NCBI RefSeq assembly: GCF_900086705.1
Contig: NZ_LT575483.1
Coordinates: forward strand, 3,043,516 to 3,107,515
Length of the DNA: 64,000 nt
Reading direction: 5' to 3'
Source of the DNA: Massilibacillus massiliensis
GTDB lineage: Bacteria; Bacillota; Negativicutes; FLKF01
The first letter of the stretch is position 1; each line of letters starts with the position of its first letter. The position numbers and the translations under genes were made by a program. Positions 1-64,000 of the stretch are shown here, piece by piece. The notes beneath the pieces are model-generated. The model was not told the DNA's origin. It saw only the letters and a program-made list of their open reading frames with translations, and made no database searches.

Positions 1-371
1 TTAATTTGGCAGATATGCAAGAAGCTGTTATAGCGAGTAAAGAAGGTATTGAGCGTGTTGCCGTCGGCATAGAAGCAGTAAAATCAGCAGATGAAATTTT
101 TAAAAATATTGTTCGGTCTATTGATAATTTATCAGAAGAAATTACGAGTATTTCTTCTGAAATCAGCCAAATGGCGACTGGCAGTGCAAGCATGTTAGAT
201 TCTATTGCCAAGATTGATGATGTAAGTAAAACCAATGCAGCCGAAAGTGAGGCAGTATCCGCTGCTACCGAAGAACAATCCGCGGCAATGCAGGAAATTG
301 CTTCAGCAAGTCAAAATCTAGCAAATTTAGCAACTGAATTGCAGTCAGCTGTAGCAAGATTTAAGGTTTAA
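1..371 (+). CDS. Methyl-accepting chemotaxis protein, C-terminal part (5' truncated by window)
   Basis: The reading frame is open at the left edge (codons in frame from base 3) and ends at 371. The visible part is about 122 residues, almost entirely alpha-helical heptad-type sequence rich in Ala, Ser, Glu and Gln. It contains the stretch AAESEAVSAATEEQSAAMQE followed by IASASQNLANLATELQ, which is the typical distal end of a chemoreceptor signalling/methylation domain. Such receptors pass ligand signals to CheA/CheW at the cell pole. The sensor domain and membrane segments lie outside the window, so the ligand cannot be inferred. The TTG at 6 is only an internal codon. Confidence 0.85.
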   Translation, partial: NLADMQEAVIASKEGIERVAVGIEAVKSADEIFKNIVRSIDNLSEEITSISSEISQMATGSASMLDSIAKIDDVSKTNAAESEAVSAATEEQSAAMQEIASASQNLANLATELQSAVARFKV

Positions 372-388
372 TAAAAAAATGGGGGGGG

Positions 389-830
389 ATGTCCTTTTGG
401 CATCGACCCAAAAGGACCAAAAAGTCTAGGCCTAAACCTCCAAAAAACTTGAAAAAATAGTGGCTTGCTAAAATCCTTAACTCGCTTCGCTCAGACAAAC
501 GGATTTCTTTACGCAAGCCACTATTTTTTCATCCTTCGGAACGTATTTTTCCGGAAAAGGCCGGGGACGCAAAAAAATGCCGCATTTTAATGCGGCATTC
601 AAACTGTAGACAAAGTAGCATGTATTCACCTAGGTGAATACATGCTACTAAAATTTTCGTTCCACTTATAAACTAGCACGAAGATAGGTTGCCGGTTGGT
701 GAGAAGTGCTCAGATGCTAGGCGCAATAATGGGGCTGCGAAGGAGTCGTACTTCCGTACGTCGACGAGCAGCCCCATTATTGCAACGACGCAGATGGGCG
801 CTTCTCGCCGACCCGCGGCCTATCTGTCCT
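389..830 (+). repeat. Modular covarying repeat, copy 1 (full: modules F-B-D-C-A)
   Basis: This intergenic stretch is a chain of hairpins. F: GTCCTTTTGG (391-400) pairs with 408-417. B: arms 452-468 and 513-529 around a 44-base inner region that itself folds. D: palindrome 576-599 with core GCATTTTAATGC. C: perfect 34-bp palindrome 615-648 with core TTCACCTAGGTGAA. A: a long two-level stem from GATAGG (about 683) to CCTATC (about 824), with inner arms ATAATGGGGCTGC and GCAGCCCCATTAT. Linkers between modules (TTTATAAGTGGAACG and GGCCTTTTCCGGAAAA, read on the other strand) recur in other copies. In module A the pairing uses G-U wobbles on the + strand, giving a likely RNA polarity. It lies between the convergent ends of the chemoreceptor gene and the FliD-like gene. 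Small reading frames over it are shadows. Confidence 0.85.
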
Positions 831-847
831 CAGTGTATCAATGAATA

Positions 848-1582
848 TTATGCATATAAGTCTGCAAGCAACCCAAGCGATGCTGAGGATGTAGTCATTT
901 TTGTAAAATCGGGGAAAGGGACTAGATCACTCGCTCGATTGCTTGCAATTTTAATTTTTGTATAAGCTTGATTGGCAAGCCCTGTTGAACCGCCTAACAA
1001 GGATTGCACAGAGCCGTATTCATTTTTAACGGCATCTGTTAAAGCTTCTTTGTCAGCTGCCATAGTTCCATCCTTTTGTACCGTTATGCCAATCGTTGCG
1101 AGTGATTTTCTTAAACTGCTTGTTCCGCTGGAAAAGGAGACGGATAGTGCAGATAATGCGGAAGAAGTATTAGAATTTTTATTAAATAATTTAGTAGTCG
1201 CATTGTAATCGTCGACAAAAGCAGTAATACGATCAACGGTGTCTTTCGTGGAGGTATCGGTATTTTTTAATGTATCGGTGAGTTTTGCTGAAGAAGTCTG
1301 TAGATTCGTAGAAGTAGACGCAAAAGCCGGATAGAAAGCATTGGAGGTTTTTGTGTATTTTTGCATCGTTGCTAAAATGAGTCCAGGATCGGCTGCAGCG
1401 TTTTTTGAAGAAAAACTTGAATTCCAGAGTGTTTGATTTGAAGAAGAGGTAGAACCGGAATTGAATAAATAATCGTAGGAATTAGAGGTTGAAAGAACAG
1501 AATTAAATTTACTGTTGTTTTTGGCAAGTGTATATTTTAAATAAGACATATTACTTTGTGCTGTTACGGAATTGACATTCAT
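848..1582 (-). CDS. Short FliD-like (flagellar hook-associated protein 2 C-terminal-like) protein
   Basis: A 244-residue protein rich in Ser, Thr and Asn. From about residue 110 it reads like the C-terminal part of FliD: VDRITAFVDDYNATTKLFN, then LRKSLATIGITVQKDGTMAA, then GLANQAYTKIKIASNRASDL. FliD caps the flagellar filament and normally has more than 400 residues, so this is a short relative or a surface protein built on that fold. The N-terminal 100 residues (low complexity, many Ser/Asn) are not recognisable. Start: the ATG at 1582 lies 5 bases after AGAGGTGA; an in-frame GTG further upstream overlaps the ribosome binding site itself. Converges on repeat copy 1. No other flagellar gene is next to it. 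Confidence 0.55.
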   Translation of the reverse strand: MNVNSVTAQSNMSYLKYTLAKNNSKFNSVLSTSNSYDYLFNSGSTSSSNQTLWNSSFSSKNAAADPGLILATMQKYTKTSNAFYPAFASTSTNLQTSSAKLTDTLKNTDTSTKDTVDRITAFVDDYNATTKLFNKNSNTSSALSALSVSFSSGTSSLRKSLATIGITVQKDGTMAADKEALTDAVKNEYGSVQSLLGGSTGLANQAYTKIKIASNRASDLVPFPDFTKMTTSSASLGLLADLYA

Positions 1583-1863
1583 AAAAATCACCTCTTAACT
1601 TTTTATATTTCGTTATTTATCTATTTCATCGGCATTTTTGTTGTACAACTTAAATAAATTCAATAAAAATATAAGCTTATGGATAAACCATGCTCGTAAT
1701 ATTCTTTGTCTTGCTAAAGGAAAGGCAGCAAAGTATATGGGAAGTGATGGAGATGAGAGGAGTTTTGAGGAAACTTGCAGCTATCTGCTTTAACGGCATA
1801 TTGGCTGAAATCGGCAGGAATAGGATGATTTTGGGCGGTTCGCCAAAGTCATGAGATCAATGC

Positions 1864-1926
1864 TATAATAGATTTGTAAAGCTATTAAACTTTACAAATA
1901 AAGAACAACATAGATTGATGTTGTTC
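1864..1926 (+). promoter_or_regulatory. mdtJI promoter -10 and two tandem inverted repeats in the leader
   Basis: TATAAT at 1864-1869 is a likely -10. Immediately downstream ATTTGTAAAG (1872-1881) is exactly mirrored by CTTTACAAAT (1890-1899), and a second inverted repeat GAACAACAT (1903-1911) / ATGTTGTTC (1918-1926) sits just before the ribosome binding site AAGGGG. They could be a repressor operator plus a leader hairpin controlling the exporter genes. No guanidine riboswitch consensus was seen. The rest of 1592-1863 shows no feature I can name. Confidence 0.5.
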
Positions 1927-1945
1927 CTATAAGGGGTTAGATATT

Positions 1946-2296
1946 ATGCTACAGTGGTGTGCGTTATTTTTAGCAATCATTACTGAAGTAACTGGCACGA
2001 CGATGTTAAAGTTCGTCGGGCAAAATGAATCCATTGCTGGATACACAGTACTACTTATCATGGTAGGGTTATCCTATTTTTTATTATCGAAAGCGATTGT
2101 AAAGATTCCCTTAAGTGTTGCATATGCGACGTGGGAAGGTATTGGGCTTGTTGTTATTACGGGTATTGGTTGCATTTTATTTCAGGAACAATTATCTGTT
2201 CTCAAAATTTTGGGCGTCAGTATAATTGTGTTGGGAATTATTTTATTGAAGAGAGGCATGGTCGAGTCTGCGTCAGGGGATGGTAAAAATGAATGA
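1946..2296 (+). CDS. mdtJ: SMR-family spermidine/multidrug exporter subunit MdtJ
   Basis: A 116-residue protein with four membrane helices of the small multidrug resistance family. The first helix carries the conserved membrane Glu14 in AIITEVTGT, and VAYATWEGIGLV in helix 3 matches the MdtJ version of the family motif (VAYALWEGIG). MdtJ works with MdtI as a heteromeric proton-driven exporter; in Escherichia coli the pair exports spermidine. The next gene is the matching partner and overlaps the end of this one, so the pair is translationally coupled. Substrate here is inferred only from family resemblance; lipophilic cations remain possible. Confidence 0.8.
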   Translation: MLQWCALFLAIITEVTGTTMLKFVGQNESIAGYTVLLIMVGLSYFLLSKAIVKIPLSVAYATWEGIGLVVITGIGCILFQEQLSVLKILGVSIIVLGIILLKRGMVESASGDGKNE

Positions 2297-2609
2297 AGGA
2301 ATTTTATTTCTGACCGTTTCCATTGTGCTGGACGTTATCGCCAATCTATTTTTAAAAAAATCTGATGGTTTTAAAAATAAAAGTTGGGGCTTTGGTGCGG
2401 TATTATTGATTATTATTGCATTTATCGCGTTATCACAAGCTGTGAAGACAATGGAATTGAGTATAGCTTATGCGTTATGGGGAGCCAGTGGTCTATTGCT
2501 TACGACGGGGTTGGATGTTGTATTTTACGGCGTTAAGCTAAAAAGTGCCGGTGTTGTTGGTCTTGTTTGTATGGTGACTGGCATTGTGCTTCTTAAAAGT
2601 GTTTCATAA
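2289..2609 (+). CDS. mdtI: SMR-family exporter subunit MdtI, with Asp at the conserved Glu position
   Basis: A 106-residue four-helix SMR protein close to MdtI (VIANLFLKKSDGFKNK, LSQAVKTMELSIAYALWGA). The membrane acid that couples proton and substrate is Glu in most SMR subunits (E. coli MdtI reads IVLEIVAN); here the matching place reads IVLDVIAN, an Asp (residue 15). Glu14 is kept in the partner MdtJ. The start at 2289 overlaps the mdtJ stop and sits about 9 bases after AGGGGA; an ATG at 2280 directly abuts that site and is less likely. Membrane protein, functions as a heterodimer with MdtJ. Confidence 0.8.
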   Translation: MNEGILFLTVSIVLDVIANLFLKKSDGFKNKSWGFGAVLLIIIAFIALSQAVKTMELSIAYALWGASGLLLTTGLDVVFYGVKLKSAGVVGLVCMVTGIVLLKSVS

Positions 2610-2619
2610 AAATATGCGA

Positions 2620-2648
2620 GGGTGTTTTACATTTTGTGTAAAGCACCC
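2620..2648 (+). terminator. Hairpin after mdtI, possible terminator
   Basis: GGGTGTTTTACA (2620-2631) pairs with TGTAAAGCACCC (2637-2648) with one wobble, 10 bases after the mdtI stop. The T-tract behind it is weak (TTCGTTT). The overlapping 83-codon frame at 2584 is regarded as a shadow. Confidence 0.5.
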
Positions 2649-2892
2649 TTCGTTTATGTGGAATGGAAAAGGTAGCAATAAAACTACTAAGTTAGATAGT
2701 GTATTTATTACGTGGAATTTTGTACGCTGTATACTTATTGAAGTTTACGAAAAATATATTGAAAAAGCAAAATATCTAACTTATAATAATATCAATCAAA
2801 CATCAACGGATTTTTATAAAAGCGTTGTATTGTAAATAGGACAAAACAAAATAAGTTATTTTCGGCATCGAAAATAGCATTGTAAGCTATTG

Positions 2893-2927
2893 AGAGTCAA
2901 GTCATAAATGTGATTTGACTCTTTTTT
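2893..2927 (+). terminator. Rho-independent terminator upstream of the sulfur operon
   Basis: Arms 2893-2904 and 2911-2922 (AGAGTCAAGTCA / TGATTTGACTCT) with a 6-base loop, followed by five T. It insulates the next promoter from upstream transcription. Confidence 0.75.
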
Positions 2928-2941
2928 ATTCAAAAAAATAA

Positions 2942-3024
2942 AAACATATTGACAATGTATGTTTAATAGGTTATTCTGTAAGACATAAGAAAACATATTA
3001 ATACATATAGGAAAAGTATGTTTT
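2942..3024 (+). promoter_or_regulatory. Promoter of the sulfur operon with AAACATA/TATGTTT inverted repeats
   Basis: TTGACA (2949-2954) and TATTCT (2972-2977) with a 17-base spacer form a good sigma-70-type promoter. AAACATA (2942-2948) and TATGTTT (2958-2964) flank the -35 as an inverted repeat, and AAAACATA (2990-2997) with TATGTTTT (3017-3024) repeats the same half-sites downstream of the -10. The arrangement fits a repressor that reads AAACATA half-sites; which regulator binds is unknown. No S-box riboswitch or T-box was found. Confidence 0.6.
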
Positions 3025-3041
3025 AAAAAGGAGAGAGAATT

Positions 3042-4250
3042 ATGTCACATACAAGTAAACGTTTAGACAAATATGAAATAGATTTTGATCATGTAAATGA
3101 TTTTGATGGTTTACTTTCAAATAAATGGAATTTTAGAAAAGATCGTGTAGGCCGTGAAGATGTAATCGCTATGTGGGTAGCAGATATGGATTTTGAAACT
3201 TCACCCGCAATCCAAAAAGCGATTGCAAAGCGTGCCAAAAGAGGAATCTATGGCTACGCTGCTGTCACTGATGCATATTTAAATGCAGTAACAGCGTGGT
3301 TTAAAAAACGGCATAATTGGACGATTGACCCTGCATCGGTCAAACAAACACCGGGCGTGATTACTGCAATTCATCTTGCTGTGCTGGCATTATCGGAAGT
3401 CGATGATTTTGTTTTGATTCAAACACCGGTATATCATCCATTTTTTCGGGTGATTAAAAATACCAAACGGCGCGTATTAGAAAATCCATTGATCCGGACT
3501 GAAAATGGCTATGAAGTAGACTTTAAGGATTTTGAACAAAAAATTATAGAGTTTAAGCCAAAAGTTTTTATCCTTTGCAATCCACATAATCCTATAGGCA
3601 AGGTCTACAAAAAAGATGATTTGCTTAAATTGGGCCAGATCTGTTTGCAGCACGATGTAAAAATGATTGTCGATGAAATTCACTGTGATCTTGTATATTC
3701 TGAAGCAAAACATATTTCATTTGCGACACTGGGTGAACAATTTGCAAAACAGGCAATTATTTGTACCGCACCAAGTAAATCCTTTAATTTAGCTGGTATC
3801 AGAAATTCTAATATTGTAATTCCTGATGAAGCATTGCGTGCGAAATTTCAGGCGGTTTATGATTATGTTGGTATTCCTAAGCCTAGTTTATTTCCATTGA
3901 TTGCAACACAGGCAGCATATGAAAAAGGCGAAGAGTGGTTTGATCATGTGCTTGCATATATCGAAGAAAATCGCAATTATGCACTTGAAAAAATCGCTGA
4001 AAAATTACCGGAGTTAAAGGTAAATAAACCTGAAGGCACTTACTTTTTATGGGTAGATTTTAATGCATATGGCCTATCAAAAGAAGCATTGGAAAAGTTC
4101 TTAATTGAAGAAGCTGGATTGTGGTTTAATCAAGGGTACATTTTTGGCGTACAAGGCGAAGGTTTTGCAAGAATTAACATTGCTTGTCCACGTAAGACAT
4201 TAAAACAGGCACTAAAACAGCTTGAGAATGCATTGCGTAATTTAAAATAA
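3042..4250 (+). CDS. patB: MalY/PatB family PLP-dependent cystathionine beta-lyase (C-S lyase)
   Basis: A 402-residue fold-type I pyridoxal-phosphate enzyme. Family marks are MWVADMDFETSP near residue 45, YGYAAVTDAY, the CNPHNPIGKVY segment, VDEIHCDLVY and PSKSFNLAG, whose Lys (about residue 246) should hold the cofactor. PatB/MalY enzymes cleave the C-S bond of cystathionine or S-substituted cysteines to pyruvate, ammonia and a thiol. First gene of an operon with an amino-acid type ABC transporter and an M20 deacylase, the same logic as Bacillus operons that scavenge S-(substituted)-cysteines. Ribosome site AAAGGAGAGAG before the ATG. Cytoplasmic. Confidence 0.85.
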   Translation: MSHTSKRLDKYEIDFDHVNDFDGLLSNKWNFRKDRVGREDVIAMWVADMDFETSPAIQKAIAKRAKRGIYGYAAVTDAYLNAVTAWFKKRHNWTIDPASVKQTPGVITAIHLAVLALSEVDDFVLIQTPVYHPFFRVIKNTKRRVLENPLIRTENGYEVDFKDFEQKIIEFKPKVFILCNPHNPIGKVYKKDDLLKLGQICLQHDVKMIVDEIHCDLVYSEAKHISFATLGEQFAKQAIICTAPSKSFNLAGIRNSNIVIPDEALRAKFQAVYDYVGIPKPSLFPLIATQAAYEKGEEWFDHVLAYIEENRNYALEKIAEKLPELKVNKPEGTYFLWVDFNAYGLSKEALEKFLIEEAGLWFNQGYIFGVQGEGFARINIACPRKTLKQALKQLENALRNLK

Positions 4251-4267
4251 AGAGGAGAATGAAAGGT

Positions 4268-5119
4268 ATGAATTTATTGACTAAAGGTAAAAAATATGGA
4301 AGTTTTGGACTCGTGTTTCTTTTTATTATGGGGTTAATGCTTACAACAGGCTGTGGTTTAAATGAAAATAATAAGCAAGCAGCAACAAAATCGGATAAAG
4401 AGGTAAAAACATACACCGTGGCAACGCGGGGAACGTTTAGACCGTTTACGTATATGGATGAAAAAGATCAATTAACCGGCTATGATATAGAAATTTTGCG
4501 TGAGGTTGAGAAGAGAAATCCTGATATTAAATTTGAATTTAAAACAATGAGTGTAGATGCCGGTTTTTTAGGATTGGAGTCTGGTCAGGTAGATATTATT
4601 GCAAATCAGATTGTGGAAAATCCAAAACGTGCTGATAAAAGTATATTTACAAAAGAAGTAAATAATTATACAAGTCGTAAATTGGCAGTCAAAGGTGATC
4701 GTGATGATATAAAAAGCATTGATGATTTACGCGGGAAGAAAGTTGCCGTTACGAGCAGTAGTGAAGTAACACGCCAATTACAAAAGTATAATGAAACTGC
4801 TGATCCTAAAATTGAATTGGTATACACTGACAAAGGCTCCACGGAAACTTTGAATTTAGTGGCTACAGGCCGTGTTGATGCGTCACCAACGTATGAAGTC
4901 GTCATAGTCGAAGCGAAAAATACATTAGGTCTTGATGTGAAACCTGTAGGTCCTACGATTGCGAGTGATGCAACTTGCTATGCTTTACGTAAAGATGAGA
5001 AATCACAAGAATTAGCAAATCGTATTGATGCTACGATAAAAGAAATGCGTGCCGATGGTACATTGAAAAAATTATCAGAAAAGTTTTTAGGTAAAGATTA
5101 TACAGTTCCACAAAAGTAG
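4268..5119 (+). CDS. Amino-acid/cystine-type ABC transporter substrate-binding lipoprotein
   Basis: A 283-residue family 3 solute-binding protein. The N terminus is a lipoprotein signal ending in LMLTTGC (Cys29), followed by TYTVATRGTFRPFTYMDEKD and LTGYDIEILREVEKRNPDIK, the usual start of polar amino-acid binding proteins; LRGKKVAVTSSS begins the second lobe. It would deliver its ligand to the permeases at 6352 and 7088. Context (C-S lyase, deacylase) points to cystine, N-acetylcysteine or S-alkylcysteine-like compounds; this is inference. Start: the ATG at 4268 is 10 bases after GGAG, while an ATG at 4259 is too close to it. Confidence 0.85.
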   Translation: MNLLTKGKKYGSFGLVFLFIMGLMLTTGCGLNENNKQAATKSDKEVKTYTVATRGTFRPFTYMDEKDQLTGYDIEILREVEKRNPDIKFEFKTMSVDAGFLGLESGQVDIIANQIVENPKRADKSIFTKEVNNYTSRKLAVKGDRDDIKSIDDLRGKKVAVTSSSEVTRQLQKYNETADPKIELVYTDKGSTETLNLVATGRVDASPTYEVVIVEAKNTLGLDVKPVGPTIASDATCYALRKDEKSQELANRIDATIKEMRADGTLKKLSEKFLGKDYTVPQK

Positions 5120-5128
5120 GAGAAGACA

Positions 5129-6325
5129 ATGCATACACTAAATCATAAAATTTTCGAGCTAACAGAAGCAGTTTATCCTGCATTGGTTCCACTCAGACAT
5201 CAAATACATGAAAATCCTGAATTGGGATATCAAGAATATAAAACCTCAGGTTTGGTTGCAAAAACTTTAAAAAATTGGCAGATTCCCATAGAGAAAATTC
5301 CTGGAACGACTGCGATTATCGGCTATATTAAAGGCCAATTGGACAGCGACAACAGCATTGCGATTCGGGCGGATATGGATGCGTTGCCGCTCCATGAAAC
5401 TTCAGGTGTTTCCTATGCATCTAAAACTTCAGGTGTTATGCATGCTTGTGGTCATGATGTAAACACGGTAAATTTGCTGGGAACTGCATATGTACTCTCA
5501 CATTTAACAGCACACTTTGGTGGCACGATTAAATTGATATTTCAGCCAGCAGAAGAGATTTTTGGCGGTGCACAAGAAATTATTGATTACGGAGTTCTTG
5601 ACAATCCCACAGTGTCAGCGATTTTGGCGGCACATGTGAATGCGCGGTATCCTGTAGGTGCGGTTGCGGTCAAGTCGGGTACGGTAAACATGGCAGCCAG
5701 TACGTTTGAAGTTGCGTTGCAAGGCAGAGGCGGTCACGCTTCTGCACCGTATGCTACAGAGGATATTGTGTCAACTGCAGCAAAGCTCATTCTTGATTTT
5801 CAGTCGATTCCAAGGCGGATACTGAATTATATTGATCCCGCTGTCGTAGCAATTGCTACGATTCATGCGGGCGATAGAAATAATGTGATTCCAAGCCAAT
5901 TACGCTTTACCGGAACCGTTCGAGGTACAGAATATAAAGTACATCAGATGATAGAGAATGAAATGCGTAAAGTTTTGCAGGCGCATGAGCTTGTTACTGG
6001 CGTAAAAGGAAGTCTGGAGTTTCAGTTTGCTTCGCAGGCGATCGTGAATGATCCTCTATTGACCCAAAGCTTTATAACGGCAGCAGAGGAGCTAGTAGGC
6101 AAAGAACAGGTGATTCTTGTCGATAAACCGACAAATGGATCAGAGAATTTCGCACTTTTTTCTGAAAGGGTGCCTTCTGTATATTTCCGTATTGGTGGAA
6201 CAGCAAAGGGCGAAACAGCTGTGGCTTTTGCACATAATGCAAATTTCAAAGTCGAAGATGCATCCCTAAAAACAGGCGTTATGGTCATGGCAAAAGCAGC
6301 GATTCAATTCATTCAGGAAACATGA
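5129..6325 (+). CDS. M20 family amidohydrolase (N-acyl amino acid deacylase type)
   Basis: A 398-residue metallopeptidase of the M20D/hippurate hydrolase group. Visible motifs are LRHQIHENPELGYQEYKTS near the start, RADMDALPLHE, MHACGHDVN with metal ligands, IFQPAEEIFGGAQ with the catalytic Glu, and GRGGHASAPYATEDIV in the dimerisation domain. These enzymes remove acyl groups from N-acyl amino acids. Placed between the binding protein and permeases of an uptake system with a C-S lyase, it could deacylate imported N-acyl-S-substituted cysteines before C-S cleavage. GGAGAAGACA before ATG. Predicted cytoplasmic because no signal peptide is seen. Confidence 0.8.
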   Translation: MHTLNHKIFELTEAVYPALVPLRHQIHENPELGYQEYKTSGLVAKTLKNWQIPIEKIPGTTAIIGYIKGQLDSDNSIAIRADMDALPLHETSGVSYASKTSGVMHACGHDVNTVNLLGTAYVLSHLTAHFGGTIKLIFQPAEEIFGGAQEIIDYGVLDNPTVSAILAAHVNARYPVGAVAVKSGTVNMAASTFEVALQGRGGHASAPYATEDIVSTAAKLILDFQSIPRRILNYIDPAVVAIATIHAGDRNNVIPSQLRFTGTVRGTEYKVHQMIENEMRKVLQAHELVTGVKGSLEFQFASQAIVNDPLLTQSFITAAEELVGKEQVILVDKPTNGSENFALFSERVPSVYFRIGGTAKGETAVAFAHNANFKVEDASLKTGVMVMAKAAIQFIQET

Positions 6326-6351
6326 GAATGAGCAAGAAAGAGGTGTGAATT

Positions 6352-7050
6352 TTGGGGAGTTATTTTAGTGTTGATTATATGATCAAAGCTTTTCCAACTT
6401 TGTTATCTTATATTGATGTTACGATTATTGTCACGGTTGTGGCAGAACTGTTTGGGTTTATCATTGGTTGTCTTGTTGCAATCATTCGGATTAATCAAGT
6501 CAAAGTGTTGAATCAAATCTGTCTTGTATATATATCCTTTATTCGAGGTACACCATTTTTAGTGCAGCTGTATTTGGTTTGTTTTGGTCTGCCACAGTTA
6601 TTGCAGGGCTTGGGATATCAAGATATCCGTTCTATACCGGGACTGCTTTTCGTTTTTCTCATCATGTCAATCCATGCGGGTGCTTATATTGCAGAAGTTA
6701 TGCGCAGCAGTATATTAGCAGTTGATAAAGGTCAATTAGAGGCGGCACATTCCATTGGGATGCGTACATGGCAGGCTTATCTTAGAATTGTTTTGCCGCA
6801 GGCATTTAGCATGGCGATACCATCATTGAGTAATAATGTGATTTCGACATTAAAAAGTACTTCGCTAATTTTCAACGTTGGCGTAGTGGATATGCTGCGA
6901 AAAGCTGATTTAATGGGATCGTATAGCTATCGTCATTTAGAGTTATATGTAGATGTTGCAATTATTTATGTGCTTTTGTGTTTTGTTATTCAGGCCATTA
7001 CGTATGTAATAGAGCGCCGTACGATATTAGGAAAGCAGCTTGCTTCTTAA
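6352..7050 (+). CDS. Amino-acid ABC transporter permease 1
   Basis: A 232-residue integral membrane protein of the HisM/GlnP permease type, with the EAA loop EAAHSIGMRTWQAYLRIVLP and the family stretch YISFIRGTPFLVQLYLVCFG. It begins with TTG (6352), supported by AGAGGTG six bases upstream; no better start exists in frame. Second of the transporter genes in the sulfur operon; expected to form a heterodimeric channel with the next permease. Confidence 0.85.
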   Translation: MGSYFSVDYMIKAFPTLLSYIDVTIIVTVVAELFGFIIGCLVAIIRINQVKVLNQICLVYISFIRGTPFLVQLYLVCFGLPQLLQGLGYQDIRSIPGLLFVFLIMSIHAGAYIAEVMRSSILAVDKGQLEAAHSIGMRTWQAYLRIVLPQAFSMAIPSLSNNVISTLKSTSLIFNVGVVDMLRKADLMGSYSYRHLELYVDVAIIYVLLCFVIQAITYVIERRTILGKQLAS

Positions 7051-7087
7051 CTATCGCTGATTAGAGAAGAAAAGAGGAGCATGTATC

Positions 7088-7804
7088 ATGACGCAACTTA
7101 TCGATCCATATTTTTTATTAGAAATATTTTTAAAACTGATAGAGTATATTCCGGTGACTTTGGGACTTGCGATTAGCAGTATGTTTTTTGCTAGTGTCTT
7201 GGGGCTGGTAGTGATGCTGATTCGGTTGAAAAAAATTCCCTTTTTAAGCAAACTAGCCGATGCATATGTATTGCTAGGCAGGGCTTTACCCACAATGGTA
7301 ATCTTATATATTGTTTTTTTTGCCTTACCGATTTTTCTCATGATTTTTAGTGAGACGACGGGAACTAAAATAGATTTTAATCAAATTCCTGCGACAGTAT
7401 TTGCTGTTATCGGGTTGACTTTGCATACAGGGGCGTATTTAACAGAGGCTTTTCGTGCTGCAGTGCAATCGGTAGAAAAAGGGCAGATGGAAGCCGCCTA
7501 TTCTATCGGAATGACTTGGTGGCAGGGGTTTTATCGTATCATTCTTCGGCAGGCTGCGGTTTTTGCGATGCCGTTGATGGTAAATCAGTTTCTGAATTTA
7601 ATTAAAGGAACCTCCATTGCGTTTATGATTACTGTCATGGAATTGTTTGGTGCGGCAAATGTGATTTGTGCGGATAACAATCGTTATTTGGAAGTTTATA
7701 TTGTGGTAGCAGGTATTTATTGGGGTATGAGTATTTTGTTTGAGAAATTATTTTTGGTTATTGAAAATAAATTAGCATTTTTCAAGAAAGGGGTGAACGA
7801 ATGA
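7088..7804 (+). CDS. Amino-acid ABC transporter permease 2
   Basis: A 238-residue permease related to the previous one: [42 protein letters not shown]-like region, and the EAA loop [27 protein letters not shown] lies upstream of the ATG. Its stop overlaps the start of the ATPase gene (ATGA), indicating translational coupling. Together with the first permease it should form the membrane channel of the uptake system. Confidence 0.85.
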
Positions 7805-8556
7805 TTACGTTTAAAAATATTCATAAATCATTTGGGAACAATGAAGTTTTAAAAGGTATTGATTATAGTGTGCAGACTGGTTCGGTAACGGTGATTTTGG
7901 GACCAAGCGGATCAGGGAAGACAACACTGTTACGATCGATTAATTTTCTTGAAAAAGCTGACCGTGGTGAAATTATTTTAGATGATCTTCATATTGATGT
8001 CGAAAAAGTAACCCGAAAACAAATTCATGAGATTCGTCAACGGACGGCGATGGTTTTTCAATCTTATAATTTGTTTAAAAATAAAACGGCATTAGAAAAT
8101 ATTATGGAAGGTCTGCTCATCGTAAAGAAAATGCCGAAAGCTGAGGCGAAGAAAACAGCAGAGCATTACTTGGAGAAGGTCGGATTGGCGAATAAAGGCG
8201 ATGCTTATCCCCATCAACTGTCAGGCGGTCAGCAGCAGCGTATCGGCATTGCCAGAGCTTTAGCGCTAAATCCGGATGTGATTTTATTTGATGAACCGAC
8301 ATCAGCACTTGATCCGGAATTGGTCGGCGAAGTTTTGGAAGTCATGCGGAAAGTGGCACAGGAAGTCAATTGTACAATGATTGTAGTCACACATGAAATT
8401 GGTTTTGCCCGTGAGGTTGCAGATCATGTTGTTTTCATGGATGGTGGTGTCATTGTGGAAGAAGGGGTGCCGGAAAAAATACTTTGCAGACCGGAAAATG
8501 AACGTACAAAACAATTTTTAGCGCGGTACGTTTCTTTTACGGAATATAATATTTAA
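7801..8556 (+). CDS. Amino-acid ABC transporter ATP-binding protein (GlnQ/TcyN type)
   Basis: A 251-residue ATPase with Walker [10 protein letters not shown], signature [17 protein letters not shown], Walker [17 protein letters not shown] and the switch His in VVTHEIGFA. The sequence pattern ([21 protein letters not shown]) is that of polar amino-acid importers. It powers the two permeases encoded just upstream, with a 4-base overlap. Confidence 0.9.
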
Positions 8557-8583
8557 ATTCAAATAGAAAGTTAGGGGAGTAAA

Positions 8584-9240
8584 ATGACGACAACAAATAC
8601 AAAAGAAAGTCCTTGCCTTACATGCACGGACTGTGGAACTGCGAGCTGCAGCAAAGGAGACGGGCGTTATCCGGAATTTTGCTTAACAACGCATTTGACC
8701 GATAAAGAAATAGAAAAAATCGTAGATCTTTATAATAATAATGAAGAAGTACGAAAAATTGCCATTGCCGGAGCTGAAGTTGAGGGCGAATTTTACGGCA
8801 AATATACACGGGTTGAAGAAATCATGGAATTTGCAAGAAGAATTGGTGCCAAAAAGATTGGAATCGCGACCTGTTCTGGTCTCATCAATGAAAGTAGAAT
8901 TTTTGCCCGTATTTTAAAAGTACATGGTTTTCAGCCTTATGGTGTAGCTTGTAAAATTGGTGCAATACCAAAGGAAAAGATTAACCTTGAAGAGAAGTAT
9001 ATTAGAACACCAGGTTCAAGTGCATGTAATCCTGTTATGCAAGCAAAAATATTAAATAAAAATAAAACTGACTTAAATGTCGTAGTTGGTTTATGTGTTG
9101 GTCATGACAGCTTGTTTTACAAATACTCCAAAGCTGTAACAACGACGTTAGTTACCAAAGATAGACTTACAGGACATAACCCAGTCGCTGCACTTTATAC
9201 AGCGCAAAGTTACTACAAAAAATTATTGAGTAGTCAATAA
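8584..9240 (+). CDS. DUF1847 cysteine-rich protein
   Basis: A 218-residue protein with an N-terminal Cys cluster CLTCTDCGTASCSKGDGRYP and further cysteines in IGIATCSGLINESRIFARIL, CKIGAIPKEK, SSACNPVMQAKIL and VVGLCVGHDSLF. This is the DUF1847 pattern, thought to bind metal; the biochemical role is not known. It starts 28 bases after the ATPase stop with its own GGGGAG site, so it probably belongs to the sulfur operon. Cys-rich, possibly a metal or thiol sensor or enzyme; function not assigned. Confidence 0.75.
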   Translation: MTTTNTKESPCLTCTDCGTASCSKGDGRYPEFCLTTHLTDKEIEKIVDLYNNNEEVRKIAIAGAEVEGEFYGKYTRVEEIMEFARRIGAKKIGIATCSGLINESRIFARILKVHGFQPYGVACKIGAIPKEKINLEEKYIRTPGSSACNPVMQAKILNKNKTDLNVVVGLCVGHDSLFYKYSKAVTTTLVTKDRLTGHNPVAALYTAQSYYKKLLSSQ

Positions 9241-9260
9241 TAGAGAAATGTGTTTACTAT

Positions 9261-9698
9261 GACAGATAGGCCGCGGGTTGGCGATAAGCACTCATCTGCG
9301 TCGTTACAGTAAGGTGCTGTTCGTCGACGTACAACAGTACGACTCCTTCACAGCCCCTTACTGTGCCTAGCATCTGAGCACTTCTCACCAACCGGCGACC
9401 TATCTTTGTACTAGTTTATAAGTGGAACGGGTTTCAGTAGCGGGGATTCACTTAGGTGAATCCCCGCTAGTTTTTTACGGTCTGGCTGTTGCATTTTAAT
9501 GCGGCAGTTCTTTCGTTCCCCTGGCCTTTTCCGGAAAAATACGTTCCGAAGGATGAAAAATGATCGGCTTACGTTAAGAAATTCGCTTGTCTGAACGAAG
9601 TGAGTTTGCGAATTTTAGTAAGCCGATCATTTTTCAAGGATTTTGGAGGACTGAGGCCTAGACTTTTTGGTCCTTTTGGGTCAATGCCAAAAGGACAT
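9261..9698 (-). repeat. Modular covarying repeat, copy 2 (full, opposite orientation)
   Basis: The same module set as copy 1 in inverse order and orientation: A (GATAGG about 9265 to CCTATC about 9404), linker TTTATAAGTGGAACG, C (9438-9469, arms TAGCGGGGA / TCCCCGCTA), D (about 9483-9507), linker with TTTTCCGGAAAA, B (arms 9556-9572 and 9618-9634, AAAAATGATCGGCTTAC / GTAAGCCGATCATTTTT), F (9670-9679 with 9687-9696). The stem letters differ from copy 1 on both arms, while loops and linkers are almost unchanged. It follows the DUF1847 stop, in the 3' flank of the sulfur operon. Confidence 0.85.
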
Positions 9699-9924
9699 CT
9701 ACGTATTAAGAGGTTTAGCAATAAAACCTCAGAATAACACTCTTGCTTTATCAAAGAATAAAATAAAAAAATATTTTAAAAATTAAATTATTCTTCTATT
9801 TTACAAAAATAATTAAATTTTTGTTGCAAAATAGGAAAATAAGGTCAAATTATGCACCATTTTTCACAAATTCGTAAATTATACGCATTTCTGTATATTC
9901 TGAATTTATTATAATTAAGATTTA

Positions 9925-11317
<1,393 letters not shown>

Positions 11318-11328
11318 TAAGCTTAGAG

Positions 11329-11376
11329 ACAGCGCAAAGCATAGAAGATTCTTCCATGTTTTTGCGCTGTTTTTTT
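11329..11376 (+). terminator. Rho-independent terminator of eno
   Basis: ACAGCGCAAA (11329-11338) pairs with TTTGCGCTGT (11361-11370), followed by six T. Confidence 0.85.
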
Positions 11377-11521
11377 ATAATGTATAATTTTGTAATTTAA
11401 AACGTAAAGATAATTTTGTTTTGTATAAAGTATGAATTTTGTGCAAAACTTAAATTATATATTTTGCAGGTAATTTATATCTCTAAGGCTTAAAAATTTA
11501 GTGATAGGGTAGGGATTTTAA

Positions 11522-12934
11522 ATGTTAAAGAAAACAAAAATCGTTTGTACAATGGGACCTAGCGTTGAAAGAGAAGGCGTTCTTGACGGCTTAATCGCAA
11601 GTGGCATGAATGTTGCTCGTTTTAATTTCTCTCATGGAAATCATCAAGAACATGGTGAAAGAATTCAAGCAGTGAGAGCTGCAAGTAAAAAAGCTAGTAA
11701 AGTAATTTCTCTTATGCTGGATACCAAAGGTCCAGAAATGCGTTTAGGTAAATTCGCTGCCGGCAAAGTACAACTTGTAGAAGGTAAAAAATTCACATTA
11801 ACACATGATGATGCTGAAGGTGACGAAACGCATGTTTCCGTAAGCCATAAAGTGCTTTATAAAGAAGTAAAACCAAATGACATCATTTTACTTTCCGATG
11901 GTTTGGTAAGTTTACACGTAGACGAAATTGCAGGCAAAGACATCGTGACGACTGTCTTGAACAGTGGTGTAATGGGAACTTTAAAACGTGTTGCAGTTCC
12001 TGGGGTATCCATTAGCTTACCGCCAATTTCCGATCGTGATATAGACGATATTCTATATGGCATTAAACAAGATATGGATTTCATCGCTGCTTCGTTTATT
12101 CAACGTGCTGCTGATGTACAAGCCATTCGCAAATTGATCAAAGAGAATGGTGGACATATGGAAATTATATCCAAGATCGAAAACATGGAAGGCGTAAACA
12201 ATATTGATTCAATCATTGAAGTTTCAGATGGCATCATGGTAGCGCGTGGGGATCTTGGTGTTGAAATACCAGCAGAAGATGTTCCATTGATTCAAAAAAT
12301 GATTATTGACAAATGTAATAAAGTTGGCAAACCTGTTATCGTTGCAACACAAATGCTTGAATCTATGATTACAAATCCTCGTCCAACAAGAGCAGAAGCA
12401 AGTGACGTTGCCAATGCGATCTTAGATGGAACGGATGCAATCATGTTGAGTGGTGAAACAGCAAGTGGTGACTATCCTGTGGAAGCAGTGCAAACAATGA
12501 ACAAAATTTCACAGCGTATTGAAGCATCTTTGAAATATAAAAAATTGTATGTAAACAGAGGGTTTGAACTTCAACAATCTACTACGGATGCCATTGCACA
12601 TGCGACTGTTCAAATGGCATATGAATTAGATGCAGCAGCAATTATTACACCAACACAAAGCGGTTATACGACGAAAGTTGTTTCTAAGTATCGTCCAAAA
12701 GCTGCGATTGTTGCTTTTGCAGAAGATGAAGTGGTAGCACGTCATTTGAATCTACGCTGGGGTGTTTATTCTATTGTGGGTAAACCATGGCATAATGTAG
12801 ATGAAATGATTGCTATTGCAACAGAAAGTGCTGTAAAAGAAAAATACGTTAAATATGGTGATATTACTGTTATTACTTCCGGTATCACATTTGGACAAGG
12901 TAATACCAGTATGATTCGTGTACACACTATTTAA
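11522..12934 (+). CDS. pyk: Pyruvate kinase
   Basis: A 470-residue enzyme making pyruvate and ATP from PEP and ADP. Family marks: KTKIVCTMGPS and MNVARFNFSHG at the N terminus, LDTKGPEMRLG, ISKIENMEGV with the catalytic Lys, MVARGDLGVEIP and the ATQMLESMITNPRPTRAE segment. Length equals the 470-residue class (E. coli PykF-like) without the extra C-terminal PEP-utiliser domain found in Bacillus enzymes. Preceded by a 145-base AT-rich leader and followed by repeat copy 3, not by an ordinary terminator. Confidence 0.95.
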   Translation: MLKKTKIVCTMGPSVEREGVLDGLIASGMNVARFNFSHGNHQEHGERIQAVRAASKKASKVISLMLDTKGPEMRLGKFAAGKVQLVEGKKFTLTHDDAEGDETHVSVSHKVLYKEVKPNDIILLSDGLVSLHVDEIAGKDIVTTVLNSGVMGTLKRVAVPGVSISLPPISDRDIDDILYGIKQDMDFIAASFIQRAADVQAIRKLIKENGGHMEIISKIENMEGVNNIDSIIEVSDGIMVARGDLGVEIPAEDVPLIQKMIIDKCNKVGKPVIVATQMLESMITNPRPTRAEASDVANAILDGTDAIMLSGETASGDYPVEAVQTMNKISQRIEASLKYKKLYVNRGFELQQSTTDAIAHATVQMAYELDAAAIITPTQSGYTTKVVSKYRPKAAIVAFAEDEVVARHLNLRWGVYSIVGKPWHNVDEMIAIATESAVKEKYVKYGDITVITSGITFGQGNTSMIRVHTI

Positions 12935-12948
12935 AAATGCTTAACGAG

Positions 12949-13164
12949 GACAGATAGGGAGCGGGCAGGCGATAAGATAAGCACTCATCTGCGTCGTTGC
13001 ATTAAGGTGCTGCTCGTCGACGTACCTGAGTGCGACTCCTTTGCAACTCCTTAATGCGCCTAGCATCTGAGCACTTTTCGCCAGCCGGCGACCTATCTTC
13101 GTAATCGTTTATAAGTGGAACGAATTTTAGCAGCGCGTATATCACCTATGTGAATACGCGCTGC
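12949..13164 (-). repeat. Modular covarying repeat, copy 3 (half element, modules A+C only)
   Basis: Module A (GATAGG near 12953 to CCTATC near 13098) with inner arms GCATTAAGG / CCTTAATGC, the linker TTTATAAGTGGAACG, and module C (13131-13163; arms CAGCGCGTAT / ATACGCGCTG). Modules D, B and F are absent. Same orientation as copy 2. The inner loop AGGAGTCG-AC...GTACGTCGACGA is shared with copies 1 and 2. It lies right behind the pyk stop. Confidence 0.8.
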
Positions 13165-13227
13165 TTTGTATATAGTTAAACTGCCGTTTGCTTTATTTTC
13201 GCTCTCTCCTTTTTATGTTAGCTTTTC

Positions 13228-13257
13228 TTGCGAAATGATTCTCGTTTGTGGTATGAT
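13228..13257 (+). promoter_or_regulatory. secG promoter
   Basis: TTGCGA (13228-13233) and TATGAT (13252-13257) are spaced by 18 bases, about 35 bases before the secG start. Confidence 0.5.
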
Positions 13258-13293
13258 GTTAAATAACAAATTTATTTTAGGTGGTGCATAGTT

Positions 13294-13524
13294 TTGGTCA
13301 CAGCTTTAATGATTATAGATGCGATTATCTGTATTTTGCTTATTGCATCCGTAGTTTTGCAATCAAGTAAAAGTGCAGGTATGGGTGGTTCGATTTCCGG
13401 CGGCGCTGATGCTGTTTTTGGCGGCAAAGCTAAGGGTCTTGATGCTTTTTTATCCAGAGTAACGATGATATTAGGTGCGTTATTCGGGATTATTACGCTT
13501 GTAATTGCAAAATTAACTGCATAA
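13294..13524 (+). CDS. secG: Preprotein translocase subunit SecG
   Basis: A 76-residue protein with two membrane helices (about 4-22 and 54-73) and the SecG loop VVLQSSKSAGMGGSISGGAD. SecG assists SecYE in protein export. Starts with TTG at 13294 after TAGGTGGTG. Its place ahead of esterase, rnr, smpB and ssrA is the classic Firmicute order. Confidence 0.93.
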   Translation: MVTALMIIDAIICILLIASVVLQSSKSAGMGGSISGGADAVFGGKAKGLDAFLSRVTMILGALFGIITLVIAKLTA

Positions 13525-13588
13525 TATAATTGTGATGATGAACGTTTTAGTTTTACCGCCATGGAAAAATTAGAGCGTTTTTATTTTT

Positions 13589-13624
13589 GAGAACATGCAA
13601 TCATTTGTTATGTTCTCATTTTTA
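13589..13624 (+). terminator. Terminator-like hairpin after secG
   Basis: GAGAACAT (13589-13596) pairs with ATGTTCTC (13610-13617), followed by ATTTTTAT. Confidence 0.65.
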
Positions 13625-13767
13625 TATGTATTTAAGAATTTTAAGTTTTTTTATCGAAAAAATGCGCAAGCTAAATCTAGGAGTGTTAAATTTAGAATAA
13701 AATTGTCTAATTTTCGCTATCAATAGTATAATAAAAATAAAGCGTATTTTGGTCGGAGGTTGTAATA

Positions 13768-14520
13768 GTGGCAGCAATCATAGATGGAGCAGAACCTTTC
13801 TTGTTATCGGGCAGCAAATGTGGCATTTTATTAGTACATGGCTTTACTGGAACGCCTACGGAAATGTTTTTGTTGGGGAAACACTTAAATGAGCAAGGCT
13901 ACACTGTTTTAGGTGTTCGTTTATGTGGACATGGAACGAGTGTAGAAGAAATGGAAACAACGACTTGGTGCAATTGGTATCATTCTGTATGTGACGGTTA
14001 TCATATATTGAAAGATATCTGTGAAGAGATACATGTAGTCGGTTTGTCCTTAGGTGGCATTTTGTCAATGAAGCTGGCAATGGAATATGATGTGAAGACG
14101 GTCACGGCACTCAGTGCACCGATTCATATTGTCAATCGAGGGATCGAGCTGCTGCCGCCGATGGAAGAATGCAAGGGCAAATATGTACCGAAAAAACGAC
14201 GCAAATTCTCGGATATCGCGCAAGATTATTGTATTGCCTATGATCGTACCCCGATGTCGTGTGTACACTATTTACTGCAGATCATTAAAATAGTTGCCGA
14301 TGATTTGAAAAAATTAACGACGCCATTACTTGTTATACAAAGTCGTAAAGATCATACAGTACATGCTGAAAGTGCAGAATTTATTTATGATCATGCTGGA
14401 AGTCAGCAGAAAAAACTCGTTTGGTTGGAACAATCGGGGCATTTAATTACTTTAGATAACGAACGAGAGCAGGTTTTTAATGAAATTGTAAATTTTCTTC
14501 AAATTGGGCAAAATGAATAA
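13768..14520 (+). CDS. Carboxylesterase of the Est30/YvaK family
   Basis: A 250-residue alpha/beta hydrolase. GILLVHGFTGTP forms the oxyanion-hole region, GLSLGG carries the nucleophile Ser, SRKDHTV the acid and QSGHLI the His. Highly similar in layout to the monoglyceride/carboxyl esterases found between secG and rnr in Bacillus. Starts with GTG (13768) after CGGAGG. Cytoplasmic; physiological substrate unknown. Confidence 0.85.
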   Translation: MAAIIDGAEPFLLSGSKCGILLVHGFTGTPTEMFLLGKHLNEQGYTVLGVRLCGHGTSVEEMETTTWCNWYHSVCDGYHILKDICEEIHVVGLSLGGILSMKLAMEYDVKTVTALSAPIHIVNRGIELLPPMEECKGKYVPKKRRKFSDIAQDYCIAYDRTPMSCVHYLLQIIKIVADDLKKLTTPLLVIQSRKDHTVHAESAEFIYDHAGSQQKKLVWLEQSGHLITLDNEREQVFNEIVNFLQIGQNE

Positions 14521-14550
14521 AAAGAGAGTCGGAAGATTGGAGGAATTGTT

Positions 14551-16899
14551 ATGTTAAAAGAAAAAATCCTAGATTATATGCGTCATGAAGCATATAAACC
14601 ATTGACTGCCGAAGACTTAGCGGAGGCATTGCAGCTTACTGGCGATGAACTGAATGAATTTTGGTCTACAATGGAAGAACTAGAACATAATGCTGATATT
14701 ATTAAAACAAAACGAGATAAATATGGTACACCGGAACGCATGAATTTGGTGGTAGGAAAGCTGAGTATGACTAGTAAAGGTTTTGGCTTCGTGATACCGG
14801 ATGTGCGTGAGACACCAGAGGAAACGGATGTATTTATTCCTTTGTCACTCATGCTGAGTGCGATGAATAATGACCGAGTCGTTGCCAGAGTGAATCGGCC
14901 AAGCGGTATGGGGAAGACACGTGAGGGAGAGATCATCCGCATTGTTTCTCGTGCAAATACGAAGATTGTCGGTACGTTTGAAAACAGTAAAAGCTTCGGC
15001 TTCGTCGTTCCCGATGATCCAAAAATCGGACAAGATATTTTTATCAGTAAAGAACATTTTTTAGGTGCGAAAATCGGTGCAAAAGTCGTTGTTGAAATTA
15101 TCAAATGGCCGGAACGCCGTCGCAGTGCTGAAGGGAAAATTATTGAGGTTTTAGGTTATGTGGGTGATCCTGGCTTAGATATTTTATCTGTTATTAAAAA
15201 ATATGACTTGCCGATGGAGTTCCCAAGTAAAGTAGAAACAGCTGCTGAGCAGACGCCGGATGTCATTGATGAGAGTGAAATCGAGGGGCGTCGTGATTTA
15301 CGCGACTGTAAGATTGTTACCATTGATGGTGATGATGCGAAAGATTTAGATGATGGGGTTTATGTAGAAAAACGCGGCAAAGACAAATTTTTCCTCAGTG
15401 TGCATATTGCTGACGTCAGTTATTATGTGCGTGAAAATATGCCCCTCGATGAAGAAGCGCGTGCGCGCGGCACTAGTGTATATCTCGTAGATCGAGTGCT
15501 TCCTATGTTGCCGCCACGGCTTTCAAATGGAATCTGTAGCTTAAATCAAGGCGAAGATCGTTTGGCGATGTCCATTGAAATGGAAATTGATGCGGATGGG
15601 AATGTAAAGAAGTATGAAATTTTCCCAAGTGTAATCAAGGTATATCGTCGTTTAACCTATAATATTGTGCGTAAAATTCTCGTTGACAAAGATGAGGAAC
15701 TTCGTAAAGATAATGAAGATATTTTAGAGCAGCTTGGCTATATGGAAGAGCTTTGCCATGTACTAAGAAGACGCAGGATGAATCGCGGTGCAATTGATTT
15801 TGATTTCCCAGAGGTAAAGGTCAAGTTAGATGGCGAAGGCAAACCAGTCAAATTGCTCAAACGAGTTCGTACATTGTCAGAATCCATTATCGAAGAATGT
15901 ATGCTTGTTGCCAATGAAACTGTGGCTGAACATATGACGAAATTAAAACTGCCGTTTATGTATCGGGTTCATGAGCAGCCAGAAGCAGGTAAACTAGAAA
16001 AACTAAACGCACTTTTAGCAACATTTGGGCAGCATATTGTAAGACCTAATGATGAAGATATCCAACCGGCATTGCTGCAAAAAGTGTTAAAAGAAATAGA
16101 AGGTCGTCCGGAAGAGCGCATTATCAGTACGGTTATGCTGCGTTCCTTAAAGCAAGCGCGCTATGAAGCGCAAAATCTTGGCCATTTCGGGTTAGCGGCA
16201 CGTTATTATACACATTTTACTTCGCCGATTCGCCGTTATCCGGATTTAATTGTACATCGGCTGCTGCGTGAAACTTTTAAAACAGGTACGATTCCGCCAA
16301 AACGCCAAGATAAGCTGCGCGGGATTCTACCGGAGATTGCGGCGCATGCGTCATCGCGCGAGCGTCTTGCTGCTGAAGCAGAACGTGAAACAGTCGATAT
16401 GAAGAAAATCGAATATATGGCACAGTTTATTGGTGAAGAATTTGATGGGATCATCAATGGTGTGACTGCCTTTGGAATTTTCATTGAGCTAGAAAACGGT
16501 GTAGAAGGTTTGGTACGTGTATCAAGTATGGAAGATGACTATTATCAGTATGTGGAAGAACAATATGCTTTGATTGGTGAACGGACGAAAAAAGTCTATC
16601 GCCTTGGCGATCCAGCACGCGTAATCGTCGCACAAGCCAATGTTGAAACAAGAGCGATTGATTTTATTTTAGCCGATAATGGTACCTATATTCCGATGGC
16701 GCCTGTAGAGAAACCTAAATTTGTTTACAAAGAAAAATCAAAACAAGTGGAAAAATCAAAAACGACGTCAACAAAGTCGAAGCAAAAAACAAAAGGAAAT
16801 ACCGGGCATTCATCAGCGAAGACTAAAACGAAGAAAAAAAGTGTACGAACGCATAAAAGCAAAGTGAAGACGAAAGCAAAACCGAAGCACGAATCGTAA
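14551..16899 (+). CDS. rnr: Ribonuclease R
   Basis: A 782-residue 3'-5' exoribonuclease. Domains in order: winged-helix-like segment (1-60), two cold-shock domains (about 70-215), RNB catalytic domain (about 240-575) with metal ligands in IDGDDAKDLDDGV, and an S1 domain (about 635-715, starting GEEFDGIINGVTAFGIFIEL). The last 50 residues are a Lys/Thr/Ser-rich tail as in many RNase R proteins. RNase R degrades structured RNA and cooperates with tmRNA-SmpB in removing faulty mRNA, whose genes follow. GGAGG before the ATG. Confidence 0.95.
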   Translation: MLKEKILDYMRHEAYKPLTAEDLAEALQLTGDELNEFWSTMEELEHNADIIKTKRDKYGTPERMNLVVGKLSMTSKGFGFVIPDVRETPEETDVFIPLSLMLSAMNNDRVVARVNRPSGMGKTREGEIIRIVSRANTKIVGTFENSKSFGFVVPDDPKIGQDIFISKEHFLGAKIGAKVVVEIIKWPERRRSAEGKIIEVLGYVGDPGLDILSVIKKYDLPMEFPSKVETAAEQTPDVIDESEIEGRRDLRDCKIVTIDGDDAKDLDDGVYVEKRGKDKFFLSVHIADVSYYVRENMPLDEEARARGTSVYLVDRVLPMLPPRLSNGICSLNQGEDRLAMSIEMEIDADGNVKKYEIFPSVIKVYRRLTYNIVRKILVDKDEELRKDNEDILEQLGYMEELCHVLRRRRMNRGAIDFDFPEVKVKLDGEGKPVKLLKRVRTLSESIIEECMLVANETVAEHMTKLKLPFMYRVHEQPEAGKLEKLNALLATFGQHIVRPNDEDIQPALLQKVLKEIEGRPEERIISTVMLRSLKQARYEAQNLGHFGLAARYYTHFTSPIRRYPDLIVHRLLRETFKTGTIPPKRQDKLRGILPEIAAHASSRERLAAEAERETVDMKKIEYMAQFIGEEFDGIINGVTAFGIFIELENGVEGLVRVSSMEDDYYQYVEEQYALIGERTKKVYRLGDPARVIVAQANVETRAIDFILADNGTYIPMAPVEKPKFVYKEKSKQVEKSKTTSTKSKQKTKGNTGHSSAKTKTKKKSVRTHKSKVKTKAKPKHES

Positions 16900-16962
16900 G
16901 TATATAAAAACGAATGTATGCAGCAGGTTACAATTCGAAAAGGCTAGATTTTGGTAAACAAG

Positions 16963-17003
16963 TTGAAGGCTCAAACGTTTTGCGTTTAAATTAGAGCCTT
17001 CAA
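16963..17003 (+). terminator. Terminator-like hairpin after rnr
   Basis: TTGAAGGCTC (16963-16972) pairs with GAGCCTTCAA (16994-17003); the loop of 21 bases is long and the T-tract weak (CTTTAT). Confidence 0.6.
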
Positions 17004-17080
17004 CTTTATGTAGGGTGTGATATGCGCATTCGAGTTTGAGTGCGTATTCATTTTACTAGAAGATAAACGATGCCTAAGAT

Positions 17081-17110
17081 TTGACCATGAAAATACATAT
17101 TTGTTATAAT
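17081..17110 (+). promoter_or_regulatory. smpB promoter
   Basis: TTGACC (17081-17086) and TATAAT (17105-17110), 18-base spacer, about 47 bases before the start codon. Confidence 0.65.
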
Positions 17111-17157
17111 GGATGAAGAGTTAGTTCGGCGCGAGGCGCTACTGGGGTGAGAGAAAA

Positions 17158-17634
17158 ATGGGAAAAGGCAATGAAGGAATAAAGACTGCAACGGAAAATC
17201 GCAAAGCCAGACATGATTATCATATTCATGAGGCGTTTGAGACAGGCTTGGTTTTGACGGGAACAGAGGTAAAGTCTCTGCGTGCTGGCAAGGCGAATTT
17301 AAAAGATAGCTATGCGCAGATCAGAGAAGGCGAGATCTATTTATATAACATGCATATCAGTCCTTATGAAGAAGGCAATCAGTTTAATCATGAACCGCTT
17401 CGTCCACGAAAGTTGTTAATGCATAAAGCAGAAATTGTAAAACTATTTAGCAAAACGAGAGAAAAAGGATTCACATTGGTGCCACTTAAAATTTATTTTA
17501 AACGTGGTATGGCGAAACTGGAACTCGGTCTTGCTAGTGGTAAGAAAAACTACGATAAGCGTCAAGACTTGGCGCAGCGTGATGCAAAACGCGAAATGGA
17601 TCGTGCGTTAAAAGATCGGCAGCGTGATTATTAA
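17158..17634 (+). CDS. smpB: SsrA-binding protein SmpB
   Basis: A 158-residue tmRNA-binding protein. Marks: [40 protein letters not shown], and the basic C-terminal tail [20 protein letters not shown] that enters the decoding site of stalled ribosomes. Start ATG at 17158 after GGGGTGAGAG. Directly upstream of its RNA partner ssrA. Confidence 0.95.
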
Positions 17635-17664
17635 ATAAATCATGCATGTGGAAGAAACGACCAA

Positions 17665-17693
17665 TTGTATTTTGATGCGTAGTGTGTTATACT
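17665..17693 (+). promoter_or_regulatory. tmRNA promoter
   Basis: TTGTAT (17665-17670) and TATACT (17688-17693), 17-base spacer; a short 5' precursor would be trimmed to the mature end near 17737. Confidence 0.65.
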
Positions 17694-17736
17694 ATCAGAT
17701 ACGGTGCAGAAAATGGTGCCGCGAACTACTTTAATC

Positions 17737-18090
17737 GGGGGCGTAATGGTTTCGACGGGGGTAGTTGGAGCATAGGTAGCGAGTCGGGGGTTCATCAACC
17801 CGTTAGTAAGGTGAAACTTTTATTTAAATATAAAAGCAAACAACGAATACGCTTTAGCAGCTTAATGCTAACCTCTTTCTGACCTAATCCTGCGGGGTTG
17901 GAAAAGAGGTCAATTAGCGGGATACCTGATAGCCAATTCTCGGAGGCTTGACTGGGAAATAGATCGAGATAGTATCCGCGAAGCCTGCTTGTGGGCGTCA
18001 ACGATGTGAATTTTAAAGCACAAGAAGCACTCGGAGAAGCCTATGAGTCAATGCTTTCGGACAGGAGTTCGATTCTCCTCGCCTCCACCA
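17737..18090 (+). ncRNA. ssrA: Transfer-messenger RNA (tmRNA), tag ANNEYALAA
   Basis: The mature RNA of about 354 bases begins GGGGGCGTAATGG and ends CGCCTCCACCA; the first seven bases pair with CGCCTCC before ACCA as a tRNA-like acceptor stem. The T-arm GGAGTTCGATTCTCC is present. The tag frame (17836-17865) reads GCA AAC AAC GAA TAC GCT TTA GCA GCT TAA, giving ANNEYALAA. It rescues stalled ribosomes together with SmpB. A 66-codon reading frame across the 5' part is a shadow. Confidence 0.95.
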
Positions 18091-18128
18091 AGTGAATATG
18101 CAATAGAGAGTATTGCTGTATATAGAGG

Positions 18129-18162
18129 AAAAAGCTGCCACGATAAAATGTGGCAGCTTTTT
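18129..18162 (+). terminator. Terminator of tmRNA (bidirectional)
   Basis: AAAAAGCTGCCAC (18129-18141) pairs perfectly with GTGGCAGCTTTTT (18150-18162). The group II intron begins seven bases behind it. Confidence 0.9.
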
Positions 18163-18168
18163 CGTTCC

Positions 18169-20053
18169 GTGCGCCCGGCATGGGCGCAATCTAACGGGTG
18201 AAAGTCCCGAGCGCGGGTTAATAGTGCCAAGCGCATAGTCAAGAGCAAGGGTGTCCATCGCGAGGTGGAATCTGAAGGAAGCTGGCGGCAAATCTCTGGC
18301 CTGACGAACAGAAACCACATATAAGGCAGGAGGAAACCGGGTAAAGTCGCGGAACAGACTGAAGCCCCAAACTATTCAAGGTCAATCCTGTAGATGTGGC
18401 AGGTAGATGGAGAGAAAGATTGCGTTCTTACCCGGGGAGGTCTCACAGACATGTGAAGATAATTCTTCCGAAACATGGTTGAAATAAGATTTACTGTGAG
18501 AAGTCAGCCGAGGTCATAGTACCGAAGATTTTTTTTTCGGGAAGGACTGAACAATAATAGAGTTCGTGAGCAAAGGAAGGTGAGTCATGTTAAGAGAGCA
18601 GAAAACCAATAAAATGGGCTGGCCTTGCCAGGGTATGCTGGAAGCAGAGAGTAACAAGGGAGCGCGGAGCGTGACAACACTGGAAATAGCAAAAGAGAAC
18701 CGCGTAAACCTGTTAGAAGAAATACTAAACCGAAACAACCTCAATACGGCATATGCGCAGGTAGTACGTAAGAAAGGTACAAGCGGAGTAGATGGGATGC
18801 AAGTAGGCGAGCTGAAAGAATGGCTGAAGGAAAACAAAGAAGAATTTCTTGAATCACTGCAAGCGGGGAGATACATTCCTAAACCCGTGAAAAGGGTAGG
18901 AATTCCGAAGGCGGATGGAGGAATACGAAAACTAGGAATACCGACCGTGGTAGATCGACTCATACAGCAGGCAATTTCGCAAGTGCTAACGCCTATTTTC
19001 GAAAAGACATTTTCCGCAAGAAGTTATGGATTTCGCCCGGGAAGGAATGCGCATCAGGCAATAAAACAAGGCGAAGTGTACTACCGGGAGGGATACAAGA
19101 AGGTAGTCGACATCGACCTAGCGCAGTACTTCGACACGTTAAACCATGACATGCTCATCAACATGCTCCGCGAGGAAATCAAGGATGAGAGAGTTATAAG
19201 CCTCATCCGAAGATACCTGAAAAGTGGAGCTATGGAAGGCGGCATAGTCAGTCCTAGTAAAGCTGGAACCCCGCAAGGAGGAAATCTATCGCCACTGTTA
19301 TCGAATATCTATCTGACAAAGTTTGACCAACTGCTGGAAAAGCGCGGACATAAGTTCGTAAGATATGCAGATGACTGCAATATCTATGTACGGACAGAGC
19401 GTGCGGCAAAGCGAGTTATGGAAAGTTGCGTGAATTTCCTAGAAAGAAAACTAAAATTACAAGTCAATCGCCGAAAGAGCCGAGTAGGAAGCCCACTGAA
19501 GGTGAAGTTTCTGGGATTCTCATTGCACAAAGTGGTGAGAAAAATCGGAATACGACCGCATGGAGAAGTACTCAAACGCTATAAAGAGAAAATTAGAGAA
19601 ATAACGAGCCGAAGTCGTGGGCGTTCAATAAAAGACATAATGCAAGAATTGAGAAACTACACAACCGGTTGGTTAAGCTATTTCTCTATAGCGGATATGC
19701 GGACGCAGATACAGGAAATAAATAAATGGATACGACGCAGGCTGCGAATGTATCTATGGAAGCAGTGGAAGAAAATAACCACTCGATTTATGAATCTGCA
19801 AAAGCTGGGATTAGATAGAAATAGGGCTTGGCAGTATGCAAATACCCGATTAGGTTATTGACGTATCGCTGGAAGTGCTATTTTACAACGGACACTAACA
19901 GACAAATACCTCGAATCTCTAGGCTACATGAACATAGCAAAGAAATACGAGGTACTCCATTTACGTTAAATTATTGAACCGCCGTATACCGAACGGTACG
20001 TACGGTGGTGTGAGAGGTCGCTAAATAAATTAATTATTTAGCTCCTACTCGAT
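18169..20053 (+). mobile_element. Group II intron, class C (IIC), inserted behind the tmRNA terminator
   Basis: The 5' end GTGCGCCCGGCATGGGCG at 18169 and the 3' end CCTACTCGAT at about 20053 are typical boundaries of bacterial class C introns. The 418 bases before the maturase gene are structured domain I-III sequence without genes. Domain V (about 19975-20010, with CCGCCGTA...GAAC...TACGGTGG) and domain VI (about 20011-20050, stem GCTAAATAA / TTATTTAGC with a candidate bulged branch A at 20047) are recognisable. Class C introns are known to insert just downstream of terminator hairpins, as here. The 3' boundary is uncertain by one or two bases. Confidence 0.85.
18587..19861 (+). CDS. ltrA: Group II intron reverse transcriptase/maturase, cut short by an in-frame TGA
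   Basis: A 424-residue protein with reverse transcriptase blocks (IPKADGGIRKLGIPTVVDRL, YGFRPGRNAHQA, TPQGGNLSPLLSNI, the YADD catalytic motif in VRYADDCNIYV) and a maturase/thumb region (LRNYTTGWLSYFSIADM). No HNH endonuclease domain, as in class C. After NTRLGY a TGA (19859-19861) stands where relatives have Trp; the same frame continues for 35 more codons (RIAGSAILQRTLTDKYLESL and onward) to TAA at 19967-19969. So the protein has lost its last 36 residues by a single G-to-A change, unless the stop is read through. AAGGAAGGTGAG before ATG. Confidence 0.85.
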   Translation: MLREQKTNKMGWPCQGMLEAESNKGARSVTTLEIAKENRVNLLEEILNRNNLNTAYAQVVRKKGTSGVDGMQVGELKEWLKENKEEFLESLQAGRYIPKPVKRVGIPKADGGIRKLGIPTVVDRLIQQAISQVLTPIFEKTFSARSYGFRPGRNAHQAIKQGEVYYREGYKKVVDIDLAQYFDTLNHDMLINMLREEIKDERVISLIRRYLKSGAMEGGIVSPSKAGTPQGGNLSPLLSNIYLTKFDQLLEKRGHKFVRYADDCNIYVRTERAAKRVMESCVNFLERKLKLQVNRRKSRVGSPLKVKFLGFSLHKVVRKIGIRPHGEVLKRYKEKIREITSRSRGRSIKDIMQELRNYTTGWLSYFSIADMRTQIQEINKWIRRRLRMYLWKQWKKITTRFMNLQKLGLDRNRAWQYANTRLGY

Positions 20054-20374
20054 TTTAGGGGAAGCCATAGCTGATGTTTATCGAACTCGTAAGAGGTTTA
20101 TGGACTTTATCTTGGGGCTAAAACATCTTTTTACAAACCGGAAATTTTATATAGAAAAATAAAAGGATTTGTTTCTCTATATATAGAAGTTTACAAGAAA
20201 TAAAAAGGATTTAAATTAAAAAATACATATGAACGAGTCAAATACTTAAATGTGAAAATCAGAAAAAGTCTTTGACTTAAAAATTCCACGGAGAAAAGTT
20301 CGCTATGTATGAATTGTTGATTTTTATTTCAGAAAATTAACAAAATTTTAACAATAGGTTTGGCGGTGATAATT
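20054..20374. other. Intergenic DNA downstream of the intron
   Basis: About 320 AT-rich bases between the intron end and the acetyltransferase gene. I see no gene, terminator or repeat in it beyond short A/T runs; it should contain the acetyltransferase promoter, which I cannot place. Confidence 0.4.
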
Positions 20375-20890
20375 TTGGAAGTGATTTTTGAATCAAAAAG
20401 ATTGTTATTTAGAAAAATTGTGAAGAGTGATTTTTACCATCTATGTTCTATTTTGCAGGATAAAGAAGTGATGTACGCATGGGAACATGAGTTCACGGAT
20501 GAAGAAGTAAAGAGCTGGATTGATAAAAATTTAAATCGTTACAGCAATGAGGGGTATTCATATTTTGCTGTCATAGAAAAATATACGTATCGTTTTATCG
20601 GCGTGATTGGGCCTTTACTCGAAAAGATAGGAGTCGGGGAGCAGATTGGTATTGCTTATATTTTGAATAAACAGTACTGGGGAAAAGGCTTTGCTGTAGA
20701 GGGAGCCAAGGCATCGATGGAATATGCATTTCAACATCTAGGTGCAGATAAGGTGATTGCGCAAATCAGACCCAATAATTTGCCATCGAGAAAAGTGGCT
20801 GAAAAGCTTGGCATGACAATCGAAGGTGAATATATGAAACAATATAAAGACAAGGAAATGCTGCATTTAGTTTATAGTTGTGAGAAATAA
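20375..20890 (+). CDS. GNAT N-acetyltransferase (RimJ/RimL type)
   Basis: A 171-residue acetyltransferase: ESKRLLFRKIVKSDF at the N terminus, the acetyl-CoA loop region YILNKQYWGKGFAVEGAKAS, and the C-terminal IRPNNLPSRKVAEKLGM. Such enzymes transfer acetyl from acetyl-CoA to protein N termini, ribosomal proteins or small molecules; the substrate cannot be told. TTG at 20375 is preferred as start because GGCGGTGA lies 7 bases upstream; an in-frame TTG at 20360 lacks a site. Confidence 0.8.
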   Translation: MEVIFESKRLLFRKIVKSDFYHLCSILQDKEVMYAWEHEFTDEEVKSWIDKNLNRYSNEGYSYFAVIEKYTYRFIGVIGPLLEKIGVGEQIGIAYILNKQYWGKGFAVEGAKASMEYAFQHLGADKVIAQIRPNNLPSRKVAEKLGMTIEGEYMKQYKDKEMLHLVYSCEK

Positions 20891-21012
20891 ATGTTGTGGG
20901 CAGTTCTGCGAAATTGATTGCTTGTTTTAAATAGGAGTTTTATTGCAGAATCTTTTCATGTATACAATAGAAATAGTAAGATCAAATTTAAATTATAGTT
21001 TGGATATAGTAT

Positions 21013-21026
21013 AAAAAGCCCTCTTT
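21013..21026 (+). terminator. Left arm of a terminator split by the IS element
   Basis: AAAAAGCCCTCTTT (21013-21026) would pair with AAAGAGGGCTTTTT (about 22415-22428) on the far side of the IS. With the IS and one target copy removed, the two arms form a bidirectional terminator with a loop near CATTAGCAATTGTCTAAT. Confidence 0.75.
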
Positions 21027-21029
21027 CAT

Positions 21030-22390
21030 GGGAGTGTAAAATAATCTGTGTAAGTATAAAACTTGCACAGATTATTTTAATATTGGATAATAAAAAATAT
21101 TAAACACGAAAAGGACGAAAAAATGGCTAGAAAAAACTCTGAACAAGAACAGCTTGCCCAAGAAATTATTGCAAAATATCAACCAAAATCTGTCGAAGAT
21201 ATGCAAAATGCCTTAAAAGATATTTTCGGACCGATGTTCCAAGCAATGCTAAAAGGTGAATTAGATCACCATCTTGGTTATTCAAGTAATGATCGTGGTG
21301 AAAAAGAATCCTCAAATCGTCGTAATGGGTATTCACAAAAAACTCTTAAAAGTTCTTTGGGTTCTATTCCAATTGATGTTCCGCGTGATCGTCAAGCGAC
21401 TTTTAAGCCACAAATTATACCCAAACATAAAACCAATGTATCTGACATTGAGCAAAAAGTTTTAGCGATGTATGCGCGTGGACTCAGTCAACGAGATATA
21501 GCCGCAACGATTGAAGATATCTATGGTTTTGAAATATCTCATGAACAAATTTCAATCATCACAGATAAAATATTAGAAGAGCTCGATCAATGGCAAAAAC
21601 GTCCCTTAAATCCATTCTATCCATTTGTTTTTGTCGACTGCATGTACGTGACAATTCGAAAAGATTATGAAGTTAAGAGTTGCGCAGTTTATACGATTCT
21701 TGGGTACAACATGGATGGTCATAAAGATATCTTAGGATTATGGATCAATGAAAATGAAAGTAAGCATACCTGGATGCAAATCTTCGATGAGCTCAAGGCT
21801 AGAGGAATACAAGATATCGGATTCATCTGTATGGATGGATTGAGCGGATTAGAAGATGGAGCTAAAGCAATATTTAAAGACGTAAATGTACAGAGATGTA
21901 TCGTGCATTTAATAAGAAATTCTATAAAATATGTTCCAAGTAAGGACTATAAGGGATTTACAGCCCAGTTAAAGAAAGTATATGGAACTTCAAGTTTAAA
22001 AGCGGCAATTGCGGAATTTGAGCGATTTAAAGTGGCGTGGGCAAACTATCCTGGAGCCGTTAGCGTATGGGAACGGAATTTCTCACATATAGAGCAGCTT
22101 TTTAATTACGGTAGTGCAGTGCGAAAGATTATGTACACAACAAATGCCATAGAAAGCGTGAATTCAAGTTTCCGAAAAGTGACAAAAAAAGGAGCGTTTC
22201 CAAATGAAAACGCCATACTGAAAGTATTGTATTTACGAGTTACAGAACTTTATAAAAAATGGCATGATCGCCCAGTTCTCAATTGGTCTATGGTTCGAAA
22301 CCAACTTTCAATTGATACTAGGATTCAGCCGATTTTTCAAAAATATGAACAACACTTTTAATCTTGTTACACAAAATTCTTGACACTCCC
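21030..22390 (+). mobile_element. IS256-family insertion sequence (1361 bp) with 8-bp target duplication
   Basis: Terminal inverted repeats GGGAGTGTAAAATAATCTGT... (from 21030) and, on the other strand from 22390, GGGAGTGTCAAGAATTTTGT... match at 19 of the first 24 positions. The duplication TCTTTCAT stands at 21022-21029 and 22391-22398, as expected for IS256 elements (8-9 bp). Inside the left end AATAATCTGTG (from about 21040) pairs with CACAGATTATT (to about 21075), a hairpin that probably blocks read-through into the transposase. One transposase gene fills the element, which looks intact. Confidence 0.92.
21123..22361 (+). CDS. IS256 family transposase
   Basis: A 412-residue mutator-type DDE transposase. 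Marks: GELDHHLGYSSNDRGEK near residue 45, IDVPRDRQATFKPQIIPKH, MYARGLSQRDIAATIEDIYG, VFVDCMYVTIR with the first Asp, GFICMDGLSGLEDG with the second, and YTTNAIESVNSSFRKVTKKG with the Glu. Complete, so the element may be active. Confidence 0.95.
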   Translation: MARKNSEQEQLAQEIIAKYQPKSVEDMQNALKDIFGPMFQAMLKGELDHHLGYSSNDRGEKESSNRRNGYSQKTLKSSLGSIPIDVPRDRQATFKPQIIPKHKTNVSDIEQKVLAMYARGLSQRDIAATIEDIYGFEISHEQISIITDKILEELDQWQKRPLNPFYPFVFVDCMYVTIRKDYEVKSCAVYTILGYNMDGHKDILGLWINENESKHTWMQIFDELKARGIQDIGFICMDGLSGLEDGAKAIFKDVNVQRCIVHLIRNSIKYVPSKDYKGFTAQLKKVYGTSSLKAAIAEFERFKVAWANYPGAVSVWERNFSHIEQLFNYGSAVRKIMYTTNAIESVNSSFRKVTKKGAFPNENAILKVLYLRVTELYKKWHDRPVLNWSMVRNQLSIDTRIQPIFQKYEQHF

Positions 22391-22414
22391 TCTTTCATTA
22401 GCAATTGTCTAATA

Positions 22415-22428
22415 AAAGAGGGCTTTTT
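22415..22428 (+). terminator. Right arm of the IS-split terminator
   Basis: AAAGAGGGCTTTTT, complement of the arm at 21013-21026. It still provides a T-tract between the IS and the PepSY gene. Confidence 0.7.
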
Positions 22429-22439
22429 AGCGGAACCCA

Positions 22440-22934
22440 TTAGGCTGGTGAATACTTAATTTCTCTTTCAATAATGATCCCTGTCTGCGGATCGATTTCC
22501 ATTTCTCCATGCAGGCCTTTGGCTGTAAACTTCACTTCATATTCCCAGTACTTGTCGCTAGTTTCCAGTTTGATTTTATGAATGACTGCATCTGGAAATT
22601 CATTGCGGACAATCGTCTTTATTTCAGCTTCACTTAACTTTACGCTTGAGTTGCCTGTATGGTGCCTGCGTTTTGATTGTACTTCGGTTACTTTCTCGGT
22701 CAACTTACTAATTTCAACTTCGTACTTTTCGTTTGTTACTTTATGAAAAAATTCGACTTCATACTCGTGATCGTCGACATTCATTGATGTATAGATGGAA
22801 CCCTCTGGTACCCATTTTTCAGCAAGTTCCCTTGCAGCTGTCTCGTTCATTGCAGCAAAAGAGGTGGAAGCTATAGAAAGTATAGCAATTGATGCCAATG
22901 TAGTTATTTGTAATAATTTTTTATAACGTTTCAT
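22440..22934 (-). CDS. Secreted PepSY-domain protein
   Basis: A 164-residue exported protein: signal peptide MKRYKKLLQITTLASIAILS...TSFA, then two PepSY-like repeats (about 30-80 and 100-160; the second has LSEAEIKTIVRNEFPDAVIH and MEIDPQTGIIIEREIKY). PepSY domains are found in peptidase propeptides and periplasmic/cell-surface inhibitors. Start at 22934 chosen because GGAGGAAATGAG precedes it; the longer frame upstream lacks a site. Role unknown. Confidence 0.75.
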   Translation of the reverse strand: MKRYKKLLQITTLASIAILSIASTSFAAMNETAARELAEKWVPEGSIYTSMNVDDHEYEVEFFHKVTNEKYEVEISKLTEKVTEVQSKRRHHTGNSSVKLSEAEIKTIVRNEFPDAVIHKIKLETSDKYWEYEVKFTAKGLHGEMEIDPQTGIIIEREIKYSPA

Positions 22935-23024
22935 CTCATTTCCTCCAGTTTTTAAATTGCATTTTTTATATTTATTATAGTGAAAAATATGATAAATTGC
23001 AATAATAGCGTGATTAGGAAACAT

Positions 23025-23327
23025 TTAAATTCTATCACGGATTTCGAATGTATTTGTACAAACTTTTATTGAACTGGCATATAAATTATAATACCTATTT
23101 TATGTAGATGATTTAGTTAAGGAAGATAAATCAAAAGGAAGGAGAATCGGTAAGACAAGTCGTTTTAAATCATTAAAAATCGAAGTTGTGAAATGATGCG
23201 CGGTATATTGACATGAATTCAATTGACCGCTGATATGCCATGATTTTTGTAAAGCACTGCATAAGTTTTCATTAAAAATCTTTGCTGAGAAAGCAGAGGG
23301 AAATGTGATTAATAGGGGGCGGATTTG
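23025..23327. other. Intergenic DNA between divergent PepSY and dehydrogenase genes
   Basis: About 300 bases. It must hold the two divergent promoters; I see no clear hairpin or repeat. Confidence 0.35.
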
Positions 23328-24278
23328 ATGTATAAAGTTTTCATTCCTCAAGATATTAGTGACGCTGGGAAAAAATATTTACGTGATTTAGGATATGAAG
23401 TTGTAATCGGAACTGCGGCAGATGAAGAGACGATTAAGAAGGAAATTATCGATTGTGATGCACTTATTGCCAGAACAGAGCCTTATCCAAAACAGGTAAT
23501 TGCGGCAGGGAAGAAGTTAAAGATTATAGCACGGCACGGAGTAGGCACAGATAATATAGATGTAGAAGCGGCAGAACGCCAAGGCGTTTATGTGACAATT
23601 GCTAAAAATACAAATGTATATTCTGTGGCTGAACATACAATCGCATTGTTATTAGCTACGGTGAAATCACTGCATCATGCTTATAATGAGATGAAAGCCG
23701 GTGATTGGGATATTCGTAATACCTTACCAACGATTGAGTTACGAGGAAAAACCTTAGGCATTATCGGTCTGGGGAATATCGGAAAAGAGGTAGCGCATAT
23801 TGCACATCATGGATTCCATATGAATATCATTGGATACGATGCGTATGTTGATAAAGATCATCTTGCTGAGTATGTACAGATCGTATCATTGCAGGAATTA
23901 TATGCAAATTCTGATGCGATCAGCTTACATGTCCCTGCGACCCCGCAAACACGAAATATGATTGATGCAGGTGTACTTAGGCAAATGAAAAACAGTGCGG
24001 TGCTGATCAATTGCGCGCGGGGCGGAATTGTAAATGAAAATGATCTTTTCATTGCTTTGAAAAATAAAGAAATTGCTGGTGCGGCGGTGGATTGTTTTGC
24101 AGCAGAGCCTGTAGATAAAGATAATCAATTGTTTACTTTATGCAATTTCATTGGATCTCCGCATAATGCGGGCATGACATCAGAAGCACGTGACGCTATG
24201 GGAATTTCTTGTGCGAAAGCCATTGATGATGTGCTTCACGGACGAAAACCGCAATATCCCATCAATCATCCGATCTAA
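23328..24278 (+). CDS. D-2-hydroxyacid dehydrogenase (phosphoglycerate dehydrogenase-like)
   Basis: A 316-residue NAD-dependent dehydrogenase: LGIIGLGNIGKEVAHIAH is the Rossmann dinucleotide loop, ARHGVGTDNIDVEAAERQGV the substrate-domain signature, LINCARGGIVNENDLFIALK holds the catalytic Arg, and FIGSPHNAGMTSEA the catalytic His. Family members reduce 2-keto acids or oxidise 3-phosphoglycerate; the exact substrate is not evident. ATG at 23328 after GGGGGCGG; an adjacent TTG at 23325 is less likely. Confidence 0.85.
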   Translation: MYKVFIPQDISDAGKKYLRDLGYEVVIGTAADEETIKKEIIDCDALIARTEPYPKQVIAAGKKLKIIARHGVGTDNIDVEAAERQGVYVTIAKNTNVYSVAEHTIALLLATVKSLHHAYNEMKAGDWDIRNTLPTIELRGKTLGIIGLGNIGKEVAHIAHHGFHMNIIGYDAYVDKDHLAEYVQIVSLQELYANSDAISLHVPATPQTRNMIDAGVLRQMKNSAVLINCARGGIVNENDLFIALKNKEIAGAAVDCFAAEPVDKDNQLFTLCNFIGSPHNAGMTSEARDAMGISCAKAIDDVLHGRKPQYPINHPI

Positions 24279-24403
24279 AAATTCAGCAGCAGAATGCGTA
24301 GGGGATGATATTGGATTTCAAAAGAACATAAAGTTTTGGACATCTTGTAGCCGCTGTCATGTACGTTATCATGCATGTGAAGGATTGCTAGAGGAATGAC
24401 GAT

Positions 24404-24982
24404 TTAAATATAATTTGCTTTAGAATCGAGTTTATGTAGATTTTGATATCTCTCCATCAGCGACAATAATTGTTCTGCCATATATTCAGCGGAATAAGGC
24501 ATTGCATTTGTAATCCACCATTCAATGACACCAATGGTTGCCGAAGCAAAATATTGTACCATAATATCCTTGTTTACATCTTTAGGGATACCACTTATCG
24601 CAATTTGTTCTTCAATACTCTTCACCATTAAAGCATGCAATCGATTTCTAAAAACAGCAATGCTTTTACTCATGAGCATTTTTGAATAGAAAAAAGCATT
24701 TTGTTCTAAGTATTTAAAGGTTTTACAAAGCGAATTCTTACCAGAAATCTTAGTATCATTTTCTCTTGGCTGACAATTTTCAAATAATTTATTTAAGTGA
24801 TTTTCTATGCACTGATCCAGTAAATCGAATATGTCAGCATAATGCGCATATACAGTTCCCCGGTTTACATTTGCCAGTTCGGCAATTTCATGAATTGTAA
24901 TTTTTTCAAAATCTTTTTCCAGCATTAGTTTAGTAAAAGCCTCCATAATGGCTTGCCTGGATTTTTCAATACGCCTGTCCAT
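24404..24982 (-). CDS. TetR family transcriptional regulator
   Basis: A 192-residue regulator. N-terminal helix-turn-helix IEKSRQAIMEAFTKLM...ITIHEIAELANVNRGTVYAHY; the C-terminal part (TetR_C-like, MVQYFASATIGVIEWWITN) would bind a ligand. Divergent to the ferredoxin-nitroreductase gene with 173 bases between, so it probably represses that gene and itself. GAAGGAG before ATG. Confidence 0.88.
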   Translation of the reverse strand: MDRRIEKSRQAIMEAFTKLMLEKDFEKITIHEIAELANVNRGTVYAHYADIFDLLDQCIENHLNKLFENCQPRENDTKISGKNSLCKTFKYLEQNAFFYSKMLMSKSIAVFRNRLHALMVKSIEEQIAISGIPKDVNKDIMVQYFASATIGVIEWWITNAMPYSAEYMAEQLLSLMERYQNLHKLDSKANYI

Positions 24983-25100
24983 AAGAAATTGCTCCTTCGT
25001 ATTTTATAAATGAACATTTTTATCTGTTTTGTTTATTAATCAACATATGTGGTTATGTTATTTATTGATTTTAATTTATAGCATTGCTACTATTATATTA

Positions 25101-25128
25101 AACAAATGTTTGATATTCAACACTTGTT
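25101..25128 (+). promoter_or_regulatory. Candidate TetR operator before the nitroreductase gene
   Basis: AACAAATGTTTG (25101-25112) and CAACACTTGTT (25118-25128) form an imperfect inverted repeat directly after a TATTAT -10-like box near 25091, where a repressor would block transcription. Confidence 0.55.
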
Positions 25129-25155
25129 GGTTATTTTATTGAGGAGATGACTATC

Positions 25156-25953
25156 ATGAGCTTAATTACAGTCAACAAAAGGTGTATTAAATGTGGGCTT
25201 TGTATTGAAGAATGTCCGGTAGATGTTCTAAAGATGGGGGAGAAAGGGCCAGAGGAAGTGGCGGATAGCAATTGCATTGCCTGTGGACATTGCGTTGCAA
25301 TATGTCCCAAGACTGCAATAGATAATAAAAAAACACCTCTAGCACAGCAAGTGGATATGAAGGATTTTCCTAAATTAAATCCACAGCAGGCAGAGCATTT
25401 TTTAAGATCTCGCCGTTCCATAAGAAATTATCATGACAAGCCTGTACCAAGAGAACTTTTGTCAAAATTAGTGAATATAGCTAGACTAGCTCCCACTGCA
25501 TCGAATAGTCAAGGTATATCCTATGTTATAATAGAAAATAAACAATTACTTGAAAAATCAGTTGAACTGACGATTCAGATGATAGAAAAATCTCCCGTAA
25601 GGCATTTATTAGAAGTAGCGATTACTGGGTATAGAGAAAGAGGCATTGATTCGGTTTTCCGCGGTGCACCAAATTTAATCATAGCAATTGCCGATAAAAA
25701 TTTATTATATGCTAAAAATAACGCTATTTCTTGTTTAACTTATCTAGAGTTATTTGCCCCGTCATTAGGACTCGGAACCTGTTGGGCCGGAATTTTTGAA
25801 CATTTTGCAGCTATCGAAAATTCACCATTGACGAATTTATTCAATATTCCCGAAGAAAAAATTGTAGTAGGTGCAGTTATGGTGGGGTATCCTAAGTATA
25901 AATATAGGAGACTAGTAGATAGAAATTCACTGGATGTTACATATATAAATTAA
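25156..25953 (+). CDS. Ferredoxin-nitroreductase fusion protein
   Basis: A 265-residue protein with an N-terminal 2[4Fe-4S] ferredoxin domain (CIKCGLCIEECPVDVL and CIACGHCVAICPKTAI, residues about 9-55) followed by an FMN-binding nitroreductase domain (RRSIRNYHDKPV, ARLAPTASNSQGISYVI, LGLGTCWAGIFEH). The clusters can feed electrons from ferredoxin-type donors to the flavin, typical of anaerobes; substrates are nitro compounds, quinones or enones. ATG at 25156 lies 9 bases after GAGGAG; the ATG at 25147 abuts it. Probably under the adjacent TetR. Confidence 0.85.
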   Translation: MSLITVNKRCIKCGLCIEECPVDVLKMGEKGPEEVADSNCIACGHCVAICPKTAIDNKKTPLAQQVDMKDFPKLNPQQAEHFLRSRRSIRNYHDKPVPRELLSKLVNIARLAPTASNSQGISYVIIENKQLLEKSVELTIQMIEKSPVRHLLEVAITGYRERGIDSVFRGAPNLIIAIADKNLLYAKNNAISCLTYLELFAPSLGLGTCWAGIFEHFAAIENSPLTNLFNIPEEKIVVGAVMVGYPKYKYRRLVDRNSLDVTYIN

Positions 25954-25982
25954 AGTGATATTTCATAAAAGACCAAGTGCAA

Positions 25983-26018
25983 AAAAGGGGCGTCGCATTT
26001 TAAAGCGACGCCCCTTTT
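25983..26018. terminator. Bidirectional terminator, lone relative of repeat module D
   Basis: AAAAGGGGCGTCGC (25983-25996) pairs perfectly with GCGACGCCCCTTTT (26005-26018) around ATTTTAAA. The core GCATTTTAA-GC equals that of module D in repeat copies 1, 2 and 4, but the stem is different on both arms. It separates the convergent nitroreductase and flavin-reductase-like genes. Confidence 0.85.
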
Positions 26019-26053
26019 AGATCTAGTAGATCAATTCTGTCTATATTGTGTTC

Positions 26054-26476
26054 TTAATCTATGGAGAAACTTTCAGACTTAAAGTTAGCATAATATCGTC
26101 CGGTGCGTACTGTAAATTTCAAGATGCAATAATCTGGGTCTGTAACACCTTTAGCGTAATACTGCGTGTCGCCTTCTTGCCAAATCATTTCTTTACTCGC
26201 GGCATCCTCCAACACTTCGACTGTGCCTGTTAGCATGATTCCTCTAAAGAATCTTTTATCACAGAAATAGATGCACGCTTTTGGATTAGAACGATACTGC
26301 GATACTCTCATAGAAGAAGTGTTTGTCGAAAAGTAAAAGGTTTTTATGCCCTCTCTTTTTCTCGGAGGAAGCATGGCCTTTGTATTAGGAAATCCACTTT
26401 CGTCCACCGAACTAATAAAGGCAACACTCTGTTTGTCAATTAAGTTTCCTATCGTTTTCTCCGCATCTCTTAACAT
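26054..26476 (-). CDS. Pyridoxamine 5'-phosphate oxidase family protein
   Basis: A 140-residue split-barrel flavin-binding protein: VAFISSVDESGFPNTKAMLP, IKTFYFSTNTSSMRVSQYRS, KACIYFCDKRFFRGIMLTGT and the C-terminal KFTVRTGRYYANF. Short members of this group bind FMN or F420-like cofactors and are often annotated as general stress proteins. Substrate unknown. Site AGAGGTGG before the ATG. Confidence 0.8.
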   Translation of the reverse strand: MLRDAEKTIGNLIDKQSVAFISSVDESGFPNTKAMLPPRKREGIKTFYFSTNTSSMRVSQYRSNPKACIYFCDKRFFRGIMLTGTVEVLEDAASKEMIWQEGDTQYYAKGVTDPDYCILKFTVRTGRYYANFKSESFSID

Positions 26477-26537
26477 TCTACCACCTCTTAACTAAAAGCA
26501 TAGCATTATACAATGGCGAAGTAAAATCCTCAGTTTT

Positions 26538-27842
26538 TTAAGAAGATAGTTTGTCTAAAATATGACGGTTCCGTAGACAAAGATAAATTCCGATAAGAAG
26601 AAGCAGCAGTTGTACAAAAGTAACTGTAATCCATATACCATTTACGCCCCAAATACTAGGAAGTATAAAAGCTGTAAGAGGGAGCAGGATGAAAGCTTCT
26701 CCGTATACCATAACGGCGGCACTTTTGCTCTTTTTTAGTGCATTGAAATATTCTGTTGTTACACGAGAAAAAGCATAGAGCGGTAACGATAAAGCACAGA
26801 TCGGTAAAGCGAATTGCAAAACCTCGGCGGTTTCTTTGGACACCCCGAAAAAAGCAGCAATCTGATGATTCAGGAGCATAATGGCAGTCGTTGAAAGAAT
26901 GCTTAGAAAAAAAGCTAGTAGATAAGACCAGTTGCGAAAGGTTCTGATCGCTTGTGCATTTTTTGCTCCATAATAGAAACTAAGTAAAGGCTGGCAGCCT
27001 TCGCCTATTCCCTGTAATAAAAGCTGTCCAATACTTAAAACATAAGAAATAACAGCAAAAGCAGCGATTGCCGTCGTTCCACCATAAGTTACTGCCTGAC
27101 GATTCATGATCAGTATAGTTAAAGAAGGGATAAAACTTAGACCAAAAACGGGTAGTCCAATTCGAAGGATGCGTTGCAGCATGTTTCTTTGCAATTTATA
27201 GAAGTGCGCAGGAATTCGATGTTCCTTTTTAAATAAAATAAATAAGGCAGGAATCAGTGTGATAGATTGTCCGACTACTGTGGCAAGCGCGGCACCTTTG
27301 ACACCAAAGCCAAGCAGCATGACAAACACTCCGCTTAAAACCGTATCAATCGTAAAATTCATCAACATCAGTGTCATGGCGATCCAAGGCTTATTCTGAT
27401 TGCGAAGAAGTGGTGTGACTCCGGATGAAAAGACTTGTACAATCGCTCCGTATGCAAGTGTTTCGATATATTGGTGACCCAGTTCCAGTATTTCTCCTTC
27501 AGCGCCCATAAGCCGCAGGAGCTGTTTTCCAAAAAACAGTAGAAATATTGTAAGTGCAATGGAGGAAAGCACTAAGGCAACGAGCGTATTACCGAAAGCT
27601 TTATCTGCTTTCTCTTTGTCACCTGCACCCAGATAATTTGAGATAAGAATAGAGCCTCCCATGCCGATGCCTATCCCCATATCAAGAATTAGTGCGGCAA
27701 GTGGCCAGGCTACATTCACGCTGCCAAGCCCAACGTCACCGACCGTTTGCCCTACAAAAAATCCATCTATGCTAACGTAGATGCCGGTAAATAGAAAAGT
27801 GATCATCGATGGTATAACGTATTTTAAAAACTGTTTATGCAT
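26538..27842 (-). CDS. MATE family efflux transporter
   Basis: A 434-residue protein with about 12 membrane helices. FLFTGIYVSIDGFFVGQTVG, LILDMGIGIGMGGSILISNYLGAGDKEKAD and the internal repeat at about residue 230-270 (QAVTYGGTTAIAAFAVISYV) are MATE hallmarks. Cation-driven export of drugs or metabolites. ATG at 27842 lies 7 bases after GGAGG. Cotranscribed downstream of the MarR gene, 81 bases apart. Confidence 0.88.
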   Translation of the reverse strand: MHKQFLKYVIPSMITFLFTGIYVSIDGFFVGQTVGDVGLGSVNVAWPLAALILDMGIGIGMGGSILISNYLGAGDKEKADKAFGNTLVALVLSSIALTIFLLFFGKQLLRLMGAEGEILELGHQYIETLAYGAIVQVFSSGVTPLLRNQNKPWIAMTLMLMNFTIDTVLSGVFVMLLGFGVKGAALATVVGQSITLIPALFILFKKEHRIPAHFYKLQRNMLQRILRIGLPVFGLSFIPSLTILIMNRQAVTYGGTTAIAAFAVISYVLSIGQLLLQGIGEGCQPLLSFYYGAKNAQAIRTFRNWSYLLAFFLSILSTTAIMLLNHQIAAFFGVSKETAEVLQFALPICALSLPLYAFSRVTTEYFNALKKSKSAAVMVYGEAFILLPLTAFILPSIWGVNGIWITVTFVQLLLLLIGIYLCLRNRHILDKLSS

Positions 27843-27923
27843 CAATAAACCTCCAAAATGCTAACTATATAAGAAATCATTTTTGAACGATGAATAGATT
27901 GTCGGATGAATTTAGCATGTTCC

Positions 27924-28370
27924 TTAGATAGTATCTAAAATTTGTTTTAAATTATGATAAAAGGCAGAGTTACCTTTTATCATGCCATTTCTCTCAGCAG
28001 GGCTCATATTCTCAAAAGCCTTTTGTTCAAACGCTAGTAATTCAGAAAAAAGCAGATCCGCATATCGCTGTCCGGCGGTGGTCAGTATGATATGTTTACT
28101 GCGTTTGTCGTTAACAGCTGTTTTTCTTGTAAGATGTCCTTTCTTTTCAAAGAAATCTAAAATCGTATTTATGGTCTGCTTTGGTAAAAGCAATTTTTCA
28201 CAGAGTAATTTGGACGTGCAGGGATCGGGAGTTTTGTGAATCACATAGAGCGTAAAAAGCGAATTTATCGTTAAACCCCGTCTTTTCGCCCAATGTTCGT
28301 AAACCGAATTTATGCCCCAATATATATCATAATAGGCTTTAATATCTTGCCTAATATCATTGTTATACAT
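27924..28370 (-). CDS. MarR family transcriptional regulator
   Basis: A 148-residue winged-helix regulator: LLCEKLLLPKQTINTILDFFEKKGHLTRK is the recognition region and NDKRSKHIILTTAGQRYADLL the wing. Precedes the MATE transporter on the same strand and has a perfect palindrome in front of it, so it likely controls both genes. Ligand unknown. Confidence 0.85.
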   Translation of the reverse strand: MYNNDIRQDIKAYYDIYWGINSVYEHWAKRRGLTINSLFTLYVIHKTPDPCTSKLLCEKLLLPKQTINTILDFFEKKGHLTRKTAVNDKRSKHIILTTAGQRYADLLFSELLAFEQKAFENMSPAERNGMIKGNSAFYHNLKQILDTI

Positions 28371-28397
28371 GAATCAAACCCTCACATAAATATAAAA

Positions 28398-28415
28398 TAG
28401 TCCGTATACGGACTA
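28398..28415 (-). promoter_or_regulatory. Palindromic MarR operator
   Basis: TAGTCCGTATACGGACTA is a perfect 18-bp palindrome 28 bases before the MarR start, the size and place of a MarR dimer site. Confidence 0.7.
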
Positions 28416-28483
28416 AATAATTATACCATACTTTAGTATTTTTTTCTAAACGGCTTTTGAAAGATGGATCAAGACCCGTCATC

Positions 28484-28577
28484 TCATTGTTCATGTCGAA
28501 AAAGAAGAACTCTTGCCAAATTTTTATTAATTTGGAAGGAGTTCTTTATTTTTTAGGGAATTTTTTAATTATAATAT
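28484..28577 (+). repeat. Direct repeat, copy 1, with terminator hairpin, upstream of the TIR gene
   Basis: About 94 bases nearly the same as 35915-36008. It contains a nested hairpin AAGAACTC / GAGTTCTT (28505-28512, 28539-28546) with inner CCAAAT / ATTTGG, a T-rich tail and then TATAAT-like sequence (AATTATAATATAG). It is thus a terminator followed by a possible promoter. The other copy stands upstream of SIR2-HerA. Confidence 0.75.
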
Positions 28578-28649
28578 AGTACGATCTAGATTAATTAACA
28601 GAATTATCCTTGCTGGTCTAATATCTATAAAAGTATTTTGGAGGAATTT

Positions 28650-29534
28650 ATGCCTAGTATTTTTTTGAGTCATTCAAGTGTAGATAAAGCATTTGTTGAG
28701 AAATTAGCTAAAGATTTAAAACGGCTGGGGGTTAATGCATGGTTTGATAAATGGGAAATTAAAGTTGGTGAATCAATTACATGGAAGATTGAAGAAGGAA
28801 TAAGAGAAAATGAATATCTTGGCATTATATTATCAAATGAAGCATTAGAATCTGAGTGGGTAAAAAGTGAGATAAGTGCGGGCTGGATAAGACAAATGCA
28901 AACCAAGAAAATATTCATACTTCCCATTTATTATCGCCAATGCTCTATTCCTTATTTTCTAGCGGATCGAAAGTATGCAGATTTTCGAAAAAATTATCAA
29001 GATGGACTTGAAGAATTAACAAGTTTTTTTAATATCAGTAATGTTGATACAATATCAACTGACAATTGGAGAAAGTTTACGAAAACTAGAAATAATGATG
29101 GATGGAAAAAGTTTCGAGAGGATGAATATTCAAGTCTCGTTACGACTTTAGTAAATCGTGCAAAGGAGTATAATTGGTCAGTTTGGGTTGGAGGGACTAA
29201 AAATAAATTTTCAATTACGCTTAGGGGATTTATTAATTTAGAAAGTAAAATGTCAATTTCAATCAGACTTGATGGAAAATCAAATGCATACAAAGCTACT
29301 TTTTACGATAATCATAATCCTAATAATATTCCTATATCTAATTTTGATATATATGTTGGTAATACTGTGAATGAATGTGAAGAATTTGTCTGGCGCAGGA
29401 TGGAAGATTTTAAACAGAAATATGGAAATCCAACAGAGGAAGCAACATATTTTACACAAAAAATTTTAGGCGAAAAAGAAAGATACAAATTTGCATATAA
29501 GATTATGAAATCTTTGGATTGGTATAAAAAATAG
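28650..29534 (+). CDS. TIR-domain protein, probable defence effector
   Basis: A 294-residue protein with an N-terminal TIR domain (1-130): IFLSHSSVDKAFVEKLAKDL, GVNAWFDKWEIKVGESI, IILSNEALESEWVKSE; Glu74 matches the catalytic Glu of NAD-cleaving TIR domains. The C-terminal 150 residues (with ITLRGFINLESKMSISIRLD) are not recognised and could be a ligand sensor. Bacterial TIR proteins often act in anti-phage systems by depleting NAD or making signal nucleotides. The neighbouring genes here are not known TIR partners, so a stand-alone role is possible. ATG at 28650 after GGAGGAA. Confidence 0.75.
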   Translation: MPSIFLSHSSVDKAFVEKLAKDLKRLGVNAWFDKWEIKVGESITWKIEEGIRENEYLGIILSNEALESEWVKSEISAGWIRQMQTKKIFILPIYYRQCSIPYFLADRKYADFRKNYQDGLEELTSFFNISNVDTISTDNWRKFTKTRNNDGWKKFREDEYSSLVTTLVNRAKEYNWSVWVGGTKNKFSITLRGFINLESKMSISIRLDGKSNAYKATFYDNHNPNNIPISNFDIYVGNTVNECEEFVWRRMEDFKQKYGNPTEEATYFTQKILGEKERYKFAYKIMKSLDWYKK

Positions 29535-29705
29535 GATATGTTTATATCTAAAATATATGATTTTGTACTTTGTATAGTAAGCGGATTAAAAAGTGATGCA
29601 GGAATTGGGTAGAGAATGACTTATGGAGTAATGAAAATCACAAATATTTTAAAATAGCTTAATTACAAAACCAATGTTCGTAAATTACAGTAAGGAGTGT
29701 TGTAG

Positions 29706-30134
29706 ATGATGAAGCTTAGAGAAAGAAAATCGAATTGTTTAATAAGGTTAGTGCTGGTAATTGTCATGTTAGGAGTTGCATCAATTTGTTTAGCCAATGA
29801 ATATGATGATAACCCGAATTATCAATTTTTATATACAGCATACCAAGGAAAGAATTATCTGGAGCTGTCATCTATATTGGTAAATGAATACAATCCACCT
29901 AAGTATCAATTGACAGGAACGACGATTCATGTTAGCGGAGATACTGGTTCGGTCACGCAAAAGGAAGTTGTGTTTCGATATAACTATGACCAACAGAAAG
30001 CCTATTCTTATGATGGATATATGCATGAATGGTTGGAAGTGAAAAGAAGTAAAAATAATATGGTTAATGAACGTGGTGTAATATTAGCAAATGCTTTATT
30101 TCGTGCGGCATATGGTATGAATTTTTATCATTGA
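29706..30134 (+). CDS. Small exported protein of unknown function
   Basis: A 142-residue protein with a signal peptide or anchor (LIRLVLVIVMLGVASICLA, about 16-34) and a mature part rich in Tyr/Asn (YQFLYTAYQGKNYLELSSIL). No family recognised. AAGGAGTG precedes tandem ATG codons (29706/29709). Its tone resembles the exported gene at 31342, also of unknown role. Confidence 0.6.
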   Translation: MMKLRERKSNCLIRLVLVIVMLGVASICLANEYDDNPNYQFLYTAYQGKNYLELSSILVNEYNPPKYQLTGTTIHVSGDTGSVTQKEVVFRYNYDQQKAYSYDGYMHEWLEVKRSKNNMVNERGVILANALFRAAYGMNFYH

Positions 30135-30249
30135 TAAATAGGCAGAAGTATATTGTATTATCTTACTTTTTAACATGGTTTATCTAGTTCATAAGGAAAT
30201 GAATAGGTACACAAAAGACGATGTGTAGATCATGAAAGGTGGTTTAGCA

Positions 30250-31134
30250 GTGAAGATTCTCATAGTTGGCATTTTTACCGAGACTTCAAAAATAAATATT
30301 GCAAGGCATTTTCCGAAAGACTGGGACATTGTAATTGTTCCGCCCGGGAAAGAAATGCTGCACCATATTGAAGATTGCCATGTAATCATACCTGAACATA
30401 TTAAAGTGGACAGTAGCCTGCTTGCTTCTGCAAAAAATTTAAAATTGGTACAGACGGGGGCAGGATTTGATAACGTAGATATCGATGCCTGCACGCAGCT
30501 CGGTATTTGGGTGGCCAATGCTGCAGGAGTGAATGCACAGGCAGTAGCTGAGCACGTAATGGCACTGATATTGTCTTATTATAAAAACATTCCGTTTCTT
30601 GATTCTTTCATGAAAAACAAGATGGATGAGAATCAATTGGACTATACAGGAAGTGAATTAAAGGGCAAAACGATTGGAATTATCGGTCTGGGAGCCGTCG
30701 GGAAAAAAGTAGCTGAATTTTGCAGGGCTTTTGATATGAATGTGGTGGCTTATACTAGAAATACCGTTGTACAGTCTGACGGTTTTGTGCAAATGACGGA
30801 TTTCGATAATCTTGTAAGCACATCGGACATAGTAAGTGTACATATATCTCTGAATCAGCAAACTAAACAGCTGATCAACAAATCGGTATTTAAGAAAATG
30901 AAGAATACAGCACTCTTTATCAATACAGCCCGCGGCGGGATTGTCAATGAAAGAGACTTGATAGATGCATTAAAAAACAGGGGAATTTCAGGCGCATGCC
31001 TGGACGTGTTTGAATCTGAACCACTTGAAATTGGCAGTGAACTTCGGAAGCTAAGTAATGTAATACTTACTCCCCATACGGCAGGCATGCCTGCCGGGTT
31101 CAAATTCCATAAAAAAGATATGATTTCTTTGTGA
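30250..31134 (+). CDS. D-2-hydroxyacid dehydrogenase with a frameshifted C terminus
   Basis: An NAD-dependent dehydrogenase: TIGIIGLGAVGKKVAEFCRA (Rossmann loop), QTGAGFDNVDIDACTQLG, FINTARGGIVNERDLIDALK (Arg) and ILTPHTAGMPAGF (catalytic His). In frame it ends at 31134 with ...FHKKDMISL. Adding one A to the A6 run at 31111-31116 restores FHKKRYDFFVNNIKHVENGE and continues to TAG at 31194-31196, which reads like a natural end. The active site is intact, so a loss of about 20 residues may be tolerated, or the run is a sequencing error. GTG at 30250 is preferred, 7 bases after AAAGGTGG. Confidence 0.75.
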   Translation: MKILIVGIFTETSKINIARHFPKDWDIVIVPPGKEMLHHIEDCHVIIPEHIKVDSSLLASAKNLKLVQTGAGFDNVDIDACTQLGIWVANAAGVNAQAVAEHVMALILSYYKNIPFLDSFMKNKMDENQLDYTGSELKGKTIGIIGLGAVGKKVAEFCRAFDMNVVAYTRNTVVQSDGFVQMTDFDNLVSTSDIVSVHISLNQQTKQLINKSVFKKMKNTALFINTARGGIVNERDLIDALKNRGISGACLDVFESEPLEIGSELRKLSNVILTPHTAGMPAGFKFHKKDMISL

Positions 31135-31220
31135 ATAATATAAAACATGTAGAGAATGGTGAAGAGCCTGAAAGCAAGCTCAATCAGTTATTATAGGTTT
31201 GTTACAATAAAAATAAAAGA

Positions 31221-31277
31221 CAATGCCTTCGAGTAGGAGCTCAATTCTTCTCGCCTTTTCTAAGTGAACATGTAATA
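31221..31277 (+). repeat. Decayed copy of the tmRNA 3' end (candidate old attachment site)
   Basis: 57 bases align without gaps to 18049-18105, the T-arm, acceptor end and 15 downstream bases of tmRNA: CAATGC, TTCG, AGGAG, ATTCT, CTCGCC and AAGTGAA are identical, 44 of 57 in all. Twelve of 13 differences are transitions. The CCA end is lost. Integrases often use the tmRNA 3' end as target, so this could be the far end of an island that began at 18.1 kb. Confidence 0.65.
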
Positions 31278-31341
31278 TGAAAAAAATTGTTAGAATATAA
31301 ATGTGGCGGAATTCCATTGTCAGTACTAAGGAGGGAAAATA

Positions 31342-31998
31342 ATGCGATGTATATTAGTTATTACAGCTTTTTTGATTGTTGTGTGCTCTACTAATGTGAC
31401 GGCAAGTGGTCTTATTGGGATGGATGAGAAACCTACCTGTCATCCGTTGGGTGGTAAAATTGAAGCCGGTATGGTTTATGATCCAATCCAATTCAGAGAG
31501 CCTGATGGCGCAATCATTCAGTTTCAGGAGGATAACGAAAACAAAGTCTTTACGATTTGGCATAATGGAAAAGTTATAAAGCAGTATTATGGTTTACATG
31601 TACCACTAGTCAAGCAAATTAAACATAACGATACAGGTCGGAATTTTTATATTTTGTATCATACGTTGAATGTATCGACGAAGAAAAATGCACATATAAT
31701 TATTGGCTATGACCAAGCACAGGAAAAATATGTTGAATATATGAATACGCTGGATTATTTTAAACCAAGCCAGAGATATGATGAAGTCAAGTGTTATATT
31801 GGTTCACCTGATCGGTTCATCATATATGCCCATCGATTATATGGTGGACATATCGAGGGATATCAGTTGACATGGGATGAGAAAGTAAATGATTTTAGAA
31901 AAGAACCTTTTGAAATTGATGAGCACAAAACGATACAGGCGGCTTTAGATAATACCCAATTGACGACAGAATCTTTAAATCAAGTAGGATTTTTTTGA
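31342..31998 (+). CDS. Exported protein of unknown function
   Basis: A 218-residue protein with signal peptide (MRCILVITAFLIVVCSTNVTAS) and a beta-rich mature part (FTIWHNGKVIKQYYGLHVPL, GRNFYILYHTLNVSTKKNAH). No recognised family. Strong AAGGAGGG site before ATG. It follows the tmRNA remnant directly. Confidence 0.65.
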   Translation: MRCILVITAFLIVVCSTNVTASGLIGMDEKPTCHPLGGKIEAGMVYDPIQFREPDGAIIQFQEDNENKVFTIWHNGKVIKQYYGLHVPLVKQIKHNDTGRNFYILYHTLNVSTKKNAHIIIGYDQAQEKYVEYMNTLDYFKPSQRYDEVKCYIGSPDRFIIYAHRLYGGHIEGYQLTWDEKVNDFRKEPFEIDEHKTIQAALDNTQLTTESLNQVGFF

Positions 31999-32081
31999 AA
32001 TAAGAATAGGGAAGGTTCGTTAGACTAATTTCGATCTAAATGCCTGTCTATAGTCATTTTTGAAGAAGGAGTACAAATCGT

Positions 32082-32516
32082 ATGATCGTTCAACCAACTG
32101 TAAATGATTATGAAGCGCTGATTCATATTTGGGAAAGCTCGGTTCGGGCGACGCATGACTTTCTAAAGGAAGAAGACCTTCAATTTTATAAGCCATTAAT
32201 TTTGAATGAATATTTCTACCAAGTGAAGTTGTTCTGTCACAAAAATAGTAACTGTGAAATTACTGGATTTATGGGCATAGCGGAGGATAAACTCGAAATG
32301 CTGTTTATTCATCCTGTATCGCGTGGCAATGGTATAGGTAAAGCGTTGCTTAATTATGCGATAGAGCAAGAAAAAGTGAAACTAGTAGATGTGAATGAGC
32401 AGAATGCGCAGGCTGTTGAATTTTATAAGCACATGGGCTTTAGCGTCGTAAATCGTTCTGAATTTGATGGTGCAGGAAAGCATTATTCTATATTGCACAT
32501 GGAGCTAAAATCCTAA
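32082..32516 (+). CDS. GNAT N-acetyltransferase
   Basis: A 144-residue acetyltransferase: VRATHDFLKEEDLQFYKPLI, LEMLFIHPVSRGNGIGKALL with the acetyl-CoA loop, and VNEQNAQAVEFYKHMGFSVV. Resembles small YjaB/PhnO-like enzymes. Substrate unknown. AAGGAG before ATG. Confidence 0.8.
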   Translation: MIVQPTVNDYEALIHIWESSVRATHDFLKEEDLQFYKPLILNEYFYQVKLFCHKNSNCEITGFMGIAEDKLEMLFIHPVSRGNGIGKALLNYAIEQEKVKLVDVNEQNAQAVEFYKHMGFSVVNRSEFDGAGKHYSILHMELKS

Positions 32517-32624
32517 CGAACTAAAATTTAAATGGTAAACAGTCAAACAGAACAGTCGATTTGTAATTTAGGGAACGTTGTTAGAGCGTTTTTCAAACAA
32601 ATTTATTTATAAAAGAGGGAATAG

Positions 32625-32927
32625 ATGATGAACATCAATGGAATAGCAACACAATATCAAAACTACGCTGGGGTTGGAACCTCTAAAACAAAGAGCAGTC
32701 CCGGTGAAAATAAGACTGATACATTCCAAAATGCGATTGTGAATTGGAAAAATCAAATCAAGGAAAAGCTTGCGAAAGAGCAGGAAAACGATGCTAACAG
32801 TAACATTATGATGTCAGAAAAGAAATGGCGTGATCTAATGAAAAAAGTGGACAATGTGATTGATAACATAGAAGACAGTAATAATGCACAGGAGAAAGAA
32901 GAGAAAAAATTAATGAATTCTAAATAA
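32625..32927 (+). CDS. Small charged protein of unknown function
   Basis: A 100-residue, strongly helical and charged protein (WKNQIKEKLAKEQENDANSN, KKWRDLMKKVDNVIDNIEDS). N terminus MMNINGIATQYQNYAG recalls short proteins seen in flagellar or sporulation settings in Firmicutes, but I cannot assign it. AGAGGGA before tandem ATG codons. Confidence 0.55.
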   Translation: MMNINGIATQYQNYAGVGTSKTKSSPGENKTDTFQNAIVNWKNQIKEKLAKEQENDANSNIMMSEKKWRDLMKKVDNVIDNIEDSNNAQEKEEKKLMNSK

Positions 32928-33006
32928 ATGCACTTTTGGTGTACATAATGCCGAAATGGATAAATGTCGTTATATTTAAATATGAATTGAATATGAACAC
33001 GAAAGA

Positions 33007-33055
33007 AAAAACTCTTGCCGTAATCTATAGGAATATGGCAGGAGTTTTTAGTTTT
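33007..33055 (+). terminator. Terminator-like hairpin of the ACTCTTGCC type
   Basis: AAAAAACTCTTGCC pairs with GGCAGGAGTTTTT; the same ACTCTTGCC start occurs in the hairpins of the direct repeats at 28505 and 35936, with a different inner part. Confidence 0.6.
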
Positions 33056-33210
33056 TATGCGACCATGTAAGTTTATTTACTAGAAAGATGTTCCCTAACA
33101 AACTACTTTTTATTATGAATAGCAATATATTTTTATTGATAATCGATAAAAATATATTGCTATTCATTTAAAGATAACTTATAATAAGGAAAAAGTAGGA
33201 GGGGTTTTAG

Positions 33211-33672
33211 TTGGCGATGATTAGAAATGAAAAACTTGCGGCAGTTGTGAAATACATACTTGAATTTATATTGGTAGGGGTATCAGTACTGGTACTTGGT
33301 TTACCTATCATATTGAAAATTTGCTTTGATAATTATAGCTGGACAGTAGGAGAAAGTTATTGGTTTTTATTAGTATTTTTATGGATTACCGGGGTGCTCT
33401 ATTTTGGAGTTGTTTATGAATTAAGAAAAATGGTCGTACGCTTAATTCACCGAGAGCCTTTTATGAGTGAAAATGTAGATAGTTTAAAAAGGATAGCAGT
33501 ATTGGCTTTGAGTATTTCAGCAATGTACGTTATCAAAATTGTATTTTATATTTCTTTCTTAACCGTTATCGTGACAATGATGGCAGTATTAATCGGTTTA
33601 TTCGCATTAATTTTAGCCGAAGTATTTAGGCAAGCGATCGAAGTTAAAGAAGAAAATGATCTTACAATATAG
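33211..33672 (+). CDS. DUF2975 membrane protein
   Basis: A 153-residue protein with four predicted membrane helices (about 14-36, 49-70, 92-112, 115-135), typical of DUF2975 proteins that sit before a small YozG-like Cro regulator, as here. TTG start at 33211 after TAGGAGGGG; an ATG two codons later is possible. Function unknown; the pair may form a regulated membrane sensor. Confidence 0.7.
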   Translation: MAMIRNEKLAAVVKYILEFILVGVSVLVLGLPIILKICFDNYSWTVGESYWFLLVFLWITGVLYFGVVYELRKMVVRLIHREPFMSENVDSLKRIAVLALSISAMYVIKIVFYISFLTVIVTMMAVLIGLFALILAEVFRQAIEVKEENDLTI

Positions 33673-33687
33673 GCAGGGAGAAAATAA

Positions 33688-33900
33688 ATGGCGATAATAG
33701 TAAATCTTGATGTTATGATGGCAAAACGAAAAATTGGTTTATCAGAGCTTTCTGCTAAAGTAGATATTACTTTAGCCAATCTATCAATTTTAAAAAATAA
33801 TAAAGCAAAAGCAATGCGTTTTTCAACACTAGAATCGATTTGCAAGGCCTTAAATTGTCAGCCTGGTGATATCTTGGAATATGTGGATGATGAAGAATGA
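33688..33900 (+). CDS. YozG-like XRE/Cro regulator
   Basis: A 70-residue helix-turn-helix protein (MMAKRKIGLSELSAKVDITL, STLESICKALNCQPGDILEY). The family is regularly encoded behind DUF2975. Starts 15 bases after the previous stop with AGGGAG. Probably controls this membrane cluster. Confidence 0.85.
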   Translation: MAIIVNLDVMMAKRKIGLSELSAKVDITLANLSILKNNKAKAMRFSTLESICKALNCQPGDILEYVDDEE

Positions 33901-33925
33901 CGCAATAGATAAGGGAGGGAAATAC

Positions 33926-35410
33926 ATGGTTGAGCCTGTTGAACTAGAAAGCGAGAAAAACGACAATCCTCAGGAGCAGAAGGATAGTTTTATATTCTTT
34001 GGCTCAATTTTCATAGCGATTCTATACGATTTTTTGTTTATTGATAAAATCGCGGGTGTCTCTTATCCATTGTTCATTCTTGGTGTGTATGGATTGCTCT
34101 ATAAAAAAGTTAAAGAATCCCTCGCAAAAAAATATTGTTTTGAAAATCTTTTAATGCTAGTGATCGGGTTATTAGCTTTAACCTATTTATTTTTCTCAAA
34201 TCAAGTATTAAGAAGTATAAATTCAATCCTGATACCATTTTTGTTTGTGTCTCATAGTTTATTGCTGACAGAAACGAGCCGATATGAATGGTCACGAATC
34301 GGATTTATAAAAGATGTCATGAAAGGAATGTTCGTTTGGCCATTTGAGAAGATCGTTAAACCGTTTCACGTAATGCAAGAGTTGCTCATAAAAGATAATG
34401 GCCGGATGAAAGACTCTGTGACTAAGAAAGTAATTACCGGTATCATTCTTTCACTTCCAGTTCTTGTTCTGGTTATCGCATTATTATCATCTGCTGATTT
34501 AGTGTTCGGCAATATGATGCAGCAAATTTTTAGAAATATTGAATTTGGGGATATCATACTACATACTCTGCTGATCGGATTTATTACGATAACGACCTTT
34601 AGTTTCTTTTGGTCTGCTACTTACAGTAATAGAAAGAAGGTTCCATATATAAATATAGAACCTAAGCTTGATGTAATCAGTATTCTTACGGTATTAAGTT
34701 TGCTTAATATTGTATATGGTGCATTCTCTTATATTCAATTTGCATATTTATTTGGTAGCATTTTTAATCAGTTGCCCGATGGATTTACTTATGCCGAATA
34801 TGCTAGAAAAGGTTTTTTCGAATTGATCGTTGTTGTAATTGTTAATGTTGCTATTGTACTTGTCAGTCTGAAGTATACAAAATTGGCAGGTGGTCGGACA
34901 GTCCAAGCATTTAAAATATTGAACTGCGGGTTGATCATGAGTACCTTTATTATGCTGTTTTCATCATTTTTTAGAATGTATTTGTATGAGGAGATATATG
35001 GTTATACCTATCTCAGAGTATTCACGCATGAATTTATGTTAATGTTGTTTTTTATATTAGGCGTTACTTTATATAAAGTATGGTCAGATAAATTAAATAT
35101 AGCAAAATGGTACATTGTGATTAGTTTAATTTCTTATGTGCTAATCAACTATATCAATGTTGATGTATTTATTGCGCAAAAGAATATGGAAAGATACTAT
35201 AAAACAGGAACTATAGATGTCTCTTATTTAAGTGAAATGTCTCATGATACAACGGTTTATATCAAAGAACTTACGAATTCACCTAATCCACAGATTTCAG
35301 CAGAAGCACAAGAATACATAGATATGAGGAAGAATTTATTAGCATCCGAAAAAAATTGGCAATCCTATAATTTATCTAAACAACGAGCGTTCAGTATATT
35401 AAATCAGTAA
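33926..35410 (+). CDS. DUF4173/DUF4153-type membrane protein
   Basis: A 494-residue protein with about 11-12 membrane helices and a C-terminal soluble tail. The middle part (FGDIILHTLLIGFITITTFS, PDGFTYAEYARKGFFELIVV, LRVFTHEFMLMLFFILG) is the DUF4173 pattern. Function unknown. ATG at 33926 chosen for GGGAGG 7 bases upstream; the longer frame begins inside the previous gene. Confidence 0.75.
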   Translation: MVEPVELESEKNDNPQEQKDSFIFFGSIFIAILYDFLFIDKIAGVSYPLFILGVYGLLYKKVKESLAKKYCFENLLMLVIGLLALTYLFFSNQVLRSINSILIPFLFVSHSLLLTETSRYEWSRIGFIKDVMKGMFVWPFEKIVKPFHVMQELLIKDNGRMKDSVTKKVITGIILSLPVLVLVIALLSSADLVFGNMMQQIFRNIEFGDIILHTLLIGFITITTFSFFWSATYSNRKKVPYINIEPKLDVISILTVLSLLNIVYGAFSYIQFAYLFGSIFNQLPDGFTYAEYARKGFFELIVVVIVNVAIVLVSLKYTKLAGGRTVQAFKILNCGLIMSTFIMLFSSFFRMYLYEEIYGYTYLRVFTHEFMLMLFFILGVTLYKVWSDKLNIAKWYIVISLISYVLINYINVDVFIAQKNMERYYKTGTIDVSYLSEMSHDTTVYIKELTNSPNPQISAEAQEYIDMRKNLLASEKNWQSYNLSKQRAFSILNQ

Positions 35411-35455
35411 TTTTCTGAGACTGCAAAATTATAGAGAATAGGAGAATTCAAAAGT

Positions 35456-35818
35456 ATGATGCGACAGAAATTGTATTATTTGTTGTTGATAAGTGTGGTT
35501 ATTATATTAGGATTACTTTCTAGAGCAACCTTTATTGATTTACCTAAAGGCATAGGCGATATTCTGTGGGGATTGATGATATTTTTGATTATGGGATTTA
35601 TCTTTAGAGATAAATCTACAGTAAATATTATGGTATTTTCCATCATATTCTCTATCGGGATTGAAGTAGCTAAGTTATATCATGCTCCTTGGATTGATGC
35701 ATTTCGTTATACAAGGATGGGCGGATTGATTTTAGGATATGTTTTTTCATGGACTAATATCTTGTGCTATATGATGGGGAGTGGTATAGGGGGTGTCGGA
35801 GAAAAGATTAAATTATAA
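35456..35818 (+). CDS. DUF2809 membrane protein
   Basis: A 120-residue protein with four membrane helices; IDLPKGIGDILWGLMIFLIM, GIEVAKLYHAPWIDAFRYT and LGYVFSWTNILCYMMG match the DUF2809 pattern, where the charged residues between helices are conserved. Last gene of the cluster that starts at 33211. Function unknown. Confidence 0.75.
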   Translation: MMRQKLYYLLLISVVIILGLLSRATFIDLPKGIGDILWGLMIFLIMGFIFRDKSTVNIMVFSIIFSIGIEVAKLYHAPWIDAFRYTRMGGLILGYVFSWTNILCYMMGSGIGGVGEKIKL

Positions 35819-35914
35819 AGTAAGGTAATCAGAGAAGATGGGTTTTCTATGCAATTTTCCAAAACTTATTTATGAAGTTAGAATCGACGGACTGATAGAT
35901 TGAAGGAAACCATG

Positions 35915-36008
35915 TCATTGGTAATGTCGAAAACAAAGAACTCTTGCCAAATTTTTATTGATTTGGAAGGAGTTCTTTGTTTTTGGGAGAAGTTTTTAAG
36001 CATAATAT
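35915..36008 (+). repeat. Direct repeat, copy 2, upstream of SIR2-HerA
   Basis: Matches 28484-28577 over its whole length, including the terminator hairpin (arms beginning AAGAACTC at 35936) and a following TAAGCATAATATAT promoter-like stretch. The 84-codon frame from 35900 runs through this hairpin and is probably not a gene; its last 40 codons (36030-36154) might be a gene remnant. Confidence 0.75.
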
Positions 36009-36252
36009 ATACTCCTTACTTTGGGCGTGAATCAATAGAACTGTTCCTGCGAGTCTCTACGAGCCAATTTCTTAATGATGAGAGTGGTATGAGTTTTGCT
36101 GTGTTAGCAGAAAATGATTTTGAGGATATTGTGAATTGGATAAAAAGGAGCTAAAAGATGCACTTCACAAAAGTATGGCAATAGAAGAGATTAAAAGAAT
36201 TAGTTGATAATTTGCAAATATTACTACTGGTTTTGAGAGAGGTGAAGATTAA

Positions 36253-37278
36253 TTGGAAATAAATGATGTAAAAACTGTTATCCAAGATTTTTTTCAAGAG
36301 AACACAGTTACCATTATTGGCTCTGGTTTATCAGTAGCTGAAGGGATACCTGGGATGGGATCTTTATCAGTGGAATTACTCGATAAGCTGCCTTGTAAAA
36401 TCAATGAAAAAGCTGACGTGGACAACTGGAAAGCTATATCAGACAGATTAAAAGTGGGAGAAGGTCTTGAAGAAGCACTTCACAGTGAAAAACCAACAAG
36501 TATTGTTGAAGAAAAAATAAGAGAAACTACGGCAGAATTTATACGCACTGCTGAAAAGAAGGCTTTGAATAGTGTTTTGTCGGGGAGTAAACGTTTTAGG
36601 CTTTCAGACTATTTGCAAAGATTTAATATAAGGAACAATGGATTAACCGTTATAACCACAAATTACGATAGACTTGTTGAATATAGCTGTGAAATGAATG
36701 GGATCAGAGTAGATACATTATTTGTTGGAAAATTTATTTGTCAGTTCTCTCCAGACGAAAGTAAATATTCTTTTTGTAAAAATATTTATAAATTAAGAGG
36801 GCAAAGTCGAGTCGAATATTCACCCAAAGTAAAGGTTTTAAAGCCGCATGGATGTTTAAGTTGGTATCAAATCAATGGCTGTGCATATTCAGTTCCTCAT
36901 TTAGAAAAAGACAACTGTTTAATCATAACTCCGGGGATCAATAAATATAGAGAAGGATATAATGAGCCATTTGATACACATCGTGCACGAGCCAACGCAG
37001 CAATAGACAGTGCTTTGAGGTACATAATTATCGGATATGGATTTGGAGATGATCATCTGGAAACTCATTTACTTCGCCAATTAAATTCAAATAAACCTGC
37101 ATTAATCCTTACTCATTCATTATCTGATAAAGCAATAAAAGTTGTAAAGGGGTGTAAAAATGTTATAGCTGTTTGTAATCGAGATAATGGATCTTTAGTT
37201 ATGAATAAAGATGGTGAAATATTTTTTCCTAGTATAAATTTATGGGATATTAGAGAAATGATTAAGGAGGTCTTTTGA
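36253..37278 (+). CDS. SIR2-domain NADase, part of a SIR2-HerA defence pair
   Basis: A 341-residue SIR2 protein: NAD loop IIGSGLSVAEGIPGMG (residues 21-36), TTNYD with Asn137 and Asp139, LKPHGCLSW with the catalytic His199, and YIIIGYGFGDDHLE. In the known SIR2-HerA anti-phage system the SIR2 subunit cleaves NAD and assembles with the HerA hexamer. Its stop overlaps the herA start. Starts with TTG after GAGAGGTG. No zinc-finger Cys tetrad of deacetylase sirtuins is seen, consistent with an NADase. Confidence 0.85.
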   Translation: MEINDVKTVIQDFFQENTVTIIGSGLSVAEGIPGMGSLSVELLDKLPCKINEKADVDNWKAISDRLKVGEGLEEALHSEKPTSIVEEKIRETTAEFIRTAEKKALNSVLSGSKRFRLSDYLQRFNIRNNGLTVITTNYDRLVEYSCEMNGIRVDTLFVGKFICQFSPDESKYSFCKNIYKLRGQSRVEYSPKVKVLKPHGCLSWYQINGCAYSVPHLEKDNCLIITPGINKYREGYNEPFDTHRARANAAIDSALRYIIIGYGFGDDHLETHLLRQLNSNKPALILTHSLSDKAIKVVKGCKNVIAVCNRDNGSLVMNKDGEIFFPSINLWDIREMIKEVF

Positions 37279-39020
37279 TGAGTAGTCAAATATCATTCAC
37301 TGAAAATGAATTATTGGGTAGCGTTACTTATGTTGATACAGCACAAATTATCGTTGAAATAGAAAACTCTAATATTATGAGTCAGATTAGTGTGGGTAAT
37401 TTGGTTGCAATTGAAACAGGTAAAAGGCATCAGTTGCTCATTTCATTAATTGACAAGGTAACAAGAAAGTATATCGAAGATTTTGAAGATGAAAATGCAG
37501 AAGAAACTGATATTATGATTTCTTCTGCAGATTATGTTAAAGTTAATATAATCGGAACCTACCATATGGTATTAGGGGAACAAAAAAATATTTTTAAAAG
37601 AGGCGTAGATTTATTTCCGCAAATCGAAAGTAAGTGCTATTGCATCTCAGGAGCCAATTTGCAAAGTTTTATGAATTTGCTCAGTGATTCAATTCAATCT
37701 GACAAGCAATTAAAACTGGGTACCTTTATGATGGATAATAATGCAAGAGCGGTACTTGATGGTAATAAGTTTTTTCAAAGACATGCTGCAATTTTAGGGA
37801 GTACGGGATCAGGAAAAAGTTGGTGTGTAGCTAATATCTTGGAAAAGGCTAGTGAGTTAAAATATGCCAATATCATTGTGCTTGATATGCATGGAGAATA
37901 TGGCTCTTTGACTGAAGGCAAAGATAAAATAGCGGAATCTTATAAAATTGCTGGGCCGGGTGATTTGGAGAAAAATCAAAAGAATATATTATTTTTACCC
38001 TACTGGTTATTAAACAGAGAAGAGATGCTGTCAATGATACTTGATCGGAGCGATTCTAATGCTCCCAATCAAGCTTCTCGTTTTACTTTGCATATTCGTG
38101 ATTTAAAACTAGAAACTCTGAATGAAGAAAATAAGCAAGATATAGCCAAGACATTTACGGTTGATTCTCCAATTCCTTTCAATATGAAATCACTTATAGA
38201 TAAATTACAAGATGATGATACTCGAAAAGGAGTTGGAAAAAATAATGCTCCAGTAAAAGGTGAGTGGGAAGGCAAATTAACACGATTTATTTCTCGATTG
38301 GAAACTAAGATAGCAGACAAGACATATGGTTTTATGTTCCAACCATACGTTGATACGAAAAGCTATAATTGGCTTGCCGAAATGTTATGTAACCTTTTAG
38401 GATATAATGATTCTCAAAAAGGAATTAAAATAGTTGATTTTTCAGAAGTTCCATCAGATGTTCTACCGGTTGTAACTGGGACTTTAGCAAGATTATTATA
38501 TGATGTCCAATTTTGGATGGAGGCAGATAAAAGGACACCATTTACTCTTGTTTGTGATGAAGCACATCTATATTTGCCAACTAAAGATGAAGCTGATTCA
38601 GTACAAAAGCAAGCATTATATAATTTTGAGCGTATTGCAAAAGAAGGGAGAAAGTATGGGGTTTCTCTATTACCTGTAAGTCAACGTCCATCAGATGTTA
38701 GTAAGACAATTTTGAGTCAGTGTAGTAATTTTGTTGTTCTTCGCCTAACAAATGAGAGGGATAAAGGTGTAATAAAGAATCTATTGCCGGATTCTTTGAA
38801 AAGCACAATTGATTTTTTGCCGTTATTGGACGTGGGGGAAGCTTTAATAGTAGGGGATGCAATTCTTCTCCCGAGCAAGATTTTACTCGATAAACCTGAA
38901 ATAAGTCATAGACCAGTAAGTGCTACAAAAGACTTTTGGGATGATTGGGATAAACTTAAACCAGATAATAATGCTGTACAACAAGCAGTTGAGTTTTTGC
39001 GTAAGCAAAGCAGAATATAG
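37278..39020 (+). CDS. herA: HerA-type ATPase/helicase of the SIR2-HerA pair
   Basis: A 581-residue hexameric FtsK-HerA ATPase. N-terminal beta-barrel (1-100), Walker A GSTGSGKS (174-181), NIIVLDMHGEYGSLTEGKD, Walker B LVCDEAHLY (DEAH 427-430) and the sensor region SLLPVSQRPSDVSKTILSQC with SNFVVLRLTNERDKG. Partner of the upstream SIR2 gene with one-base overlap and AAGGAGG 7 bases before ATG. Expected to form a large complex with SIR2 that senses phage infection. Confidence 0.85.
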   Translation: MSSQISFTENELLGSVTYVDTAQIIVEIENSNIMSQISVGNLVAIETGKRHQLLISLIDKVTRKYIEDFEDENAEETDIMISSADYVKVNIIGTYHMVLGEQKNIFKRGVDLFPQIESKCYCISGANLQSFMNLLSDSIQSDKQLKLGTFMMDNNARAVLDGNKFFQRHAAILGSTGSGKSWCVANILEKASELKYANIIVLDMHGEYGSLTEGKDKIAESYKIAGPGDLEKNQKNILFLPYWLLNREEMLSMILDRSDSNAPNQASRFTLHIRDLKLETLNEENKQDIAKTFTVDSPIPFNMKSLIDKLQDDDTRKGVGKNNAPVKGEWEGKLTRFISRLETKIADKTYGFMFQPYVDTKSYNWLAEMLCNLLGYNDSQKGIKIVDFSEVPSDVLPVVTGTLARLLYDVQFWMEADKRTPFTLVCDEAHLYLPTKDEADSVQKQALYNFERIAKEGRKYGVSLLPVSQRPSDVSKTILSQCSNFVVLRLTNERDKGVIKNLLPDSLKSTIDFLPLLDVGEALIVGDAILLPSKILLDKPEISHRPVSATKDFWDDWDKLKPDNNAVQQAVEFLRKQSRI

Positions 39021-39243
39021 AACAATTGAGATACATTTTGAGGAATATGATATGAGAGATATTAACGGCGATAATAATGGTCAATTTATGATAAGGGCAC
39101 TACGGTTGTTCTGAATCATAGTGGAGAATATTATAAGTAATATAACTGTAAAAAATACCGTAAAAAGGATAGGAGAAACAATGGCAGACTGGACGATGGT
39201 TCTGCTTGTCTCAAATAAGAGTATTGAAAGATATATTATTAAA
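39021..39243. other. Intergenic stretch with possible gene remnants
   Basis: Holds two very short frames with ribosome sites (from 39051, 20 codons; from 39180, 33 codons). Reading across frames gives GQFMIR and TVVLNHSGEYYK, which look like pieces of one protein broken by a frameshift. Neither is convincing as a working gene. Confidence 0.3.
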
Positions 39244-39300
39244 CAAATAGAGCATGCGCAAAATTCAAGTTGTTCCTGAATTTTGTGCATGCTCTATTTG
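39244..39300 (-). terminator. Terminator of the XRE gene
   Basis: CAAATAGAGCATGC... (39244-39267) pairs with ...GCATGCTCTATTTG (39277-39300) through 24 positions with one wobble, followed on the minus strand by TTT. It overlaps the XRE stop codon. A second version lies at 42865-42919. Confidence 0.75.
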
Positions 39301-39527
39301 TTTATTTTGGGTTTATCTGTTCTACCAACCAGATAATCAAGTGAAACATTAAAATAGTCTGCAAGACCAATAAGCGTGTTAACAGAAGGTAGATTCATCC
39401 CTTTTTCAAACTGTGTGATACTGCCTTTGCTTTTTAAACCTAAGGCATCGGCTAGCTTTTGAGTTGAGATTTCTTTTGTTTCACGGAGTAACTTTAATCT
39501 AGTCGAAAAAATATTTTTATCATCCAT
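39294..39527 (-). CDS. XRE family transcriptional regulator
   Basis: A 77-residue helix-turn-helix protein: FSTRLKLLRETKEISTQKLA, LGLKSKGSITQFEKGMNLPS, LADYFNVSLDYLVGRTDKP. Small single-domain repressors of this kind regulate their own promoter and nearby genes. Two matching palindromes lie directly upstream. A broken second copy of its 3' half is present at 42919-43004. Confidence 0.88.
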   Translation of the reverse strand: MDDKNIFSTRLKLLRETKEISTQKLADALGLKSKGSITQFEKGMNLPSVNTLIGLADYFNVSLDYLVGRTDKPKINK

Positions 39528-39543
39528 AATAAAACCTCTTGAC

Positions 39544-39594
39544 GGTTAGCATAGCTAACCAGTATAATAGAAATGTAGGTTAGTAATACTAACC
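39544..39594 (-). promoter_or_regulatory. Two GGTTAG-N5-CTAACC operators of the XRE gene
   Basis: GGTTAGCATAGCTAACC (39544-39560) and GGTTAGTAATACTAACC (39578-39594), same half-sites and 5-base spacers, centres 34 bases apart, flanking a -10-like TATACT/TATTAT on the minus strand. Ideal for a dimeric repressor on two sites. Confidence 0.75.
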
Positions 39595-39827
39595 GAGCGT
39601 AAACGGTTTAATATTTCTAAAATATTAAAAACCAAAAATAAAACAGAGTAGACCAAACTATTATTAGTCAGTAAAGTAATAGTCTATTAAGCTTAATTAT
39701 ACCCGAAATTGGATATAGTTCCTAGTAAAATCAAGAAAATGATAAAATTTAAGCTTCTATTATCTATACCCGTACATGAAAAACTCTAGTAATTCATAAC
39801 CAAATAACAATTGGAGGGATATTTACT

Positions 39828-40121
39828 GTGGTAAAGAGTGTGTTTGATTTGCTGGCTTCTACGATGGAACATGAAAATTTGGTTGACTTGCATTTGGAGA
39901 AATGCTCTAGTGAATATTATTATGCGAATAATAAAGTCCTTGAGTATGAAAGTAAACTTAAAGGAGCGTTGCCTTTGGATTTGCAGGAAATTTTGGTAAA
40001 GCTTGATGATGAATATAATTGTATGATGATAAGTGCAATGGACGTGCATTATCGGCAGGGATTTTCCGATGCGGTTCGATTGATTATGCAAACTTTGACT
40101 TGGGTGCCGACACGGGGCTGA
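39828..40121 (+). CDS. 97-aa protein of unknown function
   Basis: A helical, acidic protein (FDLLASTMEHENLVDLHLEK, YESKLKGALPLDLQEILVKL, QGFSDAVRLIMQTLTW). Starts with GTG after TGGAGGG. A decayed copy of its last 16 codons occurs at 53182-53229, so it belongs to a duplicated set. Family not recognised; it may be regulated by the divergent XRE gene 300 bases away. Confidence 0.6.
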   Translation: MVKSVFDLLASTMEHENLVDLHLEKCSSEYYYANNKVLEYESKLKGALPLDLQEILVKLDDEYNCMMISAMDVHYRQGFSDAVRLIMQTLTWVPTRG

Positions 40122-40147
40122 ATATAAAATATGAATCATATCAATAA

Positions 40148-40195
40148 GAAAACCGTAACATATACATTTCTCTATATGTTACGGTTTTCTTATTG
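40148..40195 (+). terminator. Terminator after the 97-aa gene
   Basis: AACCGTAACATATA pairs with TATATGTTACGGTT, followed by TTCTTATT. A variant with a changed stem (AGCGTAACATAT / ATATGTTACGCT) lies at 53283-53312 behind the decayed copy of the gene. Confidence 0.75.
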
Positions 40196-40205
40196 TTCCG
40201 ATGCT

Positions 40206-40300
40206 ATAATGCTGATAGACGTACGAAACGGAAGCAGTTGTTAATCTGTCCCTATGGGGTGATATGTTGGAGCAGGTAATACTTGTATGTTTATCTTAAA
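40206..40300 (+). other. Possible truncated toxin mRNA of a type I toxin-antitoxin locus
   Basis: TATAAT at 40206-40211 is a likely -10. About 45 bases later TATGGGGTGATATG is a ribosome site with start codon at 40263, but the frame (MLEQVILVCLS) stops after 11 codons. In similar loci a holin-like toxin of about 30 residues follows this leader. Either the toxin has been shortened or this is only a leader. Confidence 0.3.
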
Positions 40301-40304
40301 AGAG

Positions 40305-40411
40305 ACAAAAAAATAACCGCTATCCTCGCCTAAAAGTGCTAGCAGTTATTTTCCTATAAATATAGCCTAAAGCCTTTGTCAGACGACCGTTTCCAGTACG
40401 TCTATTTATAG
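40305..40411 (-). ncRNA. Candidate antisense small RNA (type I antitoxin-like)
   Basis: On the minus strand TTGACA (40444-40439) and TATAAG (40423-40418; 15-base spacer) form a promoter. The transcript of about 105 bases ends in a terminator: AATAACTGCTA pairs with TAGCGGTTATT followed by seven T (40352-40306). The stem contains G-U wobbles that work only on this strand. The layout, convergent to a short translated leader, resembles antisense RNAs of Firmicute type I toxin-antitoxin loci. A copy of the promoter part alone is at 49486-49527. Confidence 0.45.
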
Positions 40412-40521
40412 TCCTATCTTATAACAGGCAAAGTATACTGTCAAGAAGATTTAGTCTTTAGAAAAGCATACGAGTAAGTAGTATTATGTTATATTTTCAT
40501 GTTAATAGAATTCACGTGGTT

Positions 40522-40548
40522 AGCTGATAAATGGAAAGTTTATCAGCT
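40522..40548 (+). terminator. Hairpin with GGAAAG loop (terminator-like)
   Basis: AGCTGATAAA (40522-40531) pairs with TTTATCAGCT (40539-40548), loop TGGAAAG, then TTTCTTTTT. The hairpin at 43028-43054 has the same loop type and a different stem. Confidence 0.65.
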
Positions 40549-40674
40549 TTTCTTTTTAAAAAATTTTAAATATATTATAAATTTTTTCTAATTGATTTCT
40601 GAATTATATTCCACGATTATCTTTCTAAAAACTTGGCAAGCTATGATTAGAAAGATAAAAAGGAGGTGCATTCA

Positions 40675-40851
40675 TTGGATCATAAAAAAATTTATAAGCA
40701 ATGGAATGGGAAGAATATTGATGGAGAAGTTGAATTAAATAATAATTTTCTTTTAAATACAGTAAATGACAATGATACCTCCGAAATGAAGTATGTAGTA
40801 GGTGTTGATACATTTTCCGCTGATGAGCTGCAACAGGATGTTGAATATTGA
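40675..40851 (+). CDS. Small protein of unknown function
   Basis: A 58-residue acidic protein (DHKKIYKQWNGKNIDGEVEL, KYVVGVDTFSADELQQDVEY). The ribosome site AAAAGGAGG 9 bases before TTG (40675) is near perfect, which argues that it is translated; the in-frame GTG at 40666 overlaps that site. No family recognised. Confidence 0.5.
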   Translation: MDHKKIYKQWNGKNIDGEVELNNNFLLNTVNDNDTSEMKYVVGVDTFSADELQQDVEY

Positions 40852-40952
40852 AAATGAAGCACTAATTCTTTATTAGTATTTGCAATACAGTAATAAAAAA
40901 ACAAACAAATTTTTATATTCCTAAAAAATAGTATGAGTTTAGGAAAGGTTTA

Positions 40953-40980
40953 AACGGCCCGGTTGGGTCGCTTTTTTTGC
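40953..40980 (+). terminator. Weak terminator before the kinase fragment
   Basis: GGCCC-GGTT-GGGTC is a short stem followed by GCTTTTTTTGC. A related but poorly paired stretch is at 48020-48045, upstream of the intact kinase gene. Confidence 0.45.
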
Positions 40981-41087
40981 GGGATAAAGTAAGTTTAAGG
41001 AGATCGAGCGCATTTATTAGATAGGGTTTTTCTGCTATATTGTACTTTATGCTTGTAGTTTTAAAAAGATAAGGTGGAGTTTGTCAG

Positions 41088-41189
41088 ATGGATCTTAATG
41101 TTACCTTTATCGGTACGGTATTTATGGACTGCAAGGGGAGTGCTGAGAGCGGTTATAATCCGGTTGGCGCAATGTCGGCAATTTATTAG
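41088..41189 (+). pseudogene. 5' fragment of the PfkB-type kinase gene (copy of 48147)
   Basis: The first 28 codons and about 120 bases upstream nearly match the gene at 48147 (MDLNV-, GTVFMDCKGSAE, GYNPVG). A one-base loss after GYNPVG shifts the frame and it ends at TAG 41187-41189. The rest of the kinase is gone. This shows that the region upstream of the kinase was duplicated. Confidence 0.85.
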
Positions 41190-41304
41190 CGCAAAGCTGG
41201 CGGTAATGACAAAATAAAGAAAATAATGTTAGAATATATAGACGAACAGAAGCGGCAATTTGTATATTGAACATTTATAAAATAAGTTAAAAGTGGTGAA
41301 TTAA

Positions 41305-42810
41305 GTGAATAAAAGGGTAATAGTTTTTTTGATGTTGTTTCTATGCGGTGCAAATAAAATGGTTTGGGCGGGAGAATATCTTGATAAAGGTTGTGAGTAT
41401 CTACAGATAACACATCAGTATATGGAAGCTGAAAAATATCTGACTATGGCTATAGAAAAAGGGGATTGTGTTCAGGATGCGCTTTTATATAGGGCGGTAA
41501 ATTATAGAGTGAATCTGAAAAATTATGAAGCTGCAATTGATGATTATACAAATTATCTAGAAAATTGGGCTGGTGTGAACAGTTCTATTGCTTTGGTAGG
41601 CAGAGGCAATTGTTATTATCAACTTGCAGATTATAATAGCGCTATTGCTGACTATAGTATGGTGATAAATACAAAAAAATATGACCCCAATAATATGTGG
41701 AGATTATACTTTAAACGTGCCCAGGCTTACAATAAAATTGGCAATAAAGATAAGGCTTTAGAGGATTGCAATGCGGCAATATCACTTGTAGAATCTGGAA
41801 AGTCCTACCCCAATAAGAGGGGCGAAGACTTAAGCTTGTATGCTTTTAAATCAATGCTTTCTAAGGGGAATCGTGAAGAGGAGAATCAAGCTGGTATCAT
41901 TGATATTCAAGATGGATATACAAAAGCTAGGGTAGGAACGAGTGCTCCATATTTATTTTTAATAAATCTGAAAGGAAAAGAGGTAAGTATCTCATTCAAT
42001 AAACCCACAGTATTGCTTTATATAAATCATTATCAAAGTAAAATTGATCTTAATCAATATAATGATTTATATAAAAAATGGAAAGGTAAAGCAAATTTCT
42101 ACATTGTTATGAATAGTAGAAGTGAAGATATAAATAAAATTTTTGGTTTGGCGAATCTTTCGATTCCAGTTTTATTAGAAACAAAAAATGAGTATAGCAA
42201 AAAATACAATCAAGTCAGCCCGTCCTTGGTTATTATAGATGAAAAAGGTATCATTAACTATAATAGCTCTGCTTTTATAGTTGTTAAAGAACTTGATAGT
42301 TACATAGAAAAACTTGTTTATGAAAAAAATGAAAAGAGTCCACAGTTTTCGTCAGTTATTATAGATGAATTTAGCAAAAACGTGGTGCCTGAAATTCTTA
42401 TGGATGGGCAGCAAGCTGGGGAAGAAAATTTTAAAACTGTTGATGATAAAGATTTCACTCTAAAGTTTGAAGGCCAGCCAACAGTTCTGCTTGTTTGGTT
42501 AGGAATATCTCAGCGTAAAGATATTCAGCAAAAAATGGATATAATGCAATCTGCATATGAGAATAGTCAAGGTAAAGTTCGCTTCATTAGTGCTGCAGGA
42601 GCAGTCGACCAAAAATTAATTAGCTATATGACAGATGGATGGAATTACTCTATTCCTGTATTACAATTTAAGGGGAAGCAATATTTGAGGTATGCTAGGG
42701 GATTTCCATGTTTTGTATTTATTGATAAGTATGGAAAAAGATTGCGGTACAATATAAAGTCTGATGAAGATTTGTTGCAAGTTACAAAAATATTATGTGA
42801 TAGTGTATAG
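41305..42810 (+). CDS. Exported TPR protein with two thioredoxin-like domains
   Basis: A 501-residue protein: signal peptide (VIVFLMLFLCGANKMVWA), TPR repeats about 25-170 (DALLYRAVNYRVNLKNYEAA, YYQLADYNSAIADYSMVINT, NKIGNKDKALEDCNAAISLV), then two AhpC/TlpA-like folds (about 205-330 starting VGTSAPYLFLINLKGKEVSI, and about 370-500 starting with GEENFKTVDDKDFTLKFEGQ). Neither has the CxxC redox motif, so they are not ordinary disulfide reductases. GTG start after AAGTGGTG. Probably periplasmic or surface; role unknown. Confidence 0.7.
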   Translation: MNKRVIVFLMLFLCGANKMVWAGEYLDKGCEYLQITHQYMEAEKYLTMAIEKGDCVQDALLYRAVNYRVNLKNYEAAIDDYTNYLENWAGVNSSIALVGRGNCYYQLADYNSAIADYSMVINTKKYDPNNMWRLYFKRAQAYNKIGNKDKALEDCNAAISLVESGKSYPNKRGEDLSLYAFKSMLSKGNREEENQAGIIDIQDGYTKARVGTSAPYLFLINLKGKEVSISFNKPTVLLYINHYQSKIDLNQYNDLYKKWKGKANFYIVMNSRSEDINKIFGLANLSIPVLLETKNEYSKKYNQVSPSLVIIDEKGIINYNSSAFIVVKELDSYIEKLVYEKNEKSPQFSSVIIDEFSKNVVPEILMDGQQAGEENFKTVDDKDFTLKFEGQPTVLLVWLGISQRKDIQQKMDIMQSAYENSQGKVRFISAAGAVDQKLISYMTDGWNYSIPVLQFKGKQYLRYARGFPCFVFIDKYGKRLRYNIKSDEDLLQVTKILCDSV

Positions 42811-42864
42811 ACTGAGTGACGGATTTTTTGTCTAAAATAAGGGTAAGAAAGATGAATTATTAAT

Positions 42865-42919
42865 CAAAATAGAGCATGTACAAAATTCAAGAACAACTTG
42901 AATTGTACATGCTCTATTT
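42865..42919. terminator. Second version of the XRE terminator hairpin
   Basis: AGAGCATGTACAA pairs with TTGTACATGCTCT. Compared with 39244-39300 the stem differs on both sides and the loop (AAGAACAACTT) is the reverse complement of that copy's loop. May still end the TPR-thioredoxin transcript. Confidence 0.6.
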
Positions 42920-43004
42920 GCTTATTTCTGGTTTGTCCGATCTACCAAAAAGATTTAAGCAAGGCATCAAAGTAATCTGCAAGAGCAATAAAAGTATTTT
43001 TTCA
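42919..43004 (-). pseudogene. 3' fragment of an XRE regulator gene (copy of 39294)
   Basis: Read on the minus strand it gives NTFIALADYFDALLK, then after a frameshift LFGRSDKPEISK and a stop, matching NTLIGLADYFNV and LVGRTDKPKINK of the intact gene. The 5' half with the helix-turn-helix is missing. Confidence 0.75.
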
Positions 43005-43027
43005 TATTAAATGAAATTCAAGTAGTT

Positions 43028-43054
43028 AGTCGATAAATAGAAAGTTTATCGACT
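43028..43054 (+). terminator. Hairpin with AGAAAG loop (terminator-like)
   Basis: AGTCGATAAA (43028-43037) pairs with TTTATCGACT (43045-43054), loop TAGAAAG, followed by CTTTGTTTT. Same loop type and position logic as 40522-40548 but changed stem. Confidence 0.6.
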
Positions 43055-43107
43055 CTTTGTTTTACCAAAATTTACAGTATAATATGAGAGTGAATATATA
43101 GGAAATA

Positions 43108-43536
43108 AGTAGGATATTCAAAAGAATTGGTTGGGATGGTACGTCCAGCTTAGATACTGCTGATAAAAATGGTACCTCATTTGCCAATGTGAAAGATTTT
43201 AAAAATTTTATAATATCAAATCTAAAAAATAATACTCCAATAATGACAGAAAATATCGATTGGGGCGGACATTGGAGAGTAATCATTGGTTATGATACCA
43301 TGGGAACCGATACAACGGCTGATGATATTTTGATCTTAGCAGATTCCTATGATACATCAGATCATTACCAAGATGGGTATAATGTGAATTCAGTGGAAAG
43401 ATTTTATTATATGTGGTTTGATGCTCATATGCTCCCTAAAGGTCAGCAAAACCACATGCGGTTTAAAATAGAAATTATAGTATATATTGAAGAAACCCAC
43501 AACTTATGCCAGTGTCTTAAATTCGTTCTAGTGTAA
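43108..43536 (+). pseudogene. 3' fragment of a C39-like peptidase gene (copy of 49649)
   Basis: From about 43111 the sequence matches the gene at 49649 from codon 142 onward (IGWDG-, NGTSFANVKDFKNFIISNLK, GGHWRVIIGYDTMGTDTTAD, DGYNVNSVERFYYMWFDAHM). The first half with signal peptide and catalytic Cys is missing, and the end reads into unrelated sequence. Not functional. Confidence 0.85.
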
Positions 43537-43601
43537 TCGTTATTCGTGTAAAAATTTTAAAAAATCCACCGGCTAAGTCGGTGAATTTTTTTGATATTCT
43601 T

Positions 43602-44906
43602 TCAGTTTTTTATTTTGGGGATTAACCAGTAAGATAAAACTCCCAGCATAGCAAAGATATAATAAATGATGGAAAAGGGAATATTCAAGTCGATTAGTCG
43701 TCCGGCTAGCGCAGGGCCGAAGGCTCCGCCCAGAAGATAAAATAGTGTAAAAATACCCATGCCTATACCAAGCTCTGCTACAGACAGCGTTGTTGACACT
43801 AAATTTCCACTGGCGGTCAACAGGCCGTTAAGCGCAAGCATAAAAATAATGACTACAAGGGCATCGACCCATGGTGGCAGGCTGGCAAACAGACCTAGAA
43901 GAATAAATCCGCTGATAAGGGAGTAATGAGAAATTTTAAGAATACATGAACTCCCATAATGATCGGTCCAGCGGCCAATAGAAGATCCGAGCATCGCAGC
44001 AACAGCAGCACCTGGCAATATAAGTATGCCAATTGTACTCGACGGCAAGTGGAAGGTGTGCTTCATTACGAACGGTAGTAGAAAGAATAATCCAGTGTTA
44101 CATACAAAAGTAAGAAAGCCTATCCACAAGATACGCAGGAAAGGAGCATTTCTTAGGAATGATACTTGAATAAAAGGCTGGGGTACTTTTTGGATATGAA
44201 TGTAAAATCCTGCAATAAGTGCAGCGCCGATAAAAAGGTATAACCAATGCATCGTTACGCCTAAGAGTATGCAAGCTAATCCTGCCGAGAACAGAACGGC
44301 TCCGAAAATATCGAAGGTCCCTCGGGTGTGCTCTAGGTCCGGAACATACTTGAGTATAAGAGGGACAAGCAAAAAGCTCGAACCCGATACCAAAAACAAG
44401 GCATGCCAGCCGGCGTATTGCTCGATAAATCCGCCAAACACAGGTCCGAAACCGGATGCAAAAGCAATGGAGGCGGAAAGCGCGCCAAGCACTTGCCCTC
44501 TGTTTTCTGAACCAAAATATACGGTTGCAAGTGTATAGGAGAGAGGGGAAATAGCTGATGCGCCTGCTGCCTGTAACAGTCTGCCACCGATTACCTGCCA
44601 GTAGGAAGGGGCAAAAAAGCCAACAATAGAGCCAATGGCAAAAAGAAATAATCCAATGACATATAAATGCCGAATAGAATACGACTCTGTTAATTTTCCA
44701 TAGGTTCCGGCTCCAATTGCCATCAAAATACTATAGCCGACCATTACCCAGCTCACCTGCGAAGAAGTGAGTGTGAAGGACGCGGCAATGGAGGGGATAG
44801 CCAAATTGAACATTGTTATATTCATATTTCCAAATAAGAAAAGCAAGCAAAGTATGCCAATTAGTTTGCGGTCACTTCTGGTTAAAGAGTTAGATATCCT
44901 GTCCAT
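43602..44906 (-). CDS. MFS multidrug-type efflux transporter
   Basis: A 434-residue protein with about 12 helices. The DHA-type exporter pattern is visible: FNLAIPSIAASF in helix 1, GYSILMAIGAGTYGKLTESY (motif A region), GGRLLQAAGASAISPLSYTL, and the drug-proton antiporter motif C region ASGFGPVFGGFIEQYAGW. Last gene of the operon amidase - AHL lactonase - MFS. May export breakdown products or the inducing compound. 14 bases after the lactonase stop. Confidence 0.85.
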   Translation of the reverse strand: MDRISNSLTRSDRKLIGILCLLFLFGNMNITMFNLAIPSIAASFTLTSSQVSWVMVGYSILMAIGAGTYGKLTESYSIRHLYVIGLFLFAIGSIVGFFAPSYWQVIGGRLLQAAGASAISPLSYTLATVYFGSENRGQVLGALSASIAFASGFGPVFGGFIEQYAGWHALFLVSGSSFLLVPLILKYVPDLEHTRGTFDIFGAVLFSAGLACILLGVTMHWLYLFIGAALIAGFYIHIQKVPQPFIQVSFLRNAPFLRILWIGFLTFVCNTGLFFLLPFVMKHTFHLPSSTIGILILPGAAVAAMLGSSIGRWTDHYGSSCILKISHYSLISGFILLGLFASLPPWVDALVVIIFMLALNGLLTASGNLVSTTLSVAELGIGMGIFTLFYLLGGAFGPALAGRLIDLNIPFSIIYYIFAMLGVLSYWLIPKIKN

Positions 44907-44920
44907 AAAAATGATTTACC

Positions 44921-45679
44921 TTAGAAGAATTCGGGGAATGTACGCAAGTTTTCTGCTTGCGATTTATCATGACCGAAGAAAATGATGGAAGGCTGGACAT
45001 CCTGAACTATTTCATGCAGATGTTGATTAGATTTTGAAGCTTGAGCAGAATCAAATGCCAAAAACGGTATATTATGTTCAAAGATATTTTTGTTGTAGGC
45101 TGCATCAATTGTCAGTAATATGGGTCCAGACTGTGGGGTTGTTACAAGCACAGATTGATGCCCTGGAGAGTGTCCCGGTGTAAATAGAATTTTAATTCCG
45201 GGTGCAATCTCATGGTCGCCTGCAATGATTTGGTATTTTAAATCAGGAGTCCTGCACTCAGGCGGTGCGTAATCTGCATTTTTCATGACGGCATCATACT
45301 CCGCACGCTGAATCATAATTGGCGTATTGCGAAAATGGCCGTTTCCGCCTGCATGATCTAGGTGTAAATGAGAGCTGATAACTGCCTGTATATCATCAGG
45401 CTGGTAACCAACGTGTTTTAGAATATTTACAATTCTATCTTTTTCCCGCATATTGGGAACACAGCGTCCTTCTCTGCGAGTACCTTTGTAATAATCAGGA
45501 TTATTGACAAAGCTATCGGGCATTCCGGTATCAATTAACAAGGGACCATCACTTGTTTCTATCAGGAAAGACCACACCGGCATTTCTAATAATTTGCCGG
45601 ATTCAAGTTTTTGATTGACTAAGGATTGATCAAGATAACAAGAACCAGCAGGTAACAAATACATTTTTTTTACTGTCAT
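44921..45679 (-). CDS. aiiA: N-acyl homoserine lactonase, AiiA type
   Basis: A 252-residue metallo-beta-lactamase fold enzyme strikingly like Bacillus AiiA: it starts MTVKKMYLLPAGSCYLDQSL and has EMPVWSFLIETSDGPLLIDT. The two-zinc site is complete: His104, His106, Asp108, His109 in SHLHLDHAGG, His170 in TPGHSPGHQS, Asp192 in TIDAAY and His237 in FFGHD, plus the active-site Tyr195. AiiA opens the lactone ring of acyl-homoserine lactones and so silences quorum signals of Gram-negative bacteria. Middle gene of the TetR-flanked operon. Cytoplasmic. Confidence 0.9.
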   Translation of the reverse strand: MTVKKMYLLPAGSCYLDQSLVNQKLESGKLLEMPVWSFLIETSDGPLLIDTGMPDSFVNNPDYYKGTRREGRCVPNMREKDRIVNILKHVGYQPDDIQAVISSHLHLDHAGGNGHFRNTPIMIQRAEYDAVMKNADYAPPECRTPDLKYQIIAGDHEIAPGIKILFTPGHSPGHQSVLVTTPQSGPILLTIDAAYNKNIFEHNIPFLAFDSAQASKSNQHLHEIVQDVQPSIIFFGHDKSQAENLRTFPEFF

Positions 45680-45801
45680 GGGTTATCACCCTCCATTATT
45701 AGATTATTTATTTTTTAGAAAAAGTTATTTTAAACAAGTTGGTGCAGCTTTTGTTAGCCGCCTTATAAAATCTATGTAGGTTTCACGGAATCTTATGCAG
45801 A

Positions 45802-47190
45802 CTACAAATCGGGGTGTCTTGTATGCCAGTTCGTGTTTAATTCATAAACGTATCCGATACCGAGTACGGTCGCCTCGTCGAAAGGCCGGCCGATCAATTG
45901 CATATTAACAGGCATCCCGGCGGGAGAAAAGCCACAAGGTATAGATAAGCTAGGCATGCCTGTCAGATTGGTCTGCGCAGTAAAGTTTGTCAACCGGAGC
46001 GCGTCCTCGTAATTGTCGGCACGTGGTGCGGTCAGTGGTGTTGCTGGTGTAAGCAGTACATCGACTCCGGATAATGCGTTAAGAAAGTCGTCCACAAATG
46101 CTTGACGAGCCCGTTGTGCCTGCAGGTAAGCAGATAACTGGAGTTGCTTGCTGCTATCGAGAAACATCCGCACATCAGAACCATAATCATTCGGACACGT
46201 TTCAAACCAATGCTTGTGGACCGCAAACATTTCACCCATCATGATGTCCATGGTTGCACTTTGCATATGCTTAATGAATGGTAGATCGACTTCGACGATG
46301 TCTGCGCCAAGCTCACGGAGTTTATGTATCGCCGCTTGCATAATCGTTTCTACATCAGGGCCCAAATTTTCGTAGTAATGTTGTATTGGCAGACCAATAC
46401 GTATACCATTCAGTTCATTCGGATATATCCGAATCCCGGGAGCAGGGAGATCAGCCGTCTCTTTGTCCTTCGAATCGCGACCAGACATGATATCCAAGCA
46501 CAAAGAGGCATCCATTACGCTGCGGGTTAAAGGTCCGGCGTGGTCGAGCGACCATGCCATTTCAATGATACCGTAGCGGCTAACCCGGCCATAGGTTGGT
46601 TTCATCCCGACAACTCCGCAGCAGGCGGCCGGAATACGGATCGATCCGCCTGTATCTGTTCCTGTGCCCAAATAAGCAAGTCCTGCTGCCACGGCGGCTC
46701 CTGAGCCTCCGCTTGATCCTCCAGGAGCCAGGTCAAGGTTCCATGGATTGTGGCAAGGACCAAAGTGTTCACTGCTTGTCGTCATCCCCGCAGCGAACTC
46801 GTGCGTCTGAACTTTACCGAGTAGCACAGCTCCGGCTTCTTGTAATTTGACTACGACAGTCGCGTCGTAATCGGGGACGAAATCTTTCAGTATTTTAGAA
46901 CCAGCTGTTGTCCGGATACCTTTGGTGTAGTAAAGGTCTTTATGTACGATTGGTATACCGTGCAGGGGGCTCTTATATTGTCCCTGCATAATTTCTTTTT
47001 CTGCCTGCTTTGCCTGTTTTATCGCAAGATCGACTGTTTGGGTAACGAATGCGTTTAACTTTGGGTTCAGCCGTTTACTGCGTGCCAGTGCGAGCGCAGT
47101 AAGTTCAACTGGGGATAATTCGCGTGTCTGGATCATTTTCGCCAAATCATAGATCGTGGCGAAGGAAAACTGAGAATCTAATTCTTTCAT
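45802..47190 (-). CDS. Amidase signature family enzyme
   Basis: A 462-residue amidase: catalytic Lys in GIPIVHKDLYYTKG, the Ser-rich loop LAPGGSSGGSGAAVAAGLAY with cis-Ser, and TGTDTGGSIRIPAACCGVVG with the nucleophile Ser. Related to GatA but probably a free amidase, since gatB/gatC are absent. In context it might cleave the amide of N-acyl-homoserine released by the lactonase next door; this is inference. ATG at 47190 after GAGGAGG; the longer frame starts upstream of that site. Confidence 0.85.
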   Translation of the reverse strand: MKELDSQFSFATIYDLAKMIQTRELSPVELTALALARSKRLNPKLNAFVTQTVDLAIKQAKQAEKEIMQGQYKSPLHGIPIVHKDLYYTKGIRTTAGSKILKDFVPDYDATVVVKLQEAGAVLLGKVQTHEFAAGMTTSSEHFGPCHNPWNLDLAPGGSSGGSGAAVAAGLAYLGTGTDTGGSIRIPAACCGVVGMKPTYGRVSRYGIIEMAWSLDHAGPLTRSVMDASLCLDIMSGRDSKDKETADLPAPGIRIYPNELNGIRIGLPIQHYYENLGPDVETIMQAAIHKLRELGADIVEVDLPFIKHMQSATMDIMMGEMFAVHKHWFETCPNDYGSDVRMFLDSSKQLQLSAYLQAQRARQAFVDDFLNALSGVDVLLTPATPLTAPRADNYEDALRLTNFTAQTNLTGMPSLSIPCGFSPAGMPVNMQLIGRPFDEATVLGIGYVYELNTNWHTRHPDL

Positions 47191-47251
47191 TTGTAACTGC
47201 CTCCTCGAATCAAATTGCTTTCTCATGAGAAATTTGCTATAATTTTAATCC

Positions 47252-47293
47252 GGACAATTTGTCCTGCGATAAATTATAGGGGACAAGTTGTCC
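47252..47293. promoter_or_regulatory. Twin palindromic operators between amidase and TetR genes
   Basis: GGACAATTTGTCC (47252-47264) and GGACAAGTTGTCC (47281-47293) are near-identical 13-bp palindromes, 29 bases apart, extended by CC on the outside. They lie in the divergent promoter region and are the obvious sites for the TetR protein at 47346. Confidence 0.8.
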
Positions 47294-47345
47294 GGATGTC
47301 AATAGATAATTTATAAATTTTTCATTTCAAAGAGGGTGGAATACA

Positions 47346-47957
47346 ATGAATAAAGTTAAAATACAAGAACAAGAATATTCGAAAAATCCTAAGGACGAAT
47401 TATTGCGACGGCGCATTTTGGAATCAGCTAAAGCACTCTTCATCGAACAAGGTGTTGAAAATATCAACATGCATCAGATTGCGAAAATGGCTGGAGTTGG
47501 GCAAGCCAGCTTATATCGCCGGTATAAAGAAAAAGGCGATGTTTGTATGGATATTGTACGCGAAGAGTGCCAACCGTTATTTGATGAAGGAAAAGCATAT
47601 CTGGTCCAAGCTGCTGATGTCTCTTCTTTGGAGCGTTTCTATCAGGTAATTGTTATATTTGTTGCTTTTTTGGAGAAAAAGTCTCCATGGCTTTGTGCAA
47701 CTAACCGAGCTACACCTGGATATCGCCCTCTGCAATCACCGTTATTTAATTGGATGCGTGACACATGCAGAAATTTATTGAATGAAGCCATCCAAGAGAA
47801 GGAAATAGAAGAGACGGACGTTTTATATACCGTTGAAATCTTACTGTCTGCACTCCAAAACATTGATTTTCATGCACAGGACCAAAACTATGGGACAGAG
47901 AGAATTCTACAAGGCTTACGGCGGATTTTCATTGAAGGATTAAAGAAATTAGACTGA
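47346..47957 (+). CDS. TetR family regulator of the lactonase operon
   Basis: A 203-residue regulator: LLRRRILESAKALFIEQGVE, INMHQIAKMAGVGQASLYRR (helix-turn-helix), then a ligand domain (about 70-200). Divergent to the amidase - lactonase - MFS operon with two palindromic operators in between. If the operon acts on acyl-homoserine lactones, this protein could be an AHL-responsive repressor. GAGGGTGG before ATG. Confidence 0.88.
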   Translation: MNKVKIQEQEYSKNPKDELLRRRILESAKALFIEQGVENINMHQIAKMAGVGQASLYRRYKEKGDVCMDIVREECQPLFDEGKAYLVQAADVSSLERFYQVIVIFVAFLEKKSPWLCATNRATPGYRPLQSPLFNWMRDTCRNLLNEAIQEKEIEETDVLYTVEILLSALQNIDFHAQDQNYGTERILQGLRRIFIEGLKKLD

Positions 47958-48146
47958 GTAGCGGTTCTCTTTGCCTAAAATGAAAGTTAAAAGGGGATGG
48001 CAGGAGAGATTCAAATGGTCCACTTAGGCGCTTTTTTTGCAAAATGAAGTCGATTTAAGGACATTGAACGTATTTATCAGATGGTGTTTTTCTGCTATAC
48101 TGTAGGTTATGCTTGTATTTTTAAAAAGTAAGGTGGAGTTTGTCAG

Positions 48147-49097
48147 ATGGATCTTAATGTTACCGTTATCGGTACGGTATTTATGGACTGCAAGGGGAGT
48201 GCTGAGATCGGTTATAATCCGGTTGGGCGCAATGTTGGCAGTATAGAATTTGTTCATGGTGGTGTTGCTCGTAATGTGGCGGAAAATCTTGCGGGTCTTG
48301 CTCTGCCGACAACGTTTATTTCCTCGGTCGACGAGACTGGAGTCGGTGAAGAAATCTTGCAGCGTCTTGAAGTGGCGGGGATCAATACCAAATATATCAG
48401 TAGTGTAGCATCACGGGGGATGGGCATGTGGCTTGTTGTTCTAGACGAAAAAGGGGATCTGGCAGGCTCCATTTCGCAGATGCCACGGCTCGATGTGCTC
48501 GATGAAATCATCACGGCGAACGGTGAGCGCTTTATCGGTGAAGCTTCGCATGTCGTGCTGGAACTCGATTTAAACGAAACGATTACGAGAAAAGCGTTAG
48601 CTTTGGCTAAAGAGAATAAAAAGCCGATTTATGGCATTCCGGGCAACCTTGAAGTTATTCGTAAAAACCTCGATATTTTAGCGGATATGGACTGTTTTAT
48701 CTGCAATGATATCGAGGCTGGACGTTTACTGGACGTAAATTTTTCGAAGATTGACGTTGCGATGGTCGAACGAGAAATTGTCCGTTTCGTCACAGAGACC
48801 AAGTTGAAATCCATGGTTATTACACTCGGCAGCAGGGGATCTGTCTACTATGATGCTTCTTCTAAGGCAGTGGGACACCAGGGCGTGTTTCAGGTTAAGA
48901 TGGTGGATTCTTCCGGCGCCGGTGACGCATTTTTCTCCGGTACGGTCATGGGCTTAATTCGCAAACTGCCTCTAGCTGAAAGCGTAATCTACGGCTCAAA
49001 GGTTGCCGCATGGACGATTGAAAGCCGGGAAAGCAATTGCCGCGATCTCAAAGCGCGCATGCAGACGGAGCAAATTTTCAAGAAATTGCGAGCCTGA
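48147..49097 (+). CDS. PfkB family carbohydrate/nucleoside kinase
   Basis: A 316-residue ribokinase-like kinase: GGVARNVAENLAGLALPTTF near the N terminus and the C-terminal VDSSGAGDAFFSGTVMGL with the catalytic Asp and anion hole. The GG-ARN start and general layout recall pseudouridine kinases, but ribokinase or fructokinase activity is possible. AAGGTGGAG before ATG. The 5' end and leader are duplicated at 40953-41189. Confidence 0.85.
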   Translation: MDLNVTVIGTVFMDCKGSAEIGYNPVGRNVGSIEFVHGGVARNVAENLAGLALPTTFISSVDETGVGEEILQRLEVAGINTKYISSVASRGMGMWLVVLDEKGDLAGSISQMPRLDVLDEIITANGERFIGEASHVVLELDLNETITRKALALAKENKKPIYGIPGNLEVIRKNLDILADMDCFICNDIEAGRLLDVNFSKIDVAMVEREIVRFVTETKLKSMVITLGSRGSVYYDASSKAVGHQGVFQVKMVDSSGAGDAFFSGTVMGLIRKLPLAESVIYGSKVAAWTIESRESNCRDLKARMQTEQIFKKLRA

Positions 49098-49236
49098 AAC
49101 AACGACTAAAATCGGTAAATATGATGAATATAATCATATAGTAAGTAGTCAAATGGACATAGAGTAGCGCAAGGGTTTTCTAATGATATTTGTATGATTA
49201 TGGAAAACGTGAATAGGAATTCTAATTTATAATAAT

Positions 49237-49463
49237 AAAAAGTGTGTGCCGCATTTTAATGCGACACACACTTTTTATTCGTTTCTTCGGCCTTTTCCAG
49301 AAAAATACGTTCCGAAGGATGAAAAATGAGTAGCTTACGTAAAGAAATCCGTTTGTCTGAGCGAAGCGAGTTAAGGATTTTAGTAAGCTGCTCATTTTTC
49401 AAGTGTTTTGGAGGATTTAGGACTAGACTTTTTGTTTCTTTTGTGTCAATGACAAAAGAAAAA
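49237..49463 (-). repeat. Modular covarying repeat, copy 4 (half element, modules D+B+F)
   Basis: D: AAAAAGTGTGTG...CACACACTTTTT around CGCATTTTAATGCG (49237-49275). Linker with TTTTCCAGAAAA. B: arms AAAAATGAGTAGCTTAC (49322-49338) and GTAAGCTGCTCATTTTT (49383-49399); the 44-base inner part is the same as in copy 1. F: TTTCTTTTGT pairs with ACAAAAGAAA around GTCAATG, where copies 1 and 2 have GTCCTTTTGG / CCAAAAGGAC. Modules A and C are absent. Follows the kinase gene. Confidence 0.85.
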
Positions 49464-49485
49464 CTTTATTTGTGATTTCGCTTAT

Positions 49486-49527
49486 CTTATAACAGGCAAA
49501 GTATACCCTCAAGAAGATTTAGGTTTG
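49486..49527 (-). repeat. Remnant copy of the antisense RNA promoter
   Basis: CTTATAACAGGCAAAGTATAC and TCAAGAAGATTTAG match 40419-40452. The -35 has changed from TTGACA to TTGAGG and the RNA body is absent. Confidence 0.6.
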
Positions 49528-49648
49528 GAGATATTTTTGCAGGAAAAAGTACATGTGCGGAAGAAAATTATGAAGTATACATGTTTAGGTATAATGTTGG
49601 AAATAGGTTTCGTGTGGTCGTGAAAATAAAAAAGGGAAGAGGGATAGT

Positions 49649-50446
49649 ATGAAAAAAAAGTTACAGAAAATCTTTATTTGTTTAGCTTTAGGGATGAGTT
49701 TTTGCACTGTAAATCAAGCATTTGCAAATAGTTTAGAACAGATTAATTCTACAGAAGAAAGTCATGTGATTGCGTATCCTGCTGATTATGACACGCGTTC
49801 GGAAGGCGCATCTGCTTATAATGGATTAGGCAATATTAAGCAATCGCTTTATTTTGCTGTGCAAGATTTTTATAATTTGCAGTCAACAGATTCATTAACG
49901 ATTCTCCCTCATTATAAGACATATCAGCAGACAACAGAAATAACCTGTGGGCCTGCGGCTGCTTTAACAGTTCTTGTTCACTATGGGAATACAAGCTGGA
50001 CTGAAAAAGAAATAGCGAAAATCATGGATACAAAACCTGCGGTGGGTACAGATACAGCAGGAATGGTTAAGTACTTCAAAAAAATTGGTTGGGATGTTAC
50101 ATCTAGTTTAAACAGCGCGGATGAAAACGGTACCTCATTTGCTAGTGTGAAAGATTTTAAAGAGTTTGTAATCGCAAATCTAAAAAATAATACGCCTATA
50201 CTGGTAGAAAATATTGATTGGGGCGGACATTGGCGCGTCATTATTGGGTATGATACTATGGGAACCGAAACAACTGCTGATGATGTTTTGATTTTAGCAG
50301 ATCCGTATGATACATCTGATCATTCTCAAGATGGGTATAATGTAAATTCGGTAGAACGGTTTTATTTTATGTGGTTTGATGCACATATGCTTCCTGAGGG
50401 TCAGCAAAATCAGCAATGGATTATAGCAAAACCACAGTCGAATTAA
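49649..50446 (+). CDS. Secreted C39-like cysteine peptidase
   Basis: A 265-residue exported protein: signal peptide (KIFICLALGMSFCTVNQAFA), then a papain-like C39 domain with catalytic Cys in TEITCGPAAALTVLVHYG, His in GGHWRVIIGYD and Asp/Asn region ILADPYDTSDH. C39-type domains cut leader peptides or act on peptidoglycan-linked peptides; here there is no ABC transporter fused, so a free periplasmic enzyme is likely. GGGAAGAGGG before ATG. A broken second copy is at 43108-43536. Confidence 0.75.
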   Translation: MKKKLQKIFICLALGMSFCTVNQAFANSLEQINSTEESHVIAYPADYDTRSEGASAYNGLGNIKQSLYFAVQDFYNLQSTDSLTILPHYKTYQQTTEITCGPAAALTVLVHYGNTSWTEKEIAKIMDTKPAVGTDTAGMVKYFKKIGWDVTSSLNSADENGTSFASVKDFKEFVIANLKNNTPILVENIDWGGHWRVIIGYDTMGTETTADDVLILADPYDTSDHSQDGYNVNSVERFYFMWFDAHMLPEGQQNQQWIIAKPQSN

Positions 50447-50496
50447 CAAGGGATCTGTGATAAAGAAATGCATTGTCGTAAATAAAGGAGGGTTTT

Positions 50497-51342
50497 ATGA
50501 TGAATAAATTGAGAAATATTCGTAAAGTTGTGACAGGTCAACAAACAGAGGATGGCGCCGGCGTAAAATTGGTGAGAGTAATCGGGCACGATGATACGAA
50601 GGACTTTGATCCCTTTCTCATGTTAGATGCTTTTGATTCGTTAGATCCCCAAGACTATATCAAAGGTTTTCCGTGGCATCCGCACCGCGGTATTGAGACA
50701 ATTACATATCTCATTGAAGGTGAGATTGAGCATGGAGACAGCCTCGGAAATACGGACAAGATTTTAACCGGAGAATGCCAGTGGATGACGGCTGGTTCTG
50801 GTATTCTTCATCAGGAGATGCCAAAACCGAGTGAAAGGATGCTTGGAGTTCAGCTCTGGCTGAATCTGCCGGCTAAAGATAAAATGGTGCCGCCCAAATA
50901 TCATGGAATACGTCAAGCGGACATTCCGGTGATAGATGAAGGAGAGCGACAGATCCATATCCTTGCCGGAGCGTACAATGGAAAACATGGAGCTTTGGAA
51001 GGTGACTATCGTAAGCCGTTGCTGCTGGATGTAGAGATAGCACCTGAGGCAGAGTGGTCACTGGATATTGCAGATAATACAACGCTGTTTGTTTATATTT
51101 TTCAGGGAGCAGGAACCTTTAGCAACGATAAGTTAATTTCCGCTAAGCATGCTGTGCTATTTGACGAATCGGGTACATTCTCGGTCAAAGCTTCTGATCA
51201 AGGGATACGGCTTTTCCTGATGGCAGGAGAACCTTTAAAAGAATCTATTGCCTGGGGTGGCCCAATCGTTATGAATACGCAGGAAGAATTGGAACTTGCA
51301 TTTCAGGAATTAAGGGAAGACAAATTTATTAAAAAGGCTTAA
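50497..51342 (+). CDS. Pirin family protein
   Basis: A 281-residue bicupin: FPWHPHRGIETITYLIEGEI and HGDSLGN carry the metal-binding His/Glu residues, WMTAGSGILHQEMP the second conserved block, and GVQLWLNLPAKDKMVPPKYH the pirin signature. Bacterial pirins have quercetinase or regulatory roles. Start after AAAGGAGGG, tandem ATG at 50497/50500. Confidence 0.9.
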   Translation: MMNKLRNIRKVVTGQQTEDGAGVKLVRVIGHDDTKDFDPFLMLDAFDSLDPQDYIKGFPWHPHRGIETITYLIEGEIEHGDSLGNTDKILTGECQWMTAGSGILHQEMPKPSERMLGVQLWLNLPAKDKMVPPKYHGIRQADIPVIDEGERQIHILAGAYNGKHGALEGDYRKPLLLDVEIAPEAEWSLDIADNTTLFVYIFQGAGTFSNDKLISAKHAVLFDESGTFSVKASDQGIRLFLMAGEPLKESIAWGGPIVMNTQEELELAFQELREDKFIKKA

Positions 51343-51431
51343 TCATTGGAGTAAACGGATGAAGTATTAATCAAAAGTAATAAAATTTGATTAGACTGTA
51401 ATCATTGACCATTTTCGTTATGCATGTAAAA

Positions 51432-51486
51432 ATACAGCAAATAGTCATACTCGGTTTGAGTGTGACTATTTGCTGTATAATCGTTT
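51432..51486 (+). terminator. Terminator after the pirin gene
   Basis: ATACAGCAAATAGTCA (51432-51447) pairs perfectly with TGACTATTTGCTGTAT (51463-51478), followed by AATCGTTTTG. It lies ahead of the next gene. Confidence 0.75.
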
Positions 51487-51569
51487 TGTATAGAGTTTGG
51501 ATATTTAAGGAAAAATACAGATGTAAAATCGAATGTAGTTTGCAAGATCAAATTAAAGGAGTGAAGCGT

Positions 51570-51959
51570 ATGGAGCAAGACTTAAGAAAACTTATAAAAA
51601 AGTGCGATGAGGCAATAAAGAATGAGGATTTTGACACTTTGATTAATTACTATACTGATGATGCAATTCTAGTTGTAAAGCCTGGCATGATTGCAAAGGG
51701 AAAAGATGAGATAAAAAGAGCATTTATTAAGATTGCAAAATACTTTAATAATAGCATTGTTCCGACGCAAGGAGAGATGGTTATTTTAGAAGCAGGGGAT
51801 ACTGCATTAGTTATTTCACAGACGATACTTAATGCAGATATAAAGGACTCTGAATTTTCAATGGATAGAAGGGCAACCTATGTGTTTAAGAAGCGTTCAA
51901 ATAATCAATGGCTTTGTGCAATTGATAATTCTTATGGCACAGAATTAATTAATAATTAG
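51570..51959 (+). CDS. NTF2-like (DUF4440/SnoaL type) protein
   Basis: A 129-residue cone-fold protein: [60 protein letters not shown]. Such proteins bind small molecules or act as isomerase-like enzymes; function not known. ATG at 51570 after AAAGGAG; the longer frame upstream runs through the terminator and is rejected. Confidence 0.75.
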
Positions 51960-52323
51960 CGAATGTGGAATTTATGAACTATGAAGTGTAAAAAATCATA
52001 ATTATAAAAATAATGATATAATATAGTTATCGGTAACTCAATTTCTATAATCATAAGACAAGCATCAAATCTATTTCTGGAACTATGGAACCCAATTTAG
52101 ATGAAGCTTGCACGGTGCGGGAAAGGTCGTTTAAACCGTGTTATAAGATCGTAGTCGTTGAAAGAGAAGGGGTTTTGTTCTGCCAAGCATTCAGGAACCA
52201 GTTGAGCGGTTGTTGAATAATATTTCTTCTCGAAGACTGAGTGTGTAAGGCTTTTCATCTTTATGCAGATTGAAGGTAACAAGAAGCTGACCAGTTACAG
52301 TTTGAAGGAGGTTTGCTAAGTAT
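51960..52323 (+). promoter_or_regulatory. Long leader of the DapB-like gene
   Basis: About 360 bases without a gene. TGATATAATATAG near 52013 is a likely -10, leaving a leader of about 290 bases. It includes CACGGT (about 52112) facing ACCGTG (about 52135) and other short stems, and GGAGG before the gene. No lysine-riboswitch or T-box signature could be recognised; a structured leader remains possible. Confidence 0.35.
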
Positions 52324-53088
52324 ATGGTGAAAATTAAAGTTGGATTTTTTGGTTTTGGCAAAACGGGTAAAGTTGTTGTCAATGAATTTTTAGGTAATCC
52401 TTTATTTGCGTTAAGTTGGGTCGTGCGGAACGGGAATGGGGATCGTCATAAATATGCTAGTCGGATGTTGGGACATGAATTTGATGCAGGAAAAATTTTT
52501 TCCGGGGATGATATAAAGGATGGTTTTTTCTTAGACAATCCAGTCGATATTATTGTTGATTTTTCTGATTCTTCAGGTGTTCGTTTATACGAAAAGGCAG
52601 CAAAAACAGGAATCCCTGTTATATCTGCGATTTCGAAATATGAACAGGAAGATTTAGAACGATTAGAATCACTGGCTGAGTTTACCGCAGTACTGTATTC
52701 TCCGAATATTACTTTGGGGATTAATGTTCTTATGGTCGCGGCTCAGATTTTACAGAAAATAACGCCTCATGCAGATATCGAGGTTGTCGAAGAACATTTT
52801 AAAGGAAAAACGGAAATATCGGGTACAGCTCAAAAAATAGCAAAAGTCTTAGATCTCGAAGCAGAGCACATAAACTCAATTCGGGTCGGGGGAATTATAG
52901 GCCACCATGAAATCATTTTCGGATTACCGAATCAGGTGATACGCTTATCACATCAAAGTACGAACAGGGCGGCTTTTGGACAGGGTGCTATTTTTGCAGC
53001 AAATTTTCTTATCGATAAATCGGCGGGCATGTATACCATGGAAACAATAATTGCGGAAATGTTTAGACAAAACATTCCGGTATATTAA
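52324..53088 (+). CDS. DapB-like dihydrodipicolinate reductase family protein
   Basis: A 254-residue protein: VKIKVGFFGFGKTGKVVVNE is the NAD(P) loop, DIIVDFSDSSGVRLYEKAAK and YSPNITLGINVLMVAAQIL match DapB. The active-site motif, in E. coli EAHHRHKVDAPSGTA, reads EEHFKGKTEISGTA here: one His and the Lys are kept, the second His and the Arg-His pair are not. It may reduce another substrate or be a divergent lysine-pathway enzyme. GGAGG before ATG. Confidence 0.7.
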   Translation: MVKIKVGFFGFGKTGKVVVNEFLGNPLFALSWVVRNGNGDRHKYASRMLGHEFDAGKIFSGDDIKDGFFLDNPVDIIVDFSDSSGVRLYEKAAKTGIPVISAISKYEQEDLERLESLAEFTAVLYSPNITLGINVLMVAAQILQKITPHADIEVVEEHFKGKTEISGTAQKIAKVLDLEAEHINSIRVGGIIGHHEIIFGLPNQVIRLSHQSTNRAAFGQGAIFAANFLIDKSAGMYTMETIIAEMFRQNIPVY

Positions 53089-53181
53089 TTTAAACTGCGT
53101 GTTTTAAAAATGGCTATTGTGCATGCCGTATTTCTTTAAGCTTGGTTTGTATGCTCTGCCGATGCAATAATTTATGTAGTA

Positions 53182-53312
53182 GTTCAGCTAATTATGCAAA
53201 CTTTAACATGGAGACTGACGCGGTGTTAAATTAAAATGTTAGACTGGGGGAAGCTCTCTTTCGCTTAGTCTGTAATTAGAAGAGCGTAACATATAAATTC
53301 ATATGTTACGCT
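53182..53312 (+). pseudogene. 3' fragment of the 97-aa gene (copy of 39828) with its terminator
   Basis: VVQLIMQTLTWRLTRC and a stop at 53229 match VRLIMQTLTWVPTRG of the intact gene. Behind it AGCGTAACATAT pairs with ATATGTTACGCT (53283-53312) like the terminator at 40148. The rest of 53089-53437 shows nothing else. Confidence 0.65.
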
Positions 53313-53437
53313 TTATATTTTTCACCTATAATTTTGATTTTGTAATACGATTGTTTGATATATGAAATGAAAGTAGCTGCCAATTATCTCTATGGGGAGG
53401 GCTGATGAAATAGTGTTGTCCCTTTGTAGCTGACTTT

Positions 53438-54307
53438 TCAACGAGTTAATTGATCTGTAGCGAACTTGATAAATCGTTTAACTGCCGGAGTTGCATTTTC
53501 TAATGATGGAAGTGCAATGCCTAATGTAATCTTCTGTGGAGGAATCAGCGGTAATTTTACAACATCACATTGCCAATTGCGCGTGATTAGTTCATTCATA
53601 ATACTCATCCCTAATCCTTGTTCAATCATTGCCATAGCAGCAAAATTTTCTAACGTAGAAAATTGAATGCTTGGATTTAAATTGTTATTTTCAAATAATG
53701 AGACGACGTCAATATCACGTCCGAGTGCTGGCATGATAAAACGTTCATACTCGCAATTTTGAAGCGGGTATGCCGATTCTGCGGCGAGAGGATGTGTTTT
53801 CGGCAATACGGCTAGCATTTGATCTTCAGCAAGTGGTAGCCAATCGTAAGGCATTGGGTCTTTGTAACTCAGAAAGGCTACATCGGCAATTTTTTCATCC
53901 AGCCATTTCGTCACTTCCTGTCGTATTCCTTCCATCAGTTTGATTTTAATTTGCGGATAATCCTCTTGAAATTTGCGGATAACGCTTGGCAGCCAGTGTG
54001 TTGCAATACTAGAGTAGGCAGCGATTGTAATGCTGCCTATTAGAAGACCATTCATTTCTGCTGCAAGCTGATAGATACGATTTTCCTGCAAAAGAAATTC
54101 TCGTACAACAGGTAAAAGTTTTTCTCCATTTTCAGTTGGGATCACCCCTTTTTTATTTCGTCGTAACAAAGAAAAACCTAGTTCATTTTCAAAAGCACTG
54201 ACGAGTTGACTCACACCAGACGGGGTATAATTTAGAACTTCCGCCGCCTTTGAAAAACTTCCGGCCTCTACAGCAGCTAAAAACGCTTTGCATCTCGCAC
54301 TTTCCAT
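53438..54307 (-). CDS. LysR family transcriptional regulator
   Basis: A 289-residue regulator: helix-turn-helix CKAFLAAVEAGSFSKAAEVL, SGVSQLVSAFENELGF (residues 5-45) and a periplasmic-binding-like effector domain (about 90-289). Divergent to the DMT exporter at 54623, which it probably controls. AAAGGAG before ATG. Confidence 0.88.
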   Translation of the reverse strand: MESARCKAFLAAVEAGSFSKAAEVLNYTPSGVSQLVSAFENELGFSLLRRNKKGVIPTENGEKLLPVVREFLLQENRIYQLAAEMNGLLIGSITIAAYSSIATHWLPSVIRKFQEDYPQIKIKLMEGIRQEVTKWLDEKIADVAFLSYKDPMPYDWLPLAEDQMLAVLPKTHPLAAESAYPLQNCEYERFIMPALGRDIDVVSLFENNNLNPSIQFSTLENFAAMAMIEQGLGMSIMNELITRNWQCDVVKLPLIPPQKITLGIALPSLENATPAVKRFIKFATDQLTR

Positions 54308-54321
54308 AAGTTTCTCCTTTT

Positions 54322-54399
54322 AAGTTATACTATGTATAACTTATATAATTCTTAGTTTTACTTTATGATAGGCTTATTTTATACTAAGGTAGTATAAAA
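54322..54399. promoter_or_regulatory. Two inverted repeats between LysR and the DMT exporter
   Basis: AAGTTATAC (54322-54330) / GTATAACTT (54334-54342) and TTTTATACT (54377-54385) / AGTATAAAA (54391-54399) share ATAC/GTAT half-sites and are likely LysR binding sites. The remaining bases to 54622 hold no gene. Confidence 0.5.
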
Positions 54400-54622
54400 T
54401 ACAATTCATTTACTGTAGTGCATAGAAATAGGAAAGACTTTGCTGCTGAATTTGCAAAATTATTTGAATGAATTTTATAGCGAGCGTGAAATACAATTTC
54501 AATCTTTTCGCATTGTAAGATTGTAGTCTGTGGAGTCAAAAATTAAAAGATGGATTATAATAGTCGTTTCTAATATCTATAAAGATGAGTGGAAGTAGGC
54601 ATAATCGGAAGGAATTATTTTT

Positions 54623-55549
54623 ATGAAAGTATTACAAAACACGGAATTTAAGGGATATTTACAAGTTTTTATTGCCGGTGTATTATGGGGCTGCATCGGT
54701 CCTTTTATCCAGTTGATGGAGCAACAGGGTTCATCACTGGAATTTACAAGCTTTTTACGTATGGCTTTTTCTTTTCTTATTCTCGCGGTCATTACGATTG
54801 CAAAATTTGGCTTTGATTCATTTCGGGTGAGTAGGCGGACTCTTTTATTTTGTGCACTGTTAGGTCTTGTTTGCCATGGAATCTGTAATATAATTTATAG
54901 TAAAGCCGTTATCTTAACTGGTGTGACGGTGAGTGCTGTTTTGATGAATAGTGCCCCGGTATTTACAACGGTGGCTTCTTACTTTTTATTCCGTGAAAAA
55001 ATCACATGGATAAAATTTGCGGCGATGATTGTAAATATTGTCGGGTGTACGTTTGCTGCGACTGGCGGAAAGTTTGATCTTATGCTTTTATCGCTGTTCG
55101 GAGTTTTGTGTGGGATAGGATCTGGCTTTTGTTATGGAATGACGGCAATTATCGGAAAATTTGCTGGGGAGAAATGCAATGCCTATGTTATCAGCACGTA
55201 TAGCTATTTGTTTGCCGCGGTCTTCCTCGTTATTTTTATGAATCCTTTAGAAAATCCCGCTGTTTTGAATAAGAGTGTACTTTGGTTAGGTTTTTTCTAT
55301 GCTTTGATACCAACAGCGATTGCATATCTTATCTATTATCAAGGGTTGCAAAAAATTACAGAGAGCAGCAAGGTGCCTGTAATCGCGTCCGTTGAAGCCG
55401 TTGCTGCGGCAGTACTTGGGGTTGCGATTTTTAAGGAGCAGTTAAATGCAGCGAATATCATCGGTATTTTTCTGGTAATAGGTTCTATCATATTGATGAA
55501 TTATAGAATTCGTCCGCAAATAAACAATGATATCAAGGCAGATATGTAA
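54623..55549 (+). CDS. EamA/DMT family transporter
   Basis: A 308-residue exporter with ten helices in two EamA repeats: FIAGVLWGCIGPFIQLMEQQ at the start, SAVLMNSAPVFTTVASYFLF, and VIASVEAVAAAVLGVAIFKE in the second repeat. This family exports metabolites, often amino acids. Divergent to LysR; a second, different DMT exporter follows. GAAGGAA before ATG. Confidence 0.85.
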   Translation: MKVLQNTEFKGYLQVFIAGVLWGCIGPFIQLMEQQGSSLEFTSFLRMAFSFLILAVITIAKFGFDSFRVSRRTLLFCALLGLVCHGICNIIYSKAVILTGVTVSAVLMNSAPVFTTVASYFLFREKITWIKFAAMIVNIVGCTFAATGGKFDLMLLSLFGVLCGIGSGFCYGMTAIIGKFAGEKCNAYVISTYSYLFAAVFLVIFMNPLENPAVLNKSVLWLGFFYALIPTAIAYLIYYQGLQKITESSKVPVIASVEAVAAAVLGVAIFKEQLNAANIIGIFLVIGSIILMNYRIRPQINNDIKADM

Positions 55550-55705
55550 ATCACAGTCATTTTAATAAAGTGGTGTTGCAAGTCAGTCTCATATTGATTA
55601 AACTACAAGTACCTTTTATTGGAATTCGTCCATAGATTGTCGGAGTATGCATTGAAGCTGGAATGGTATTATTTTTTACACATGAACAAAAAGGGGATTA
55701 TATGG

Positions 55706-56620
55706 ATGAACATAGGAGCTAAAAATAATGCCACCGCTATTGGGTTAATTGCGATCGTGCTTTGGAGCACAATGGTTGGTTTAATTCATAGCATAAGTGA
55801 GATGCTTGATCCACTTGGCGGTATTGCGCTGATTTATACATTTGCTTCGGCTCTTCTTCTCGTTACCTTAGGCGTGCCCAAAATAAAAACTTTTTCTCGG
55901 AGCTATTTGTTGTTTGGCGGTTTTTTATTTATGGCGTATGAGATATCGTTTGCGCTGGCGATTGGGTATGCAAATACAGGGACGCAGGCAATTGAAGTCA
56001 ATATTATAAATTATTTGTGGCCTTGCCTTACAATCGTATTCGCTATCATTTTTAACAAGCAGAAATTCACATTTTTGCTTATTCCCGGACTGCTTCTTTC
56101 TTTTCTTGGTGTTTGTTGGACCTTGGGAGGCGAGAAAGGCTTAGATTTAAGTGTGATGATGAGCAATATAAAAAGTAACCCGTTTAGCTACGTTTTAGCG
56201 TTTGCAGGCGCTTTTATTTGGGCTGGATACTGTACTGTAACAAATAGGTTGTCGGAGGGAAAAAACGAAATTGTAGTGTTCTTTATCCTTATTACTGTTG
56301 TTTTATGGGGGAAGTTCTTTATGAGTGGAGTTTCACTTAACCTTAGCATGCATGCAATATTTTATGCATTGATGGCAGGCTGTGCAGTAGGATTTGGGTA
56401 TGCTGCCTGGAATTTTGGTATTTTATATGGCGATATTACAATACTTGCGAGTGCATCATACTTCACACCGATCGTATCATCGTTATTATCTTCAGTGCTA
56501 TTGCATGCACCACTTTCTTTTTCTTTTTGGCAAGGTGTGGTGATGGTATGTTTGGGCTCCGTTTTGTGCTGGCAGGCGACGAAAGAGCAGATAGCAAAAG
56601 ATAAAGTTTGTTCTTCATAA
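55706..56620 (+). CDS. yddG: YddG-like aromatic amino acid exporter
   Basis: A 304-residue DMT transporter resembling E. coli YddG along its length: AIGLIAIVLWSTMVGLIHSI, QAIEVNIINYLWPCLTIVFA, IPGLLLSFLGVCWTLGGEKG, FAGAFIWAGYCTVTN, LSFSFWQGVVMVCLGSVLCW. YddG exports Phe, Tyr, Trp and analogues. ATG at 55706 after AAAAGGGG; upstream codons in frame are poor. Follows the other DMT gene by about 155 bases. Confidence 0.85.
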   Translation: MNIGAKNNATAIGLIAIVLWSTMVGLIHSISEMLDPLGGIALIYTFASALLLVTLGVPKIKTFSRSYLLFGGFLFMAYEISFALAIGYANTGTQAIEVNIINYLWPCLTIVFAIIFNKQKFTFLLIPGLLLSFLGVCWTLGGEKGLDLSVMMSNIKSNPFSYVLAFAGAFIWAGYCTVTNRLSEGKNEIVVFFILITVVLWGKFFMSGVSLNLSMHAIFYALMAGCAVGFGYAAWNFGILYGDITILASASYFTPIVSSLLSSVLLHAPLSFSFWQGVVMVCLGSVLCWQATKEQIAKDKVCSS

Positions 56621-56846
56621 TGATTTATCATTTAATTCATAAAGAAGACAAAACTCTAATTTCTTTTAAGATGCAGTTGGGTTTTTTATTTTGAGTTAAT
56701 TATATTGCTGAAGTATGTTTTTTGATAAAAATGCATAATGAATGCGCCTACATGTCGGATCAGGGAAATTTTTAGCGAAAATCATTGACAATAAAATTTG
56801 TCAATGCTATCATAATATCGAAATATGGAAAAGATTATATGAGTTG

Positions 56847-57003
56847 AAGCAGGTGTCCGAAAGGACTTAATAGGGAAGTCTGATGTAAGGTCAGCGCGGT
56901 CCCGCCACTGTAACAGGGAGTGAATCCGTAAAAATGCCACTGGAGCAAAAGCTTTGGGAAGGTGCGGAGAAACGATGAACTGGAGCCAGGAGAACTGCCT
57001 GTT
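56847..57003 (+). promoter_or_regulatory. Cobalamin (B12) riboswitch
   Basis: Consensus parts in order: AGGGAAG..., GTCAGCGCGGTCCCGCCACT with TGTAACAGGGAG, TGCCACTGG, GGGAAGGTGCGGAG and GAGCCAGGAGAACTGCCTG, with CAGG near 56850 closing on CCTG near 57001. B12 binding would lower expression of the TonB receptor/ABC operon. The expression platform probably uses the hairpins at 57106 and 57166. The stretch 56621-56846 shows no gene. Confidence 0.93.
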
Positions 57004-57105
57004 TAGCAATCACCGTTAGCATTCATGTATGGATGCTTGTACCTGCGAGCGATGGGGAGGAGATTTGATACCATCTAGATTTGTTTTGGTGGAGTAGATT
57101 TTCTT

Positions 57106-57131
57106 CGGCTTGTTTTATAAGCCGATTTTTT
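57106..57131 (+). terminator. First terminator after the riboswitch
   Basis: CGGCTT (57106-57111) pairs with AAGCCG (57119-57124), followed by ATTTTTTATTTATTT. Confidence 0.75.
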
Positions 57132-57165
57132 ATTTATTTGCTGAAAAATTTTTATATGAGTGTGC

Positions 57166-57199
57166 AAAATCTGCCTGCGCTTTGCAGGCAGATTTTTTT
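57166..57199 (+). terminator. Second terminator after the riboswitch
   Basis: AAAATCTGCCTGC (57166-57178) pairs perfectly with GCAGGCAGATTTT (57184-57196) and ends in seven T. The loop-side GCCTGC could compete with riboswitch CAGGC-type strands. Confidence 0.85.
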
Positions 57200-57286
57200 C
57201 GTATCGAAGAAAAGTTAGATAAAGATTGGTGTGGAGATATTGTGCTCTTTGTTTATATGAATGAAGGGACAAATCAAGGAGGAAAA

Positions 57287-59476
57287 ATGAGAAAATTAAC
57301 AAAAAAAGCTACTTGGGGAGTCCTTTCAGGATTTATTTTTATGGCAAACGGAGTGAATTTACCAGTTGGTTTGGCTGCGGAGGCAGTTGTACAAGAAGAA
57401 AGTTCAACAGAGGAAAACAAGGCAATGCCGGAGTATGATTTTGATGAAATTGTTGTAACGGGAGAAAGGGAAACTTATGCAGGAGGCTTTCTTGCTAAAA
57501 CTGGTTCAGTGGGATTCCTTGGCGAAAAAGATGTCATGGATACACCGTTTACGGTTGCCTTTTTATCAGAAAAGACCATCGAAACTTTTGGCGATCCAAC
57601 CCAGCCTTTAGATAGTGTATTGGCTAATACACCATCGATTCGGCAGTCGGGTAGTGTGCTGCATAATGATTTCACATTTCGTGGATTTCGAGCGAATGGA
57701 ACAAGCACCTACGTCAATGGCGTTCCCGGTATTTGGACACAGTTTAATGCACCGACGCATGTAGCTGAAAAAGTTGAAATTGTTTCTGGCCCCAACAGTG
57801 GAATTAGCGGCACTGGCACGCAATATGAATCGGATACGGCTGGCGGACTTGTTAATTTTGTTACGAAAAAAGCTGGTGATGAACCGCTCAATCGTTATAC
57901 ACAAACTTTCTCTGGAAAAGGTCTCTTCGGTGAATATTATGATTTTGGCCGCAGGTTCGGAAAAGATAAAGAATGGGGAATTCGTGTCAACACTGAGAAC
58001 TTGAATGGACAGACAAGTATCAGTAATGAACGGATTAAAGCCAAGAGTATCTATCTTGATCTTGATCATGTCGATGAAAAAAGCAAAACAAATTTATTTG
58101 CCGGTTATCGGGATATCGATATTTTAAATGGACAGAGATGGTTTAAGCTGGGGTCCAATGTAACGAAAATGCCGAGCGTTCCTGATGCGAGTAAAAATTA
58201 TTCGTTTGATGGTATGGCGAAAGCGTCCTATGGCTGGAGTGCTACGCTGAATCATGAACAAATTTTAAATGCGCATTGGAAAGCATTTTTAAATGGCGGC
58301 GTGATGCGTAATAAATTAAATAAAAATGTTATGTATCAGAACAGTGCAGTGACCTTGATCAATGATTTAGGGGATTTTTCTATTAATACACAGAGTACAA
58401 CTACGCCGCAGAAAGCTTATTATTTACAAACGGGTGTCATGGGGAATTTCAAAACCGGTGAGGTGGATCATACATTGACCATTGCAGCCGATCAAGCATG
58501 GCGCAATCGTGATGCAGCAAAAAATGTTAAAACCTATACCATTGGTAAAGGTAATATTTATACAGGTTTAGACCAAACACAGGATGTGAATGTAGCGTAT
58601 GAAAGTGCGCTTTCAAATAAGACAAGAATCAAGGGCTGGTCAGTCGTGGATTCCATGGATTATAAAAAGATGAATGTGTTAGTAGGTTTACATAGACATG
58701 ATGCTGAGGTGAATGCCTATAACACAGCGACAGGAAAGTTGTCTTCTCGTGTAGAAAGTGATGCGTATTCTCCAACGTATGCGATATCGTATCAACCGAT
58801 TGATCATGTATCTTTTTATGCAAGTCACTCAGAAAATTTTGATGCGGGTACGGTTGTTGGTTCTACTTATAAGAATGCTGGGGAAATTTTATCTCCGAAT
58901 AAAACCAAACAAAATGAGGTTGGTATCAAATATTTGAATAAGAGTACTTTAACGACGTTGAGTGCTTTTGATATTAAACAGACAAATAATATTGATGTCA
59001 CGAAAAACGGCGCAACGTATTATGAACAGGATGGGGAAGTTCGTCATAAAGGGGTAGAAATGACAGTCAGTCATGATTTTGCACCGAAATGGAGTGTAAT
59101 GGGCGGACTTTCTTACTTGGATGCTAAATATGTCCAGACTGCAAAAGGCCAATATGATGGAATACAAGAATCCGGCAGAGGAAAATGGAGTGCTGTGGGC
59201 GTCTTAAAATACGCTGCCAGCGATACGGTCGATGTGATTGGCAGGGTGATGTATACAGGAAAAAGTCCGGTGATGTATGAACGTCTTTGGGCACCGTCTT
59301 ATACCGTTTTTGATCTTGGCGTTGGTTACAAAACCAAGGTTATGGGATCGCCGGCGAAAATTAATCTGATGTGCTATAACTTATTTAATAAAGAATATTG
59401 GATGATTGCGCGCGGTGATAATCTTTATTTATCTACCCCTAGGACAGTTTCTTTAAGTATGACACTTGATTTATGA
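57287..59476 (+). CDS. TonB-dependent outer-membrane receptor, B12-controlled
   Basis: A 729-residue receptor: signal peptide (about 1-29), TonB box DEIVVTG, plug domain (about 55-190, with IRQSGSVLHNDFTFRGFRAN, VEIVSGPNSGISG, GGLVNFVTKKA) and a 22-strand barrel ending RTVSLSMTLDL. It resembles siderophore receptors (FhuA/FecA-like; LFNKEYWMIARGDNLYLSTP). Being under a cobalamin riboswitch and followed by a Nik/Opp-type transporter, it may import a cobalt or nickel chelate, or a corrinoid; not decided by sequence. ATG at 57287 after AAGGAGG; the longer frame runs through the terminators. Confidence 0.85.
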   Translation: MRKLTKKATWGVLSGFIFMANGVNLPVGLAAEAVVQEESSTEENKAMPEYDFDEIVVTGERETYAGGFLAKTGSVGFLGEKDVMDTPFTVAFLSEKTIETFGDPTQPLDSVLANTPSIRQSGSVLHNDFTFRGFRANGTSTYVNGVPGIWTQFNAPTHVAEKVEIVSGPNSGISGTGTQYESDTAGGLVNFVTKKAGDEPLNRYTQTFSGKGLFGEYYDFGRRFGKDKEWGIRVNTENLNGQTSISNERIKAKSIYLDLDHVDEKSKTNLFAGYRDIDILNGQRWFKLGSNVTKMPSVPDASKNYSFDGMAKASYGWSATLNHEQILNAHWKAFLNGGVMRNKLNKNVMYQNSAVTLINDLGDFSINTQSTTTPQKAYYLQTGVMGNFKTGEVDHTLTIAADQAWRNRDAAKNVKTYTIGKGNIYTGLDQTQDVNVAYESALSNKTRIKGWSVVDSMDYKKMNVLVGLHRHDAEVNAYNTATGKLSSRVESDAYSPTYAISYQPIDHVSFYASHSENFDAGTVVGSTYKNAGEILSPNKTKQNEVGIKYLNKSTLTTLSAFDIKQTNNIDVTKNGATYYEQDGEVRHKGVEMTVSHDFAPKWSVMGGLSYLDAKYVQTAKGQYDGIQESGRGKWSAVGVLKYAASDTVDVIGRVMYTGKSPVMYERLWAPSYTVFDLGVGYKTKVMGSPAKINLMCYNLFNKEYWMIARGDNLYLSTPRTVSLSMTLDL

Positions 59477-59490
59477 GGTAAATAAATTGA

Positions 59491-61071
59491 ATGTGGGTTG
59501 CACAGATGACAATGCGAACAGATAAATTTTTGGTGGGCTTACTGATCTTGGTCAGCATGATGTTTAACAGTGGATGCGATCAAAATAGGAATGGGGCAAA
59601 CGAGATTTTAGTTGATGGGGATGTTGTGGTGTTGGCCGCAAATCGTCATCTTGCCCCAGGGGAGAAGGATGGCTATTACTGCAGTAAAATTCTGCAGGTT
59701 TGGGAGCCTCTTATTACCAATCATGAAGTGACCGGTAAACCAGAACCGGGTTTAGCGGAACGTTGGGAAATGAAAGAAGCGGGCAAGGTTTGGCAGTTTA
59801 GTCTACGAAAAGATGTTTATTTTCATGATGGAACAAAATTTAATGCCGATGCAGTGCTTAAAAATTTTGAACGGATGCAAAAAGGTCTCAAAAAATCGAA
59901 TTTCTATGCAATGGACATCAATACTTTTTATCCGGGCCTGGTAAAATACGAAAAAATAGATGAATATACAATTCAGTTGACCTTTAGCACGCAAAATGTG
60001 GATCAATTATATCATATGATGAATTTTGGCAGTGCGATGTACAGCCCGGCCTGCTTTGATGAACAGGGGAATTTCCGTGAACCGGCGATAGGGACAGGGC
60101 CGTTTAAAATAAAGGAAAATGTGGCGCATCAATATGTTTTGCTTGAACGAAATGAACAGTATTACGGAACCTTGGCGAAGTCGAAACAGATTTTAATTAA
60201 AAACATTCCAAGTCCCGAGGTGCGGTATTCTGCGTTGAAGGCGGAAGAAATTATGGGCGTTTTGGATTTGAATGCAATTCCCCCCGTTTTAGCTGAAGAA
60301 ATCCGTCAAGATGATCGGTTTGCTGTTTCTGTCAGTAAGTCGATGATGACACGATTTCTGTTAGTGAATGGGTCAAAGTTTCCTTTTCAGGATGTAAGGA
60401 TGCGCAGAGCGCTTAGTTTAGCAATCGATCGGCAGGCATTGGTTAGTTCTTTGTATTTGAACTATGCCAAGCCAACCGTAAACATGATTAACTATACAAG
60501 TCCTTTTTATAAGGAACTTCGTGTGGAGCATGATCTTGAGCAAGCAAGAGCTTTAGTGGAGCAGGTGTTGAAAGGGAAAAGGTATACATTGCTGTATTGT
60601 ATTGATGGAGCCGATCCACTGCAAAAGGGTGAAGCGGAATTAATTGCCTATTGGCTTGATCAGATTGGTCTGGATGTAAAGATTCAGGCGTTAGAATATT
60701 CGACAATGCAGGCGAAATTGCGGCGGGGGGAATATGATATCGCAAGGTCGCAGCAAGGGTTACCGAATGGAAATCCATATTTTATCTTCAATGCTTTTAT
60801 GATGCCGCAGGGTGCTCGCAATGTGGGGAGTTCACTAGGGTATAAAAATCAGGAAGTAATAGACCTGATGGATGAAGTCAAACAATGTGTTTCAGAGTCT
60901 AAGCGCCAGAAAATCTTTGATCGGTTACAGGAGATTTCTGCCGAGGAGCTGCCGATTGTGCCGCTTTTTCAAGATATGAATATTGTGGCCTATCATAAAC
61001 GCTTGCAAGGTTATAGAGCGCAGACCTATGGAATTACATTGTCTGATATTGAAGTAAAAAGAGGAGAATGA
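59491..61071 (+). CDS. Nickel/peptide-type ABC transporter substrate-binding lipoprotein
   Basis: A 526-residue family 5 binding protein. Lipoprotein signal LLILVSMMFNSGC, then ILQVWEPLITNHEVTGKPEP and GLAERWEMKEAGKVWQFSLR, the NikA/OppA hallmark, with FHDGTKFNADAVLKNFERM. Operon context with a TonB receptor under B12 control suggests a metal-chelate ligand such as cobalt or nickel bound to a metallophore. ATG at 59491 is 11 bases after GAGGT; a start at 59506 is possible. Confidence 0.85.
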   Translation: MWVAQMTMRTDKFLVGLLILVSMMFNSGCDQNRNGANEILVDGDVVVLAANRHLAPGEKDGYYCSKILQVWEPLITNHEVTGKPEPGLAERWEMKEAGKVWQFSLRKDVYFHDGTKFNADAVLKNFERMQKGLKKSNFYAMDINTFYPGLVKYEKIDEYTIQLTFSTQNVDQLYHMMNFGSAMYSPACFDEQGNFREPAIGTGPFKIKENVAHQYVLLERNEQYYGTLAKSKQILIKNIPSPEVRYSALKAEEIMGVLDLNAIPPVLAEEIRQDDRFAVSVSKSMMTRFLLVNGSKFPFQDVRMRRALSLAIDRQALVSSLYLNYAKPTVNMINYTSPFYKELRVEHDLEQARALVEQVLKGKRYTLLYCIDGADPLQKGEAELIAYWLDQIGLDVKIQALEYSTMQAKLRRGEYDIARSQQGLPNGNPYFIFNAFMMPQGARNVGSSLGYKNQEVIDLMDEVKQCVSESKRQKIFDRLQEISAEELPIVPLFQDMNIVAYHKRLQGYRAQTYGITLSDIEVKRGE

Positions 61072-62015
61072 TGGTTGGATTTATTATAAAAAGAATTTTG
61101 TCAGTGCTCCCTGTTTTATTGGGGATTAGTTTTATCGCATTTGGAATGACTTTCTTGGCACCCGGAGATCCTGCGGAATTGGTACTAGATCAAAGTGAAA
61201 TTTATTTTCCTAGTGCAGAACAAGTGGAGGCGTTAAGGATAGAACTAGGTTTAGATAAACCTTGGTATGTGCAGTATTTTCATTGGCTGCAGCAGGCAAT
61301 GCACGGGAATCTGGGAACGTCTTACCGAACGGGAAATGAAGTGCTTGCAGAGTTGCAGGGGCGTTTGCCGATTACCTTGGTTTTGGCGTTTATGGCGCTT
61401 ATTTTATCCGGTGCTGGTGGTATTGGACTGGGATTTTTCAGTGTTGTGAAAAGAGGAACCTTATTAGATAAAATGCTGCAAAGCGGTCTTGATTTTTTGT
61501 TATCGATGCCTAGTTTTTTGATGGCATTGCTTTTTATTTTAGTTGTTGGTGAATTTCTGCGAATTTTACCAACAAACGGAGTCGAAGGATTTGACGGATA
61601 TTTTTTACCGGCGGTATCCCTATCCTTTTCTACATTGGCTATGGTGGCGCGTCTTACAAAAAATAAGCTGCTAGAGGAATTAGGGAAGACGTATTGTCTG
61701 GTTGCATTGGCGCATGGGATCAGCACAAGGCGTATCATCTTTTTTTATGCTTTGCCTAATGCGATTTTTCCGGTATTGGCACTTTTGGGGAATTTCTTCG
61801 GCGGTGTTTTGGGCGGTACAGTCGTGATTGAAACGATTTTTTCTCTGCATGGCATTGGTTCGCTGGCTTTAGAAGCGATTAAATTTAGGGATTATCCACT
61901 GTTGCAAGGCTATGTTTTGTTTACGGGCTGTACCTTTGTTTTTGTATCCTTAGGTATTGATTTGTTGTTATATTGTCTGAATCCAAAAGTGAAATTTGAG
62001 GATCATGTAGGATGA
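61068..62015 (+). CDS. Nickel/peptide ABC transporter permease 1 (NikB/OppB type)
   Basis: A 315-residue permease with six helices: MVGFIIKRILSVLPVLLGIS at the start, LGLDKPWYVQYFHWL, GNLGTSYRTGNEVLAEL, and the EAA loop LVALAHGISTRRIIFFYALP. Overlaps the binding-protein stop (ATGA), so coupled. A second ATG at 61071 fits the GAGGAG site slightly better. Confidence 0.88.
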   Translation: MMVGFIIKRILSVLPVLLGISFIAFGMTFLAPGDPAELVLDQSEIYFPSAEQVEALRIELGLDKPWYVQYFHWLQQAMHGNLGTSYRTGNEVLAELQGRLPITLVLAFMALILSGAGGIGLGFFSVVKRGTLLDKMLQSGLDFLLSMPSFLMALLFILVVGEFLRILPTNGVEGFDGYFLPAVSLSFSTLAMVARLTKNKLLEELGKTYCLVALAHGISTRRIIFFYALPNAIFPVLALLGNFFGGVLGGTVVIETIFSLHGIGSLALEAIKFRDYPLLQGYVLFTGCTFVFVSLGIDLLLYCLNPKVKFEDHVG

Positions 62016-62845
62016 AAATGAAGAAAACTTATGATGGGACGCTTAGATTTGCAGTCTTTATTTTGGCGTTAATTCTAGTGTCAGGGATAATGGCACCATG
62101 GATTGCGCCGTATAATCCATTTCAGCCGGATCTATTACAACGACTTCAGCCGCCGAATATGAATCACTGGTTTGGGACTGATGTATTAGGTCGGGATTTG
62201 TTTAGCAGAATTTTGTATGGAAGTCGTTATACGATTTCGTTGGCACTGCTGCTAAGTTTGCTGCCTTTGATAGTAGGGACATTGTTGGGAACACTTGCCG
62301 GATATTATGGCAAAAAGGTAGATGCTTTGGTGATGCTATGCAGCAATATTTTTCAGGGGATTCCTTCTACCTGTTTTATGGTTGCAATTGTGGGCTTTCT
62401 AGGACCGAGTTTGGGGAGTTTACTACTGGCTTTCGTGCTTACTTCATGGGTAAGCTTATCACGTATTGTCAGGGTAGAAGTGGTGAAGATGAAAGAAGAA
62501 GCTTTTATTGAAGGGTTGATTTGCATCGGGTGTAGTGATTTTCGCATCTTATTTTTTCATATATTGCCTAACATTTTTCATAGTTTGTTGATTTTGGGAA
62601 CCCTGCGTCTTGGCAGAAGCGTTTTATCTTTGGCGGGGTTGAGCTTTTTGGGGTTAGGTGTTCAGCCGCCCACGCCAGATTGGAGTGTCATGGTTAGCGA
62701 TGCTATTTTATATTATCGGAGTTATCCGCATTTAATTCTGATACCGGGATGCTGCATTTTTTTACTTGTCTATTCTATTAATGTGATTGGTGAAGCCTTG
62801 CGAAATAGGTTGGATGTTCGAGCAAATGAGGTGAGGAAATGGTAA
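62012..62845 (+). CDS. Nickel/peptide ABC transporter permease 2 (NikC/OppC type)
   Basis: A 277-residue permease: APWIAPYNPFQPDLLQRLQP, HWFGTDVLGRDLFSRILYGS (the OppC/DppC signature), and the EAA loop EGLICIGCSDFRILFFHILP. Overlaps both neighbours by a few bases. Forms the channel with permease 1. Confidence 0.9.
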   Translation: MKMKKTYDGTLRFAVFILALILVSGIMAPWIAPYNPFQPDLLQRLQPPNMNHWFGTDVLGRDLFSRILYGSRYTISLALLLSLLPLIVGTLLGTLAGYYGKKVDALVMLCSNIFQGIPSTCFMVAIVGFLGPSLGSLLLAFVLTSWVSLSRIVRVEVVKMKEEAFIEGLICIGCSDFRILFFHILPNIFHSLLILGTLRLGRSVLSLAGLSFLGLGVQPPTPDWSVMVSDAILYYRSYPHLILIPGCCIFLLVYSINVIGEALRNRLDVRANEVRKW

Positions 62846-63786
62846 CAGTTTCGAATCCAGCCGATTTTAAGGTGGAGCAGCTGCATGTGGCATTTCATGT
62901 ACAGGCAGGGATTGTGCAAGTAATTGAGGATTTAAGTATATGTTTTAAGTATGGAAAAACAACGGGGATTATCGGCGAAAGCGGCTGTGGAAAATCTGTC
63001 GTAGGTTTGGCTCTGTTTGGCCTATTGCCGCAGTATGCAAAAGTAAAAGGGCATATCTATTACGAAGGGTTAGATGTGTTATCTGCTCCTTTTAGCAAAG
63101 TACAATCTTATCTAGGCAGAGAATGGGGCGTGATCCCACAATCGCCAACGGAAGCCTTGAATCCCGTGCGAAATATAAAAAAACAGTTTGATGATATTGG
63201 TCAAAATGCAGGGCATGGGACTTTTTCTAAACAGGAAGTATGTGATATTTTAGGTTTGTTTGGGCTGCAGGATGGTGCGCGCATACTGAAGGCATATCCG
63301 CATGAATTAAGCGGAGGGATGTTGCAGCGTGTTTTGTGTGCAATGGCAGTATGTTGTAATCCAGCCTGGGTGCTTGCGGATGAACCGACGAAGGGGTTAG
63401 ATCGGGAATCCTTTGCTGCTGTTTATCAAAATTTACAAAAATTGAAAACCTTAAAAACCAAAAGTATGATGATCATTACCCATGATTTGGACTTGGTAAA
63501 GGTTTTATGCGATGAAGTCGTTGTCATGTACGCGGGTGAAATTGTTGAAATAAACGATACTTTATTAAGAAACCCGTTGCATCCGTATACACAAGCTTTT
63601 TTAAAGGCTTTACCTGAAAATGGTTTCCAACCGATGCATGGTAGGAGCCCGGAATTAAATGAGCATATCATTGGCTGTAAATTCGCTGCAAGATGTGCGG
63701 CTGCTAGCAAACGATGCCAGGAAGAACATCCGGAGCTATACGAAATTGATGCAGTCAATAAGGTGAGGTGCTTCTTATATGCTTGA
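62839..63786 (+). CDS. Nickel/peptide ABC transporter ATPase 1 (NikD/OppD type)
   Basis: A 315-residue ATPase: Walker A GESGCGKS, signature LSGGMLQRVLCAMAV, Walker B VLADEPTKGLD and the C-terminal Opp/Dpp domain with the Cys cluster CKFAARCAAASKRC. Overlaps the permease gene by seven bases. Confidence 0.9.
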   Translation: MVTVSNPADFKVEQLHVAFHVQAGIVQVIEDLSICFKYGKTTGIIGESGCGKSVVGLALFGLLPQYAKVKGHIYYEGLDVLSAPFSKVQSYLGREWGVIPQSPTEALNPVRNIKKQFDDIGQNAGHGTFSKQEVCDILGLFGLQDGARILKAYPHELSGGMLQRVLCAMAVCCNPAWVLADEPTKGLDRESFAAVYQNLQKLKTLKTKSMMIITHDLDLVKVLCDEVVVMYAGEIVEINDTLLRNPLHPYTQAFLKALPENGFQPMHGRSPELNEHIIGCKFAARCAAASKRCQEEHPELYEIDAVNKVRCFLYA

Positions 63787-64000
63787 AGCTAGGTGTATTA
63801 CAAAGTATCGTTTGGATCGGGCGGAAAATAAACGAATCAAAATATTGGATCAATGCAGTTTAAAATTAAGAGAAGGACGAGCTTTGGGGCTTATGGGGAA
63901 AAGTGGCTGTGGAAAAAGCACTTTAGCGAAAATTTTGTTGGGTTTGCTTGCTGTGGATACAGGAGACGTTCTTTTTGATGGAGTCTCCTATCGGACGTTT
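63779..64000 (+). CDS. ABC transporter ATPase 2 (NikE/OppF type), truncated by window end
   Basis: The first 74 codons: MLEARCITKYRLDRAENKRI, then Walker A GKSGCGKSTLAKILLG. Starts inside the end of the previous gene. The partner ATPase of the transporter; the rest lies beyond the window. Confidence 0.85.
   Translation, partial: MLEARCITKYRLDRAENKRIKILDQCSLKLREGRALGLMGKSGCGKSTLAKILLGLLAVDTGDVLFDGVSYRTF

Follow-up and report, generated by a model that had tools for sequence, protein, structure and literature searches.

What AiiA-type lactonases do in the Firmicutes that carry them is not settled. The locus described here, which recurs in distant lineages and appears to provide such an enzyme with its own repressor, a clean operator and two partners under shared control, makes that question testable. 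It lies in a 64,000-nucleotide stretch of Massilibacillus massiliensis DNA (hereafter, the window). An earlier note on this DNA had read it as a TetR-controlled unit for the full degradation and export of acyl-homoserine lactones (AHLs), of a kind new in a two-membrane Firmicute.

Gene layout and promoter architecture

The ORF coordinates and strands agree with the four-gene layout given in that note: the amidase, aiiA and MFS genes follow each other in this order of transcription on the minus strand, and tetR is divergent on the plus strand. The amidase start was moved from 47226 to 47190 (MKELDSQ..., with GAGGAGG upstream), most likely the better prediction of the two. The features of the locus are as follows.

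43559..43591, minus strand: intrinsic terminator, 3' of the MFS gene
43602..44906, minus strand: MFS exporter, 434 aa, drug:H+ antiporter type (Tet(L)/EmrB-like), operon gene 3
44921..45679, minus strand: AiiA-type metallo-gamma-lactonase, 252 aa (NCBIfam AiiA equivalog, PDB 2a7m alignment, metal site)
45802..47190, minus strand: amidase-signature hydrolase, 462 aa (Pfam Amidase, triad)
47215..47243, plus strand: probable TetR promoter, TTGCTT-17-TATAAT, placed by eye
47252..47264: operator 2 (predicted), GGACAATTTGTCC, 29 bp from operator 1 and just 3' of the probable TetR -10
47273..47302, minus strand: amidase-aiiA-MFS promoter, TTGACA-18-TATAAT, 12/12 consensus
47281..47293: operator 1 (predicted), GGACAAGTTGTCC, within the -35/-10 spacer of the amidase-aiiA-MFS promoter
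47346..47957, plus strand: TetR-family repressor, 203 aa, divergent (Pfam TetR_N, AlphaFold TetR fold)

The twin palindromes reported earlier are present, both predicted operators being perfect copies of GGACAANTTGTCC, and a whole-genome match returned exact copies of this motif at these two positions only in the 4.0-Mb genome. Operator 1 lies between the two hexamers of a perfect TTGACA-18-TATAAT promoter and fills that 18-bp gap. The -35 of the TetR promoter was too weak for the promoter scan used. This promoter was placed by eye, and so was operator 2 in relation to its -10.

A gene for a C39-like peptidase is intact at 49649-50446 of the window and has a truncated second copy at 43117-43536 (85% identity over 300 nt). 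These copies flank the operon on opposite sides and form two partial direct repeats, with the operon and a PfkB gene enclosed between them.

Active sites and family assignments

The lactonase scored 432.7 bits against the NCBIfam AiiA equivalog NF045699 (cut-off 375) and fell far under the cut-offs of the models for other lactonase families, and its assignment as an AHL lactonase is thus backed by a curated model. It could be aligned from end to end with PDB 2a7m and carries the HxHxDH plus His, Asp, His metal site. The claim of a complete site holds, as all dinuclear-zinc ligands (H104, H106, D108, H109, H170, D192 and H237) and the catalytic Tyr (Y195) were found. The enzyme resembles Bacillus thuringiensis AiiA (PDB 2a7m, 3dha) in length, fold family, metal site and equivalog membership. 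It differs from it in having a linked TetR gene with operators, and at the acyl entrance, where the TetR-linked members have R or K in place of F68 (G in L062), R in place of V69 and L in place of F107. F68 and F107 are the Phe pair that we take to form the substrate clamp of B. thuringiensis AiiA, and neither is Phe in the TetR-linked members; the pair is a specificity feature, on which the family definition does not rest. The AiiA cavity has been described as partly blocked by F68, with longer chains stabilised by a phenylalanine clamp (PMC6062542).

The amidase matched Pfam Amidase at 1.3e-124 and bears the GGSSGGS and DTGGSIR motifs of the amidase signature family. Its Lys-cisSer-Ser triad (K84, S159, S183) was invariant across 13 homologues. 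An assignment as GatA was ruled out (363 bits, against an equivalog cut-off of 481). The AlphaFold model, made from 13 narrow homologues, reached a pLDDT of 34.

The repressor matched Pfam TetR_N at 6.7e-10, and its AlphaFold model (pLDDT 88) has the TetR fold. The structural neighbours of this model included EthR2, FadR and a gamma-butyrolactone receptor, all at 11-23% identity, so the ligand domain gives no diagnosis of the ligand. The best NCBIfam model was that of ScbR-type gamma-butyrolactone receptors, which was rejected at 40.6 bits against a cut-off of 150. The pump matched Pfam MFS_1 at 2.3e-45 and contains GPVFGG (GPxxGG), the core of exporter motif C. Its best NCBIfam model was that for Tet(L)/Tet(K)/Tet(45) efflux, with a score under the cut-off, and a simple hydropathy count was too noisy to separate 12 from 14 helices.

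Recurrence of the gene set and its operators

AiiA is rare among the genomes surveyed. Within the class, 4 of 380 genomes had it, and across the phylum 2 of 398 sampled genomes. One family of the phylum gave 18 of 394 and a sample from that family's class 10 of 398, while the order containing the Caproiciproducens locus (L004) gave 1 of 295 sampled. The surroundings of aiiA were mapped for 34 distinct loci (L010 repeats L003, and L083 repeats L005). In 17 of these the cluster includes the TetR gene, and all 17 have GGACANNNTGTCC operator sites; the remaining 17 have neither TetR, amidase, MFS nor operator of this set, and the counts are not independent, since the loci are mutually related. Amidase and MFS genes are each present at 14 of the 17 TetR-linked loci, whose carriers are Negativicutes, a clostridium and two Bacilli-type families.

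The gene order varies among these loci. That of the window, TetR/Amid-AiiA-MFS, is shared with Sporomusa sp. KB1 (L002), and Caproiciproducens has Amid-TetR/AiiA-MFS. The order AiiA-MFS-Amid-TetR is found in nine genomes (L031, L053-L060) of family f57, which was labelled Bacilli-type only from its place beside named Bacilli and from its large genomes. Shorter versions are TetR/Amid-AiiA (L062, L082), TetR/AiiA-MFS (Propionispira arboris and one relative) and TetR/AiiA (L064). No amidase orthologue was found in P. arboris and the related genome, where only GatA-like matches of 45-46% were detected, and none was seen in the stretch of L064 examined. In L082 the amidase matches in two pieces (10426-11479) at an otherwise intact locus, which suggests a frameshift or a sequencing error.

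A promoter with the operator in its spacer was detected at 14 of the 17 loci (the window and 13 of the 16 others), giving 15 promoters because L004 has two; the promoters of L060, L062 and L064 failed the hexamer rule of the scan. The amidase of L004 has a TTGACA-18-TATAAT promoter of its own, with the operator in its spacer and a second operator 28 bp away. The check for the same set elsewhere gave TetR and operator together at every TetR-linked locus. That these genes form one TetR-linked modular regulon, in line with the TetR-controlled operon of the earlier note, is close to certain as far as can be read from operator footprints, the contrast between the two halves of the locus sample, the varied gene orders and the twin operators of the L004 amidase. 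The separate operator-bearing promoter in L004 is the strongest single argument for placing the amidase in this predicted regulon.

Horizontal transfer

Compared with Sporomusa sp. KB1, the operon shows 90-93% identity and RNase R 63%. This difference indicates recent horizontal transfer, and on such sequence comparisons the gene set is horizontally mobile. The plasmid collection contained neither an AiiA nor an amidase above 60% identity, so no plasmid-borne copy was seen.

Relation to known systems

In Agrobacterium, the ligand-induced operon blcABC (attKLM) includes a metallo-lactonase, serves gamma-butyrolactone catabolism and is governed by BlcR, an IclR-type regulator. The window set likewise has a metallo-lactonase in a predicted ligand-induced operon, but AttM is only about 32% identical to its AiiA. 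A further likeness is the qsd operon of Rhodococcus erythropolis, which is repressed by the TetR-type QsdR and induced by AHLs via the homoserine-lactone ring; its lactonase is QsdA, and its second enzyme, the acyl-CoA ligase QsdC, acts on the other half of the AHL (PMC6262395). In both, a TetR-family repressor is linked to an AHL lactonase and a second enzyme, here as predicted from sequence, and the window has candidate operators at the lactonase promoter as a QsdR-type system should. Unlike qsd, whose abstract names no amidase (PMC6262395), the window set has no qsdA and qsdC pair and combines an AiiA-type lactonase, an amidase-signature enzyme and an MFS pump with an operator motif of its own. 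QsdR was the sole precedent found for an AiiA-amidase-TetR cluster in the open-licence literature. TetR-controlled, AHL-induced quenching is already known from Rhodococcus, and the AiiA-amidase-MFS version looks like a variant of it. The novelty suggested for a two-membrane Firmicute has to be tempered, since Sporomusa sp. KB1, a clostridium and several genomes of Bacilli type carry the set as well and qsd has been published.

Activity on AHLs has been reported for AmiE, an amidase-family AHL acylase from Acinetobacter sp. Ooi24, and for plant FAAH, and porcine acylase 1 cuts C6-homoserine and spares C6-HSL (PMC5474475). The window enzyme is likewise amidase-type, a likeness drawn from the published description of AmiE. 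The account of AmiE and FAAH in PMC5474475 describes no coupling to a lactonase operon.

Proposed function and alternatives

We give somewhat better than even credence to an inducible, horizontally mobile regulon for lactone and amide degradation, with AHL as the most likely ligand and substrate. The ligand, the substrate, the order of the steps and the cargo of the pump are those that we infer from the genes, catalytic sites, operators and regulon read in the DNA. When no ligand is present, TetR would be bound at both operators; with operator 1 in the spacer of the amidase-aiiA-MFS promoter and operator 2 about 30 bp away near the tetR start, both promoters would be shut. A lactone, most likely an AHL diffusing from neighbouring Gram-negative bacteria, would release the repressor, and AiiA would then open the lactone ring. 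In most carriers the amidase could cut the amide of the opened product into fatty acid and homoserine, which would render the breakdown irreversible, and the pump may remove the signal or a product. Since 3-oxo-AHLs are toxic to Gram-positive bacteria, protection against them would account for the pump. A LuxI search of the genome gave no match, nor did the control genomes, so this negative carries no information.

The observation in the earlier note is thus confirmed, and its interpretation is borne out in part. AHL is the likely substrate of AiiA, our best guess given its AiiA membership, the QsdR precedent and the published amidase-type AHL acylases. The recurrence of the set in shuffled orders across distant Firmicutes makes it look like a real inducible pathway, and a two-step route from lactonase to amidase is plausible on sequence grounds. 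The changed entrance residues, together with the three TetR-linked loci where the amidase is missing, call for caution over a fixed two-step AHL pathway. A stronger proposal, which we advance tentatively and rate a little below even, is that a modular regulon is widespread in Firmicutes and that a single AHL-sensing TetR in it would control complete lactonase-then-amidase breakdown plus efflux.

The same layout could instead serve to detoxify another lactone or amide natural product, such as an antibiotic, which the hydrolases would inactivate, the pump expel and TetR sense. TetR, hydrolase and MFS genes are a frequent combination in detoxification operons, the pump is closest to tetracycline/florfenicol-type exporters, and the search of relatives yielded a single fair TetR paralogue (33%, G318), which also adjoins an MFS gene. 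The entrance of this AiiA clade is, moreover, altered and more basic. We nevertheless consider this explanation unlikely, because the active site is complete, the score exceeds the cut-off of the curated AHL-lactonase equivalog, and other lactonase families score far under their cut-offs.

A further possibility concerns the amidase, which might share the regulator with AiiA and differ in target, as an accessory scavenger responding to the same stimulus instead of a second step. Its history is partly separate from that of the rest of the set: the L004 amidase groups with that of the window (82% identity, 100/100 support), while the L004 AiiA, TetR and MFS are distant (57-65%), and the GC content of the amidase gene is 0.49 against 0.41 for aiiA. 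It is missing from L003 and L011, and in L097 (8597-9988) a 61%-identical amidase has a LysR gene and a peptide-type ABC transporter as neighbours, AiiA is absent and no operator lies nearby, which indicates that this amidase family is not AHL-specific. A module that travels together with its operator-bearing promoter should show such a partly separate history. Against a different target, the amidase is kept with AiiA under the same operators in several lineages, even if separately transcribed; a separate target seems improbable to us. The sole point in favour of chance neighbours with chance palindromes is how common TetR and MFS genes generally are. The shuffled synteny and conserved operators of 17 loci refute that explanation, and we give it practically no weight.

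If the AHL-sensing, two-enzyme reading is true, AiiA-type lactonases would belong to a physiological pathway dedicated to them and induced by its ligand, in carriers for which AHL production is not known, two-membrane anaerobes included. Should AHL release the repressor, the regulon would act against signals on induction and could supply biosensors as well as enzymes for irreversible quenching; should the ligand be another compound, annotations as AiiA conceal another substrate.

Other features of the window

At 36253-39020, genes for a SIR2-like protein (SIR2_2) and a HerA-type ATPase (DUF87) are neighbours, resembling the SIR2-HerA anti-phage pair. At 17737-20053, the tmRNA gene is followed directly by a group II intron, with its reverse transcriptase/maturase at 18587-19861. 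A cobalamin riboswitch (56834-57016) lies 5' of a 788-aa ORF at 57110-59476.
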